Positions 1 to 64,000 of a stretch of DNA of 64,000 nucleotides are shown here, piece by piece. The notes beneath the pieces were generated by a model. It was not told the DNA's origin. It did no database searches and saw nothing but the letters and a program-made list of their open reading frames with translations. The translations under genes and the position numbers were made by a program. Numbering within the stretch: position 1 is the first letter of the stretch; the number at the start of each line of letters is the position of its first letter. This DNA is from Rhyzopertha dominica (taxonomy: Eukaryota; Arthropoda; Insecta; Coleoptera; Bostrichidae). The stretch spans positions 25,044,286 through 25,108,285 of the forward strand of contig QCXZ01000064.1 of NCBI GenBank assembly GCA_025024175.1, in the 5' to 3' direction.

Positions 1-366
1 TTTAATATTTGCCTCGGATTCCACAAAATTTAAGTTTTATCAGTTTCTTTTATTGCATTTTGAAAATAATGTACAAAGACTGTTTTTAAATGTGCACATT
101 CTGAAACTTGCTATATCGCTTAATATTATATGTCAAATCCATCTCTAAATCAGTATGTGTGGATTAAATGTATTAGTAACTGTCTAAGTTTGATTTTCGT
201 TAATTGACTTAAATACTAAACAGAACAATAATATTACTACCAAAACACATTTACTCGTAATTCTTGTTAAATTACTGCAGCAATCGTCAAGCTTTTATAT
301 CAAGCACCACTAGTGGTGTAATGAAAAACCTCCAATCTTTAATTAACCAACTTCTATTACTGCACA
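1..366. other. AT-rich intergenic stretch
   Basis: No open reading frame, inverted repeat or recognisable element was seen here. It is ordinary AT-rich sequence. Confidence 0.5.
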
Positions 367-590
367 ATAATAGGTACTTAAATGAGAGTGAATGCTTTCA
401 GCGTCCATAAATATAAGATAATATTTTGTGGGATAGATTTGTTTGAACTTGTGTCAGGCAAATTTTGAGGTTCTTCGTCTTTGACAAAGATTACAGGTGT
501 AATCGAAACGTCAGACTATTAACTTTTTGTCAGTGTTTTCAAGAGGCAGCGATCTATCCGACAAAATATTATCTTATAATAGGTACTTAA
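367..590 (+). mobile_element. Small retroelement insertion with 15-bp flanking repeats
   Basis: An identical 15-bp direct repeat (ataataggtacttaa) lies at 367-381 and 576-590 and encloses about 194 bp, which looks like a target-site duplication of retrotransposon length. Inside, 413-438 is repeated in inverted orientation at 552-577 with one mismatch over 26 bp. Between them, at 481-512, a 7-bp perfect hairpin (489-495 with 498-504) is followed directly by GAAACGTC. That layout recurs at 30734-30768 and resembles the terminal hammerhead-like motif of Penelope-like elements. Nothing is coded. A terminal-inverted-repeat DNA element is the alternative, but 15 bp is too long for its usual duplications. 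Confidence 0.45.
481..512 (+). ncRNA. Degenerate hammerhead-like motif (Penelope type)
   Basis: Order seen: TTGACAA, one spacer base, a 7-bp stem GATTACA/TGTAATC with a 2-nt loop, then GAAACGTC. A hammerhead core would need CTGANGA at the first position. TTGACAA differs by one C-to-T and one G-to-A change, so the copy would be inactive. I cannot form helix I. The call rests on the shared layout with 30734-30768. Confidence 0.25.
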
Positions 591-2301
591 TTTTGCTAAA
601 TAACTATTATTTTACAGTCACTAAAATTATAGCAAATGAAATAATTTGGTCCGAATTCTAGGTAATAACATAAAAAGTGGAGACAACGTATGCAAAATAG
701 TGATGCTCGCGACATTCTCGTTTGCAAGAGTCCCGTCTCGTTTCGTTTTCGATATGTTTCAAGAAATAGATTTTATGTTTTAAGGGAGCGCATTTCTTAA
801 ATTCGTACGAGATTCTTGTGTACAAATAAAATATCTATAAGTGTTCCTTTTGTGTCTGTAGTTATAAGCTAAAGTTATGATTAAAGGGATTATATTACAA
901 CCTTTTCCAGCAAAATATATGCTCCACCATCTAATTTATGCTAACATGCTTGTATAACCGCATTATTCATAGCAATAAACTATTACACACGCCACCGCGT
1001 ACAGGAACACGTAGTAGTGCCATAATCGATGTAACCTTATATTTTACATGCATATTATAATAGTATAGCTTACTAGATGGCGCTAGATATCTTGCGAGCA
1101 ATTCAAATCGTTCCGCAGGCTGGGCCGCGAGGAACTTTTCCAGCGGACCTGTCGATCAAAAAAACTCAGGTCAGATTGCTCTATCGAATCGAAATCTGGT
1201 TCTTCCAAATTAAAAATTCCATTCTGTATGCGCAGCACACGCCTACTGTGGTCGGACGTGGACTTATACGAGAAATATACGGTTATAAAATCTTTATCGA
1301 CAGCATATTTTAACATACATATGTGCTTGGCCCGAGGTGTTTCGAACTAGCGTGCAATTTGAGATTTTTTTATTATTAAATCTTGATTAGATACTATTGC
1401 CGCCACCGCCTAGTTCTCTGGGCACAGCTTGGCAGAATGAACATGTTTAGTGTGTATGCGTTGAATTGATAGATGGCTTTTTGTGCTTATTGTGCGCAAA
1501 CACTTATGCAATATCTTCATCAGATAATTGTTGCTTTGACATTTTAGGACCATCTTCCCTCAATTTTCCTCAAGTTCTAATACGTCCTATGTACATAATA
1601 TGTAAAAGAAACATATGTAGTTTTCGTCATATTACAAATATGTATAATTGTTTGGTATGTTTAACTTGTATTCTTTTGTTCTATGCACTCGCGTTTCGTT
1701 TTGTATTCGTGTGGTTGTGTCAAATAATTCAGTGCACCCATTTATTTCATAAGTAAGTGCTTATATGTAGCTTATATAGTACAGAAATCTATTGGATGAA
1801 AATAGTTCATGAGTATTTAATGATTACGTTATTCCCCTATCTTGCTTGCCAAGTAAAGGTAAATAAATAAACGAATAGTTTGAACATTTTTATTTTCTTT
1901 ATATAGCCGTCAAACCTGATGGGCAAAGGAGTAGGGTTAGATTTTCTACAGAAGCTATCCTAGTCCGTTCGAAGTTTATCAAAAGCGGGCTATTACTATG
2001 AGTATGTACTTTTTCTTTTGTAGATAAAATTTTTGCATTCATTATGATAACGTATTGCTGTTTACTGGCGTAAAATACTTTTTGCTTTTGATGAACCCCT
2101 ACCAAAAATTAAACTACATGTAAAAACCGTTAGCACAATACTTCAAAAACGCAAAATATATGTTTCGCCAACTAAGCTGCCATCTTCAGTAGAAGTTTAA
2201 TAGGCGACTTGCTAAATGGCTGGATTTAATAGAATATTCTCCTCGCCAAATTTTCAGCAGAAGTGGAGTCATATCAACAAAACATTATTATTTACAAGTA
2301 G
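591..2301. other. Intergenic stretch with a short GC-richer patch
   Basis: About 1080-1320 is richer in GC than its surroundings and is open on both strands for about 78 codons. Neither translation resembles a known protein, so I do not call a gene. At 2160-2200 the minus strand reads CTGAAGA followed within 20 bases by GGCGAAAC, a weak Penelope-terminus-like pattern without a convincing stem. The rest holds nothing I can name. Confidence 0.4.
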
Positions 2302-2400
2302 AAACGTAGATGACAATGCCATCTGTCAGCATTACACTGACATAATGACAAAGCTTTAATGGGTCCTACTTCCTATTTGCACTTTGTAAACAATGTGGAT
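2302..2400 (+). repeat. Fragment of the hammerhead-retroelement body
   Basis: The stretch from about 2310 to 2355 matches the body of the ribozyme-bearing family seen at 23.7 kb and 57.2 kb (segment around ATCTGTCAGCATTACACTGA). It then diverges, with an internal deletion. The ribozyme part and any target duplication are missing, so this is a truncated or eroded copy. Confidence 0.6.
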
Positions 2401-2620
2401 CTGAATGTCTATCTCTATTTCTTTGAATAAAGATGCTTTCAAAAGCGTCCAAACTATGTCTAAAATTCACAAATCTGGAAGATAGAAGCAGTTTGTATTT
2501 CCACCAATGAAGTAATGAAGCAATTAAAAATTTGGATGTTTTGGCCTTCTTTAGCGAAACAATTAATTGGTTCATTATAAACATCAAAAATACACAGACT
2601 TCGTGTTGTGTGCAACATGA

Positions 2621-2936
2621 TACGAATTAATGTAACTATGAAGGCTTTCATGGCCGGCAATATTGCCATTATCGTTGTTTCTTTCCGGGCAGAATGGCCG
2701 TGGTCCAAGAGAAGATAAACTTAACGTTTCACCCAAAATTGTGTTGGGCATCAGCAGAAGGAGAAGAAAATNTAGGCGGTTGTTCGCAGCTGGCCGATGA
2801 ACAACTGGAACTGGCTTTTCTTCTCCTTCTGATGATGCCCAACACAGTTTTATGTCAAACGTTGAGTTTATCTTCTCTTGGACCACGGCTATTATGCNCG
2901 GAAAGAAACAATAATAATGGTAATGCTACGAATTAA
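2621..2936. mobile_element. Foldback (palindromic) element with 10-bp flanking repeats
   Basis: The segment about 2673-2770 is repeated in inverted orientation at about 2815-2911 at roughly 90% identity by eye, with only about 45 bases between the arms. Both strands therefore translate into nearly the same apparent peptide, which is an effect of the palindrome and not evidence of coding. The direct repeat tacgaattaa at 2621-2630 and 2927-2936 could be a target duplication. The two Ns sit in the palindrome, where assembly is difficult. Family unknown. Confidence 0.5.
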
Positions 2937-3149
2937 CTTGGTCTTATAGATGGCGTAGAAAAATATAATAACCTTGGTTGGGATTCATCATTAAGCAGCC
3001 GAAAATTAAGTAATAAGGCAAAAACAGGGGGAAAAGCTTTTAAACAGATTAAAAGTAAAAGCAAAGAGTATATGAGGAGTCCTCCATAACATTAATCATC
3101 AATACATCTTACATTCTTTCTAAAATTATAATATAATAATAACAACACA

Positions 3150-3760
3150 CCTACTTACCTGCTTTCGAAAGGGTTGACAAATGAGTTCAATAGCTTACCT
3201 ACATTTCCAGCAATTCCTTTTGTTTAAAAATTCCTTAGAGTTTATTGACAAAATTATGAACATTAAATTTGAGCAGAATGAGTTCTCATTTGATGTCACA
3301 TCACTATTCCTTAATGTCATGTGATGTTAAAACAGCCCGAGGATCTAATCGTGATTAGGAACACCGATAAAATCAAGATTCAAGAATATATCTAATTGAC
3401 CTCTCTATGCACGTCCTAGAACTGTTTCCATACTAATAATAAGTTCTTTCGACAACACTAACAGACTGCCATCGGAAAAGTCCCTCTCCTTTATGGAAAA
3501 TTTATTTATGGGTCGATTTGAAACATATGGTCGTATTACGTAGGTGAATATTTTCAACTTTTGATACGAAAAATAAATGAAAATTGATAACTTTTTGGGA
3601 GACTTCAATTTCCTTTCACGAGCGATAAATTCACAGTGGAAAAAGAAGAACAGTGACATCTCCATTTTTAGATGTATCGCTGTCAAGAAAGAGCAACTTC
3701 GAAATAAAGTTTGACTCTACTCTAGTGAAACAGTAGAAAATAAAGTACAAAAACAGATTT
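3150..3760 (+). pseudogene. Penelope-like element reverse transcriptase relic
   Basis: In pieces of different frames the plus strand reads like the reverse transcriptase of Penelope-like elements. At about 3229-3322 it gives EFIDKIMNIKFEQNEFSFDV followed by TSLF, matching the family pattern 'FVDKI...L.SFDV.SLFTNVP'. At about 3628-3700 it gives FTVEKEEQ, then in another frame PFLDVSLSRKSNFEIKF, matching the family's 'ikFTvE.e....lpFLDV.v.R' segment. Frameshifts and stops separate the pieces. The catalytic YxDD block is not clearly visible and no GIY-YIG endonuclease domain was found. It is a dead, truncated copy. It matters because Penelope-like elements carry hammerhead motifs, and this window contains several. 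Confidence 0.55.
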
Positions 3761-4019
3761 TAAACACCACCGTGTTACCAACTATCCTACAATACAAATT
3801 CATCAAAATTCCATTTGATTTAAGGCTTAGTTAAGGATTATAAAGTATTTTAAAGCCATTTCGTTGAGAAACGACTTTTACTGCCAATAATACTATAAAA
3901 AATACTTTAAGAAACACAGGATGAGATAGACGAAAAAACAACATTAGTGTTGTCCAACATATTAAAGACCTGGCCTGACTCCATAACTTTGGAAAACCTA
4001 AAACTAGTAAAACCAGTTT

Positions 4020-5425
4020 CTCACAACATGGAACTTATTGAGTTTGAGAAGGGCGCAGCTTTTGAGATCTAGATATCACTGGTTCTTCATGACCAGTCCT
4101 TTTGGCGTCGTACTCTCCTATGATGACGATAAGCACATGTATATCCCAGGAAGAACCGCCCAAGTCATCAGGAGTACTTTGTGGCGCAACCAACAAGTGT
4201 TCGCTGAACAGGACAAATCGTTGGGAAGAACAGACTTAGTTCAACACAGGATCAACACCGGAGATGCACAACTTATTCGACAGGCACTCAGAAGGCTAGC
4301 TTCAGCAAGACAAAAACAAGTGTAGAAAATGGTAAAGGACATGAAGAAACAAGGCATAATTGAAGAATCAAATAGTCCATGGCCCTTACCGTTAGTGCTA
4401 GTCACAAAAAAANATGGATCGCTTCGATTCTGTGTTGACTATTGCCAGCTAAATGACTACAAAGAAGGACAGCTATCAATTTCCAAAAATTGACCACTCT
4501 TTCTGGATCTACATGGCTTTCGACAATGGATTTGAATAGTAGATACTGGCAAGTGGGAATACATCCACAGGACAATGAGTAAACCGCGTTTACCACCAGT
4601 TGCGGTTTATATCAGTTCACTGTAATGCCATTCGGCCTGTGCAACACTCCGGCTACGTTTGAACGGTTAATGGAGCTGGTGTTACGTGGACTGACCTGAA
4701 AAACCTGCCTAGTCTACCTGGATGATGTCATGGTCATGGGACGCACTTTCTAAGATCACCAGCGAATATGAATCTGAATCCAAAAGAAGTGTGCACTTTT
4801 TCAGAAGAAAATGGAATTTTTTGAACCCACGAGCATACTGGTTCTAGACCAGCGAGGATAAGAGATTGGCCACGTCTTCACGATAAACACGAATTAAGGA
4901 GCTTCCTGATAATCTATACTTACTATAGGAGATTTGTGCAAGAATTCGCAAAAGTCCATAAGGTCCATAAGGAAGCTTTTAGGAAATTGAAGTCAGCGTT
5001 ATACAGTAGCCCGATCTTGGCATACTCCCGACGCCATGGAAAATTCATTTTGGATACGAATGCAACTAATGTCGACATCGGAGCTGTACTGTCGCAGATG
5101 CAGGAGACGAAGAAAAAGGGACAGAGTATTACAGCAAAGTTTTAAATAAACTTGGGAGAAACTACTGCGTCACGAGGAAACAACTGCTGGCCATAGTAAA
5201 GTCCATACACCATTTCCACAAGTACCCATATGGACGAGAATCCCTCATAAGGACTGACCATGCTGCATTATCCTGGCTTTGACGACTAAAGAATCCAGAG
5301 TGTCAAGTTCAGATGGATGGAGAGACTGCAGTAGTACGATTTCAAGATACAGCACCTCCCAGGAAAACGTAACAACCCTGACGCTTTATCTAGAAGACCG
5401 TGGGAAGAATGCAAACAAGGCAGGG
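4020..5425 (+). pseudogene. Ty3/gypsy retrotransposon pol relic (RT and RNase H)
   Basis: The reading switches frame and hits stops many times, but the order of conserved blocks is clear. About 4196-4330 gives LGRTDLVQHRINTGDA, the segment just before the reverse transcriptase. About 4320-4460 gives KDMKKQGIIEESNSPW and FCVDY (fingers). About 4620-4690 gives the [11 protein letters not shown] block. At 4714-4728 YLDDV, the catalytic palm motif, is intact. About 5050-5105 gives the start of RNase H (DTNATN...GAVLSQ). About 5124-5280 gives YYSKVLNKLGRNYC, TRKQLLAIVKSIHHF and RTDHAALSWL. Gag and protease are not seen upstream, so the copy is 5'-truncated. It is not capable of making Pol. Confidence 0.85.
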
Positions 5426-5427
5426 GA

Positions 5428-5736
5428 GTGAACGAGCGCGAGGGCACGGTTGATGTAAGGGCAGTCACCATCGAGGAAGGCGAGGAGCAGGCAGCCGAGA
5501 ACGTCAGGAAGGTTCAGCAAAAGGACAGCGATATTGGTCCTCTAAGAAGACAACGGACCACGACCTGGATGGGAGGCGTTGTGGTCCCAGTGCTAGTGGA
5601 GAACGGCCTGTTGAAGAGAGCGTGGGATAGCGCCGATGGGAAGCAAGTCGTAATGCAGTTAGTAATACCCAAGGAGTACGTACTATGGGTGTTAGAAGAG
5701 GACGATTCTATTGGGTATATCATCGAAAGGATGTAG
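5428..5736 (+). pseudogene. Ty3/gypsy pol remnant: linker and start of integrase zinc-binding region
   Basis: A 102-codon open stretch continues the same pol. It has the acidic linker after RNase H, the QQKDSDIGPL block and the GLLKRAW...DGK...QLVIPKEYV block that precedes the integrase HHCC zinc finger. The zinc finger and catalytic DDE core are missing. The sequence jumps at about 5748-5790 to a motif like the pol C-terminus (KVVHLNSL). A large internal deletion has therefore removed the integrase core. The ATG at 5428 is not a real start, because the frame belongs to the polyprotein. Confidence 0.75.
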
Positions 5737-5970
5737 AAAAATGAATGAAGGTGGTACATTTAAATAGTTTAAGCGAGTACAACGGAGATCCCGAGGAATG
5801 GAACAGGCGTGTGATGTGGTGTGGTAGGACACTGCAGTTAGTGGTCCTAGCTACAAACAGATGATAGGAAAATGTCAATACCGAGGTCGATACTCTCCAG
5901 AGGATTCGATTTCGCAAAGTTTAGAGAACGCTTGGAAGGTGTCGCTNCTGGAATGATAGAGGAAGGGGGG

Positions 5971-6176
5971 TGTAAATCGCCCGACGGAGAGAAGCGCGAA
6001 TAGCGATTATCGAGCTAGCGAAAGGCCTAGTGAAACAGATCTTTTTAGTGCTAAGTGTGAAGTCCACTATACTGATTTTAATAGTGTTAAAACAGTAGTG
6101 TGTAGACTAAGTGTATTTGATGCTAGTGTTTTAAATAAAATTAGTTAATTCAGAAATCCCTTATTCAATCAAATTT
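5971..6176 (+). repeat. 3' LTR of the Ty3/gypsy copy
   Basis: The purine run agaggaagggggg (5958-5970) looks like the polypurine tract that primes plus-strand synthesis, and the next bases begin TGT, the expected LTR start. A polyadenylation-like aataaa at about 6134 fits an LTR R region. The right edge is uncertain because no 5' LTR remains to compare. I saw no second copy in the window. Confidence 0.55.
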
Positions 6177-7202
6177 CTCTGTGATGGTCCAAATTTCACC
6201 AATCACCACATGGTTGATTTTGGAATTCCAAATAAATAGGATGTCTCTGCTAGAGCGTTTTCTTGCGATTCACTTGATCAACAATGTAATTTTTCCCATG
6301 GTCGTCACATCTTCTAAAATATGCGCTGATCACCCGACGATTCGATTAGAAGTGATTAGGTTTTCGAAACTATCCCTTCTTGCGCACATATATTTGAAAC
6401 AACAATTTATAAAACTAGCACCTGGGGTGTGTGNTATAACTTTATAGCACAAATAACCCCCTGACCATAACTATTGTGCACTTCACAAATAGCTCCTTTN
6501 TTATCTTTTTCTACAACTATAACCACAGTATACATTTAAATATTCGTACAAGCTAAAACACCATGCACGGCTCTATTCTTAAAAACTCACTACTTTATAA
6601 AACTTCATCGAACGAAAATTCGTTTCGCTAGATGAAATATGTTACGAAGTCTATGCAGCCCATTGAGCAAATATACATCAAAAATATTTTCTATCTTTTA
6701 GATAAGCACGNTGCTTATTTGCGGAAAACCTGCTTTATTATGGTGCCTACGACATCTGCACAACAAATAGTATCATTCACGTGTGGGAATTGTTCAGAAA
6801 ACGGTATTTAGCGAAATTACATGCCTTCCCTCTGTCATTTATAACAGCATTTAACCGAGTTTATTATATCATACGTGTCAATTAAAAATATGGCAACCTG
6901 ATCAGAAAGAACTTTAATTATTCATCGTGTAATTGCAGGCTATCGACGTATTAACTTGCGATTTATGCTACGCCGGATGGTTGAACATAGAAAGGAAATT
7001 TATAGCGTAACAACAAATTAACGGCCGCAGCTTATTGCCTCTTCCTGTGTCCGGTTCATAATTCAATAGCTTTGCACTAATTGCTCTTTGAAAGTGTCTA
7101 ACTATAAATTAATAGATGGAAATTAATTTTACGCCAAGCTACAATTAAATCGCACCTGTAGGATTATGCGTAAAACTAATCTTTCTAGCTATCGCTTTTT
7201 AG

Positions 7203-7206
<4 letters not shown>
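6177..7206. other. Intergenic; possible conserved non-coding block 6880-7170
   Basis: No element or gene is recognised. About 6880-7170 is dense in homeodomain-like TAAT/ATTA cores mixed with GC-richer words, the look of arthropod conserved non-coding elements. That is only an impression from composition. Several Ns are present. Confidence 0.3.

Positions 7207-7250
<44 letters not shown>
7207..7250. repeat. (TA)n microsatellite
   Basis: About 22 uninterrupted TA units, preceded by a short TG run. Confidence 0.95.
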
Positions 7251-7252
<2 letters not shown>

Positions 7253-8862
7253 GATTTTAAATAGGTTTGTGAATAAGTATATTGTCATTTTGTAATACTC
7301 AGCGGAGTTCTTGTTACTCTCTTATGCGATATAATCTTGTTACTTTTTTCATAAACCAAATAATCCCGTTCTAATCGTAATATGCCGCGTAATATGATAT
7401 TGGTAACCCAAAAATTAATATTCAATACACTAATTTTGTGAAATTAGTTTTAATCGTCACGTTAGAGTATTAAAGTGAAATTTTTTCCTAATTCCTCCAG
7501 TTACTAAAGTTCGTCATTATTTATTAATCATAACATGCTGAATATTCAAATGTACAATTTCACCTCCTTTGGCCCAATAAGGTTACTAATATGTCAATAT
7601 GTTTTTGTCCACAACTTGCCTTTCCATTATTATATATTGATCATCAAGGTTTATTAAATACACAGGGATACAAGGTTAGGTACTTAATACTTTTATTATC
7701 CATGTTTAAGCTCTCAACATCTAGTTGTCACGAAAGAAAGGATGATACCCACTCAGTTTAGTAGCAATTATGTGCATTTGAATTTTTGTTAAAAAATTGA
7801 CATCCATTTTTTGAGAAATATTCAGCTGTCTTTTCAGCTTTAGTTGTATTCCCTTAAAGATGATTGCTTTCGAGCCTGTCCGAGGACATTCAGCATTGGG
7901 ACCATAAGTACTGTCGAATGTAGGTACTACAAATTTTTTTCGAATAATTTGAAGTTGAAGAGGTAATTGATCAGACATAATAGTTTCACAATGGGTTTGA
8001 AGAAAAATTTTTAAATCAGTTCTTGTATAAAATATAATCCGAGCACCAAACGTTAAGACTATAATGCATTAAAGGTTCCTTGTCGTGTAAATACAATCTA
8101 CTGATTTAGGCCTGGAACTGCAAAGGACTTTTTTGTTCATGGAAGAGGTAAATGTTGCACTCTTATGTCATTGATCATTAGACTGTTAACTGTCTGAAAA
8201 TTGATTTATTCTTAGCTGAATTATAAAATATGCTTTCTTTCTATATCAGATTTTATGTTTTAATGGGAATGAGGAAGGTTACAGCAGTAGAATGCGCTTA
8301 ATTACAATTAATTAATAATAATCTGCATGTCGCAAATTGATAAACATATAAAATTGATCAACACGTGATATCTTTCCAGCAATCACTTTCTCTATCGACA
8401 TTTGGTTTACTTTATACAGTTTACTATATTGTGTAAAAATTAGTACAACGTTACCATTTAGTTTTTTGCACAGTACCTTTGCAAATGCTTTTGTTTAAGA
8501 AATAATGACTTACAATTGTCTCGAAGGTACAAACTCTAAGGCAATGAATAAGCAAAATTTTGTATTGAGAACGAAGATTTAAGCAAATAACGCCGCTTAT
8601 GAAGTCAACGTTCTACGAGGATTTACCATAACCTTACACTGTAGCCTATTATTATCTTAGCAATAATTGAAGCTTGAATAAACTTATTTTCTTATTTGAA
8701 TATATAAAGCTGTTCAATTTTTTGGTGATATCCATACATAACCAAAAAATCCAGTGTCACACGCTTAAAGGGTCACCAAATGTGAAAATAGCTAGTTTTG
8801 GTCATCCTTAACCAGTTTATTTACGTGTATCCTATGAAGATAAGTTTTTCGGTACATCCGGG
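7251..8862. other. Intergenic stretch with one unassigned small ORF
   Basis: The minus strand is open from 7978 to 7721 (85 codons). The translation has ordinary composition, but I recognise no domain and see no neighbouring exon, so I do not call it a gene. The rest is AT-rich with nothing identified. Confidence 0.35.
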
Positions 8863-9064
8863 TAGATCCATAGATTAAAATGTATGTCTATGCTATGCTG
8901 TCTACACCTCAACCAACTGCAGATAGTACTATTTCGCTGTCATTACAGGTCACTTCCTTTAGGAAGTAGATCCCATTAAGGCATCTAGGTGGCTTTGTCA
9001 TCATGTCAGTTGTAATGCTGACAGATGGCATTGCCATTCTAATTTCTTACTTAGATCCATAGAT
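8863..9064 (-). mobile_element. Hammerhead-retroelement copy with 13-bp target duplication
   Basis: The direct repeat tagatccatagat at 8863-8875 and 9052-9064 encloses 8876-9051. On the minus strand the insert begins AGTAAGAAATT, carries the family body, then the 3' part of the hammerhead, and ends with a tail like GCATAGACATACATTTT. Compared with the copy at 23.7 kb it has lost about 56 bases between two CTGTA repeats. This deletion removes helix I, the CTGATGA box and part of stem II, so the ribozyme is dead (remaining part 8925-8947). The perfect target duplication shows it moved as a retroelement. Confidence 0.75.
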
Positions 9065-11311
9065 GATGAATACAAGTCGTAAGATAAATACATCCAATCA
9101 TTTTCCTTGAATCTTAATTTCGGTAATGGAGTTCGTTTTTTTCTCTGGATGGCTCGTGAAATATCGTGTAAAATTGCGTTTCTGCAACTCGCACGCTTTT
9201 GCGGTAGGAACAGGAACCGGAGGAGTCATGGTTTCCGGTACAACAAACCCCCGAGAATTAAGTAAACCGTGACACGACATTCTGCCATCACATTTGGATG
9301 CCATGCCACGCTGCCGTGCCTCTAGGGGTAATCCCCGCATTTCTGGACAGGGCGCGTTGGATACTAGCCAATAATATTAAATTGATGAATGCGAAATTAA
9401 TTGAACCCGTTGCAGTACTTGCATTAAGATGATTGAATTTCGCTTCGCAGTAAATAGGAAGAGTCTATGAGCGCCAATTTCAGAAATAAATAGGCGTGCA
9501 AAAAACTATTTTGAAAAGCCGTTCAGGTTGTTAAGCGTGGGCATCGGCCGTAGAAGCTTACAGTTGATGTTGAGGAAAAAAAAAGAAAATTGTGTTAAGT
9601 TAATAAATTCACCACGATGGGCGTATCTCGAGGAAAATCATTACAATTTTTCACCATATCAGTGTCTCAGAATTCGGCAAAAACTTCGGTTCTAGTGTTA
9701 GTGCGTGTTGTTTAGCTAATCCTTTAGGACTTTGTAACATAGCTGCTTTTATTATTTAACTATTTTCAAGTGTGAGTGCAGAACGAGTTCTTCCTTTTGG
9801 TTTTTCTTTGGCATATGAAGCAGTCGTCATTACAGCGGAACTGATANTTATTAAATAAGCTTCAACAGCAAAAGAATGCTGAATATTTGACCATCGCTCC
9901 ATATTAGTACCTAAGCTGGCATTTCTCGCAAAAGCTTTGACAACTACATTGTATTTCCATTTATCGCGCGAACATGGCGACTTGATATCTGATTATATTG
10001 TAAATAAATTAACTTTAAAAATATACACTAAATTCTGCCAGATCCTGTACAATGAATTTTTTAGCGTATTGGTATCTGAGCCTCATATTAGTTAGTGCTT
10101 TAGGGAGGCGATTAAAAAATGCTGTAAGAACGAAAATAAGCTCATCATGTGGAACTTCAACAATCTACTATTTTCAAATTCCACTACAACACTGTTGCTG
10201 GATTGTGTACAATGGGACCAATTATCCATATTTAAAGTTTTGGAGACCGATGAAGTTACTTTTACTAATTTCGGTGGCATTAATGGGTATAACTGGATGC
10301 ATGAAATAGATAACTAATATACGTAGTGTGTAAATGCTCACGCGTATTTTATGTATGATGAACATATAGATGTAGATAGATATTTACGTTTACTATAATA
10401 GATTGCCTTCCACTGTTGGAAGACATACCCCTACAAACTAGAACTGGAACGTGGTTTCGACTAAAAATTTCAAGTATAAATTTGTGTTAGTGTCCCAAGA
10501 ATTTGTACGTTGTGCAACTCTCCTTATTTGGGCTTGTAAACAATTATACCCGGACGCTTAAATTTTTAACTAAGAGTATTTAAATTTATTTATTATTTTT
10601 GGGGAATGTGATTAAGTTATGTCAAGAACACATGTGTTACTCGATATCCTCAAAAACTGGTATCACAACCAAGAAGCTTTAAACAAATAATAGTAAACTT
10701 TAAGAATTTTAATGGATCTAACAAGGTAATAGTACAGGAAAATATAACTATTGCTAACAATGAAAATGTTGAAATCTCACAATGCCTGGATCAGGATTAT
10801 GCAAGTCATACATACACATACACAGATACCATATGAAAACATAAATTTCATACATTTTCTAAAAAGAAATAAAAATGTGCAAATTTATTTTAAGTTGATC
10901 ATAAGAAAGCGAACTTTTCCTATTAGTGCCATTTATTAGACAGATGGATCCAAGTTTTCAATAAAAACAGTAGTTTTAATCGGCACAATTTTTATTACTG
11001 GGCAGATTCAAATTTGCCTGTACTGAAAGAGAAAATTTTAAAAAATCTTGCCAACCTTTTAAGTGACAAGTTAGTCAACGATTAATAATTAATCTAGTAA
11101 TAACTATGCTTATTAGCATCAATATAAAGGATATCTTAACATCCTGTGCACTATTTAAAAATCTTTCTTGGAAAATTTACCGTTAGCTAATACATGGAAA
11201 TCTCCACATATGTAGGTCCCGAATAATAAACAATGTCGCACAAAACAAAATGACAAGTAATGCCATATTCTATGGCCTCTACGATTTGGTACTTAGTGTT
11301 ATCTGTCTGTG
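9065..11311. other. Intergenic stretch
   Basis: About 9098-9420 is GC-richer, with an 80-codon open frame on the minus strand (9340-9098) that I cannot assign. An 85-codon plus-strand frame at 10052-10309 is open on both strands and has no recognisable domain. Nothing else is identified. Confidence 0.35.
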
Positions 11312-11395
11312 TTGGTTGGCAAGTCGGTACCATCCGTCTGATGAGCTGAACAATCAGCGAAACTCAAGGGCCGCGGGGTCCGGCTTGTCAACCAA
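11312..11395 (+). ncRNA. Candidate hammerhead ribozyme, long helix I and looped helix III
   Basis: The core boxes are exact: CTGATGA at 11338-11344 and GAAA at 11359-11362. Stem II between them is perfect, with GCTGA (11345-11349) pairing TCAGC (11354-11358) around an ACAA loop. Helix III can form from 11362-11365 with 11376-11379 (one G-U) around a GC-rich 10-nt loop, which places the cleavage-site GTC at 11378-11380. An outer helix I of 12 pairs forms between 11312-11323 and 11384-11395 (one G-U), and inner pairs 11334-11336 with 11381-11383 lead to the core. The weak point is T11337, which must be bulged because it does not pair with C11381. The sequence is unrelated to the 23.7 kb family. 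It may be slightly decayed. Confidence 0.55.
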
Positions 11396-14300
11396 GACAG
11401 GTGGCTTTTTTATTTGTCATTATTTGTCACTTTGTTTGTGCATTGGAAGCTGGAAGGTTTTTTTCTTAGACGACGCTGTAANTTTTGTGCTTTGTTTACT
11501 TTTTTAAATTTTGTTCAATGTCTGTGCAAAGAACTTTTTCCTTGACGGCCCCGCTCCCCTGATTTGTCAGTTTACGATGTTCTTATTTAAGATACAATTA
11601 AAAATCGAGTCATAATTCCCCATTAACAACTATGGAAGGCTGTATGTAACGAGTAAGGACTATGGAATGATTTTAAACCTTAAATAGTTACGAATGATGC
11701 TCTGATGTCTGGAAGTTTAAGGAAGTGAATTTGAACATTTTGCTTTGCTAGTTGTCATCCTTATTTTAGATGCCGAACAAAATGAAATTATACAAGCAAT
11801 TTTTAAACTTTTTTTAATTTCAATTTTTCTTGTTTTTGATCCCATTGCAAAATATTATATTAAGTTTGCCAAAATTATTTTTTTTCTTTAGACAAACAAC
11901 TTCAAATTACAAATAAAGGTCTTTGTAGAAGATAAACTTATCATGGTTATTTAAATATATGTATAGGACATTATGGCGAAACGGGGTAAGAATTTCATGT
12001 AGACTAGAGTAAAAGAAAAAATCAATATGTTGATTTTTACTTCCGGTATGGTCTTGAGAAAATATTTTTGCCGTAAGTCCCCAATCAACACTAGTATTTA
12101 CAATCCCAAATTATTAAATTTTTCTTTTTCATAACCTAATCGATGAAATTCCGTATGAAACACCCTATACAAGGAATAAATTTGCAAATTTTAGTGTTCT
12201 TCAAGCCTTTTATAAATCATATCATAAAAAGTTTGACAATATCATTTGCTTTACGGCATCATACAATCGTCGTAATATTAAACATTCATTTTATCAAATT
12301 TGATACTTCGCCTTATATCCTACAGCCTCAAGGTAACGACAGTCAAAACATTTGCTCGAATTTGGTAGGCACTACGCCCATCTACAAAGTAAACAGCGAA
12401 ACGCAAAGGAACTCCCAGTCTAATTGAAATATAATGACATTGTGATGGATAATTGAGCATGTGTACACAACGGTTTCGCAGAAGGCTAAGGCATGCGGTA
12501 TGTTTACATCAGCATAAAAAATCGGACTTTCTCACAAAGTTCCATGATTCCTAGAAACCTGACATACTGAGCCAAGAAAAATGGTCAAACACGTACAAGC
12601 AACACGCTATGTACACTCAGCGGAACGTCGAAACGCACGAAAACAACAGTTCCAGTCACGATATCCTTGAGTACAGTCAAAGAGCAAAATGCGGTACGTG
12701 TTGGACTTTGGAAACTAGGAGATGACAGAATAATGGAGTTGAAAGTTACGTGTTGCGATAACATGCAGAGTAAATTTTACTCGAGGAAATGCCTTTATTG
12801 TTTAAAAATAGCGAGTCAGTCGATCACCCCCTTTTATGCTTTTCTGTATTTGTTTTCTGTTGCACAGTAATTAGCAGTTTTCCATCGTTCCAACATTCTT
12901 TGCTAGTCAAAAATTTTTTTCGCACGTTAGGGATTACATATGAAATTTAGTACCTTTTCGTTTTTAATCCGTAAGGTATAAACTCAAATTTTTATCTAAA
13001 ATGAAAATGCACAATAACATCAACAGAATTGCAATCATTAATTAATATTAACTAAATGATTGCAACATATCTCCAAAAGGTTTTTGGTATTCGTGTCGTG
13101 CCATTTTATGCTTCAATCTAAGGTTTTTTATAAATTTCTTTTTTTATTAACAGAATTTTCAAGTTAGTCCACCAGCAACAGAACCACCAACCGCAATGGC
13201 GTTTAAAAAACTTTCCGTAAGACCAAAAATTCTGCAACCTTTTAAGGCAGTTTGATGAAAGTGTTCTTCCCAACCGATTGCACGGTACATTTTTATTGGA
13301 AGTATGCTTGACAAAAAAGTGTAGTTTGTATCAACTTTGCTTTTCGTGTTTCTCAAGTTATGTATCACAGGTGGTATGCAATATCTTGAATGTCACTGGT
13401 AAGGAAATTAAATAATTTAGCATTTCTGCAAGCTCCCGCGAAATCAACTATGAGAGCAACCTATAAGTGGATAATGTGAAATTATTATCATAAAAGATTC
13501 TTTTAATGACTCACTTTAATCATTAGAAATATTATTTCAGGGACCTTGTTCAGAATCTTATTAACGTCCTCCATTGCCAAAATTTTTTTTGATTGTAATC
13601 TTTATCTTTTTCTTTAAATGAAGCGCAATATTTTTTTTTATTTCAGCGTTGTCCTCATATCATATTTCGTCCATAGAGTAGAAGCTTTGTTTCGATTAGA
13701 TTAAAAAAATATGCCAACAATACTTTTTCACAAAAGTTGTCTGTTGCTTTTTTTTTCCTTACAACAGTTCTTAAACACTTCAGTTCCTAATTAGTAAAAT
13801 TTTGCTGATTTACTTGTTACAAGATTTTTAGTCGCAGCTTTTTCAATTTTTTTGCAATAATTTTCTTCTGATTTCACCACTCAAAATTCTGCTGCTTCAG
13901 AAGATTTAGAAATTTGGCGACAGCTTTATATTACTAGCTTCCATATTACGTCAGTTCCTTGATATACCTAAAATATACTAATCTATTTTACTCAAAAATG
14001 TATGTTGCAAAAGTAATTAAATCTTAATACTCTACTACTATCGCAAATACTTCAAAATAGCTTATAACAAACGGCAAACTTAAATAATTAAAATTAAACT
14101 TAATTTAAGTTTAGCAAAAATTCACGAAATATACGTATGAATGGAGTTGATCAATGGTTTTTCATACAAAAGTATAGTCAAACAAATTAGTAAATTTACT
14201 AAGATTTTGTGAACAATAAACAAAAATGCTTGTTTCTTATAACTTCTATAACCATGTGCTAGCAAATTATCGTGAAAGTTTGGATTAAAGTTCTCATTCT

Positions 14301-14400
14301 GGAAACAAAAATTTAGGATTGCAAATCTGTCTATAGAAGATAAGCCTATGTACTCGTATAGAAAATAATTAAATGACTTAGAAGCAAAATGATTGTTTAA
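11396..14400. other. Long AT-rich stretch without recognised features
   Basis: Open frames at 12143-12427 and 12667-12870 (plus) and 13368-13159 (minus) have no recognisable domains or coding bias I can judge, so they are not called. Homopolymer T and A runs are common. No inverted repeat or transposon terminus was seen. Confidence 0.4.
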
Positions 14401-17400
14401 TCGTGTTTTGTTTCACGGTTCTATCAGATAGCTCTGATGACTGTTTCGACCTAACGGCCATTAGCAAAGATTGTCAAAGTTGAATGACATCAGAAAATGG
14501 GCACATTTTGTCTCTTTTACCGGGGGTTGTAAAGTTTATTTGTAAGTGTCACCGATCTGTGTTTTAGGGTAGAATTTATAATTTCCGTAATTTCAAAGTC
14601 GTTTTAGACCTTGGAATTTCTTTAGTGTATTTGCCAGTTAGTTTATATTTTTTAATTTCCAAATGCTATAAAAGGTTTAACTTTTAGCTTTTTCTATAGC
14701 AAGGCAAGATTCTAATGCTGTTTTGGTCTAAACCATTATTAATTTAACCCAATGTTCAACAAAACCGCTTGTGATTTTATTTCAGTTTATGCTTGCAACA
14801 TGTTCTTCAATCCTACTTTATTTCCTGAGGTAGAAATATGGTACAGCATTCTGCCTATTCTAGTTTTAAATTATATTTTGAGGACTCTGTCTATAATTTA
14901 CACGTTAAATGCTAATTGTTCTAAGGATTTTAATTAGTTTTTTATGTTTAAGTCATAATTTTATCAGTCTGTTTATTAAGCTCTGAATCACGAATGCTTA
15001 TTATATCTGACTGTTATGTCGGATTTCTATAAATGTGAGTCAATCTTATCATTCTGTACCGGCATAGATAAATCCACAAACGTATATTACCATGCTTTTC
15101 TTTTTCTAAGATTTTGATATATTTGTTTATTGCATTTGGAATTTTAAGAATACAACAAATTGCCTATTTCTCTTCAAAATACAAAAAGGATGATCTATGC
15201 ACATATTTGGTGTAGAATAAGACATTTCTTTATAACTAAATGGTCTTCTTTAAAACAGATAATTAAAATTTTTGCTTCAAGACATATGTAGTCTATCGTC
15301 TTATTTGTTGGTGTAATATTTTTAATTCTAGTTTTCCTCATTTGGTATCAAGTATACTGAAGATGCTAAAATATTAATTATTCTTTTTTGGAATTGGTTT
15401 GTGGGATCTTAATTAAATTTATAAAAGGTATTTGTGTGTTTTTTTTTTAAGTTATTCAGTTTAGTCTGGTAATCCTATTTCCAAAGTAACAGTGGTATTA
15501 CCTTTATCGACTTTACAAACCCTCAATGAATCATCTGCATAATACCGTTTTATACTTGTTATTAGTTTAATTTCGATATTAAATCATTTCATAAATGGCG
15601 TTTTTTTGGTACTTATTTCAAATAATTCTCATAGCTATGTTGCTGACTATTTAAATATAGATTTAAAATACTTCGCAATGAACGCACCTTTGAAAACATT
15701 TAAACATTCTAATACTTTCTGAACACAACAAACAAAATATTTAATTTACATCGTGTGTGAAAGGAATGGACTAGAATTACTAATTTCTTTAACATAATAA
15801 TATCTCTGTTAAATAACGTCAAAGTAAATCTACTGCTCCAAAAATTATAGGAATAGAAAGATTCTTAAATTGTAATAATTGTGAATCAAGATAGAATAAA
15901 TTGCTCAAACCAGAATACCGAAACATGCAATGGGTGTCTTTTTGTGTACTTACCATAAAAGGTTTCTAGCACTTATTATGATACCTAGTATACTTTGCTT
16001 ACGTGCAATATATATCTTCACAATGAATAATTTCAATTAAGGATTAAAATTTGCATACAGTAATTACTAACCTAGCATTATTACTGATTCACAATTTGCA
16101 AACAAGTTAACGCATATGCATTTATGTGTGCAATTTGTATGGGTAACTGTAATTAACTCCAGTTTAATGACAGATCAAATTGTAATTTGTATTGTTCAGA
16201 AGATGTACCGAATAAAATTAATTATCTATAACGAGAATATATACCTGCTGATTTAAGTAATTATAACCACTCTGGAAATTAAAAAAAAATCATTATTTAT
16301 TTTGCAAGATTAATCATAAGACACACTTTACTACATTCCAAAGAATTCAAATTATTATATAGTAGATGCAAAGTTATAGTTCAAAATGTGTATAATGTAG
16401 ATTGGAGGTTGAAGAGCAGATCTAAGCTGCTATTACCTCAACATATTGGAACATCTATGTAGGTATATATTATAGAGAGTATTAGAATCAAACAGTTAAA
16501 AGGTAATAAGCAGGTGTGCACTACCTGGCTTTCATATATTGTTGTTTTCTTCTAACATTTTTGTTTTTGTTAATAACTACTAAATTCTAATTAGTCTTTC
16601 ACAATTTCAGAACTGATATCCTAAACCAATAGCTCTACTTACTACTAATCTACTATTAGATAATCTTTTAAATAAGAAACAGAAATAAAAGCTAAAACAA
16701 CAACAGCACTATCTAGTGCAAAATTTAGCAAACCGAAGCATGAGGGCAACCGTAAAGAAGACTTCGATTATATTATTTGTTACCTTTACACAGAACACGA
16801 TGGATAAGGACTAAAAATACAAATCATTAGAATAAAATAATATGCAAGAAGCAAATATGCAATTTCAATTCATCATACTTCAATCACTTTAACTGAAATA
16901 TATTATCGAGGAAAACTGCATTCTGAACACGCCGAGGCATGCCTCAAGTTCATAAAGGCTTCGCTTTATTTATTCTGCTCACTTCTGCACGAGAAGGCGT
17001 TGTAGCATAACAATCAACGTGTTGCACCATCCAGTTTTCTGATATATGACCGTGTGCAATGCTATGTAAATGTAATCGAGTCTCATGCATTATGTTAATG
17101 TTGCTCCACATCTCATAGTTCATTGGCGGCTGCAGGCTTTTTCTCGGACTAACCAATGACCACCATAAGACTATTCAAATCAGACACACCCAGTCGGAGA
17201 AAAACGAGAATAAAAAAGACGCTTCATTATATCCTTCGAGTGTATATGTTGCTCCGATGTGGGTACTGAAGATATAATATTTCGATGGATTTATGTGAGC
17301 AGCATATTTTGCGGTTGTAGACCTGCATCTTTTGCGGTTTTTGTTATGACGCAGATGAGGTCCAGTTGGGTTAATTTAATTTTTATGACATATATGTTTT

Positions 17401-17599
17401 TATCACCCTGCGAATGAGTGAGTTTCAGGTGTTTGTTTTCTGGTTTATATCAAAAATGGTTAGTGCAACAGAAACTAAGTTGAACAGAAAAGAAATCGTT
17501 TTGTCAAGTTTGGAAAAAACGCTGAAGCAAGTCTAATTTCACTTTGGTTTATAATTGTTTGTGCGTAGTGCTCATAGCTAGTACTTCAAAAATTTAAAC
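14401..17599. other. Long AT-rich stretch without recognised features
   Basis: This is one of the most AT-rich parts of the window. A 61-codon frame at 14752-14937 and a 68-codon minus-strand frame at 17156-16950 are the longest, and neither is recognisable. No repeat or element was identified. Confidence 0.4.
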
Positions 17600-18100
17600 A
17601 GCAAGACGATTCGAATGACACATTATTTTGAAGCTGCTTCCACTGTTTATGCAACCATCTTTTATTCGAATTTGAACGATCGTTTTTTGAGAACACCGCC
17701 TAGATTTCTATGGGATGAAACATACTTGGTTTTGAAAACACAAAACGTTCATCTGCATGATCAAAAGTCGACGATTCTTTCTTGGATTTTAAGGGGCTTC
17801 ATAAAAAGAAACCGAAAGGGGTTAAATCGGGTGACATAGTTGGACTTTCGATGAGATATCAGACTTTCCATTGTCCGAAAAAACAAGCATCTGGGAAACC
17901 GCAAGCTCGTTTTTAATAATAGAGAGGCCTACTATCTTGTTGAGAAAAAGCTTGTCTTGATTGGGATTTATGATTTCTTCCTGTGCTTCGGTGATGAAGG
18001 GGTCAGTAATGTCTTCTAACAACTGCAAATATTTATCACCAGTCATTAGTCAAATTGTTCTCAAAAAAAGTGGCCAGATAATGTGGTAGCCTATATAAAA
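17600..18100 (-). pseudogene. Mariner/Tc1-superfamily transposase relic
   Basis: On the minus strand about 18080-17960 reads WPLF...LMTGDKYLQLLEDI, matching the 'GP.FF...LTG.rYLqmL' region of arthropod DUF4817/IS630-type transposases. About 17836-17780 reads SPDLTPFGFFL followed by a stop and PLKSK, matching the 'PPRSPDLTPLDFFLWGyLK' block with the last catalytic acidic residue, here changed to G. Frame shifts separate the two. The plus-strand open frame over the same bases is a shadow. Confidence 0.75.
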
Positions 18101-18771
18101 TTTCTGCACAGTTTAGGAGGTGTTCGGATGAAAATGTGTAGGTTAGATTCACTACAACAAAACTACAAAAAATGTGAAAGTTATATCAATATACCACAAT
18201 CAGAGTAATATTTATATGCTTCGATGAAATATATACAATAAGCTCATAAGCTTTTCAAACGACATTTCATTAATCTTGCATAAAGTAGCTTTTTAGAGTT
18301 TACAGATTTTTACATCGCCTTCTTAAAAGTGATGTAAGTAAATTTAAATGGCAGACGAAATATGTCATCTACACATTATATAATATGCAATAGGTTAAAT
18401 AAAAATAATAAATTATTGAAGCGTACTACTCATAAATACTTATGTTCTTATCGCAATAATGCAGAGCCCAAATTAAAGGCTCTTCCAAAAGATACAAACA
18501 GCGTCTTCGATCTTTGACCGGCTCTCAGCGTTGTCTAAATCTATTGCACGGCAATAATTATACGTGAGTCAATTTGGAGGAATCAATACAGAGATGACAA
18601 GTTAATCAACTAGGGCGATTAAAGTAACATAAAATAAAAAAAAATTAGGATGGTGCCACTATTTGCTACTAGCTTTTTAGACAAATCTTAATTTTGCAAT
18701 ATTAGGAAACATGGCTGTACTGTATATAAGAAAAAAACAAATGACTCGCTTCTGATGAATTTCTGTTGGTA
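18101..18771. other. Intergenic stretch
   Basis: No gene or element recognised. Confidence 0.45.
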
Positions 18772-20622
18772 CCTACTTAATTAGTTTGTCTGATCTTTGA
18801 TTGATTGAACCAGCGTGCGGTAGGCATTTCTGCCGCTCCCGGATATACCGCCGAGCCGACTTCCTCTGCGCTGGGTTGGAGGGGTGACACGCTTGTTGCT
18901 AGTGGACTCCCAAGTAGCGATGTTACAGGAGTTTGGGGACTGGAATGCGGAGGTTTTCAGGGCATCCAACTATCGGACACTTTTTTAATTAGCCTCTGTG
19001 TTGGATGGTAGCTTAGTTCGGCTGCATTGTTCTTGTTCTTCATCGGACAAGCTGCTGTCAGAGATTGTATACAGCTTTAACACTTCCTTATTTATTGTTT
19101 TCTTGTCTTTTGCGAAATCCGACCACTGTTCTTTGAGCGTGTTGCTGTTCATTTTCCACGCTTTTTGTCATTCAGCCAGTGTTTGCTTTCCTTAGATGTT
19201 TCCTTGATGTTGGCTTAGCGCGACTTCATTGCTGACCTCTTCATGTGAGATGATGCCTGAAGTTGTGTAGAGATTTAAGACTTCTTCAATTATTATTTTC
19301 TTGTCTATTTTAAGCGGCATTTATGATTCATGTTTCTTTTTTGATTGCTCTTTCATGATGATGTCGATGCTTCTTTCGGTGTTTTCATTTGTGTTTATCC
19401 GTTCGTTTCCTAGAGTTCCAGATTAGGTGACATTATCCTACAGGCTATTTGTCGCCTGTATGCTTAGGTATTTTCCACGATTCATTATGGTCGTAATTTT
19501 TTCTGGGTGGGTTTGTTTTCATATTTTTCTGCACAGTACTATTACGTTGCCGTAGTGGTTTCTTACTCTCTTCTCTTGTTGCCAATATGATTTTTGCTCC
19601 TTTACTGATTTGTATTTTGGTTGTGGTTCTTGAATAGTTTCTTCCAAAGTCCCTCTGAGCTTCATATGTTTAATCTGACGTGATTTGTAGTTTTTCTTCT
19701 TATTTCTCTTACAAGGAGTTTGTGTAGTTTCAGTTTTGCTGGATTTTTTTTACCACGATTACGCGTTTTCTTGTATGCATTTGACTAGATACACGAACTG
19801 CTTCACTGTAACGACAATTACAATAACAATGTAAACGCNAGAAAGTAGCACTAGAACACATTATGAACTTAAACTCTTATAATTCAGAATANTTCTTCTN
19901 GATGGTATGTCGATAATTTGAGTGATTTCGTATGTGCTTATCCATTCGCTTGTTGGATGTCTTGATGGAATGATATTACTCCACTCGTCTTGTGTATTAG
20001 TATCTTTTTTCCTTTCTATATATTGGAGCTTCTTTAGGACTATCCCAATTTTTTGTGGCTGAATTTCTGTACAATTACTTCGCACTGGCATAACGTTTTC
20101 TTACTTACTGCTTCTTTCTGTTCTTGTCACTATGATTTCTTCTTACAGCTTTTCTGCTTGTTTCTCTTAGGCGGTTTTTGTGTTCTTGTTGGGTAAAGTA
20201 CATTTGGTGACTCGATGTGCTTCGAAGGCGCTTGCCGTTTCCGGATATTTTCTCTATCACAATTGTGATTTCTTGTATACACTTTTTTTAGACGCACTTT
20301 AACGACAACACAAGTACCTAACACCAGAACACATTATGAAGCGATCTAAGAGTTGATAGCAATTGTTCGGTATGTCGCCGATCCTAAGCTAACCACAAGT
20401 TGCATTAATATTTGGGCTTATATACGTTGGCAGCATATTCCCTTTTCCTTATACATCTATCTTATTGTTTTTTTCGTTGATTCGTTGTTACTGTAAGAGA
20501 CTTTCTATGTTTGTTTTTCTGAAAAAACGTCTGAAAAGACGAAAGTAGTTTTTATTATTTTGCTAGTTAGTTATTACTCGTTCTACTTGTTCCTACTGCG
20601 GTATCCTACTTAATTAGTTTGT
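18772..20622 (-). mobile_element. Retroelement insertion with 18-bp target duplication and tandem 5' units
   Basis: The same 18 bases (cctacttaattagtttgt) occur at 18772-18789 and 20605-20622, enclosing about 1.8 kb. A duplication of this length points to LINE-type or Penelope-type retrotransposition. Read on the minus strand, the 5' part has a TATATAAG box near 20420. It is followed by two diverged direct copies of a unit of about 470 bp, each starting TTCATAATGTGTTCT (near 20335 and 19865). Downstream the strand stays lysine- and glutamate-rich in translation, with few stops over several hundred codons: pieces such as KKLQYIERKKD (second unit) and EVLKLYTISDSSLSDEEQEQ (about 19090-19030). 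This looks like a decayed gag/ORF1. No reverse transcriptase is present. Family not identified. Confidence 0.5.
19866..20335 (-). repeat. First (5') copy of a tandem ~470-bp unit
   Basis: This unit aligns by eye with the next one, beginning at 19865 on the minus strand. Both share the start, a lysine/arginine-rich stretch (KRNKQKS versus KRNKKKN) and downstream blocks around GTAAGAAA and the AATGGATAAGCACA-like segment. Divergence is high (roughly a third of bases), so the duplication is old. It may be a promoter-monomer arrangement, as in some LINE 5' ends. Confidence 0.45.
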
Positions 20623-23600
20623 TAAGTAATAATTATAAATTATGCTAATGATATTCCTACATGGTAGTTATGTACAAAAAATAATAAATGCAATGAAAAA
20701 TTTTTCATCGTTGGCCTCATCGTTTGGCAACATAAAACTAATTACACCTATATGAAAATTTACACCTAATATACAATAAATAACCGACTTAATTCCCCCA
20801 CATGACGGTTTCGATATTCGATGGCGGTACGTCACAACCAACAGTCCGGCATTGTTATTATAAAGAAGGATGGAACGAACGTGCGTCGATTCGAATTATG
20901 ATGAAAAAAATTGTAATTATGATAGCTCGATGCGGCACTATATCATGTGTGATGTGTAAAACACAGGTTTNGATGGGCATGATTTATTGTTTTGTAGAAG
21001 GTGCATGGAAAATAAATNTGTATTTGTTCCTCAGTTTTTTCTTTCAGATCGAACCCCTGTCGTAATTTATTTCTTGAGCGAGCTTGTAATTATGCAAGCA
21101 AAAATATTCACACGATTTATCAGGCATATAGGGTGAAAGCANTGTACGANGAAGTTACCGGTTAATTGAGGAATGCTAGAATTGCTTGGATAGCGAAAAT
21201 AGTTTTTGAACACATTTTTTAAGTTAGTGATTTCGTATTTAGGTACCTGTAGTAGTTAAAAGCATTTAGTAAACAGCAGTAAAATTGTATTCCGAAGCAG
21301 ACACAAGTTTAGGTCAAAACATAATTTTTAAACGTTGATTCCCTGGCGCCTGTAGTAGACGTTGCCGTCAGGCCAACTTAAAACTATTGCTGCATCCTAT
21401 TTAACTTTAATGAATTACAGGTGTTCTCTGCAATCAAAACAATCAAGGATAACTGCAAGGGTTTTGTAGTTATAGCTCCAGAGTGGACTTATACNACAGC
21501 AAACCGCAGATTGTTTGGTGAAACAGTGAANCTGTTATTAGGATAATTACACCCCAGGGCTAGCCCTGTACGTTTGCCCTAAACTAGCTGGCTAATAATC
21601 TTGCTCGTCTGGTATACCTGCAAGCCCACAAACAGAGAGTACAGTGTAATAAAGTCAAGTCCGTTTGCTTTAAGAAACCGGATGTTAGTTAGATATTACT
21701 TACAACATAAAAATACACTTGACAATAGTTTTCGTTTCGATATACTTAACTGAAAAATTCTTATAATAAAATCAGTGCATTGCGATATACAGAGTGCAGT
21801 ACCTGTACTGTTTAATGGTAATATAATGAATGCAAACGTCAACTATGGTATGGTAAATAAACAATTATAGTATGAATTTTATGATAAAATAATATTTTAG
21901 GTAACCTCATACGATGTACGTAAATGTATTTAAAAAGGGTACACAATTATAAGCACTTTACGCCATTTAACTTAGTAAACTAGTTTTTTAACGTCAACTC
22001 AGTACCTACTGTAAAAAAACAAATCCTAAATCCTTAGAAGAAATTGGCATAACATAGTATTTATCCAAACTACATTAAATCCGATGTGTTGTTAAGTTAT
22101 ATATAAAAATGATCAAATAAATAAAAGAACTGATTAAAAATAAGTGGTTTTATTGTTTAGTGTCTTGGTATCACACCAAGCACCGACGCCCGAGTTAAAT
22201 GGTGAGATCTATAACATTTATCAATAATTCCAAAAACTATGAGTCTCCCAAAAAAGTCACCGGTTCTAATGTGCTGCCAAAGTATTAATTTCCTACAAAA
22301 TGCAAAATATTTTTACACACTCGCATCTTGTACACGTTCTGATTCAAGAATGAAAAGTGATTCTGGCATTATGTCTTCTACGACTTGCTCTGCAGCTCCA
22401 CATTGTCACACATGAGATATCGAGATAGCTAATGAAACTTTTTAAGTTCCTGCACTGTTTTAGATCTGTTTGTACCAACACCAACACATGATTTCAGGAA
22501 AATGCTCCTAAGGAGTAAGGTGACATGACCTTAGTGGTTTCATGAGCATTATTTTGAGTAAGTCTGAGAATTAAAAAAAATATTTGTGTTGACAGAAGTA
22601 AGGCCCTATCACTCTTTTGATCCCAAATTTTATTTGTTCCGATCAAATCAAACCCCGACGTTCTTAAATTTTGACGTTTATTTGCTGTAAAAACCTAAAA
22701 ATGCTTTCCATGTTCTAAAAATGTAGCATCTTTTCCGTCATATTAAATCCGACGTTCTTGTTGGAACACTCCGTACAGCAATATCTAGTTATACCTATGT
22801 GTGCAGCAAATTTTGGAAAACACAGCATTTTGTGTATCACTGGTAAACATTGGGAATAGTAGTGGGCGTAGATGAGAACCTCATGTTACATCCTACCCCA
22901 GTACTTAAAAAAATAAACGTCAGTTTTAACAAACTGTAAACTACAAGACAATTATGAAACTACAGGTATAAGTATATGAAATCGGAGCAGTTTTACATTT
23001 TTTGTATTCAGTTGCTTGTACTGCTACTTGGTTGGTAATCCTGTGTAGAACTAGTTGTTGGTTTTGATGTGAAGAAGAAGCAAAAGATTGTTTCATTATA
23101 CTGGTTTTGTTTTTTTGTATCTTTGTGCAAATAAATGGCTTTTGTTATAAATATTGGGTTATTATTTAAATACATGTAATTATTAGTCTAGCATACCTAC
23201 ACAGTAGTAAGAAAATGATGCTTCGTAGCTGGCTGCTACTGAGAAATAAATTATGCATGTTCCTTCCATAATACAGATGAATTTTCTAAAATTAATGATA
23301 ACACAATTTTAGTAACACTAAGATATTTTTGAATATCAGTTCTATGCTTAAGAACGAGACATATTTTGGATGTTTTTAGTCTCGAAAAATATAAATGGGT
23401 AAACCAATAATTTCTATCCCTAAATACTTTATCCCTTGTCACAGCATACCTATTACTTCTATAAAATCTGTTATCGTCCTGCATATATCGTGTTTAAGAT
23501 ATCTTTATTAAAAGGATGCGACAAAAAACTACAGTGATAATTAGGTATGTTAAAATAACTAATCACAATAGATGAAAACCTCATGCTGATGCTAGGTATC

Positions 23601-23727
23601 TGTGTAAAATTCTTTTTATATAATGTTCTGTACTAAAAATGTGAGTATAACGATTAAGCTAGAATTTATAGAATATACTGTCGGCTGTATGATATTTTAT
23701 GGACACGTATGCAAATTTGTATTAAAC
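20623..23727. other. Intergenic stretch with several Ns
   Basis: No coding region or element is recognised. A short perfect hairpin (CTTGGT/ACCAAG) lies at about 22163-22180. The 87-codon plus frame at 20802-21065 contains Ns and no known domain. The 77-codon minus frame 23484-23251 is likewise unassigned. Confidence 0.4.
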
Positions 23728-23986
23728 AATATGACTTTTTGAAAGTAAGAATTTGGGATGGCAATGTTATCTGTCAGCATTACACTGACATGATGACAAA
23801 GCCACCTAGCTGCCTTAACGGGTACTACTTCCTAAAGGAAGTGACCTGTAGCCTGACAAATTGGCATGCAACTGCATACTTCACTAAACTGCACTGATGA
23901 GCTGTAATGACAGCGAAATAGTACTATCTGCAGTTGGTTGAGGTGTAGACAGCACAGCATAGACATGCATTTTAATATGACATTTT
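23728..23986 (+). mobile_element. Hammerhead-retroelement copy, least damaged, with ~13-bp target duplication
   Basis: The insert 23741-23973 is flanked by AATATGACTTTTT (23728-23740) and AATATGACATTTT (23974-23986), a 13-bp duplication with one mismatch. It starts like the 8.9 kb copy (AGTAAGAATTT), carries the family body with the internal palindrome CTTCCTAAAGGAAG, then a complete hammerhead (23887-23935), and ends GCATAGACATGCATTTT. The 62-codon open frame across it is shared with other copies only because the DNA is shared, and I do not regard it as a gene. Relative to the 333-bp monomers at 57 kb, the body is inverted with respect to the ribozyme. Confidence 0.75.
23887..23935 (+). ncRNA. 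Type I hammerhead ribozyme, complete
   Basis: Every element of a hammerhead is present in 49 nt. Helix I: AACTGCA (23887-23893) with TGCAGTT (23929-23935), 7 perfect pairs. Core box CTGATGA (23894-23900). Stem II: GCTGT (23901-23905) with ACAGC (23910-23914), loop AATG. Core GAAA (23915-23918). Helix III: ATAG (23918-23921) with CTAT (23924-23927), loop TA. The cleavage site is ATC, with cleavage predicted after C23928. Helix III plus its loop is a 10-nt perfect palindrome, so the monomer hairpin is strained and a dimeric (double) hammerhead is likely the better fold. Other copies support it by covariation. Activity is inferred, not shown. Confidence 0.8.
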
Positions 23987-25774
23987 ACTTGTTTATATTC
24001 CACGATGTAAAACTTTGGACTAAACTTTATTACAAATTATAGGCCAATCTACCCTCCAATCTGACCGGACTAAAGTTCTTTAGACTTTTGATGTAGACAC
24101 GTTCTAGGCCGCACTTTGGGGACCATTTTGTAAAAATCGATAACGCGTCATCTAGTTTTGGCTTTAAGAAGTACGACGTAGGTTGGTATGGTCGAGTACA
24201 GAGACTTACATTCTCGATTGCCCAATAAGCGTTTGAACCAAATGGGAACGCCTAGCGAAATAAGATTACTTTGAATGACTAACATTTATCATATTAACTA
24301 GCTCCTCTATCACGCATTGAAGACAGACGTGCCCACATCAAGCTTGCTGGTACATCAAAGATACACAGCTAAGAGAGATTTTTGTCTATGTAGTTTCCGA
24401 AAAAACAAATGCTGTGTTACAATTTGATGCCAAGTGTTGACTCAAATGACAGACATTTAATCAGGATACTATTTTTACCAAGCATATTTGCCATTATTAT
24501 TGTTGGCTTGGTTTAACTGATGACATTTGTTAGGTCGAATAAATTTGTGTCTGTCAAAGTCATATACCTAGCTCACTAGTAAATATTAGAAAAATGTAAT
24601 TTTCCCTTAAAAACACGATAGCGTTTATCATGCGGCGGTGGAAAAAAAAATTTTACAATTTAGGCAAACTTCAATATGGACCTACAAAAATGAAAGTTAC
24701 TCATATTTTCTCGAAAACAAATAAGAATTTTGCGACAATTGCATGCGAGACTGACTTAAAAGGTGCCCCAAAGTTATGTGGTTATAGCAGCTATCTTTTC
24801 TGGTGCATCTTCAGATAATCTTTAATGCATTTCTGCCAGCACATTTTGTTCCAAGTTCATTGTACTCTTATAAAATGCATGAAGCAAGATAGCTGTAGCG
24901 CCAGCCTAATTAATCCAGCAATAATTACAATAATTTTCAGCGCAACTCCCATAGCTTAATCTAATAAAGTGCTAAGGTAACCGCGTTTAACCCAATAAAC
25001 ATAATTACATTAGCGCCGGCAAGGACACTCCTTGCTATTTTATCATTATTATACAAGTTGCATGTCTGAGCTTCTTGACGGCAAGGTCTCCTGGTGACTT
25101 CGACTCTCTGAAGAATCCACCACTAAAAATTCTAAAATCGGATTGGACGCTGAATGGCCCGCCCCACACCCACGCAGAACAGGATGGACCCTCGCCGATG
25201 GTCGACTTGGGAAGTCGACCGTTTTATGTAGGAATGCTATGGACGGTTGTTTATATTATTGTTATTCTGTTTAAAGGTTGCAAAATAAGTATGATTACAT
25301 TAAAACGTTTGACCAAAGGAGTTACTGCACAGGAATGTCACCAGCCGTAGATAATATGCATAGGCATTCAAATACGTACTTTTTGTGACATGGGAATTTG
25401 ATAACAATACCAGTAAATGTTTCGTCAAATAAATTCTTCGAAATGTAAAACTACGTCAACCCGTAGTTTGACCATTAAAAAAAGCTATAGATACAACTTA
25501 CACTTCATGGTGATCTTAAAAAGCTAGCGAATGCGTTTAAATAATTGATCAGTAATTGTTAAAGGTCAAAGACAAAAAGACTACATTATAGTCGTGACAG
25601 CTTGTTTACAATGCCTCATCTCATCAATAATACAGAAAATACCGGTTAGATAATTAAATTGTAGTATGTGATATTTTTAGTTTTTCGATAAAAAAGTATT
25701 GTTTATAAAAAGTTGTGCATATTTTCAAATGTAAAACGCAAATATCTATCATCAAAATTTGTAAACTATATACA
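23987..25774. other. Intergenic; possible conserved block 24885-25240
   Basis: About 24885-25030 has homeodomain-like TAATTA cores between GCGC-containing words, and 25070-25240 is clearly GC-richer than its surroundings. Either could be a regulatory element or an exon, but no splice-consistent frame stands out. The 62-codon frame at 24630-24818 and the 91-codon frame at 25075-25350 are not recognisable. Confidence 0.3.
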
Positions 25775-25964
25775 TACGAGGTGTATCAAAAAATATAAAT
25801 TATGCTTTAGAGTAAAGTATACATATACATCTTTCTTAAATATCAAAGACTTAGTAGAAAAAGTTGTTTTAAATAAAAAATTACCTTAAAATATCGGGTT
25901 TGCTTATTTTTGCCACTCATCAGGATGTAACTGTTAGCGTTATAAATTTGTTACATCTATAGGT

Positions 25965-26769
25965 ATGCCGTCTCATGCCAATATCAATTTTATTACAATT
26001 AACCCAAGCGTACAAGTACCGGCTATGTTTGAATTGTCGGTGAAAATTATAAAGTCTAGCGGCACGCTGCAGAATTTTTTAATAACAGAAACCCAGACAA
26101 AAACACCACGAGACAGTGTGGAAATCTTAAAGAGATATAAAATTGTGAAAATGTAGGTAATAAGTTTAATAACAAGAAACATTCAAAAACTTTCGGTGAT
26201 TGAATATCCTAAATATTTCTTACATAATAGCAGGGCTGCCATGAGATGTGAGCAAAGACAAAGTAAAAAAAAAGTAAAACGGTATTAATATCGCCGTTAT
26301 AAACATTTATTTGCACACTAAAAAATGAGTAGACGCGCTGTCAGTTCTGTTGTGGTGTCCAAGGAGTGTTAGAAGATGATTTGTTTATGATAAGGCGCAT
26401 TCTTTTTTCCGATGAAGCAACATTTACATTTAATACGAACCCCCATTTTACAGTAAAAACCAAGGTCCAATATGCCATTAAAATACATACATGTATAGTT
26501 TGGCATTACAATAATAGAATTTATGGACTTCTCTTTTTTCAATAATCGATACAGGTGCATCATGTTACAATGGGCCCATGTTAGGCAACACCTTAACTGC
26601 AATTTTAATGACTACATTGGCATTGCCCAGCTAGGTCTTTGGATGTGACCCCCCTTGATTTTTTCTTATGGAGTTATTTGAAGCAGAAGGTTTGCCTTCA
26701 AACACCATTTGAAAATGTAAATCATTTAGACAGGATGATTGCAGAAACTGATTACAGATTACTTGCATC
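25965..26769 (+). pseudogene. Transposase relic of the mariner-like element
   Basis: The N-terminal part (about 25965-26130) resembles the helix-turn-helix/DUF4817 region, with NPSVQVPAMFELSVKIIKSS then GTLQN. About 26391-26430 reads RILFSDEATFTFN, matching the second-strand 'iiFSDEatF.lnG' block. About 26496-26520 has WHYNNRIYGLLFF, matching 'vWaGI...iGP.FF'. About 26630-26760 reads SLDVTPLDFFLWSYLKQKV then FENVNHLDRMIAE, the block holding the last catalytic D. The N of FTFN and the D of PLD remain, but stops and frame changes make it dead. The frame is cut at 26769 by the insertion and resumes at 27684. Confidence 0.75.
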
Positions 26770-27683
26770 CAGTGATGAGCGTTTACGCGTAAATTATAAT
26801 TTTCTACGTTACACGCGTAAAAAATGTAGATACAGCATTTTGGCGTAGATTTTGAGTAGAAAAATTAAGTAGGTACGCGATAAACCTGAATGGAAACCGT
26901 TTTGTTTCTAATTTCTCTGTTTTGCTAGCTTCTTCATGTGTCGATTTCCTTTTTATAATAGTTTTCTTTGGAGCATAAAAGACAAAGCATTATGGTTTCC
27001 TTCCACAACTATATTAAGTACATTCTTAAGTAGCCTATTTTCACATGATATCAAATTAGAACAGCATGTTTCATACACAAGTTGATTTTTCTCCAGAGAA
27101 AGGTATCTACTGTAATCAACTATAACCTGTTACATGCTTCTTTAGATCAATGTACCTAGTTCAGTATACTATACATATATATTAGGACAATCAAACTGAC
27201 CTGCAATTAAAAACGTATGGTGAAAGAACAAGGGTGGCATATAAAATTGGTCATTTATTTCAGTTTATAAAGTATAAAGATAATAAAATTCAAAGTGCGC
27301 CAAAGTGCTTTTGGAGAGCACACTTAGCCTGCTTACTCAGGTGTTCTGGATATAATTGACGTATACCCAAACAAGTTATTGTTATTTAAACATTTATCTA
27401 GTCAAACTTAATTACAACAAAGTAGTATTTTGTTTAATTAAGAATAAATATTATAAAATAATTATAAAATACAAAATAATATTGGCATTTGAGGCGTTTT
27501 GACTAGTACTGATGATGAACACCAGAACACCACTAAAAAAAAACTATATATTTCTAGAATTCTGTTTGTCTACACAATACTGTTTTCTACAGTAGACTTT
27601 TAAGGTAGAATATTACATAGTTGACGCGTAGATAATAGCGTAATTTACATGGCGTATTTTACGCGCCCATCACTGCTTGCATC
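26762..27683. mobile_element. 906-bp non-autonomous hAT-type element with perfect 8-bp TSD
   Basis: The element (26770-27675) starts CAGTGATGAGCG and ends CGCCCATCACTG, a 12-bp inverted repeat with one mismatch. The 8-bp duplication cttgcatc (26762-26769, 27676-27683) is perfect. An 8-bp duplication with CAG...CTG ends is characteristic of the hAT superfamily. Subterminal regions at both ends are rich in ACGCGTA-like words, as expected for transposase-binding repeats. I see no transposase, so it must have been moved in trans. Two related copies are at 35483-36132 and about 53200-53640. Confidence 0.9.
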
Positions 27684-28091
27684 GGTAAGATTGGTGGAAT
27701 ACTTTGAGCAATCAGTACATTAAGAAAAGTCATGCATGTTATTACTTAATAATAATAATTTTTTACGTGTACTTTTACTTTTAAAATAAATTTTAGATAT
27801 GTCTTGAAAGACACGCAAGTTTGAATAAATAAGAAATAAGTGTAGGCTTGGCAATAAAGTTAAATTATATCATTCTTAATGAAACTTGTAAAATAAATTA
27901 TATTGGTCAATATAAGCAAGTCTTATACAGGTATGTATAATTATTATCATCCTCCCTCAGTTTTAATATAGATAACGGAAATTAAATATTCAAACATATT
28001 TTCTTTAAACAACTTCTTTAATACAAATGACATTAAAATAAAGAAGGTACTTTGCTCTCATACAAAAGTCATATTTTAGTCACACCCCGTA

Positions 28092-28884
28092 TATGGTCGC
28101 GTTTATATGTGAGAGCATACAGAGCTTTTTAGAAACAACACCTTGCTTAAAAAAACAACTTTCGCAGACACACTGAATAGGGTTGTAAGAACAGTAGACA
28201 GGAATTTTGTTTCTGTTAGCTGGCACTGATTTTTCCAGCATACTAGTATCTATATAAAAGCAAAAAGCTGGTTTTGTAAAAAAGCTAGGGTTGTGAAGCA
28301 GTAAACAAAGTGAAAATAAAAAAATCATTATACCTATATTTGTATTCACTTCTGTGACTGTAAGCACTCAAATAAATAAGACAAAAACATGAATGTAGTT
28401 TTATTTTTCAAGGTCAGGTGTATCTGCAACTTTTGAAGGTGGGTTTCTCGCTTCTATAAAAAGACAATTCGTTTAAATAAAGCACCATTTGATGTATCTT
28501 TTAATAACATAGATACATTATCTAGCATCAGTGTATCGTACGTGAGCAACGAATGGTTTTGTACTTTTTATTTCAAGTCAACATAAACAATAATTGTTTA
28601 AATGCATCTTGCCAGACGTTTTCTCTAGTCATTCTTCAGCACAAACTTGTTCAGCAAATAAATCGACTATAACCAAGTTATCTAAATTTATACAGATATT
28701 TTCTTAAGCAAGGTCGATGCTATTTCAGTAAAATTACTTGATTCAACGTTACATGGTAGTTACCAATTTTTTGTATACAAGAATTTAAAATTTATTTATT
28801 TTGTACTTTATTGAGTGTGACTTTTTTGATATTTATGTCAACGACGTGGGACAGCAGTTTCTGTTGTATGCCAATGTACAACAT
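28092..28884. other. Intergenic stretch
   Basis: A 95-codon minus-strand frame (28367-28080) overlaps the right end of the mariner-like element and is cysteine- and phenylalanine-rich with no known domain. I do not call it. Nothing else is recognised. Confidence 0.35.
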
Positions 28885-29210
28885 TCAAAGGCCTAGTATT
28901 TTAGGTCCGGCCCGGCCCTGGTCCGCGTCTGTTAAGACCCGACCCAGTCTGGCCAGTTTTCATTTTTTAGAAATTTGACCCGGCCCGACCCGACCCGATT
29001 CGCAGTCCAAAATTTATCAAATTTTGAATTCAGTACCTCATAACTATGTTTCACAACCTCGCTAGTATAACAGTTTTTTTCTTATTATGCATTTAACTAT
29101 TCTTTAATATTAAATTACAAACATTTATGTTTATTTTTTGTTTTTGGTGTCAGCCCATTAAGTTGTGAAGGCTTGCACAAGCCCGACCCACGAGTCGAGC
29201 TCTATGTCGA
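28885..29210. repeat. GC-rich degenerate CCCGAC-type repeat
   Basis: In an otherwise AT-rich context, 28905-29000 has runs of imperfect CCCGAC/GGCCCG units, and a shorter group recurs near 29180-29205. This may be the subterminal repeats of a DNA transposon or a decayed minisatellite. I could not find matched terminal repeats. Confidence 0.4.
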
Positions 29211-29980
29211 TGACAAAAATCTTATTAAGTCGTAATCTGGCTGTAATGCATTGCAGAATATATAGGTAGAATATAGCCTTAGTAAGTTGACAGTTAATTC
29301 GAATAAATGCTGCTTTCTAAGATAAGAAATTTTAACTATGGCTATTATCAATGACGCTGCTTTGCACAAATACTAACTGCCCATTTTTTTTTCAGTCAAC
29401 TTTACCCGGCAGAAGATGCTATTCTTTTCTACAATTTTTACACAAGCTAATCAATGGTAGTATTAAATCTTATTATTTGATACTATTTTATTACAATTTT
29501 AAAATTTCAGGCTCCTAGATTGTCTAGTAGACAGGTCAGTTTATTTTAAGTTATAACGTTGCAAGTACTCGATGTCATTCCAATGCCCAACGGTATAATG
29601 TTGCTAGATTATAATAAGTGTGACAAGGATCTTAACTGGTTTAAATTTTATTTTAAAAAAAGTGCAGCAAGCTATACTCACGATGTTTATTTCTCGAATT
29701 TCATTGTGTCTAAATTTGTTTCAATTCTGCATTATTTATTGTTATCATTTGATCTATTTTTTGTATTTCCTATATCAGCACACTGCTGAATTATTATGGC
29801 ATATACGAAGTAAATTGTAGAAGTTTTGATTAATATAGTTATGTTCATACTCATTGAACAGTTTTGATAATTGTATTATGTAGAGAGCAAGGTTAATCGT
29901 TTGAATAAAACACGATGATTGTATTAACCCAAACTGAAAGCGAATTTAAGAATGGAAAGGTGCCATAATCATACCAATGT
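29211..29980. other. AT-rich stretch, no gene called
   Basis: Overlapping frames at 29559-29820 have a hydrophobic, phenylalanine-rich composition that is expected from T-rich DNA. No domain recognised. Confidence 0.4.
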
Positions 29981-30079
29981 CTGCGGCCTTTCATCCCTCG
30001 ATGGATCCCATTTCTGATAAATACCATGACTTGCGGCCTTTCATCCCTCGGTGGATCCCACTTCTGATCAAGGGACGCG
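29981..30079. repeat. Tandem duplication of a 50-bp unit
   Basis: The unit beginning CTGCGGCCTTTCATCCCTCG at 29981 is repeated from 30031 (first base T) with only a few differences. It is GC-richer than its surroundings. Two copies only. Confidence 0.85.
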
Positions 30080-30733
30080 CGAAGCAAGGCGGCTAAATTT
30101 CATTTTTTGTTCAATAAATTAATTGCTGAGCGTTGTGATTTGTTGCTCCAGCACTTAACTCTCTGTTAAATAATGCAATTAACTCATAATACAAATAAAA
30201 TATGATATGACAATGGATATAGGTACCTATCAGGTACCATCTTTTTCCACAATATTATATGCCGCAGGATCTTTTGGAAAATAAATATACTTAGATGAAA
30301 TACCTGCGCAAAAGGTCTAATATTTAAAAAAAAAACCGCCACAATACGCACTCCCGATGTATCACCTTTCCACCTTGCGATTTTCATCTATTTGGTCAAC
30401 TGAAAGAAGTACTCTGTGGCTAAATTAAAAAAAAATGATGGTTTCAGAGTGCGTTTGTATGTAGAAGAAGGATGGATATTAACCATGTTGGGTATTGTTT
30501 CTTCTAGTGTAAATTCTAATTGAACAGGATGTTTAGTGGTACCTAAACATTGCTAGAAACACTTGTATGCTACACTGTGAAGTACAAAATCAAGTGCCTG
30601 CCTTCATCAACAACATAAAGAGAGTCTACACATGTCTATTTATTCTTCATTAAAAAATGAACATACATCGTCAGAGCGAGAATGAGATTTCGGTCTTTTT
30701 TAATTAGACCGCGTCGGTTTTGAAAATAGGGTG
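30080..30733. other. Intergenic stretch
   Basis: A 67-codon minus-strand frame (30387-30184) is not recognisable. No element seen. Confidence 0.4.
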
Positions 30734-30768
30734 GACGTTTCGCCCGCTCTTGTAAGGGGCATCATCAG
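30734..30768 (-). ncRNA. Hammerhead-like motif of Penelope type
   Basis: On the minus strand: CTGATGA (30768-30762), one base, GCCC...GGGC stem with an 11-nt loop, then GAAACGTC. Both conserved core boxes are exact. ACGT would be the whole of helix III (a palindrome, so only usable in a dimer), with GTC as the cleavage triplet. This tiny helix III is known from Penelope-like elements. Helix I is not convincing, with two pairs at most. The extra base after CTGATGA also occurs in the motif at 481-512. Probably a decayed terminal fragment. Confidence 0.4.
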
Positions 30769-31195
30769 AACGAAAATATGGAATAAGACACAAACTAGAT
30801 ACGACAACCACGCCAAAGCTCAAGCGAAATGTGGTAAGTAATCAGAACATATCTCTATGCTTGTACGGCTTTAATACGATTATATGTTATCTTTATTTTA
30901 AAGGAAGAATAGGTCTTATAATGGGTTTCACAAACATTGATTTTATCTAGCTATACGAGCTCAAAAAGGGACAAGCTAAATACTAAATCGAAATAAACGA
31001 AAACACAGTAAAAGTTAGGGCAGTTGACACATTTTTCTTACCTAGATCACAGTGTAGTTATCTTATGAAGTTGTGCAAAATTTCGGTATGATACCAAATA
31101 ATAAAAAAAACTAGAACTAGAAACCTAATGAATATGTTTAACGTATTCATTATCTTGTCTTTCCCAACTGCCCAAATCCCCGAAAACATACATTT
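30769..31195. other. Intergenic stretch
   Basis: Nothing recognised. Confidence 0.4.
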
Positions 31196-31459
31196 TCACT
31201 TCATCCTGCAGCAGCAATTAAAAATTTTATCGTCTCCCACGGTACGACCATACTGCACGATTTGAATGCCCCTCCTCGAATCCCATCTATTCACGAACAC
31301 TATGATTTGTTCTTCTGGAAATATGTGAATTGTGATACAGTTGACCTGTAATGTAACCCCGCTGGCCTGCTTGATCCAACTGAATATATCACCCCAGCCG
31401 GACCCTCGAGCGTAGTCATTACACTGTCTCAACGAGCCGAGATGCATTACAAAAATCAA
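31196..31459 (-). other. Unassigned 87-codon ORF in a GC-richer island
   Basis: The minus strand is open from 31459 to 31196. Its translation has a globular, coding-like mix of residues (for example GWGDIFSWIKQASGV and HIFPEEQIIVFVNRWDSRRG). The stretch is markedly GC-richer than its flanks, and part of the plus strand is open too. I recognise no family. It might be an exon of an unseen gene, with a possible AG acceptor just upstream of CGCTCGAGGGTC on the minus strand, or a chance ORF in a conserved element. No upstream or downstream exon was identified. Confidence 0.25.
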
Positions 31460-31899
31460 AACATATAATCACGTTTAAAGTTATAATCGGAGGCAGACTG
31501 GATCCTTTTTTGCCGGCTCAGTCGGTAACTTTTATGGGATGTGGTCTGGTTTCGTACGATAGCGCCATTGTCTGATTCGGATTCTTACCCTGCAGGTCAA
31601 GAATTATTGTTTTAATTCATTAAGACAAAATAGCTTCTTTGTTGATGCAAATTGCTGAAAATTTTTGCCCCCGCGACTAAAATTTCCCTCTTCGTGAGTT
31701 TCATTAGCAGAGAGCAAACCNGGAAACAAATGTCGATATAAAGTTCAACTTATGCGGCTTTATTACTCTCTTGTTAACGGTTTATTATGAGTCGCCACCA
31801 ACACGCAGTTTTTGTTTATAAAGATGATTTAGTTATTGGAGAACTTTTTACACGCATTAAGTTTTTGCACGACCACCAGTTACGATATTAATGACTTCT

Positions 31900-32290
31900 T
31901 TGAAGCAATGAAGACCTTACCCAACAGTGTGTTTTCCGTTTAAGCTGTTTCCAGCCCAAAAAATGAAATTGCTGCGGATATTGTTAAATCTTCCTCATTC
32001 CATATTTTATAAACAATTGCTGAAGATTCTTGGACAAATGAAGCTAATTGTAGCCAGTGCAGTGTCTTCTATGTTGTGGTATATTCGTTGAGATAAACAA
32101 CATTCTGTTACCCCTGTATCTGTTTTTGTACGCAAGGCAACATAAACGTTTGGCAGTTATGAAAAAATAAAGATTAATTTGGATGTGTTCGGTATTTTTC
32201 AGTGCACAGAAATCTTTGAAATCCATTGCAGCTGGCGACGATAATAAGATGTTTCTTCTACTTGTCACACATTTTACAAAAAGGGAAACA
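31900..32290 (+). pseudogene. Possible hAT/ZBED-type transposase remnant
   Basis: Pieces such as KNEIAADIVKSSSF (about 31962-32005) and IAEDSWTNEANCSQCSVFYV (about 32021-32080) vaguely fit the '.ff...DEsTD.sn.eql.i.iRyvd' region of hAT/ZBED-like proteins, with stops in between. The match is weak, and no zinc finger or dimerisation domain is seen. It ends at the TA microsatellite. Confidence 0.25.
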
Positions 32291-32306
32291 TCACAAAAGA
32301 GATTGC

Positions 32307-32308
<2 letters not shown>

Positions 32309-32376
<68 letters not shown>
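32309..32376. repeat. (TA)n microsatellite
   Basis: About 34 uninterrupted AT units, the longest simple repeat in the window. It creates artificial tyrosine-isoleucine runs in two overlapping frames. Confidence 0.95.
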
Positions 32377-32378
<2 letters not shown>

Positions 32379-34489
32379 TCTAATTTTCTCACACATTTCC
32401 ACATTTTAGACATAGGGAACATAGTTGAACAAAAGTCACTATTGTATGTTACTCTTTGTTATATCAGTGTAGACAATGTTTTTACATGTGCTCAGTAAAA
32501 CTATAACTTGTAACTACTCAGATTTGTTCTTACTTTTTGATATTTGCTGAAAACCTCTGGAACACAGGCTAACATTTATAGTCTTTTTGTGATAGCAAGC
32601 AGCATCCTATACGAGCACAATGGAGCGTTTATATAAGCTTGCAATATACAAGAATTGTATTTTGAATTATGGAAATCACGGATAATTTATTAGATTAAGG
32701 AGCGATTACTTTTCAAAAGAGGAACTGATGTGGAAATTTAAAGAAATTGAATTGCTTCAGATTACGAAATATAGACCTGTTCAGATTGATACTGATGAAG
32801 CTAGCGCTGCTGCCGCTTTGGACCATGCTACTGTCATGGAAAATACTGCAGTTAGCGTATCATTAGTCTTCAGCATTCTGCACAAACATGAGTCCTTTCA
32901 AAAATTACTTGAAGACAATTTTAACAGCCGACTGGAATTCTGCGAATGCATCAACAGTAACTAGTTCGTCTGGACACTTTTCAGTAAACACAATTCTATT
33001 TGGTTGCTGTGGTAACGACTAGGAGGTCTTATAAATAAGCTGTCAAAAAACTAATGTTTGGGCTGGTATATTAGGTGATCATGCATATCGTAGGTATTCT
33101 CTGCCTAAAAAAATCTTAACTCTCAGTTTTATTTGCATAGGTTAGATATACTAATCTATCTGTATATCGTATTGACATTATGAAACAAGCTTAGGAGTTG
33201 AATGAAAATAACCGTTTTTCAGCAGTAAGGGCCCCCTTATGCTCCTTTACTTCCTTTATGACAATTGAAGTCGAACGTTTTTGTAATGTAACCAAAATCA
33301 TTGGGGGAGTTATGTCGAAGAATTGTGTTTGAGTGCCAGAGATTTTCAGAAATGTTAAGCAAGCAATACCTTAAAAAAAGTCGTCAATGAAGTCGATATT
33401 TGAATGAAACCAGTAATTTTTAAATTAAATACAATCTGTAAAGTCTTGTATAGATTTGTTATGTTAATTAATTATGATTTTTTTAAGGAAAATATTTTAT
33501 GATAAGCATATTTCCATACTCAATAGTGCCTTAACCAATAACCCTTGGAGTATCATCGATTGCTGTCAGGCAGGATACTATTTTATCGAAATTATAAAGC
33601 CATGTTTATCTAATGGCATCGTTTGTAGCGTACCTGACAAGTCTGATTGCTGTTTACGACGACGTACCAACTTCGAATTCGCTGCGAAATTTATACATGT
33701 CAAAATGAAATAATAGGATGTCAACGCAATATTACAGTAAGCCAGCGTTGGCAGCGTCGACGTTCTACCCGTCGGAAGTGACTGTCACCCTGGAAGAAGC
33801 CTGAGAAGTTTAGCGAATAAATTAGTTATCAGGTTCTTGGGGTAAAGTATGTTAGAAGTTTTAGTTTATCTAGATATAGACTTGAACAAAGTTTGTTCAA
33901 AATTTATTATTAATGGGCTTGCTAATAATTACTTTTCTAAATATCGGAATCTTAAAACAGAAGGACCATAATTTTCTCGCTTGCCAAAAAGCTAAATAGA
34001 AGTATTTGAGTGACACCTAAAACAATTTTAAAATGTCAATAACATTGGAGGGGGCCACCAAAATTGTGTGTAAATTTAATAGCGTTTCTAAACATACGTC
34101 TACTTTTGTGCTTGAAAATTAATTCACGTTGATAAGTGGAAAAGGCATTTGTATTTTTAACTATATTTTTTTATATAAATTAACGAGTTATTATTAGTAT
34201 CTGCCTACATACTAGTAGGTAGTTAGACACCTACATCAAGTTGTTAATTTTCCATTCATCGTCATTTAGTAAAACATCGCTCAGTAAGACTTCCACTTAT
34301 TATATAAATCTTTACTAAACAAACGCTATTACTTCAACTAAATACATAATAGCATCTAATCTTCGCTTATAACACGCTCATTCAAATGATAATTTTAGGC
34401 ACATGCACGTAATTGCAGCTATAATAGCAAAATAATCATACACATAAATAAAGCAGTCAATGACTCCATGATTGACATATCTAAATTTA
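32377..34489. other. Intergenic stretch with one unassigned ORF
   Basis: A 78-codon plus-strand frame (32728-32964) has coding-like composition, but I cannot place it in a family. It lies downstream of the possible hAT remnant and might be part of the same element. Another 79-codon frame (33474-33713) is unassigned. The rest holds nothing recognised. Confidence 0.35.
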
Positions 34490-34770
34490 TCGTCAGTCCA
34501 GTTTGGATGTAATCACCGCCGATAAGCGTAACTCTACAATTAAATTTACAAATTGCTCAGTAATTTTAATCAATTAACCGCCATTATAGTAAAGTACTTC
34601 ATGGCATCTGCCATACCGGCTTCGGGGTTTACAAAGTCGGGCGTTACATCCTTTTGCAGTGCGGCCAGTGTATGCGAGGTGGCGCGGACTGCTCCAAGCT
34701 CGCGCCGAATTAAATTGATAATTTGTAGTAAATACAGTCGAATTGCTCAAAATTTTACGGGACATTAAAC
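34490..34770. promoter_or_regulatory. GC-richer island, candidate conserved non-coding element
   Basis: A compact block with GC-rich words (GCGCGG, GCGCCG) flanked by homeodomain-like TAATT cores, in very AT-rich surroundings. It is open on both strands (34553-34768 plus, 34765-34574 minus), but neither translation is recognisable. It could be regulatory or exonic. Confidence 0.25.
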
Positions 34771-35482
34771 AGTAATTAATTTAAGTTCAGAAAAACAACT
34801 AAGAGTATGTCTAACAGTAGCTTCAATATCAAACTGTGGTTATCATATAACAAGGAACAGTAAATTAGTCTAAAATAAAAAAAAGACTCAGTTACATTAA
34901 AACTGATCAACCCAACTACAACGATATAAATTATCTCAACTTTTCTTATTTCATAGAACAGCAAACACGTGCTTTTAATGAATGGGAACACGTTTTAGGT
35001 AATGTTGAAGTTGATATACAAATTAGGCAGATTATCTATCAACAAAGTATTAACTAATACTTATCGTAAAGCAATACTAATATAGATATAACAGTGAGAG
35101 CAAAACATGATAATGCATTCTTTGTCCAGCTCTTATTTTTCTGTCCACAATTTGATCCATCGTGTGTACCAGACAATCAGAAGCAATAAATCAATTGCAA
35201 TTCTCTCGGCATTTTTTTTTATTAGTCTAACCTTCAGTTCTGTGAATATGGGACCAGTTTAAAGAAATGAACATTAAATTGTTCAAGAATAAAAAAATGA
35301 CGAAACGCAAAAGAAAGTGATATTAATGAAAAAGAAAATTGGTTGTGAGTAATCCACATATAAGATTCCATTTGCAATGCTGAGAAATACGCTAATCCTT
35401 ATATCACGTTCTTAAGGTTTATATAAAACAAATTGATGTAGGTAAGTAGGTAACAGTGGTAACTTCTATTTTGTACTGTACG
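34771..35482. other. AT-rich stretch
   Basis: Nothing recognised apart from homopolymer runs. Confidence 0.4.
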
Positions 35483-36132
35483 CAGTGATGGGCGTTTATG
35501 CGTAAATTGTAATTTTCTACGTTAGACGCGTAGAAAACGTAGATAAAGTACTTATGGCTAAAAAATCTATAAGTACAAGCTGAAACTAAACGGAGATATT
35601 TTGTTTTTAATTTCTCTGTTTTATGGACTTTCAATTTCTCGAACTTCTTAAAATTTTTAAAATTCAGTTTTCAAGTTTTTTTTTTTAATATCTATATTAG
35701 GGACTTGCATGACATATTTAAATAAGTCATCGTGGTATCCAAGTGGTTCTCTCGCTTCTTTAGGATACAAAAGACGACTCATATGTTTTCGCGGCTATAA
35801 TTAGGTATATTAAACCTAATCAGTCTATTTTTAAATGATTCAAATTCGGAATCGCATACTTAATTTACTCCAAAGAAAGGAATTCCTGATGTAACTAATC
35901 ACATGCTACTTGCTTAACAAGATAACAAGGAATAAAAGTAAAAATAAAATATAAAATGATATTGACATTTGCGGCGTTTTGAGCAGTGCTGATGATAAAC
36001 ACTAATAAAAAGCTAAATATTTTTAGATTTCCGTTTAACTACACAATGCTATTTTCTAGAGAATACTTTCAAAATAGAATATTATATAGTTGATGCGTAG
36101 ATAATAACGTAATCTACATGGCGTATTATACG
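35483..36132. mobile_element. Second copy of the CAGTGATGGGCG hAT-type element
   Basis: The left end CAGTGATGGGCG is intact (35483-35494). The sequence follows the 906-bp element at 26770 through its subterminal ACGCGTAG words, the region near 35990 (CAGTGCTGATGATAAACAC) and the right subterminal block (about 36080-36132). The final inverted repeat is missing or eroded and no 8-bp duplication can be seen. It is shorter than the 26.8 kb copy through internal deletions. Confidence 0.8.
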
Positions 36133-37969
36133 TATAAATATCTAAGAAAGTACAAAAATTCGTGGATAATACCTAAACTAAGGCATATAAACTAAAAATA
36201 CTGTTGTTACCAGCAAATAAGGGTAAAAAGGCTTATAAACAAAAATCGCACATTTCTTCTTATTAGATTTCTTAGGATGGCAAATAAGCGAAATGCAGTT
36301 AAATATATATATCTCAGTAAAAAGTGAAACATATTATTGCATAGATATGCATTTTTTAGTTTTTGTTTTAGTTTAATTGTAAAACAAATAATTTGCTTAG
36401 CAGTTAATCTTTCTAGTTCAACTGACATATTCAGTTACTAATTAAGAATGTTCTTTTACTCGTAATATATGAATGCAGAATAGAGCAATGAAGTTTTTGG
36501 GACCTGTATGCCGACATCTAATCAGACTTTTCTTTTCCGAAAACTGTAGAATTACTTTTGTGCCATAACTCTTGTGCTATTCCCGGCCATGTAAATTAAT
36601 TTGCGACTTCTTCAACGTTGTTATTATTTTTTGTTAGTAACTAATACTGAACGTATACTGAAGCGTTCTCAAATTGAAACCCTCATAACTTTAAAATGGG
36701 TTATCCGGTATTAATTTATTAAATGCGAATACGTATGTAATTGAATAATTGTAACATGACTATGACCCCCCACTCTTTGTTATTTATAGTTTTCGACGTT
36801 GTAGCTGCTATTGCGCCATCTTGAATTTTTAGCGAAACATCACCCTAAAAAAATGCATTTTTTCGATGATCTCATTATTATTAAAACTTTCTAGCTTGAT
36901 GTGTTCAAAGATTAGGATGGGGGGTTGGACTTACCAGGTGCAGAGATGTTGTCGATATTAAATACCCGTAAATTTATAATGTATTGTTCTTTTCCATTTT
37001 TTTCAAGACCAATGCATAGAAACTAAATGTGAGTTTCAAATGATTGGTATGCCACAAAACTCCAAATGCTATTTCATTTTTTTAATATTAGCGACTGTGG
37101 CACCATCTCAACCATTTTGACCAAATATCGGAACCTTCCAAGTCAATGCGCTCAAAAAAATACACCCTCCGTATTTGATAAGCTGTTAAATAAATACAGT
37201 ACAGTTTCAGTTGAGATGTAAGATTTTATCTCAGAATGCATAAGCTATTAAAGGTTGCTGCTTTATTAAAGGGATCTACGCAACACTTGTTTTACAGACT
37301 GAAATGAGATTTTTTAATTAGAAGGGAAGTAATGGTGAAAAGGTATAAATTTGAGTAAATGTTCGCTAACAAGGTTAGGTAACAACTATAAGTGGACTGT
37401 TATTATACATAATCAAACATTTCTTCCAAAAATTACCTACGAAATCAATTATTTAAATAAGTATCTATCTAAGTGGGAAAGTGGTCATCTAGCTTGGAAA
37501 TGCTTGGACTCACCAGTGTCGTATGTTTGTACGGAATGGTAATCTTAATGAACTAGAAGTTTATGGAGGTTTATGGATTCTCTTTATAAAAGAGGTATAT
37601 TTATTAACATAAAGAATTGTCGTTACCTGAACAATCTGGTGCGGATACCAAATACTATACTGAACAACATTAGAAGGTTCAAAACTTAATGGTAATTGAT
37701 TTAGAAAGAAATGTATGTACTCTTACGCAGAGATCAAATTCAACACCATATTCGAAATAAAAATGGATAATCGAATTAGTACCAAAAATACACTATAAAT
37801 GGTAGCAACTCTTAACAATTTATTTCTACCAAATTGTGCAATCGCTAAACCACAAGTAGGTATATCTGTAATATGCAGGACATAACAACAGTCAATGAAA
37901 CCCTTTTCTTTTCTCTTTAGTAACAGCTGATTTGAATAAAAAAAATATATAATAATAATAATAACTAAT
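36133..37969. other. Intergenic stretch
   Basis: Around 36760-37170 two loosely similar blocks contain CGCCATCTT and GGCACCATCTC words spaced about 270 bases apart, possibly an old repeat. The 73-codon minus frame (36428-36207) and the 63-codon plus frame (37351-37542) are unassigned. Confidence 0.35.
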
Positions 37970-38420
37970 TAGATAAGGTTTAGAAGAGATAAATCAGTCC
38001 AAGATGCCATTCATAGAGTTTACAATTAATTTGCACCAAGTTTTGAACAAAGTGTTACTTTAGCAAAGGCTTTTAATACTGTTAAGTAGTCATCGATTAA
38101 TGTTACGTAATATATTTGTGGTGTGGTGAATTACTTCTTCCAGTTTTTTTCTGTATTAAGCTGCAACAAATCATATGAATTGTATGTCACTATAGTGCAA
38201 AGTCAAAATGTGGTTTGTGGTGTTCCTCAAGGAACTATGCTTGGGCCAATATTTTTTTGAAATGCATTAAAGACTTGTAAAAGCCATTAGACCAACAATA
38301 GTATCTATGCAGATGATGTCGTGATAGTGTATTAAATAGGCTACTCTGAAAGCTGGCTAACAAGGATCTGAGAAAAAACTATAGCATGAGGTATATTATC
38401 TGCAAGAACAAGATTTATCA
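37970..38420 (+). pseudogene. LINE (non-LTR) reverse transcriptase relic
   Basis: The plus strand reads, with frame changes, KAFNTV (about 38066-38084), then SCNKSYELYVTIVQSQ, then VVCGVPQGTMLGPIFF (about 38210-38258), then NNSIYADDVVIVY (about 38295-38335). These are the palm-domain blocks of LINE reverse transcriptases: 'l.KAFDtVnh', 'GVPQGS.LGP.LF' and the catalytic 'YADD'. YADD is intact. Endonuclease and 3' end are missing. The clade is not resolved; jockey- or CR1-like is possible. Confidence 0.8.
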
Positions 38421-39269
38421 CTTTCTTATGTTATAATGATACAGAGCTTGGTTACTATGATTTTTTTTATAAGAAGTAATTAGGTACTTCTTTATAAATT
38501 TAAAAACATTAGCCACGTAATTATTGATTGTTATATAAAGAGTGGGGAACATCAACAATATTTTGTTTAATTGTAAATTATGTATATTAGGACTTTCAAT
38601 TATACCAAGAAACCAATGAAGCAAATAAGTAAGTACCTTACAAACCGCATTTTATTTTTTCCATAAGAACAAGCTATTTTTGCAGAAATAGAATACAAAT
38701 ATGCAACTAGGCAGTTACAAGTTAGAAATTTGTTATTCTATTATAATAACAAAAAAAACCCATAAAAACCACAGCTTCTTAAACAAGTAAAATCAGTCAT
38801 AAATTCACTATGATTGTTGAAATTCTTAAAATTATTGCACTTCTTCTTGGCTTTGTCTTATATAGTTACATACCTACAGGTTAGTAAATTCGATGCTCTC
38901 CAAAATGCTAAGAGATATAAATATGGTTAAATGGGGGCATATTTGCAAATTTTGATTGTCTTTTAATAAAGACAATAAATAAAGAAATAAATAATAGATA
39001 AATAAATAAATAAATTTGAAAAATTATAAATTCATGTTCGGTGGTTTGCTTTAAAATCCCAAAGTTCGAAAAGACGTTCTAGAGAATTGCTCGTATTTTT
39101 TCTTCGCCCTTTTTTCTAAATTTCATTAGTATATCCTAAAGGCTACTTTAAATAACCAATGAGTCGTATTACAAGTTGTGTCACGTTCAGCAGCAACGGT
39201 GAACATGCTGGTCAACCGAAATTCGAAAATCTATAGGCCAATTTGAAGTCAACTGACATTCAGCTTAAA
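38421..39269. other. AT-rich stretch with AAAT microsatellite
   Basis: An imperfect (AAAT)n run lies at about 38985-39016. The 68-codon minus frame (38624-38418) is unassigned. No element seen. Confidence 0.45.
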
Positions 39270-39495
39270 CGTTTGCAAAACAAAATTTTGCAACCAATTT
39301 TGAAAGAACAGATGTTAAATAAATAGAGAACATCTCGTATTAAAGAATATTTAGATGAAATTTATTCGTGTTATGGTTTCAAAAGACGAAGCACGTTTAC
39401 ATAATTGCAGAGAAGCTACCGAATTTGTTACTGCAGAGTTTGGTCATCAGTGGTTTGGTAACAAGGATTTGACTTCACTAATTCCTTAGAACCGT
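39270..39495 (+). pseudogene. Mariner/Tc1-superfamily transposase fragment
   Basis: About 39373-39495 reads MVSKDEARLHNCREATEFVT then AEFGHQWFGN, matching the 'fQqDGArpHn.r.vt.fL...FG.rWigr' block that carries the second catalytic D (here within KDEA). Preceding bases fit '..YLDEIYSCYGF'. Stops surround it, so it is a small dead fragment of the DUF4817-type family. Confidence 0.7.
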
Positions 39496-40682
39496 ATAGG
39501 ATTTGCGATTCAGAACCTCAAATTGCTTTGCTTCTTTCAGAAGGAGGGGTATTTAGAGAGCTATACAAACACAAATAGAATTATTGTGTGTACGAGTATA
39601 ACACAAGATTGAGGTATTTTTGAACACTTGTTATAATGCTGAGGTGTTGATACTATATTTAGATGGTATTGCAAACTACGTATCCAAACTAGTTCACTGT
39701 ATTTCTAATAGGCAAGTTGATTATGTTTATTGAATGCAATTTTTTCTTAAATTATTCTTGTCCAAGAATCAAAAATTAGAAATTTCTATTCAATCTATTA
39801 AATACTGTTCTGCTTGTATGTAGTTAACATCGTCCCAGGTTCCATCGCTGAAGATACATTTCTTCTGCTAGTGTAAAATTTCTCTTGTATGAATAAAAAT
39901 TTTTCAATATACCGCCGGTTCTTCTTTATTCGGATAATTTATGTTTGCTGAATTTATTTTTAACAACGCAGCTTCAAATACAGCAGCGGCAATAAGTCGT
40001 TTAAATAAGTGTTTAAACAAACCACTCCAGATAAATTAATCAATTTTTCAGATTAATAAAAGCCATCAAAATATGCAACTTTTCGTCCATTTAACGGTCT
40101 TTGTATCTCTTATCGTTCTCGATATCCCAATGGTGAGCGCAGAATTTGTTCAATTGTATTTATAAAGTATTAAACTATTATTATTATTTCCGTATAAAAA
40201 TTGTAATAGTGGCAATGTAACATATTAGTACATTCCTAGGTTTGGAATGTACTGCTTACATTTAACTAGTTTTGGACATAAGAATTTTACTAATCAAAGA
40301 TAAATTTCAAATACTTGTTTGCGCATCGGGGGATCTGGATAATTAATTTAAACTTCGCAATAATTTCGCAACGTATTATGTTTAGTTAATATTATTTGTA
40401 TAACAAATATTTTGTTATTGAACATAATTGCGTGACAGCTTTCTTGGTTTAATTATTCGACATTTTAATATTTGGAAGATTTATTATTAATTTGTATTTG
40501 AACTAAATGTAAAGAAACGTGGTTAAATGAAATGTATTAATAGTATTTATATGTTTTTAAATATACATGCATGTGTGTATTTCGTATATTACCTAATAAA
40601 ATGTAATGAAGGTAAAAGCAACTGTATGGAGACAAAAACTAAACATTGCGAAATCTTTATACTAATAGGTACAAACGAAACG
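39496..40682. other. AT-rich stretch
   Basis: Nothing recognised. Confidence 0.4.
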
Positions 40683-41168
40683 TTTCGCTCTCGAAATGCC
40701 ATTGCGCTACCGGCAGACCTCAGATAAAATTGCAAAAAAAACCACCTCTTCCCTGTTACTCCTCGTTATCCACGCACAAGTAGGAGCTTCTCAAGCATTA
40801 GAAAGAATTGCCGTCGCCCGTCCCGTCTTTTTTATTTCCCTTTTGCTTCCTCGCAACGCACGTCAATACTTTAACCGGTATATCCTAAGCAATCCAGGCA
40901 TAGCATACCTGGTGCGCGGCTCTTCAAAGACAGAATGCGGTCCCGGCGATGTGCCATTGTTTTCACACACCGGATCGCCGCAAAAACAAGGGCGGCTGTG
41001 GCCAGCGCACTCTTTGATTCGCATTGCGATTGTCATTTGTTAGCAGACAAACGAGTATCGCTCCTTACTCTTGTTATGTCCTCCTTGGACGGTTTCCCAA
41101 AGAGTGAGTTATTATGGGCGTATAAGGGAAGCTTCCAAGTGGGAAAATTTTTGTTTGATCAGATTTAA
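40683..41168 (+). other. GC-rich island with a 115-codon ORF
   Basis: The frame from 40696 to 41043 is one of the longest in the window and lies in a clearly GC- and CpG-richer island. The translation (leucine- and arginine-rich, for example SSLLLLVIHAQVG) matches no family I know. An overlapping frame (40935-41168) is also open. GC-rich DNA has fewer stops, so openness alone is weak evidence. It is a candidate exon, promoter or conserved non-coding element. Confidence 0.25.
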
Positions 41169-41889
41169 TGGCGCACTCTTTAAGCGAAATCTATATAAAA
41201 ACTAGATATAACTATAACATCACTGATGTACTCGACAAAGTTGAAGATATGATTTCTAGTTCATATAAATAATAATTAAAGGTCGTACAAATGTCACTTC
41301 ATTTTAGATTGCACTCGTTAGTTATGGTTTGTGGAAACGAAGGATGGACATATTTCTTTCTAGCATCATTAATAATTTAAATATTATTATAAAATAATAA
41401 ACAGCAAGGCCATTGGAGGTCTCGTGTTCTGCAACTAGATTTCGTAATGATTAAATACTAACCTTGTGGTTACTTTTATCTATGCATAGTTGCCTAGCTA
41501 CAAGGTCAAGGTTTTCCCTCAATATATTTTTTGTTCATTATTGAGATTCTGAATCAGCTACAATTGTAGGCACCTAATACCAAAGAGTTAGCAGCAGTTT
41601 CTATTATTGAAGTTAAAGGAGGTGAAAATAAAGGAGTTCTATCAACGTAACCAATATAATTCTCAATATGATAATTGAACTTTGTTGTCTTCTAGTTCAA
41701 TAAATTTTTTTCTTGCAAACACTTCAGATCGGGCAAATCTGGTATGGCACCTGTAATGCAAAAAAAGTGTGGAGAGCGTAATAAAGCATTATGTACTGTT
41801 TTGTTTTTTTTTCTAAATACCTACTGCATATATACCAACATGTGAGTCGTAAGTAATATGTTCCTGTATTACTACGGATTTAGAGAGGA
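41169..41889. other. Intergenic stretch
   Basis: Nothing recognised. Confidence 0.4.
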
Positions 41890-42045
41890 GGGAGGAATTC
41901 TTCGGTTATGTTCAGCAGCTATTTAACGTACAGGGAATAAAGACGGGATCTCTTATTCAGAACCTGCTAGTCACTTGTGGTATACCTCAAGGATCGGTAC
42001 TTGCCCTCTACTCATTTGTTCTTGGATCTGCATATGCGTAATGTG
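41890..42045 (+). pseudogene. LINE reverse transcriptase fragment
   Basis: The plus strand reads IYVQGIKTGSLIQNLLV...TCGIPQGSVLA (about 41925-42005), the 'v..GVPQGSvLgPlLF' palm block of a non-LTR reverse transcriptase. The frame is lost directly afterwards. It differs in sequence from the relic at 38.2 kb, so it is a separate insertion. Confidence 0.65.
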
Positions 42046-43014
42046 ACTCTTCTGCAGATTTTCGCTTTCTCTAACAAAAATAACATACAAGGAATGTATT
42101 TATTATAATCTAACTTCCTATGGTAACTTAGCTGAAAATTTTAACATTAAAATACGCGGCTACAAGTTTGATCAGCCAAAAACCTAGGTCTAGTACTATA
42201 GAACAAATTTTGTTTTCAACATCACATAAATGCTGTTATAGGTAAGGGCTTTGATAATCACAAGGTTATCTAAAATGTAAGACATTAAACTTTACAGCGA
42301 AAGATTTATTTATGTGACCTAGTGGTTTTGCTGATACGGTTTACGGTTCTGCCTAGATTTTGACGATCGTAATAGGGCTAGTCAAAATTCCTGGTTGCGC
42401 CTAATTATTGGTATTGGTAGGTCTTAGCATTAGCTATAAACTAAGCCACACATACCTTGGCTAAACATGAAGGAAATAAGATCTCTTTCATATGGTATAA
42501 ATACACACAAATTTTACTGCAATTGAGCCTAATCATAAAAAAATTTTTTTGTTCAGCCTAAGAACGTTTTATAGTTATATTCGGATACCCATCTCGGTAC
42601 TTTTGCTTACTCTTTTTTTCATTTTTTTTTGCTACCCAGATATACATATGTCAAATTTGACCACCCTCCCTGTGTACAAGTATATCAGATGAGAATGCTA
42701 GTTACAGCCATTGTCATCGGCAATTTTTTTTAAATGGCAACCTATTTTTTCATGGGATTACCATGGAGTACATACATCGGAGTATGAAAATGTCTAAGAA
42801 GTGGAAAGTTTGTAAAATTCCGTTACAGACTTTTAAAATATAGGGAAAATGTATGAGCTAAGATCAATAATTATTTAACCAAGAAGTACTGGAAAAAAGA
42901 CTTTCACACTTGTTCTTCGAAAAAGTATCCCGAATTCATTTTCCTTCCCCTAACTAGATATTTCAAAATGATCCGTTTTTTTGTATGAAAGGGAAAGAAT
43001 AATATTTTTGATGG
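42046..43014. other. Intergenic stretch
   Basis: Nothing recognised. It may include the eroded 5' end of the transposon whose transposase follows. Confidence 0.4.
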
Positions 43015-43815
43015 AGATCGGTTATGGAGACAAGTAGAAATTTGCCGGACTATGTGAGAGATTGTCCTAGAACGATGGGTGGTTCAGCAGTGCAAACAGA
43101 TGTGAAACTAAATATTCTGCTACAATTTCAAAAAACTCCTATGTGGATGGGGGCGCGCCAAAGATCAAAGTTCCGTCTTGAAATATTACTTAAAAATGGA
43201 AAAATGGCACCCGTATAACAATTTTAATCCAAGTACTAAACGATATGAAGATTCTGGCCACCTAACCTCAGGTTACAGAGTGACGTTGAAGAATTCGTGT
43301 TTAATATTATATTTTCCGAGGAGGCTACTCGTTATCTCAACGACAGCTGCATTTTAACCGACAGAACGGTCTTATGAAAATTTACACTGGAAAATATAAA
43401 ACTCTTAAGCAGTTTCAACAAAAAGTTAACGATTGGGCTGGCATTTTAGATGACCCTACCTTGGGTCCATTTTTCTTTGCAGCTACGCTGACAGGTGAAG
43501 GATTCCTTGCAATGTTTCATCCAAATGAAAAGTAAGATACAGATCTGCCCAATAACACGATTTGGTACCGAACGAATTGGTTGTAAGGGAACTATCTATA
43601 CACCTAGATCGCCTGATTTCATCCCCTTAACTACTCCTTGTGGGGGTACTTAAAAAGTAAATTCTATTCCGATAGACCAAATACCGTTTTAATTAGAGGA
43701 CAGAATTCGTAACGAAATGTTGGCAATTTCAAACGATAGCCTTGGTAAGGTTCTCCAGTGGGGCATAAGATATCAACAAATGCCTGGAGGTCACTTCGAA
43801 TATTCACTTTGACTT
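43015..43815 (+). pseudogene. Mariner/Tc1-superfamily (DUF4817-type) transposase relic, nearly full length
   Basis: The order of blocks along the plus strand fits one transposase. About 43021-43210 resembles the N-terminal DNA-binding part. About 43310-43330 gives IIFSEEATRY, matching 'iiFSDEa.F'. About 43433-43505 gives WAGILDDPTLGPFFF and LTGEGFLAMF, matching 'vWaGil.d..iGPfFf...LtGe.YL'. About 43605-43650 gives TPRSPDFIPL, matching 'PPRSPDlTPL'. About 43693-43735 gives LEDRIRNEMLAIS. Near 43790 GGHFEYSL matches the C-terminal 'gGHfEhLl'. Frameshifts and stops interrupt it throughout. No clear terminal repeats were found. Confidence 0.8.
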
Positions 43816-44019
43816 TCCTGTGCGCTTTGTTTGTACAGGATTCTAATCCTTTCTACTTCTTGTTGTTTGTTGATTGACGATGACGTAGTAGTTCAAAAAA
43901 AATAACACGTACAGAATTGTCATTTCTGAAAAATGTCACATTCTAAAAAAATAAGGTTGAGCTATTTGTGGACTTTCTGTAAAAATCCACCATACCTACT
44001 TTATGCGCTCACCCTATAA
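43816..44019. other. 3' flank of transposase relic
   Basis: Probably the eroded 3' part of the same transposon. No terminal repeat identified. Confidence 0.3.
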
Positions 44020-44360
44020 TATAATTTTATTTGCATTTCTACACAAAGAGAGGGCAAGGCAGTGTTTAATTCATTTAATATGACCTGGCGCATTAAGTAC
44101 AAATGAGCAGGGCTGCATGCATTTTCTCTTAAAAGTGCGTTTCTGCCTTCGCTAATGGCATTTTAGCTCATTTAGTCGATTTTTTGCGGTGTAGAGTGAA
44201 CGTGCACGCAATTCGAGTCCAATCTAATTAAGACATTAACGGCGTTTTGATATAATTTATTAAGACGCAGGAAATTAGCTTAATAAAAAATGCTGACGCA
44301 AGAATGCGAGCGTGCATTCTGAATACGGTATTAGCGGAGGACGTAGATGTTACTGCCGGT
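44020..44360. promoter_or_regulatory. Candidate conserved non-coding element
   Basis: Dense TAATTA/TTAATT cores alternate with GC-rich words (TGACGCAAG, GGCGCATTAAG, GCGAGCGTGC) over 300 bases, without an open frame. This is the texture of arthropod developmental enhancers, but I cannot test conservation. Confidence 0.25.
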
Positions 44361-44869
44361 GGTGTTTTTGTTCTCCGACTTATATTAGGATGTCCACACA
44401 TATGCGGCGTGTCTTCCAGTTAAATTAGCCGTAGGATATTCCTAAATATACTTGGTAATAATGATGTAGCAAGATTATAAATCAAAGTTATTATTGTATT
44501 AAGTTGCTGCTCAATTGAATGTTCCTTTTCCTTTTTTTTAATTTGGTTAGTAAGTCGCAAGAAGTCTGCAACATTAGTTTTAACCAGTAATGAACAGAAG
44601 AGTAGTAATTTGTCTTTTTTTGGAAACAATTACAGGAGTTGGGTAAATGTAAATTATGTTAACAATTATCAGCATCATCCCAGCTAAGCATAGCCGTGTT
44701 TTAGACTGAAAGCTTTAAGCAAGTACCAAAACCCCCAAAAAAAAAAGATTTAAAACTAAAAATCAGTTATCTAAAAAGTTTCCAAGATAAGTTTAATAAA
44801 GTAGTACTCTTCAATTTTCTTACAAATCTCTAATAACTTTTTCCTGTCTGGCCCTTTAAAAGTTGCGTT
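44361..44869. other. AT-rich stretch
   Basis: Nothing recognised. Confidence 0.4.
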
Positions 44870-45085
44870 ACGCCACTGGCATGTTCATGCCAATTAATTG
44901 TTTCTATGCTGACGCACCTAACTTATTTCTCCCGCTGCAAGAAGTTAATGTTTTGCAAATTCTGAGAGCAGGGGGATTACTGGCATTAATGCAAATAACA
45001 CACGGGTAATTTTAAGTTCGTTATGATAATGTAGGTCTGTGGATGCACAAAGCTGGCGCATTATAATAAAGACATTAGAGATAGC
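44870..45085. promoter_or_regulatory. Candidate conserved non-coding element with octamer site
   Basis: Contains a perfect POU-type octamer ATGCAAAT near 44989-44996, a CAATTAATTG palindrome near 44890 and GC-rich words, with no open frame. Regulatory role inferred only from composition and motifs. Confidence 0.25.
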
Positions 45086-45796
45086 TGAGAATAAGATATC
45101 TTACTAAAACTTGGTTAATATTATAAGATCAGAATGGTAGGTGTGTTATGTGCCTTTGTCACTGCTTCGTTTAGCCAAAAAATTCATAGTTTAGAATTAA
45201 TTTTATTGTAGTTCTGGGCTCATACGAGTATGCCAGTAGCATGCACGTGCAACTGAAGCATTTATATAAAGTAATACATAATATCCTTTTCCCAAGGGAC
45301 TTAGGAAATAGCAGTCAATAGTTACTTGCCAAAACATCAGACCTTAGGAAACATATTTAATTTTTGACATTGAACGAGTGGTTTGGCTTATTGAGGTGTT
45401 TTAAATAAAACATCACGTTACGATATTAACACGAATACAGTTGTTATATTTTAACAGTACACGCCATTATTGGATTTTATCATTAAAATGACTCTTACAC
45501 GTGTAAAATGTAAAATAATAATAGGTCGTATGTTGCTAACATATAAACATTTATATTTGTCGATTTCCCATGCATCCAGTTGTAATCTACTACATCTAAT
45601 TTCTTAACCTCAAACTGTTTTACAAGAGGATTGCAAAAATGTATAAATATTGGGGACTATGATAATATAACATAATAAAAATCCTGCTCTTGGTGCCTTA
45701 AGGGAGTACAGGCGTGATTATTTAGGCAGACTGCAATCAGAAGGCAAAAGCAGTAATAGACTACATGGAACAGTAGACAAAGTAAAATGTAAAAGT
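45086..45796. other. AT-rich stretch
   Basis: Nothing recognised. Confidence 0.4.
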
Positions 45797-46219
45797 TCAA
45801 ACCCGTGTTAAATGACCATAATCAATTGAATATGCTTCTTCATTTTGAAGACTGGCACCATGTGATTTGGGTTTTCTCCGATCACCAGTCAAATTAAACC
45901 ATTCAAATACCTTCCAGTGAATTTTGTGGCACAATGAGGCACGACAGTTCCAAGGTAACATGTTTACAAACATCTTATAGATATTTGCTACCATTACAGG
46001 ATTGTTTAAGCGAAAACAATATAGCACTGTAGTGGTCACAATTAATACTCTATTTGGGGTATACAAAGGACAGGTTTGGGTGAGGTATTTGGCATGACGG
46101 AGTAATAGATCCTGCGTTCTACGATATATTGAACCAAATACTTTGATATGATCCAAAGCAATGTAGACGAACAAATCGATAATACCATTCCAATTGCATG
46201 AGTTATTATTGGTTACCAA
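45797..46219 (-). other. Longest open frame in the window (140 codons), unassigned
   Basis: The minus strand is open from 46219 to 45797. The translation is not low-complexity and includes a tryptophan- and histidine-rich C-terminal half (for example CHKIHWKVFEWFNLTGDRR), but I recognise no domain. It lies beside a transposase fragment on the opposite strand at 46247, so it may be antisense to the rest of that transposon. No start context, splice sites or partner exon could be supported. Confidence 0.3.
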
Positions 46220-46246
46220 TTATCTTAATGCAAATTATTCAGATGC

Positions 46247-46360
46247 AGTCCAGATATAACCTCCTTGGACTACTGTTGGCGGACCACTTTAAAAGATATA
46301 GTATATGCAGAAGCTAGAAATGCTGCTGGAGTCAAGGTGAAAGAGGTTATAATTCATGTA
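46247..46360 (+). pseudogene. Mariner/Tc1-superfamily transposase fragment
   Basis: One open frame reads SPDITSLDYCWRTTLKDIVY then AEARNAAGVKVKEVI, matching the 'RSPDLTpLDyflWGhLKdiVYae' block with the last catalytic D intact. The rest of the gene is not recognisable nearby. Confidence 0.75.
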
Positions 46361-49300
46361 AGTTTTATTTTAACAAGAAGAGCTCTATTAAATCTAGAAT
46401 TAGGAATTAATGCTTGCAAAGCTTAAAGTTTTTGTCATTTTTGCTTTAATTTTGAAGTTAAATTGATAAATTTTAAAACGTGTTTTATTATCTATACAGT
46501 TGCCATGGTATAATAGATAAAATTGCGAAGCATAAAACGCTCATTGGATGCATTTTGAACGTCACAAACAAAAATTCACCACTTATTGTCGTAGACCTCG
46601 ACATATACTGCATGACTGCGAAAGTGATTTCTCTTATAATACTTCATAACAGTTTAAAAAATAGCAAATTGTTTTTTCTTATTTTCACGATAGTTTGTAA
46701 GTTAAAAGAGATTGAATTTTTACGCAAAAACGTACGTACGCCTATGAAGTAATGAAATTTGATAATTTAAAGAAACAACATAACGTGTTGCTATCCCGTA
46801 TTTATGGCGACAGCGAGTATAAATTTATAGAAAGAATAAAAAAGATAAAATAGCAGAAACAAGTTTAATTTGAAACTTTTTTTCAATATCATGGACCACC
46901 CACCATAATAGTTCACAGTAGAGATCAAAAGCTTTTAGAAAAAAGAAAAACGCTTTACAGAAAAAAGAAACTTTTAATTTTACGTCCCTTGTTAAATTTT
47001 TGAAGTCGAATTAAATGGGTATAGAGTAACAAGAACTATATTGCCGTTTATAGAAAAATATAAGCCGAACTTGAACATTTCAAAGAACAAAAGATTATGT
47101 ATTCGCACCCGTAATACTGTCAATCATGGCATACGAAATCAGAAGTGTTTTGAGAAAGTTGCTAAAAAAACTGAGAAAATACGAACAACAGCAATAATAG
47201 AATGGAAACGTATGTAATGAAATATTGGGGAAATAGCCAAAGGAGGCCATGTACTACCTACAGCAATAAACTTACAGTAGGAAGACCGTGCTGTATGTGG
47301 AGAACACGCATGAAAAGGATCAGCAAAAGCAAACAAAATCGAAGAACGGTGGTCAGAATTTACAAAGGACGAAAAGCAACATATAAGGTCTTAAATATGT
47401 ACACATAATGTGTAAACTTTTTATACTGTTTATAATTTTGATGAGACTGAGGTGAAAACGGTTTTAGGCAAATTGGGGCCTTAAGATCAGCAGAGACAGG
47501 AACTAATAATACCGACAATTGTTACGGATTCTGTTAACAGCACTCGGCCATTATAAATTATTTCACGTGTGCATTTTAAAAAACACTTTCTTGCCGATGC
47601 TCAGTTCTGTAGTATGGGAGCAACAAATTCGTGAGATTATATGAAAGAGGTACATTTTATCGAGTTTAATAAAACAATAAACAATAAAGGCTTCGCGGAT
47701 GTCATTAACTGAATTGCTCCCAGTATCTGAGCTGCTAGGCAGTGTTCTAAGGATGTGTGATGATCCATAAACATCGGAATAATTTTACCAAAGTTAGTGA
47801 GAGCAAACAGAAATACACCGCCACCAGCAACCAGTCAGAAGCCAGATACCCGTTTAGTTCAGCCTACGGCGTCTCAACGTCAAACGAACAAGAGCCTTCA
47901 AATAGAAGATCTCTACTTTTGAAAACGCCAACTAAAGCTGTGAATGAAAGATTAGGATCATCACAGACTTTTAAATCATGGCATAATTGATCAAATACTA
48001 TAAAAAATTCATTTAAAGAATCATTGTGTAAGCAAAATTAAATGCATAAAAGAACGCCCTGTGTTACTTCTGCTCGATAATCATAAATAGCACCTCTCCA
48101 TAATCCTGAGACAACTCTTACTATCCCTGTCTTTTGAGCACTGCCTTAACTAACGGTATTACACCAAGGAATATTATTGAGGCAGTCAAGGTGTATGAAA
48201 TATGATCTCTCAATAAAGATATTTTACGGATTAAGATTTTTTGAATCACCTAATAATTGCTGAACCTACAAGACCAGCTAAGCCTGATAACAAAATAGAA
48301 GAAGCAACTTTATCAATATTTGTACTGAACACGCTACACAAACACAGTATGTCAGCAACTCTGCATAGTTCGACGAGTTCTGCGCATTACGTCACATTCG
48401 AGCTTTCAAGCCACGCCACCAGGCCGCAGCAGGTGCCTATATCGCGATGTTTGTGATCGTGAGGCATTTAGCAATTGTAAAAACGTCCGTTTTCGTTATT
48501 ATTGTGGTTTGTTTAATTTGTGCTGTTAGTTGTTAGTGATTTACTGTTACCCAGATAGACATTTACAATTAAGTACGATGACTAATTGTGTTGTGACCAC
48601 GTGGTAAAACTTTTAGAGAACTACAAAAGGAACTGACAAAGTTACCTAAAAACGAGGACATTTCAAAGCAATGAAATGTTACTTGCCGAAAAGAAGACAA
48701 AATAAATCTAAAAAATGGCAACTTACATAAATATACAAATTTGTTAAATACTTTGTTCTAAAATAATACTGGTAAATACATAATGCAGTTCACGCTTGAA
48801 ATATATTCATGTTATTTTCTTTAACTTAGGTATTGGTATCCCCAATACCTGACCTCGAATTTTTATCACAATATTAATTTTTATAAATGATTCAGAACCA
48901 TCATAAAGATTTCCTTCTTGCCTTCAACGAAGATATAGGGATGGATTTAAGTTAAAAATACCACGTATGCTTATTCTAATATGCAGATTTTTGCTTGAGA
49001 GTGACGTCACAAAGTTGTGAGGAGGGCTGCGAATATGCGCAATGCATACCGTGAATTTATGTATCGTGTATGTACTGCATGATATATCAGTCACACCCAG
49101 CACTTCGGATGTGAATAGCTACGATAGATATGCCAAAAGCAAGTCCAAGAAAAACAATCTAGAATGGTAAAGGAAAACAGAAAGTAATTACACCTACAGA
49201 GACCTGTTAAAGATGAAAGTTGAGAGAAATATTGCTAAAAACCAAAGAAAATAGGAAGGCTAAAACAAATACCAACAGTAATAAAATAGGGAGAATGGAT

Positions 49301-50243
49301 CGGAAGAGTAGGAGGACGACGACTTATAGTGGAAACATATGATAATATTAACACGCTATGTCATAAACAACACTTGCAAATATGTAAAAAATATCGGCAG
49401 CAAGGAAATGTTACACCGAAAAATAAAACGCAAATGTGACAACTATCTTATGCCGGCTTTGATATTAGAAGCGATAGTCAGCGACATTTTTTCCTAGCTG
49501 CCTTTAGCAAAACTTCTTGACTCTTCCCTCTTCGGATGATTGGCAACACGTCTCACCGTCGAACCTCTCCAGTCGTTACCGTGAATGACGCATCAAGATA
49601 AATAAACAAAAGAATGTTAAAACACGACGTAGCGCCCGTGTATTTTCCCATGCCCACTACTGGACGTACACCGAGGTGCCGTTTTGTTTTATTTCGAAAA
49701 CAAAGGCCTCTTCACACGCACTCGTCTTCTCGTACACGCCGACGCCACTTTGACAGTTCCTTTTATTTTTCGAGTCGGTAATTGTTACCGTTTTTGTAGC
49801 ATATTGCCTGGAATCGAACGGGTGAGCGATTTTTTCGTGATTTAATCGGTTTTGGGAAGTACTTGTGGTTGACCGGGAGAAAGAGAGAAAGCATAACCTC
49901 TATGATTGTTTCGCATCGATGGAATACTGGACAGTACTCCATCGAAACGTAGACGTATACGTTTTGGAATCCCTCTTCTATACAGGTGGTTTAGCTTGTC
50001 TATGTTCTATTCCTTAGTGTGTATTTTAAAACTATGATTTCCCTGCAGGAAACTAAATAGAAAGAAATTTGTATATAACAGATCGAGATTACATACGATG
50101 GACTAGTAGAGTATGGAATAAATTGTGCTATAAATAATTTTGTAACGATTTTACAGAAAATAAAAGTGTTATCGGAATCGCACTTTTGAAATGCAATGCA
50201 AATAAGACCCGTTTGCGAAAAAAATATTATTAAATGTTGCACG
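46361..50243. other. Long stretch without recognised elements; GC-richer block at 49620-49890
   Basis: Frames at 46480-46752, 47202-47408, 47757-47990 and 48241-48456 are unassigned. The block 49620-49890 is CpG-richer, and at about 49815 CGGGTGAGC resembles a splice donor, so it could be a promoter with a first non-coding exon. That is speculative. No transposon ends were seen. Confidence 0.3.
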
Positions 50244-50775
50244 GTCTTGCTCATTTCTCTACAAAATCGCCAAAACTATTGAAGCGCCGGCACAGGCTTT
50301 TAGCTGCCGTCTTCAAGGAATTGCGCTGTCAACTCGGTCAAGTACATTTTCTTGAGCTTTTCGTTGGTGACAAAGCGTTATCTGCTTAACAATGAAGCAA
50401 GGGACAACCATAATAAAGGAGGTTTATTGCGAAACGTTACGTTGCCTGCGACGAGCGATTCGCCAATGTTTTGATCAACGACAATGCACAGCCGCACTAC
50501 TTCAACGTGACTATCTTTTCAAACAATTCGAGTTTAAAGCTTTCAAACATCGTGAAGTCACGCCTTGACAGCAGTAATTCTTATATCTTTCGGGAATTGA
50601 AGGCTTTTTTGGATGGACAGCGTTTCGTCACCAAGGTAGGTTCTAGTAGGCTGCCAAAATGTTCTTGACCGAGTTAGCGGTACAGTTCTTTCAAGAGGGT
50701 ACCTAAAATCCTGTGTCACGATATCACAAACATTTCAATTGTTTTGGCGATTTTGTGGAAAAATGAGTAAGACTT
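50244..50775 (+). mobile_element. Internally deleted mariner element
   Basis: Terminal inverted repeats of about 38 bp face each other: the left at about 50244-50282 and the right at about 50737-50775 agree at all but four or five bases (shared core ACAAAATCGCCAAAAC). Between them lie remnants of a classical mariner transposase. No clear TA duplication is visible at the edges. Deleted copies that keep their ends can still be moved in trans. Confidence 0.75.
50415..50750 (+). pseudogene. Mariner transposase relic (C-terminal half)
   Basis: In pieces the strand reads EVYCETLRCLRRAIRQ (50418-50466), matching 'yC.tL..L.rAi...'. It then reads LINDNAQPHYFN (50470-50505), matching 'l.hDNArpH', where the catalytic second D is intact. 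Then FRELKAFLDGQRFVT (about 50597-50642) matches 'F..LK.fLgGqrF.t', and a degenerate tail follows. The frame shifts between the second and third blocks. The N-terminal half is deleted. Confidence 0.8.
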
Positions 50776-51079
50776 TGATTAAATATTTTATATTAAATAT
50801 TTATTTTAATGTAATTGGCAACAGTTTTCAATGCAGTACGAAAATGTCCAAAAGTATTATGACCATTGACAAATTTTCGAAATATTTAGTTCCAAAGTTT
50901 TAAAAATATCAGTAAAAGTTATGTAGTGGATCAAGCATTTTAGTGTTTTACTTTGGTATACTGGGTAGTTTTCTACTTAGCATCAAGGATTCCAAATATA
51001 TTTGAGAGTAATTTGTTTCATTTCGACAAACGATTATAACAAACATGAAAATAATAATGAATAATAATTAAAGCAAACA

Positions 51080-52385
51080 AAACAGCCATTAAACAAAGAA
51101 ATGGAAGTGACCGCCAATATTTGGAAGTACCCTATCTGCCAATGAAACTCTTGGGTAACTTACTAAGAGTTGCGTTCGGAACTGACCACATTTCGTTCGA
51201 ATTATATTCGCTAGTTCTTCAATGTATTTGGTCTATTGACACAGATTTTGTAATCAATAAGATTTAGACGAGGAGAACTGGGAGAACGTTCGGTATTTCC
51301 CCTATGACCAAACAATTGTTAGGGAATACTTCAATGTATCTTTCAGCTTCAACGCGCTTGCAAAGAAAAGTGAACCCAAGATACGGGTACCTACAATGCC
51401 AACGTAAAAGTTAACCTTTTGTGAAATTGATGACCACGAAATGATGATGTGAAGCTTTCGGATTGGATGGCCGTGTGATCAATGTCGCCAAAAATTTCGG
51501 CTCTACTGTGGCAGGCATCTTCAGTGACGAAAGTGAAATCGTGGATGTAGAAGTCGCGGTGACCACATTAACTGACAGTTAAGGTGTTTATCACAATATC
51601 TAAGTGTGCGACCACACGCACGTCCTTGAAGATGTCATAGTAGCAGATGAAATGTTTGGAAATAGGAGAAGAGGACATCGATTATAGCTATGCAGCCTGG
51701 AAGCTTCATATCATCATTTGAATGCCGGTCGTAAAAACCTAAGCTGATGACTATGAGTTTCCATTTTTTTACTGTGGATGTACAAGTGGCTAGTACTGTA
51801 CGCGCCAGGAAAGAAAGCCGCCGTGGCGGGGAACAGTTAAGTAGATCATTGGCGGGCCCGCCATTATTCATGGTCGCAATTTCAGGCTATCGTGGCAAAT
51901 ATTAATTCGACCCACCTATGCGGTTCGCTCCGTTCAAATTGTGGATGATGTTACATTCCTTCTTTCCTGGCGCGCACTTTACCTACCATTTTACATATTT
52001 AGTGTGCTTTTGAGATGAAAGGTGGCCTCGCCGAAAAATATACTGTTGCCTAAAAATTTTTGTCATCATTTAAGCGTTGCACAAACCTGTAACTTGCAGT
52101 CAGGATCTTCTTGGTTTAGCTCTTGGANTTAAATCACTTTATTCGGGTACCACTGTTTCAATTTTAAATAGTTTAAGGCAGAATTATGAACTATATAGTT
52201 GTCTGCGGTCAATGGTGGGTGGATAACTGCGGATTTTCTTAAAACTGAAGTAGAACGTTTAACATTTTGGACTGGCGGACGGTCCATCACTCTAGGGCGA
52301 TGTCTCACATGGGCCACTTCCAAAATTTTTTGCCCGATTCTGTTAGCGGTGGATTGTGTAATTGGCGCTCTGGTAAGATAAGATC
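51080..52385 (-). pseudogene. Tc1/mariner-superfamily transposase relic
   Basis: Read on the minus strand from about 52380, there is a DNA-binding-like part with RSTSVLRKSAV and a following segment fitting 'l.qkL...D...R..F'. About 51980-52050 is a decayed region resembling 'iiFSDEaHF'. About 51535-51490 reads DACHSRAEIFGDI, matching 'QDGAtcHtar...lf.d.i'. About 51240-51200 reads NRPNTLKN, matching 'vYa.rP.TleeLk'. Near 51130-51110 IGYFQILAVTSISL fits the eroded C-terminus. It has many stops. The order of blocks is convincing even though each is weak. Confidence 0.55.
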
Positions 52386-52537
52386 GTCATAAAAATTTAT
52401 GTTCTTTCCTTTTCACTCAAATGACGGACCATTATGGAACGGTTGAGGAAAGAAGAAATGAATTCGGAATACTATTAGGCAACAATTAATCAGCAAAATA
52501 CAGTACAGCTTTTGCGCAACAAATGCAATAATTGAAC

Positions 52538-54267
52538 AACTGGCACAAGGGCGGATCCAGCTTTCAAATCAGGGGGGGTCACCTAGTCAGGAGAGGCTAC
52601 AATTTTATTAAAATAATCTAATTGAAAAAGAAATAGCTTTTTATTGTTATAAGTCAAAATAATTGTAATTAAAAACGAATTGTGACTTCCACTTCGGTCG
52701 GTATGTTTCTCTAAACGCGGAGTCCAGTTCAAAAAATCAGAAATTCACATTGATGAGTGCACAAATGAAACTGACAATCACGTGTTGTTCTTATCTCATT
52801 AAAGAAATGAATTCGGATTTTAGTAAAGGTGAAAACAATCAATGGTAAAAAAATAAAATCGTCACAGGTAAGGCACTAAGGGTTGACAATAATTAATTAT
52901 TAGCTGTGCTTTCGTTTTTATTGGCAAATTTACAAAAACAAGCCATCTTTTATACAAAGAAAACGATATCAAAGCACTACGTGACACATGATAGATTAAA
53001 ATATAACCTCCTTTAGACTTTTTAGGATTACACCATTCAATATGGCTTCCGACGGGCAGGCAATGCGCGCATAGGAAACCGTAGAAACTTAAAACGTACT
53101 GCTAAAGTTGGGTCGTTCGATTCTAACGATTCATGCCTTGATTCGTTTGATTTGACTCACAGCTAATGAATCAATCGTTTAAACTTGAATTAGGGTTGAG
53201 GCATGATGGACAAAAAAACCCTAAATCAATTAAGAACAACCTAGTTGTGCCGTTTGAGAAATGCGGAATGTAAGACTTGTTTATCTGTTTTCTACGAGAA
53301 TAATGCGGTTTGCAACTGTACTCTCAACTAATGTAATCTTTTGTGTCCCAAAGAAGTAGGAAAATCGTTTGGTTACCCCGATTACTTACTAATATATGTT
53401 AAACAAGTATGTGATCCAGATATCAAAAAAAAATTATGAAATTTTTTAAATCCAATGTATTCGACTAATGGAAAGGTCAACAAAACGGAGAAATTGGAAA
53501 CAAATTAATTACCATTTTAGTTTTAGCATGTACCTAATAAACTTTAGCCATAATATACTCATCTATATTTTCTGCTCAAAAATCTACGCCAAAGTGCTTT
53601 ATCTAGAAAATTAGATATTACGCGTAAATACCCATCACTGAAACAAGGGTATAATAATTATCAGCAAATATCAAACCATTATAATTCTACTATACATACT
53701 GATTTGTTAGGTATGATTTTTTTATCGTTAAAGCAATAGTAAATAAAAAAATCAAAAAGTTAACACTGCTACAGTTACTGGTTACGCTACGCACTTTGCA
53801 ACTCTCTTTAACAAGGTCTTACAGCTTGGTAACTCGTTTTTCGTAATGATTCATGAACGATTTGAATGATTCGAATCTACACGATTGGAGGAATGATTTG
53901 ATTAGAATCAAAAGTCTCAGCTCTAGTAATTGATATTAGTATTAAGTAATGCGATTTCTATGACAGAGCGTTAGAAGTAGCATTGTTTTTATGTATACCC
54001 TTTCATCGACATTTCGAAAATCACGTGTTCTAAACAGCTAAACTTTCAAAAATCCAATGCTGTCATACAATTTTCCCCCAAAATTATGTTGTCACTCGTT
54101 ACTCTGGGAATAAATTGCGACGTTGTAATTTTTTGATTAAAACGGATAATAGTGCTTGTCGTTGGTGGATGTAGGCACTCGCCATCATAGAAAGTACTTC
54201 CCCCAGCCCAGGCCCAGGGGGGTCATGACCCCCATGACCCCCCCCTGGATCCGCCCTTGAACTGGCA
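52538..54267. mobile_element. 1.7-kb hAT-type element with perfect 8-bp TSD
   Basis: The element spans 52546-54259. It starts CAAGGGCGGATCCAG and ends with the exact reverse complement CTGGATCCGCCCTTG, and is flanked by the identical 8-mer aactggca (52538-52545, 54260-54267). Terminal GGGGCGGATCC-type repeats with 8-bp duplications are typical of hAT elements. Next to each end is a G- or C-run (AGGGGGGGTC and GACCCCCCCC). No transposase is coded. At least one other element (about 53200-53640) is nested inside, and perhaps a second with GATTC-rich ends (about 53108-53930). Confidence 0.9.
53200..53640 (-). mobile_element. Third copy of the CAGTGATGGG hAT-type element, nested and truncated
   Basis: On the minus strand it starts at 53640 with CAGTGATGGGTATTTACG and follows the 26.8 and 35.5 kb copies through TTTGGCGTAGATTTTGAG-like words and the 'CTTCTTTgGGAcACAAAAGA' block (near 53345). 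The far end is not visible, and no duplication can be confirmed. Confidence 0.7.
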
Positions 54268-55385
54268 AAATTATTTATTTTTCCTAGTGCTTCCTTGTTC
54301 GAATAATACCTTGTTAAAAAAATGGCTAAAATGGCCTATTTAAACAAAAAATGCGATGATACAATAGCTTAAAAACAAAACACGAAAAATTATAGCTCTA
54401 AGGTTAAGGTAAGGTTGACCTATTTGAGGAATGATTATTATGAAATATATTCTACGACCTTGCCGTGAATTTATTAATTTAATTTTATGTCAACACTAAA
54501 TGTTAGTAAAAATTATATATGGAACGATTTCAAAATATGGCATAAAAACAATGGGTACTGGGAAAGCAACTGCCGAAATAGGAAAATGAGAAATCGATAA
54601 ACCAGCCCTTGTTAATAATAGTTTTACATTAATTTGTTGTAAGTTAGTAATGAAGTGTAAATATGTCCCCGTTAAAAAATTCATAATAAATAAATAATAA
54701 AAAGCAAATATGTGCTTATTGACAACGTAATAATCGTATTTGCCAGAAGCAAAAAAAAGAGCGCATTTAACAAATTACGTGCAAGTGCTTCAGTGCAAAT
54801 GCAAACTTAAATTCGATAAGTTCGAGAAATAATCTATGAAAAGTTTATAAAGGAAGATGACAAGAATTAACATTGACAATTCATACACATTACACGTGTT
54901 ATCGCATTCACGTGATTATTTATTAGACACCAACGGGGATACTACTTTCTATTTCAGGTGGTGTTTGCCAATTTTAGTTAAAAGGGGAACAATGCGTGTG
55001 AGGTATAGAAGTATAGTTCAAGTATAGTTCAAGTATAAATAAATTACTGAAAATACATTTTTGCTAGTTATTTAGAAAACAGGACAAAATGTTCAGTAAA
55101 TGGCTCACAAGTGATAAACTTATTTCTGTTTAAATGCGCCCTCGACTTTTAAAGTTAATATAGCAAGTGAAATTGACTAGAGAGACAAACCAAAACACAA
55201 AACGACAATGGTCGGTGAAGCATTGTATACTAATATGTACAAAAAAATTGGGTCTGTAGGTAAACGTGTGATCGTGGTATAGGCATAGTTGTGCCATAAG
55301 TTTATCACCTACTAAAAATTGGCTGTGTAAAGCTGGTTCCACATTCGTTTCCTTGTTACACGACAGCAATTGACTTAATTGTCTT
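54268..55385. other. AT-rich stretch
   Basis: A short triplication of AGTATAGTTCA-like units lies at about 55006-55036. Minus frames at 54684-54496 and 55369-55130 are unassigned. Confidence 0.4.
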
Positions 55386-55777
55386 CTATATTTTAAATGC
55401 TAATGCTCTCCTAAACAGACATGATTCGAGCAATTTTCGTCGAGATTTATTTGGTGGCTGGTGCAATAACACAATAGAGACGATCAACTGGCGGCGTAGG
55501 CATTTTTGATTTACTGTTAAGGCGGCATCAGCTCTCACGCTGTCCTTTGGCCAGTGACCGGCAACTTCCGCCAACCTGCAGACAACGGAATAACAAACCG
55601 CCGATGCCTCTCCCTTTCCTGATGCATTTGGAGATAATGCGTCGACCCGGTAAGATGCACCTTACCTATGTAATCGCATATACTGGTAGCAATAATTCGT
55701 GTGCACTGTGCGGAAATGCACTAAAAGATTTTTTGTGGGGGCCCTCAGTCACCTGTCATTACGGGAGCACCGCGTGA
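55386..55777. other. GC-richer island open on both strands
   Basis: Minus 55574-55386 and plus 55547-55777 are open, but the translations are not recognisable. Composition contrasts with the AT-rich surroundings. Candidate exon or conserved element. Confidence 0.25.
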
Positions 55778-56988
55778 AAGATGTGTGCAGATGGATTTCT
55801 TAAAGGTGGTTGCGCGATTTTTTGAATGATGGATAAGATTATTTAAAGCTCAAATTTCTATGTCTTCTACGTTCTATTTTGTTTTTGTTAATTATTGACA
55901 GATCAAATCACCTCCACATCTTGGTTCATCATCTTTGGTTAAGAAAAACTGATTTTATGGGTCACCTAAAGCTTCAAAACAGCTACTCCTAAAGATACTT
56001 CACTGTTAGTTCCTGAAAGTGATTTGTTAATTGTTACAAAACAAATTCTAAGATAATCAGAAAATTGTACGGTGGATTTATTTTGATTCATCGTCTTTTA
56101 ATGAAATGTATAGTTTTTGGGTTATGCCAGTTAGTTGATGTTCCAACCAGGGTATCTGCCTATTCATGCACTCTTATTGATCATGTAATAGTTTGGCATC
56201 TTTACTGTTGATTTGAACCATTAAATAACAGACCGTGGCATAATAACTATAAAAAACTCGACTTAAAACCAGTACGAGCCAAAACGCAATACCCATGTCA
56301 AATAACGTAATTCGGACATTGACGCAGATGCATTTAAGCAGCATCTAGACCCCTCGTTTTTTGGTGATATACTCGTATATACCTTGTCCGATACAAATAG
56401 TGAATTGGATAGGTTAAATCAGAAAACAATGGCCTCATGATCTGAGGGATTTCTTGTTCTTTTTGTTCTCTCCTGCATGTATATTTTGTATATCATTTAT
56501 TACATTTATTATATTTTCGGTATATCTCTGTAAGAACGTTTATATTGTTGATATGTGTGTTACGGATTGTGTGGGGAGTAATGGAAGAATAAAGAAGTAT
56601 TATTATTATTATTTCATTTTCATGCACCAATTACTGTTTCAGGAGCAAAATTTATGGGCATGGGATTACTACAAAACTTTGAAGGGAACAAAAGCTTATT
56701 TAAAGGACAGAATATGATAAGGTAGCAAAGGTCAAGGTGCTAAAATCTTCACAAGTATATAATTCTGATTAGGATCCTTTTGAATCCAATTGATCGCTTA
56801 TTTGTTCCAAGTGTAGATCTACTAAACCTTTATCAATTTAACACTTCCGATTTGGTTCACTCACAATTTGAATTTAAATTTATACATGAACATGACGTTT
56901 TAAAAGCAATTATTGAAATTAAATGAATGCTCGTGCTACGATGGAATAACCATTTGTATGTTACTATAGTGTATGCCTAGTGTATAAC
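55778..56988. other. AT-rich stretch
   Basis: A short (TAT)n run lies near 56600. The 87-codon frame at 56454-56717 is hydrophobic and T-rich at its start, likely chance. Confidence 0.4.
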
Positions 56989-57036
56989 TACCTTTATTAA
57001 AATGCATGTCTATGCTGTGCTGTCTACACCGCAACC

Positions 57037-57085
57037 AACTGCAGATAGATCTATTTCGCTATCATTATAGCTCACCAGTGCAGTT
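57037..57085 (-). ncRNA. Hammerhead ribozyme copy with core mutation
   Basis: Helix I (TGCAGTT/AACTGCA), stem II (GCTAT/ATAGC, loop AATG), GAAA and palindromic helix III (ATAGATCTAT) are all intact, but the first core box reads CTGGTGA instead of CTGATGA. The changed A is invariant in active hammerheads, so this copy should not cleave. Confidence 0.7.
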
Positions 57086-57369
57086 TAGGTCTAATGCAGA
57101 CAGNACGGCATAGAACTGGTTTTGCCCATATACCAAAGGCTTGGTATGATGTAAGTAATAATTTATATGGCAATGCCATCTGTCAGCATTACACTGACAT
57201 GATGACAAAGCCACCTAGCTGCCATAACGGGTACTACTTCCTAAAGGAAGTGACATGTAGCCTGACAAAAATACTTCAATTTGACAGGCCCCCACGGCAC
57301 TTTTTGCTAGCGGGCAAGAACCGACAAACATTAAAATGCATGTCTATATGTGCTGTCTGAACCGCAGCC

Positions 57370-57418
57370 ATCTACAGATAGATCTATTTCGCTATCATTA
57401 TAGCTCATCGGTGCAGTT
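57370..57418 (-). ncRNA. Hammerhead ribozyme copy with core mutation
   Basis: Stem II (GCTAT/ATAGC), GAAA and helix III (ATAGATCTAT) are intact. The first core box reads CCGATGA, with the invariant U changed, and helix I has mismatches (AACTGCA against TGTAGAT). Predicted inactive. Confidence 0.65.
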
Positions 57419-57626
57419 TAGGTCTAGCGCAGATAGCACGGCATAAAGTATGCAGCTGCATACCAATTTGTCAGGCTACAAGTCACTTCCTTTAGGAAGT
57501 AGTACCCGTTATGGCATCTAGGTGGCTTTGTCATCATGTCAGTGTAATGCCAACAGATGGCTTTGTCATCTAAATTCTTACTTACATCATACCAAGTTAT
57601 ATGCCGTGCTGTCTGCACTAGACCTA

Positions 57627-57675
57627 AACTGCACTGATGAGCTATAATAATAGCGAAATAGATTTATCTGCAGTT
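57627..57675 (+). ncRNA. Hammerhead ribozyme copy, core intact
   Basis: Helix I AACTGCA/TGCAGTT (57627-57633, 57669-57675) and CTGATGA (57634-57640) are intact. Stem II is GCTAT (57641-57645) with ATAGC (57650-57654), loop AATA. GAAA is at 57655-57658. Helix III is ATAG (57658-57661) with TTAT (57664-57667), one G-U pair. Cleavage is predicted after C57668. Compared with the 23.9 kb copy both sides of stem II changed together (G-C to A-T pair), which supports a selected RNA structure. Confidence 0.78.
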
Positions 57676-57927
57676 GGTTGCGGTGCACACAACACAGCAT
57701 AGACATGCATTTTATTATATGTAGGTTCTTGCCCGCTAGCAAAAAGTGCCGTGGGAGCCTACTGTCAAATTGAAGTATGCAGTTGCATACCAATTAATTT
57801 GTAAGGCTACAGGTCACTTCCTTTAGGAAGTAGTACCAGTTATGGCAGCTAGGTGGCTTAGTCATCATGTCCGTGTAATGCTGACAGATGGCATTGCCAT
57901 CTAAATTCTTACTTATACCTTTATTAA

Positions 57928-58997
57928 GTATATGTTTTTAATGTGTCAATAGGTTCCAAAGACGAGAATCGAGAAGATTCTGACAGCCAAATCTTTCTCT
58001 ATGTGTATGACAACCATAATATTGTCTGCGTTTCAGTCAGAGTTCCGTAGAGGGTTTAGTTTTGTGAGACAACCTTATGGAAGTGCTATACTAAAATCAT
58101 TAGATAAAAATAAATTATGATGTAAATCATCTGCCCTGGTCAGTTCACTCTCACCCTACGGAGTAGCGTCTCCGATGCCATCGCTAGGAACCTGCACTAA
58201 GTCGTTGTCTATCACAGTTATAGATTGCCTAGCTCGCAGAGTTCCGCTTAGATGGCACTGAGGGCATCTGTCCTCCTATTCTTCCAAAAATAAATTAGCT
58301 TTGCTTATAGTGCTCGTCTCGTCTTAAGCATTTGAGCCCTTGAATTGTAATTTATTGCTAGCTGTTCTGCATTATAAAGAGTTATCTCACTAATAAGAGT
58401 CGACGTTTTTACTATCCTGCTTATATAAGAAGGACCTTCTTGCTAGTACCAGGTTTTTAATATGTTAACTTTATGTAATGCTCTTGAGTCTTTTGCGAAT
58501 AATATGTAAATGTGTGCTTCTTACTTCTCACCTGTCGGGTCATGCTGTTCTTTTTTATTCAAATTGTTATCCTAACATTAGTGCTTCGTTAGTTTTTATG
58601 TTGAGCTCAAAATATAGGCTTTAGCTATTTAGCTTTTCATTGTGCATCATATTGCCGCAGACATAAACCACACTGTGAAGCAATTATCCGGCAAATTATG
58701 CATTCAAAATACAGGATTTCCATAAATGATTCATGCATACAGGGCGCTTATGGAAATTATAGATAAAAGAAATTTGCCGCCTCTCAGGAAAGTGAACACA
58801 ACTATTTCTTTGACGTATACTTGTCATCTGTCGATTGTTGAATTATTTGATAGATATTAATAAAACGCGTGGGAGTGTGTATTTTCAACGTATTCTGTAG
58901 TGTTGTGTGGGATAATTAACTTTAAGGTTACAGAAGGATTACATTTCGAAGACGTGGGGTGACACGGTTTCGTATAACTTTTAGGTTATGTATCGTA
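57928..58997. other. Intergenic stretch
   Basis: A short GC-richer piece at 58130-58280 shows no tRNA-like fold or open frame. Nothing else recognised. Confidence 0.4.
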
Positions 58998-59266
58998 TTA
59001 GGCATTCCAACGAACTGTCAAAGTGTGTCTTTCAAAATGGCGTCTGTAGGGTAAACCAAGGCTGGACATCTCTGTTTAGCAAAAATTGGAATAACAATAA
59101 TAGCCGAATCACCTACGCAGATAACGTATACACAAAACTCAGTTACACACCTGAAACCTTTTAAAAGATAAACTACAAAATACATGTAAACATACTATAT
59201 CAAGCCTTTNTTTACCCTACAGACGCCATTTATAAAGAAACTTTGACTTTTCGTTGGAATGCCTAA
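58998..59266. mobile_element. 269-bp inverted-repeat (MITE-like) element
   Basis: The first about 66 bases (starting TTAGGCATTCCAACGAA) recur inverted at the right end (ending TTCGTTGGAATGCCTAA), with a few mismatches, one N, and about 135 bases between. No coding capacity. A target duplication was not convincing, so the superfamily is open. Confidence 0.7.
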
Positions 59267-59559
59267 TTTGTGAAATCTATGAAAGAAAAATAGCACCGTA
59301 AATTGTTGGAAAATCATTATAAAGCCCTCAGTTTCGTGAACGTAGCTTGATCTGCAAGTTTCAGGACAATTTTTTTTAATGGCATCGTCCATGCCTTAAT
59401 ATTAACTGTATTTCACGTTATACGTAACGACGAAATTTTATCTTTTTATTCTGTTAACAAGATGTCAAATAAAAACTTTTACACGGCTAATAAAAATAAA
59501 ACAATTGCCTTATTATTTTTAAGTCAAACAATGCCTTAAATGTCCATTTACTGTTTAGT

Positions 59560-60010
59560 GTTATCCTAAACGTATCAAAAACTCGTTTTGAACCTTTCTG
59601 GTTACCTTAAGCTCCACAGCATTTGGCGTAGTTGTCTTTAAAACCCCACCAAAAGAAGTCAAAGGGACTAAAATCGATAGGCCTGAGTGGACATTCACAG
59701 GGTCCCTGTGGATTTTAGTTTGGCTCACGATGACAATTTCTCAGTATATCTCAACTTTTATCATTAACGTCGATTTGTGAGAAAATATCAGACCTTCTCT
59801 GTGGTCAGACCCTTCGCATCATCTTTTGAGAGTTTTCTTGAACAACTAATGGTATAGTAAGCTTGACTTCTTCGTTGAGGACTGTCTATCGATGAATACC
59901 TGGTTGTCTTGCGCGTTGTCCCAAACTTAACAAACTTAATCCGTAAAACATATTATGTCCCAAAACGTTGTACTGACTTCCTTCGTGTTCTAGAGCCAAC
60001 CTGAGCTCTT
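59560..60010 (-). pseudogene. Mariner/Tc1-superfamily transposase relic
   Basis: On the minus strand about 59680-59635 reads PIDFSPFDFFWWGF followed by KDN, matching 'SPDLTPlDFFlWGyiKdnVY' (the last catalytic D is present as FDFF). Other parts, about 59930-59720, are only loosely family-like and full of stops. DUF4817-type family. Confidence 0.6.
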
Positions 60011-61639
60011 TGTGCTATGCATTACAGGTTCTAGAATTTTCTGCATAGATCATTAATTAGAGAACGGTCAACATTATGTATTTGTCAAGTAATTTATTAG
60101 CAAAGTTTTATACGATCGATCTTATTCCACAATTTAAAAACTTTTATATCGGTGCACAATAAAAGGTTAATTACTAAATAAGAACACAGCGGGTAATTAG
60201 AACATGAAAACTAATCTGCTAAGATTGATTTATAAACAGGTCCTTTCTAATCACCTTATACGACCTAATATCTGCAATTAAACGGTAGTTCTCTTCAGGG
60301 GTCGTTCTCCAACAGCGATACCATGCTAAGATGAACAATAGACCAAATATAACTATCCCTTCAGGTGACCTATTGTGTGGTTTTTTGGGTTACCTGAGTG
60401 AAATGTTTCTGTGCTAGGTTCAGGTTTTAATATTTTCACTTCTATTGTACAAACGGATTTAGACTAGCGGTCTTCATTCAATAATGTGTTATAATTGTTT
60501 CATTACACGAGCATTATGATGTAATTGTTGTAATTGCTTTAATGACTGTGATTGCTACTGTCTGTTGTGGAGCATAATATGTGTTATGATAACAGGTATC
60601 GTGTTTAAAGCTATTATGTTATTGAAGCTATATGGTAACTACATTTGTTGCACTTACACGTACCAAAGTGGTATGAATTAAGTGAATTGTTTTGAGGTAT
60701 GATATTCTTTGAAGATATATCAGTTTTGTCTTCATTACATGGGTGACGTGTCACTCTTTTAAGTGCTATTGTATTATTAGTCTATGCCTGTTTCTTAATT
60801 AATATTAATGAAATTTGCAGATCCCGTACTAGACTATAATGTCTAATGTGTTTATTTCAATATTTGACAACCATAATAAAATTCAACATAGCAATTGTTA
60901 TGTAACGGATGCCTAGGAAATATATGTGATACGTAGACCAATTCAAAAACTGAATTTGGACGAATCGGTTATAAATGCAAATTTTTTTTTTGTACTTCTG
61001 GAACCAAGAGTTGATACTTTGGTGCTGGTACTCGAATATTAATTGACCTGACTAGGGAATTTATTGACTGATTCAAAGAAATAATGTCAAAATTGGCAAA
61101 TTTTTATTATAACTTTTGGGAAAGATTTATGTTGAAGCTACTGCGAGTAATAAATAATAGTCGATTATTTTCACCAACGATGCTTGTTGCAATTCAAGAA
61201 GATGATTCAGTGGGCAGTTAGGATGATAAGAGGGTCCTGGGGCTAACTTAGAAGGGCTTGATAATTGTAGATTATTTTCATTAGTGATGTTTGAAGTAAT
61301 TTATAACCCTTTTTCAGTGGTTTATCAGGTTAATAAAAAAGCCAACAGTAGAAATTTTGTCAGCAATAATTTTTTGTTATTCAGGGTGTTTTGAACATAG
61401 CAGCAACAGTTGACTACTTCCGTTCCCCAAATTGTATTAAAATATTGATATTCGCATCTGAATTAGCAAATAGAGAGGCGAAAGTTTTTCGCTAGCAGTT
61501 TAATGTCCTGTATTGTAAAGTGTATCGCAACAAGCTGACATTAGTACAGAAAAAAGAGTTCTCTTTGGTTAGTAAACTGCCCTCCCTCATTGCTGCATTC
61601 CTGAAAGTACCGAGCCCGATAGAGTATGTAGGTAGCAGT
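60011..61639. other. AT-rich stretch
   Basis: No gene recognised. Near 61140-61300 two blocks around ATAATAGTCGATTATTTTCA and GATAATTGTAGATTATTTTCA look like an old imperfect duplication. Confidence 0.4.
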
Positions 61640-62250
61640 GAAATGTGTTGTTCGTGATACGGGCGCAAACATGAAAAGAGGATTCAAAACTTATTAAAAG
61701 AAGGGCTGAAAACTCAAGAAACTGTCACGACTGCTATAAACAAAATGTAAAAAGATGGCAACACATTTTCTCTATTGTAATACTGCTCAAGACGAGCTAA
61801 AAACTTTACAGAAAAGGCTTGATCAACAACCTCTCAAGGTTATACAAGATTGTACTGCCAATGGAACAGTACCTTTTATATATTAGAGCGTATTGTGAAA
61901 ATCAAAGAGTCTTTATGTCTTTACGCATCCAAAATAATAAAATTTCCCAGCAGACTTCCGAGAAGTGTAAGCTCATTGAAAAGCTTGTTAGTCTACTAAG
62001 GCCATTTGAAGAACTAATCAAAGAATTAAGTGCGGTCGGTGTTTTAGTATTATCAGTAATTCCTTTTAATTGCCACTTTGGAAATAATTCTTAATGAACT
62101 TGATTCATCTGATGAACACAATGGTGACATGACAGACGATTTGAAAAGGAGCTCATTAACAAATTTAATTTTTAGAAAATGAAATATTGTTTGTCACAGA
62201 AACTTTGATTCGAAATATAAAGTAAAATTTTTTAAAGAATACATTGACTA
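61640..62250 (+). pseudogene. hAT-type (ZBED-like) transposase relic
   Basis: Pieces along the plus strand fit the C-terminal half of hAT transposases. VVRDTGANMKRGF (about 61648-61690) matches 'vvtDnaaNM.kaf' with the catalytic D. TAQDELKTLQKRLDQQPLKV (about 61784-61845) matches 's..a...L...q'. In another frame at about 61858-61925, WNSTFYILERIVKIKESL matches the hallmark 'tRWnStf.ML.R..e...al' with its conserved W. SEKCKLIEKLVSLLRPFEEL (about 61951-62015) matches 'eW.li..l..iLkpFe..T'. Stops and shifts throughout. N-terminal zinc finger not found. Confidence 0.75.
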
Positions 62251-62347
62251 AAGAGCGTCTCGTATGGCATATTGTGGATTTGCTGGAAGACAGTGAAACT
62301 GAAGATTTCGCAAACAATAGATGTATATCTTTGAAGGACACGATGAG

Positions 62348-62766
62348 GCGAGAATTACAGTGTGGATGACACCATGCCATCTAGTGGCAATACGGCATCA
62401 TCCACTCGTCTCTGTGGAGAACTAATCTGAACGGCAGCCCACTATGTTGTGGGCGTTTAAAAGGCGGCAGACATTCTTAAACGACGATTTCTGCAACGAA
62501 TCCAGTTTTCAAGCATAATAATTACGTCGATGCCATGTTGCCCGCGTCAAAACAATCTGTGGATAGCTGTTTCGGCTTATAAAGTCTCCTCAGCACAGCT
62601 ATGGCCCCAATAACAATGCTTGAGAACTGTATTCTTTGCAGAAATCATCGTTGAGGAACGCCTACAATATAGTGGGCTGCCGTTTAGATTAGTGCCCCAT
62701 AGAGACGAGTGGATGATTCCGTATTGCCACTAGATGGCATGGTGTCATCCACACTGCAATTCTCGC
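62348..62766. mobile_element. 419-bp MITE with ~110-bp terminal inverted repeats
   Basis: The left arm 62348-62458 and right arm 62654-62766 are inverted copies at roughly 90% identity by eye (both start GCGAGAATT and share CACCATGCCATCTAGTGGCA). The loop holds a smaller hairpin (ATAGCTGT/ACAGCTAT, about 62560-62605). No coding. No clear target duplication, so the superfamily is undecided. It lies just downstream of the hAT transposase relic and may have inserted into it. Confidence 0.8.
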
Positions 62767-64000
62767 ATGCATATCGCCTACCTTGGCGTATATAAGAGAC
62801 GTTGACTTTGATTTAATCTCGTTGAAATGGTTAGGACGTTTTTTTTACAATATCATTGTCCTTTTATTCTAAATAATAACTAATTCCAGGTCGTCTTTAC
62901 TCACAGGTCTGCAGAATGTTAATTGCTTAGAAGAAAATTGAACCAACGAGCAGTAAAATGTCGGTTACCATCAAGGCAAAAAAAATACCGCTATACCCTC
63001 CGGTTCGGGTACTTCGTTTGAGGGTAAAAGTTTTGAAGGTGCTCAAAATTGTTTATATAATTTTTATTTTGTAGCCTTATTGTTATTAACTTAACTTGCA
63101 AACCTAGTAATAAGTTCATATTGCTGTAACTATTAAATTAAATAAAGCTTAGTTGTTGTATTGAACCATTTTGTTTGATTTACCTAAATGATCTTCAAAA
63201 GCTTTGGGGCAACTTTTGGGGATTGAGTCCGTGAAAAACTCATTACGCGAATCCGTAAAATATCTATTTTAGGGACCGAATAAAAAACAGTGACAAATAC
63301 GTTTATTATCTATTTCATGATTAATTGCTTTGATGCCGTGAATGAAGACACTTTCAAACAACGGTTACCTCAACAATTTTGTAAAATACAATTTCTTGTT
63401 GTGTATAGCAATGAGCATTAAACTCTAGGTAGGCGCGGTGAAACCTCTTTTTTATACCTCACGCATCCATTCCGAAGTTTCAAATTTCACTTAGCTATTT
63501 TATGCATTGAGACCTGAAGCGAGCCCAAAAAATGCCATAAAAATGACATTTGATTGTAAGTGCGTGCCATGCAGGAAGGAGACTGTGACATGCGACGATG
63601 AGAGGGATGGTGAAGAGGTAAAGGGGACCTGACGGGCTTGGCGCAATCTTCCTCGCGTCGCTGCATCCACGATTGTTCCCCAGACCGGAAGTGCACTCTT
63701 TCAACTGTCACAGCGCCATCCGTAAAATCTCTCTGTCTTTTCCCTAATTGAATTCTACCATCGAGTCGTAAGCGGTTACTATAAAATGCGGGGGGGATTC
63801 CATCTGGAGTTATCCCTTACTGATGTTTGATATTGTGAGGTGTCAGAATCCCTGGTGTAGCGAAGTGCTTGTATACAATAATAACGAGAACAGAAAAGCA
63901 GTCGCGAGGTCCCTTTGTAATATTCAATTTAGAGTAAACGTAATTCACAATAAGTCGCATTTAATAAATGTTTCGCTTTGGCAGAATTTAGTATTTTGTA
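62767..64000. other. Intergenic; GC-richer block 63480-63730
   Basis: The block is open in two minus-strand frames (63711-63487 and 63704-63495), but neither is recognisable. It could be an exon or conserved element. The rest shows nothing. Confidence 0.3.

Follow-up and report, generated by a model that had tools for sequence, protein, structure and literature searches.

A type I hammerhead motif in a short repeated element

The locus raises two questions: what kind of element carries the hammerhead ribozyme motif found at positions 23887–23935, and how copies of that element come to be inserted. Positions refer to the window, that is, the whole 64-kb stretch of Rhyzopertha dominica DNA that was analysed. 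The motif reads AACTGCA CTGATGA GCTGT AATG ACAGC GAA ATAGTACTAT C TGCAGTT, with cleavage predicted after C23928:

23887–23935, + strand: type I hammerhead motif (inner helix I of 7 bp, core, stem II of 5 bp, helix III)

The full type I descriptor matched the window twice (23894 and 57634, both + strand) and was absent from 300 first-order Markov sequences of window length scanned on both strands; a looser CTGATGA..CGAAA pattern was found four times, against 0.15 expected in shuffles. The motif is not a chance occurrence, and the type I hammerhead proposed in the earlier note is real. That note had given helix III four pairs in cis; we count three, because four would leave a 2-nt loop, so that the actual arrangement is 3 bp capped by a GTAC loop (tetraloop GUAC) in cis or, between two RNAs, a 10-nt self-complementary stretch. 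The 3-bp helix III with its palindromic tetraloop suggests dimeric ribozyme action, which makes dimeric cleavage probable. In 100 cores (those from loci L003–L103 that match one fixed expression), 56 loops read GTAC, 38 read GATC and 6 have some other sequence; two palindromic forms with few intermediates are as expected for a helix III formed between two ribozymes.

Stem II shows one compensatory change across four window copies, a pattern uninformative by itself (217/500 shuffles were equally good) and too weak to serve as stand-alone evidence. The variable stem II pair in the 100 cores is G-C in 86, A-T in 10, G-T in 3 and A-C in 1, although 60 of the loci had been pre-selected by a pattern permitting exactly those four pairs. 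Helix I extends outward by up to 18 further pairs in fuller copies; the window copy lacks most of the 5′ strand of this outer helix. The minimum free energy fold of the 49-mer differs from the hammerhead (−13.2 vs −9.5 kcal/mol for the hammerhead, in a model that leaves out tertiary contacts). Fold z-scores were weak for the 49-mer (−1.8), the 57340–57445 hammerhead (−1.0) and the stretch 57323–57588 (−1.3), and stronger for 57600–57701 (−5.5) and the whole window copy at 23740–23976 (−4.8).

The earlier note had proposed a search with Rfam models as a check, and the outcome was divided. No Rfam family, hammerhead or other, reached its gathering threshold in the whole 64-kb window; the region searched alone gave a weak match to Hammerhead_HH9 (26.6 bits, E value 2.5e-4, gathering threshold 52), and the best HH9 score among locally scanned copies was 31.4 of 52 bits. 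Four window copies were used to train a covariance model, which recovered those four, a fifth (8908–8962) and one weak new place (62548–62603, 23 bits); owing to this training it is not independent evidence. The new place (− strand, E value 1e-4) is hammerhead-like and by eye lies inside a longer inverted repeat, possibly representing a second hammerhead family. A further hammerhead-like motif at 11319–11394 (+ strand) has a long outer stem and an irregular cleavage side (HH9 24.7 bits, E value 4e-4; fold z −4.6), and showed no BLAST relation to the retrozyme within the window.

Copies in the window and the 352-nt unit

BLAST of the window against itself uncovered further copies. The layout of each was clearest against a 352-nt unit found in plain tandems at 351–352-nt spacing (loci L020, L024 and L027); we took the L020 unit as reference, numbered from the cleavage site (nt 1 = TGCAGTTGG). 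Sites 1 and 2 in the list are the two start sites described in the next section.

23740–23883, − strand: first piece of the window copy, unit nt 246 to 103, antisense, putative cDNA start at site 2 (BLAST to the L020 unit)
23884–23976, + strand: second piece of the window copy, unit nt 308 to 352 and 1 to 48, sense, putative cDNA start at site 1 (BLAST to the L020 unit, 100 %)
23728–23740, unstranded: left target duplication AATATGACTTTTT
23974–23986, unstranded: right target duplication AATATGACATTTT, 12/13 identical to the left
8869–9052, − strand: second copy, layout like the window copy, hammerhead without the 5′ part of the core
8863–8875 and 9052–9064, unstranded: target duplication pair of the 8869–9052 copy, 13/13 identical
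56996–57445, − strand: composite insertion, site-1 piece of ~1.3 units, hammerhead cores altered at 57030–57088 and 57363–57421
57446–57917, + strand: composite insertion, site-2 piece of ~1.3 units, intact hammerhead core at 57634
56989–57000 and 57916–57927, unstranded: target duplication pair of the composite, 12/12 identical
2309–2375, + strand: old fragment of the front part, without hammerhead

The window copy (~236 bp, 23740–23976) is not a complete element; it is a rearranged insertion of two oppositely oriented pieces of the tandem unit, with the hammerhead in the second. Two proposals of the earlier note held: target duplications flank the copy (12/13 nt identical), and there is no protein, the longest frame of the unit being 67 aa (four unit lengths, both strands). 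The 23740–23976 and 8869–9052 copies share a front-plus-hammerhead layout with 13-nt duplications, and the 56996–57917 insertion is a composite with a 12-nt duplication. A simple element leaves unexplained that the front part can point either way with respect to the hammerhead. A simple SINE with defined ends was rejected, the outer ends being two distinct places within a single 352-nt unit that were copied in opposite directions. ARAGORN found no tRNA in the window that might mark a tRNA-derived SINE head (degenerate heads would escape it), and no LTR was seen in the insertion layouts. Elsewhere in the window, 4825–5733 (+ strand) carries broken frames of a gypsy-like LTR retrotransposon (RT_RNaseH_2 match). 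A gypsy-like ORF had a single match, to an unnamed entry.

The assembly searched (479 Mb, 138 contigs, window included) contains 3495 exact matches to the hammerhead core pattern (1777 + 1718), with none for the reversed control. A 201-nt query, for which 40 of 693 candidates were scored, returned at least 43 matches. The unit has a GC content of 43.2 % and, folded as a circle, the L020 unit has a predicted z of −10.3 vs 100 shuffles. Unit, ends, junctions, duplications and copy number are all read directly from the assembly.

A possible internal promoter, a TATATAAG box, lies at unit nt 264 of L020, directly upstream of outer helix I. One array (G000:C1:17892859-17894343) holds five units, three minus then two plus, at 351-nt spacing, equivalent to a two-start layout with several laps per side. 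As for relatives in viruses or prokaryotes, a longer hammerhead pattern had no match in genome_contigs and a front-part pattern none in viral_contigs; an 18-mer was found in two viral contigs, within an unrelated stretch that is coding by eye, and these were rejected as viral relatives.

Start ends cluster at two sites of the unit

Taking contig C1 in core-list order, we mapped both outer ends of its first 60 loci, a sample chosen irrespective of layout in which every locus has an exact core. An end at which the 3′ side of the unit faces outward was called a start. Of the 120 ends, 97 are starts: 51 at nt 40–60 (site 1, ~48), 38 at nt 236–262 (site 2, ~245) and 8 elsewhere. Hence 89/97 start ends in 60 consecutive loci fall at two sites whose windows make up 13.6 % of the unit, with the caveat that these windows were set after inspecting the end list and that BLAST ends are accurate to a few bases only.

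Two starts are present at 37 loci, of which 33 combine site 1 with site 2, three combine site 1 with another place and one uses site 2 twice. In 34 loci both ends fall in the site windows; independent draws from 51:38 would make roughly half of these mixed, and the observed number is 33. In these 33 loci the ends face outward around a variable junction, with site-1 pieces of 87–1001 nt and site-2 pieces of 33–629 nt; across all two-start loci, the length between ends varies from 167 to 1193 nt. Target duplications of at least 9 nt flank 27/37 two-start loci, 21 of them 12–14 nt long, compared with 3/148 when flanks were taken from different loci. The remaining 23/60 loci have one start (15 at site 1, 3 at site 2, 5 elsewhere), and a duplication was obtained for just 3/23; such loci may have lost an end, been wrongly delimited or inserted in another way. 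In our reading of the two-start pattern, both strands of the target prime reverse transcription, and they do so at two fixed RNA sites.

At four loci (L050, L064, L073 and L101), the sense piece ends at site 2 and not at site 1. L101 is a single 345-nt lap running from just past site 2 round to site 2, as expected from a circle primed at site 2.

A template that probably continues across the cleavage site

Among the 33 site-2 pieces of the mixed loci, 6 extend past the cleavage site and none has its end within 5 nt of that position; for site-1 pieces, crossing follows from the choice of loci with an exact core. Free of core selection, the cleavage site lies within 2252 exact 30-nt matches, vs 2521 exact 25-nt matches to nt 10–34, a comparison between different stretches of different lengths. 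Run-off at a cut RNA end seems rare on these counts, and the template would therefore be a circle or an uncut multimer.

Minor alleles are shared in 246/565 comparisons within an insertion vs 13898/104510 between insertions, and 11/66 within-insertion pairs are among the closest 5 %. Sharing is uneven, being clearest in L098, whose laps differ by only 0.4–0.6 %, and slight in L024 and L027. This suggests one RNA per insertion, although a shared subfamily would explain part of the allele sharing.

Penelope-like elements of the same genome

A genome search for GIY-YIG sequences returned at least 144 matches (150 of 2080 candidates scored), many in close inverted pairs. Locus L127 contains a frame of 864 aa, parts of which exceed the Pfam cut-offs for RVT_1 and GIY-YIG; the whole protein gave no Pfam match at 0.01. 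Its 95 protein relatives are mostly unnamed, the named ones including ladybird, weevil, fly, mosquito and one Hydra, and no meaningful match to a solved structure was obtained. Scanning 24 GIY-YIG loci (L104–L127) for end sequences gave two outer ends in 9, one in 7 and none in 8. All nine two-ended copies have one short end, the other carrying a tail ~41 nt longer. Of the target duplications, computed for four of the nine, three are exact (14, 12 and 11 nt) and the fourth, of 12 nt, contains a single mismatch. Ahead of the Penelope-like element (PLE) ends in L124–L127 lies a hairpin, GACC..GGTCGAAACGTC, by eye like a degenerate hammerhead. Sequence kinship between retrozyme and PLE was considered and rejected: 19 of 20 GIY-YIG loci gave no match or an E value of at least 0.16, and the remaining one, L123, holds a retrozyme piece belonging to a nearby copy.

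According to the available text of the sources, an optional tail on one inverted end is a known PLE feature (PMC3846280), and a PLE protein has been shown to cleave both strands and extend them, starting at internal RNA sites; that same study reported no start-site difference between strands, which counts against a PLE link (PMC11167929). The available text of PMC7229834 names PLEs only as a strong candidate mobiliser of animal retrozymes, on the grounds of shared hammerheads, tandem copies and co-existence. Because the PLEs of this genome follow the same paired-end rule (9/9), we regard the enzyme of a same-genome GIY-YIG PLE as the best candidate for, and most likely to be, the mobiliser of the retrozyme. 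A more specific version, which we offer tentatively and to which we give rather less than even weight, is that PLE enzymes would prime both target strands on one circular retrozyme RNA at two fixed sites, one per strand, and that the PLE 'tail on one end' would be the same rule as site 1 and site 2.

Mode of insertion and alternative explanations

Taken as a whole, we think it probable that the element is a non-autonomous 352-nt animal retrozyme inserted from two RNA sites on both cut strands, most likely by a PLE enzyme. The course of events, with its cleavage, circularity and PLE link, is what we infer from the copies. Transcripts containing several 352-nt units, each bearing a single type I hammerhead, would be cleaved by the ribozyme, which probably acts as a dimer, and the resulting units ligated to circles; these two steps are carried over from the published family. 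RNA continuous across the cleavage site, whether circle or uncut multimer, would then serve as template at the target, where each of the cut strands would prime reverse transcription, one at site 1 (nt ~48) and its partner at site 2 (~245). These cDNAs, of ~0.1 to 2.8 units, would join at a variable junction, so that the insertion has a fixed end facing outward on either side, pieces in inverted arrangement and a target duplication, mostly of 12–14 nt. Against this explanation stand the 23/60 one-start loci with duplications in 3/23, the post-hoc site windows, the lack of significant sequence shared with the PLE loci beyond the one nearby copy, the absence of a start-site difference between strands in the PLE study (PMC11167929), the non-hammerhead minimum free energy fold of the 49-mer and the uneven allele sharing with its subfamily confound.

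One alternative is an ordinary LINE as mobiliser, with site 1 as the target-primed start and the inverted part produced by L1-style twin priming. A LINE would also account for the fixed 3′ end, for one-start loci being truncated on the 5′ side and for duplications of ~13 nt. L1 twin priming is a source of inverted insertions, its starts lying at scattered places. The second start here, however, is as fixed as the first (38/97 start ends at nt 236–262), and the paired-end rule is present in PLEs of the genome; we think a LINE unlikely. A foldback or TIR DNA transposon incidentally carrying a hammerhead would likewise give fixed, inverted outer ends between target duplications, but here the ends come from different places of one unit, and what lies between them varies (167 to 1193 nt) and extends through tandem laps, which makes such a transposon highly improbable.

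A different doubt concerns the ribozyme, which might be irrelevant to mobility if the templates were read-through transcripts or multimers left uncut, without any use of circles. Templates crossing the cleavage site would be given by uncut RNA too, and in vitro a PLE remains able to insert when its ribozyme is mutated, according to the available text of PMC11167929. Yet the core is conserved in 3495 copies, the stem II pairs are retained in 99/100 cores and the two palindromic loop forms account for 94/100, with the L098 laps 0.4–0.6 % apart; a recent common origin explains part of this. An irrelevant ribozyme thus strikes us as doubtful, while keeping appreciable weight beside the favoured two-site insertion of a self-cleaving retrozyme RNA.

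Relationship to known systems

The earlier note had suggested an undescribed system; however, animal non-LTR retrozymes have already been published (PMC7229834), and the element appears to be a new family of this known kind. Its other suggestion, a short non-coding retrozyme-like element, agrees with the published features examined (352-nt tandems, no protein, duplications). In the available text, metazoan non-LTR retrozymes are characterised by a hammerhead, a tandem unit and no protein (Cervera and de la Pena, PMC7229834; also PMC7761336, PMC11722881, PMC8490949), and more precisely by a unit of 170–400 nt, GC below 45–50 %, duplications >4 bp, no LTR, primer binding site or polypurine tract, a highly self-paired RNA circle, and self-cleavage with both linear and circular RNA present in tissue (PMC7229834). 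The present family resembles those described there in its type I hammerhead, tandem 352-nt unit, low GC (43.2 %), lack of protein, duplications >4 bp (27/37 two-start and 3/23 one-start loci) and strongly self-paired RNA, here a predicted circle with z −10.3. It differs in a sequence that appears family-specific and in its inverted two-start insertions, which were not found described in the available text of PMC7229834.

With PLEs carrying inverted pLTRs and a tail on one end, as presented in the available text of PMC3846280 and PMC11167929, the retrozyme shares two outward ends, one per start site, and short target duplications. Unlike PLEs, it has no RT or GIY-YIG endonuclease frame (a PLE frame is present in L127), its start sites are 155–197 nt apart on the unit vs ~41, and its duplications are mostly 12–14 nt vs the 8–10 bp given for rotifer in those sources. 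Amphibian retrozymes and newt satellite 2 (available text of PMC7229834) are similar in a weak helix III with a palindromic tetraloop cap, favouring dimeric action, but have one or two helix III pairs vs three here; the present host is an insect, as the PLE relatives also suggest. SMalpha SINE-like elements of Schistosoma (available text of PMC8490949) are likewise short mobile elements with a type I hammerhead, a likeness by description.

We recognised no prior description of two-site, two-strand retrozyme insertion in the literature searched, outside which lay most subscription journals; as far as these searches show, this layout and its match with the local PLE are new. Since the hammerhead cores number in the thousands and lie in copies whose ends can be read, the questions of mobiliser and template become approachable by sequence. 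If true, the PLE reading would name the mobiliser of animal retrozymes and supply a sequence test for it. A PLE and a retrozyme in one genome also form a natural pair for biochemistry.
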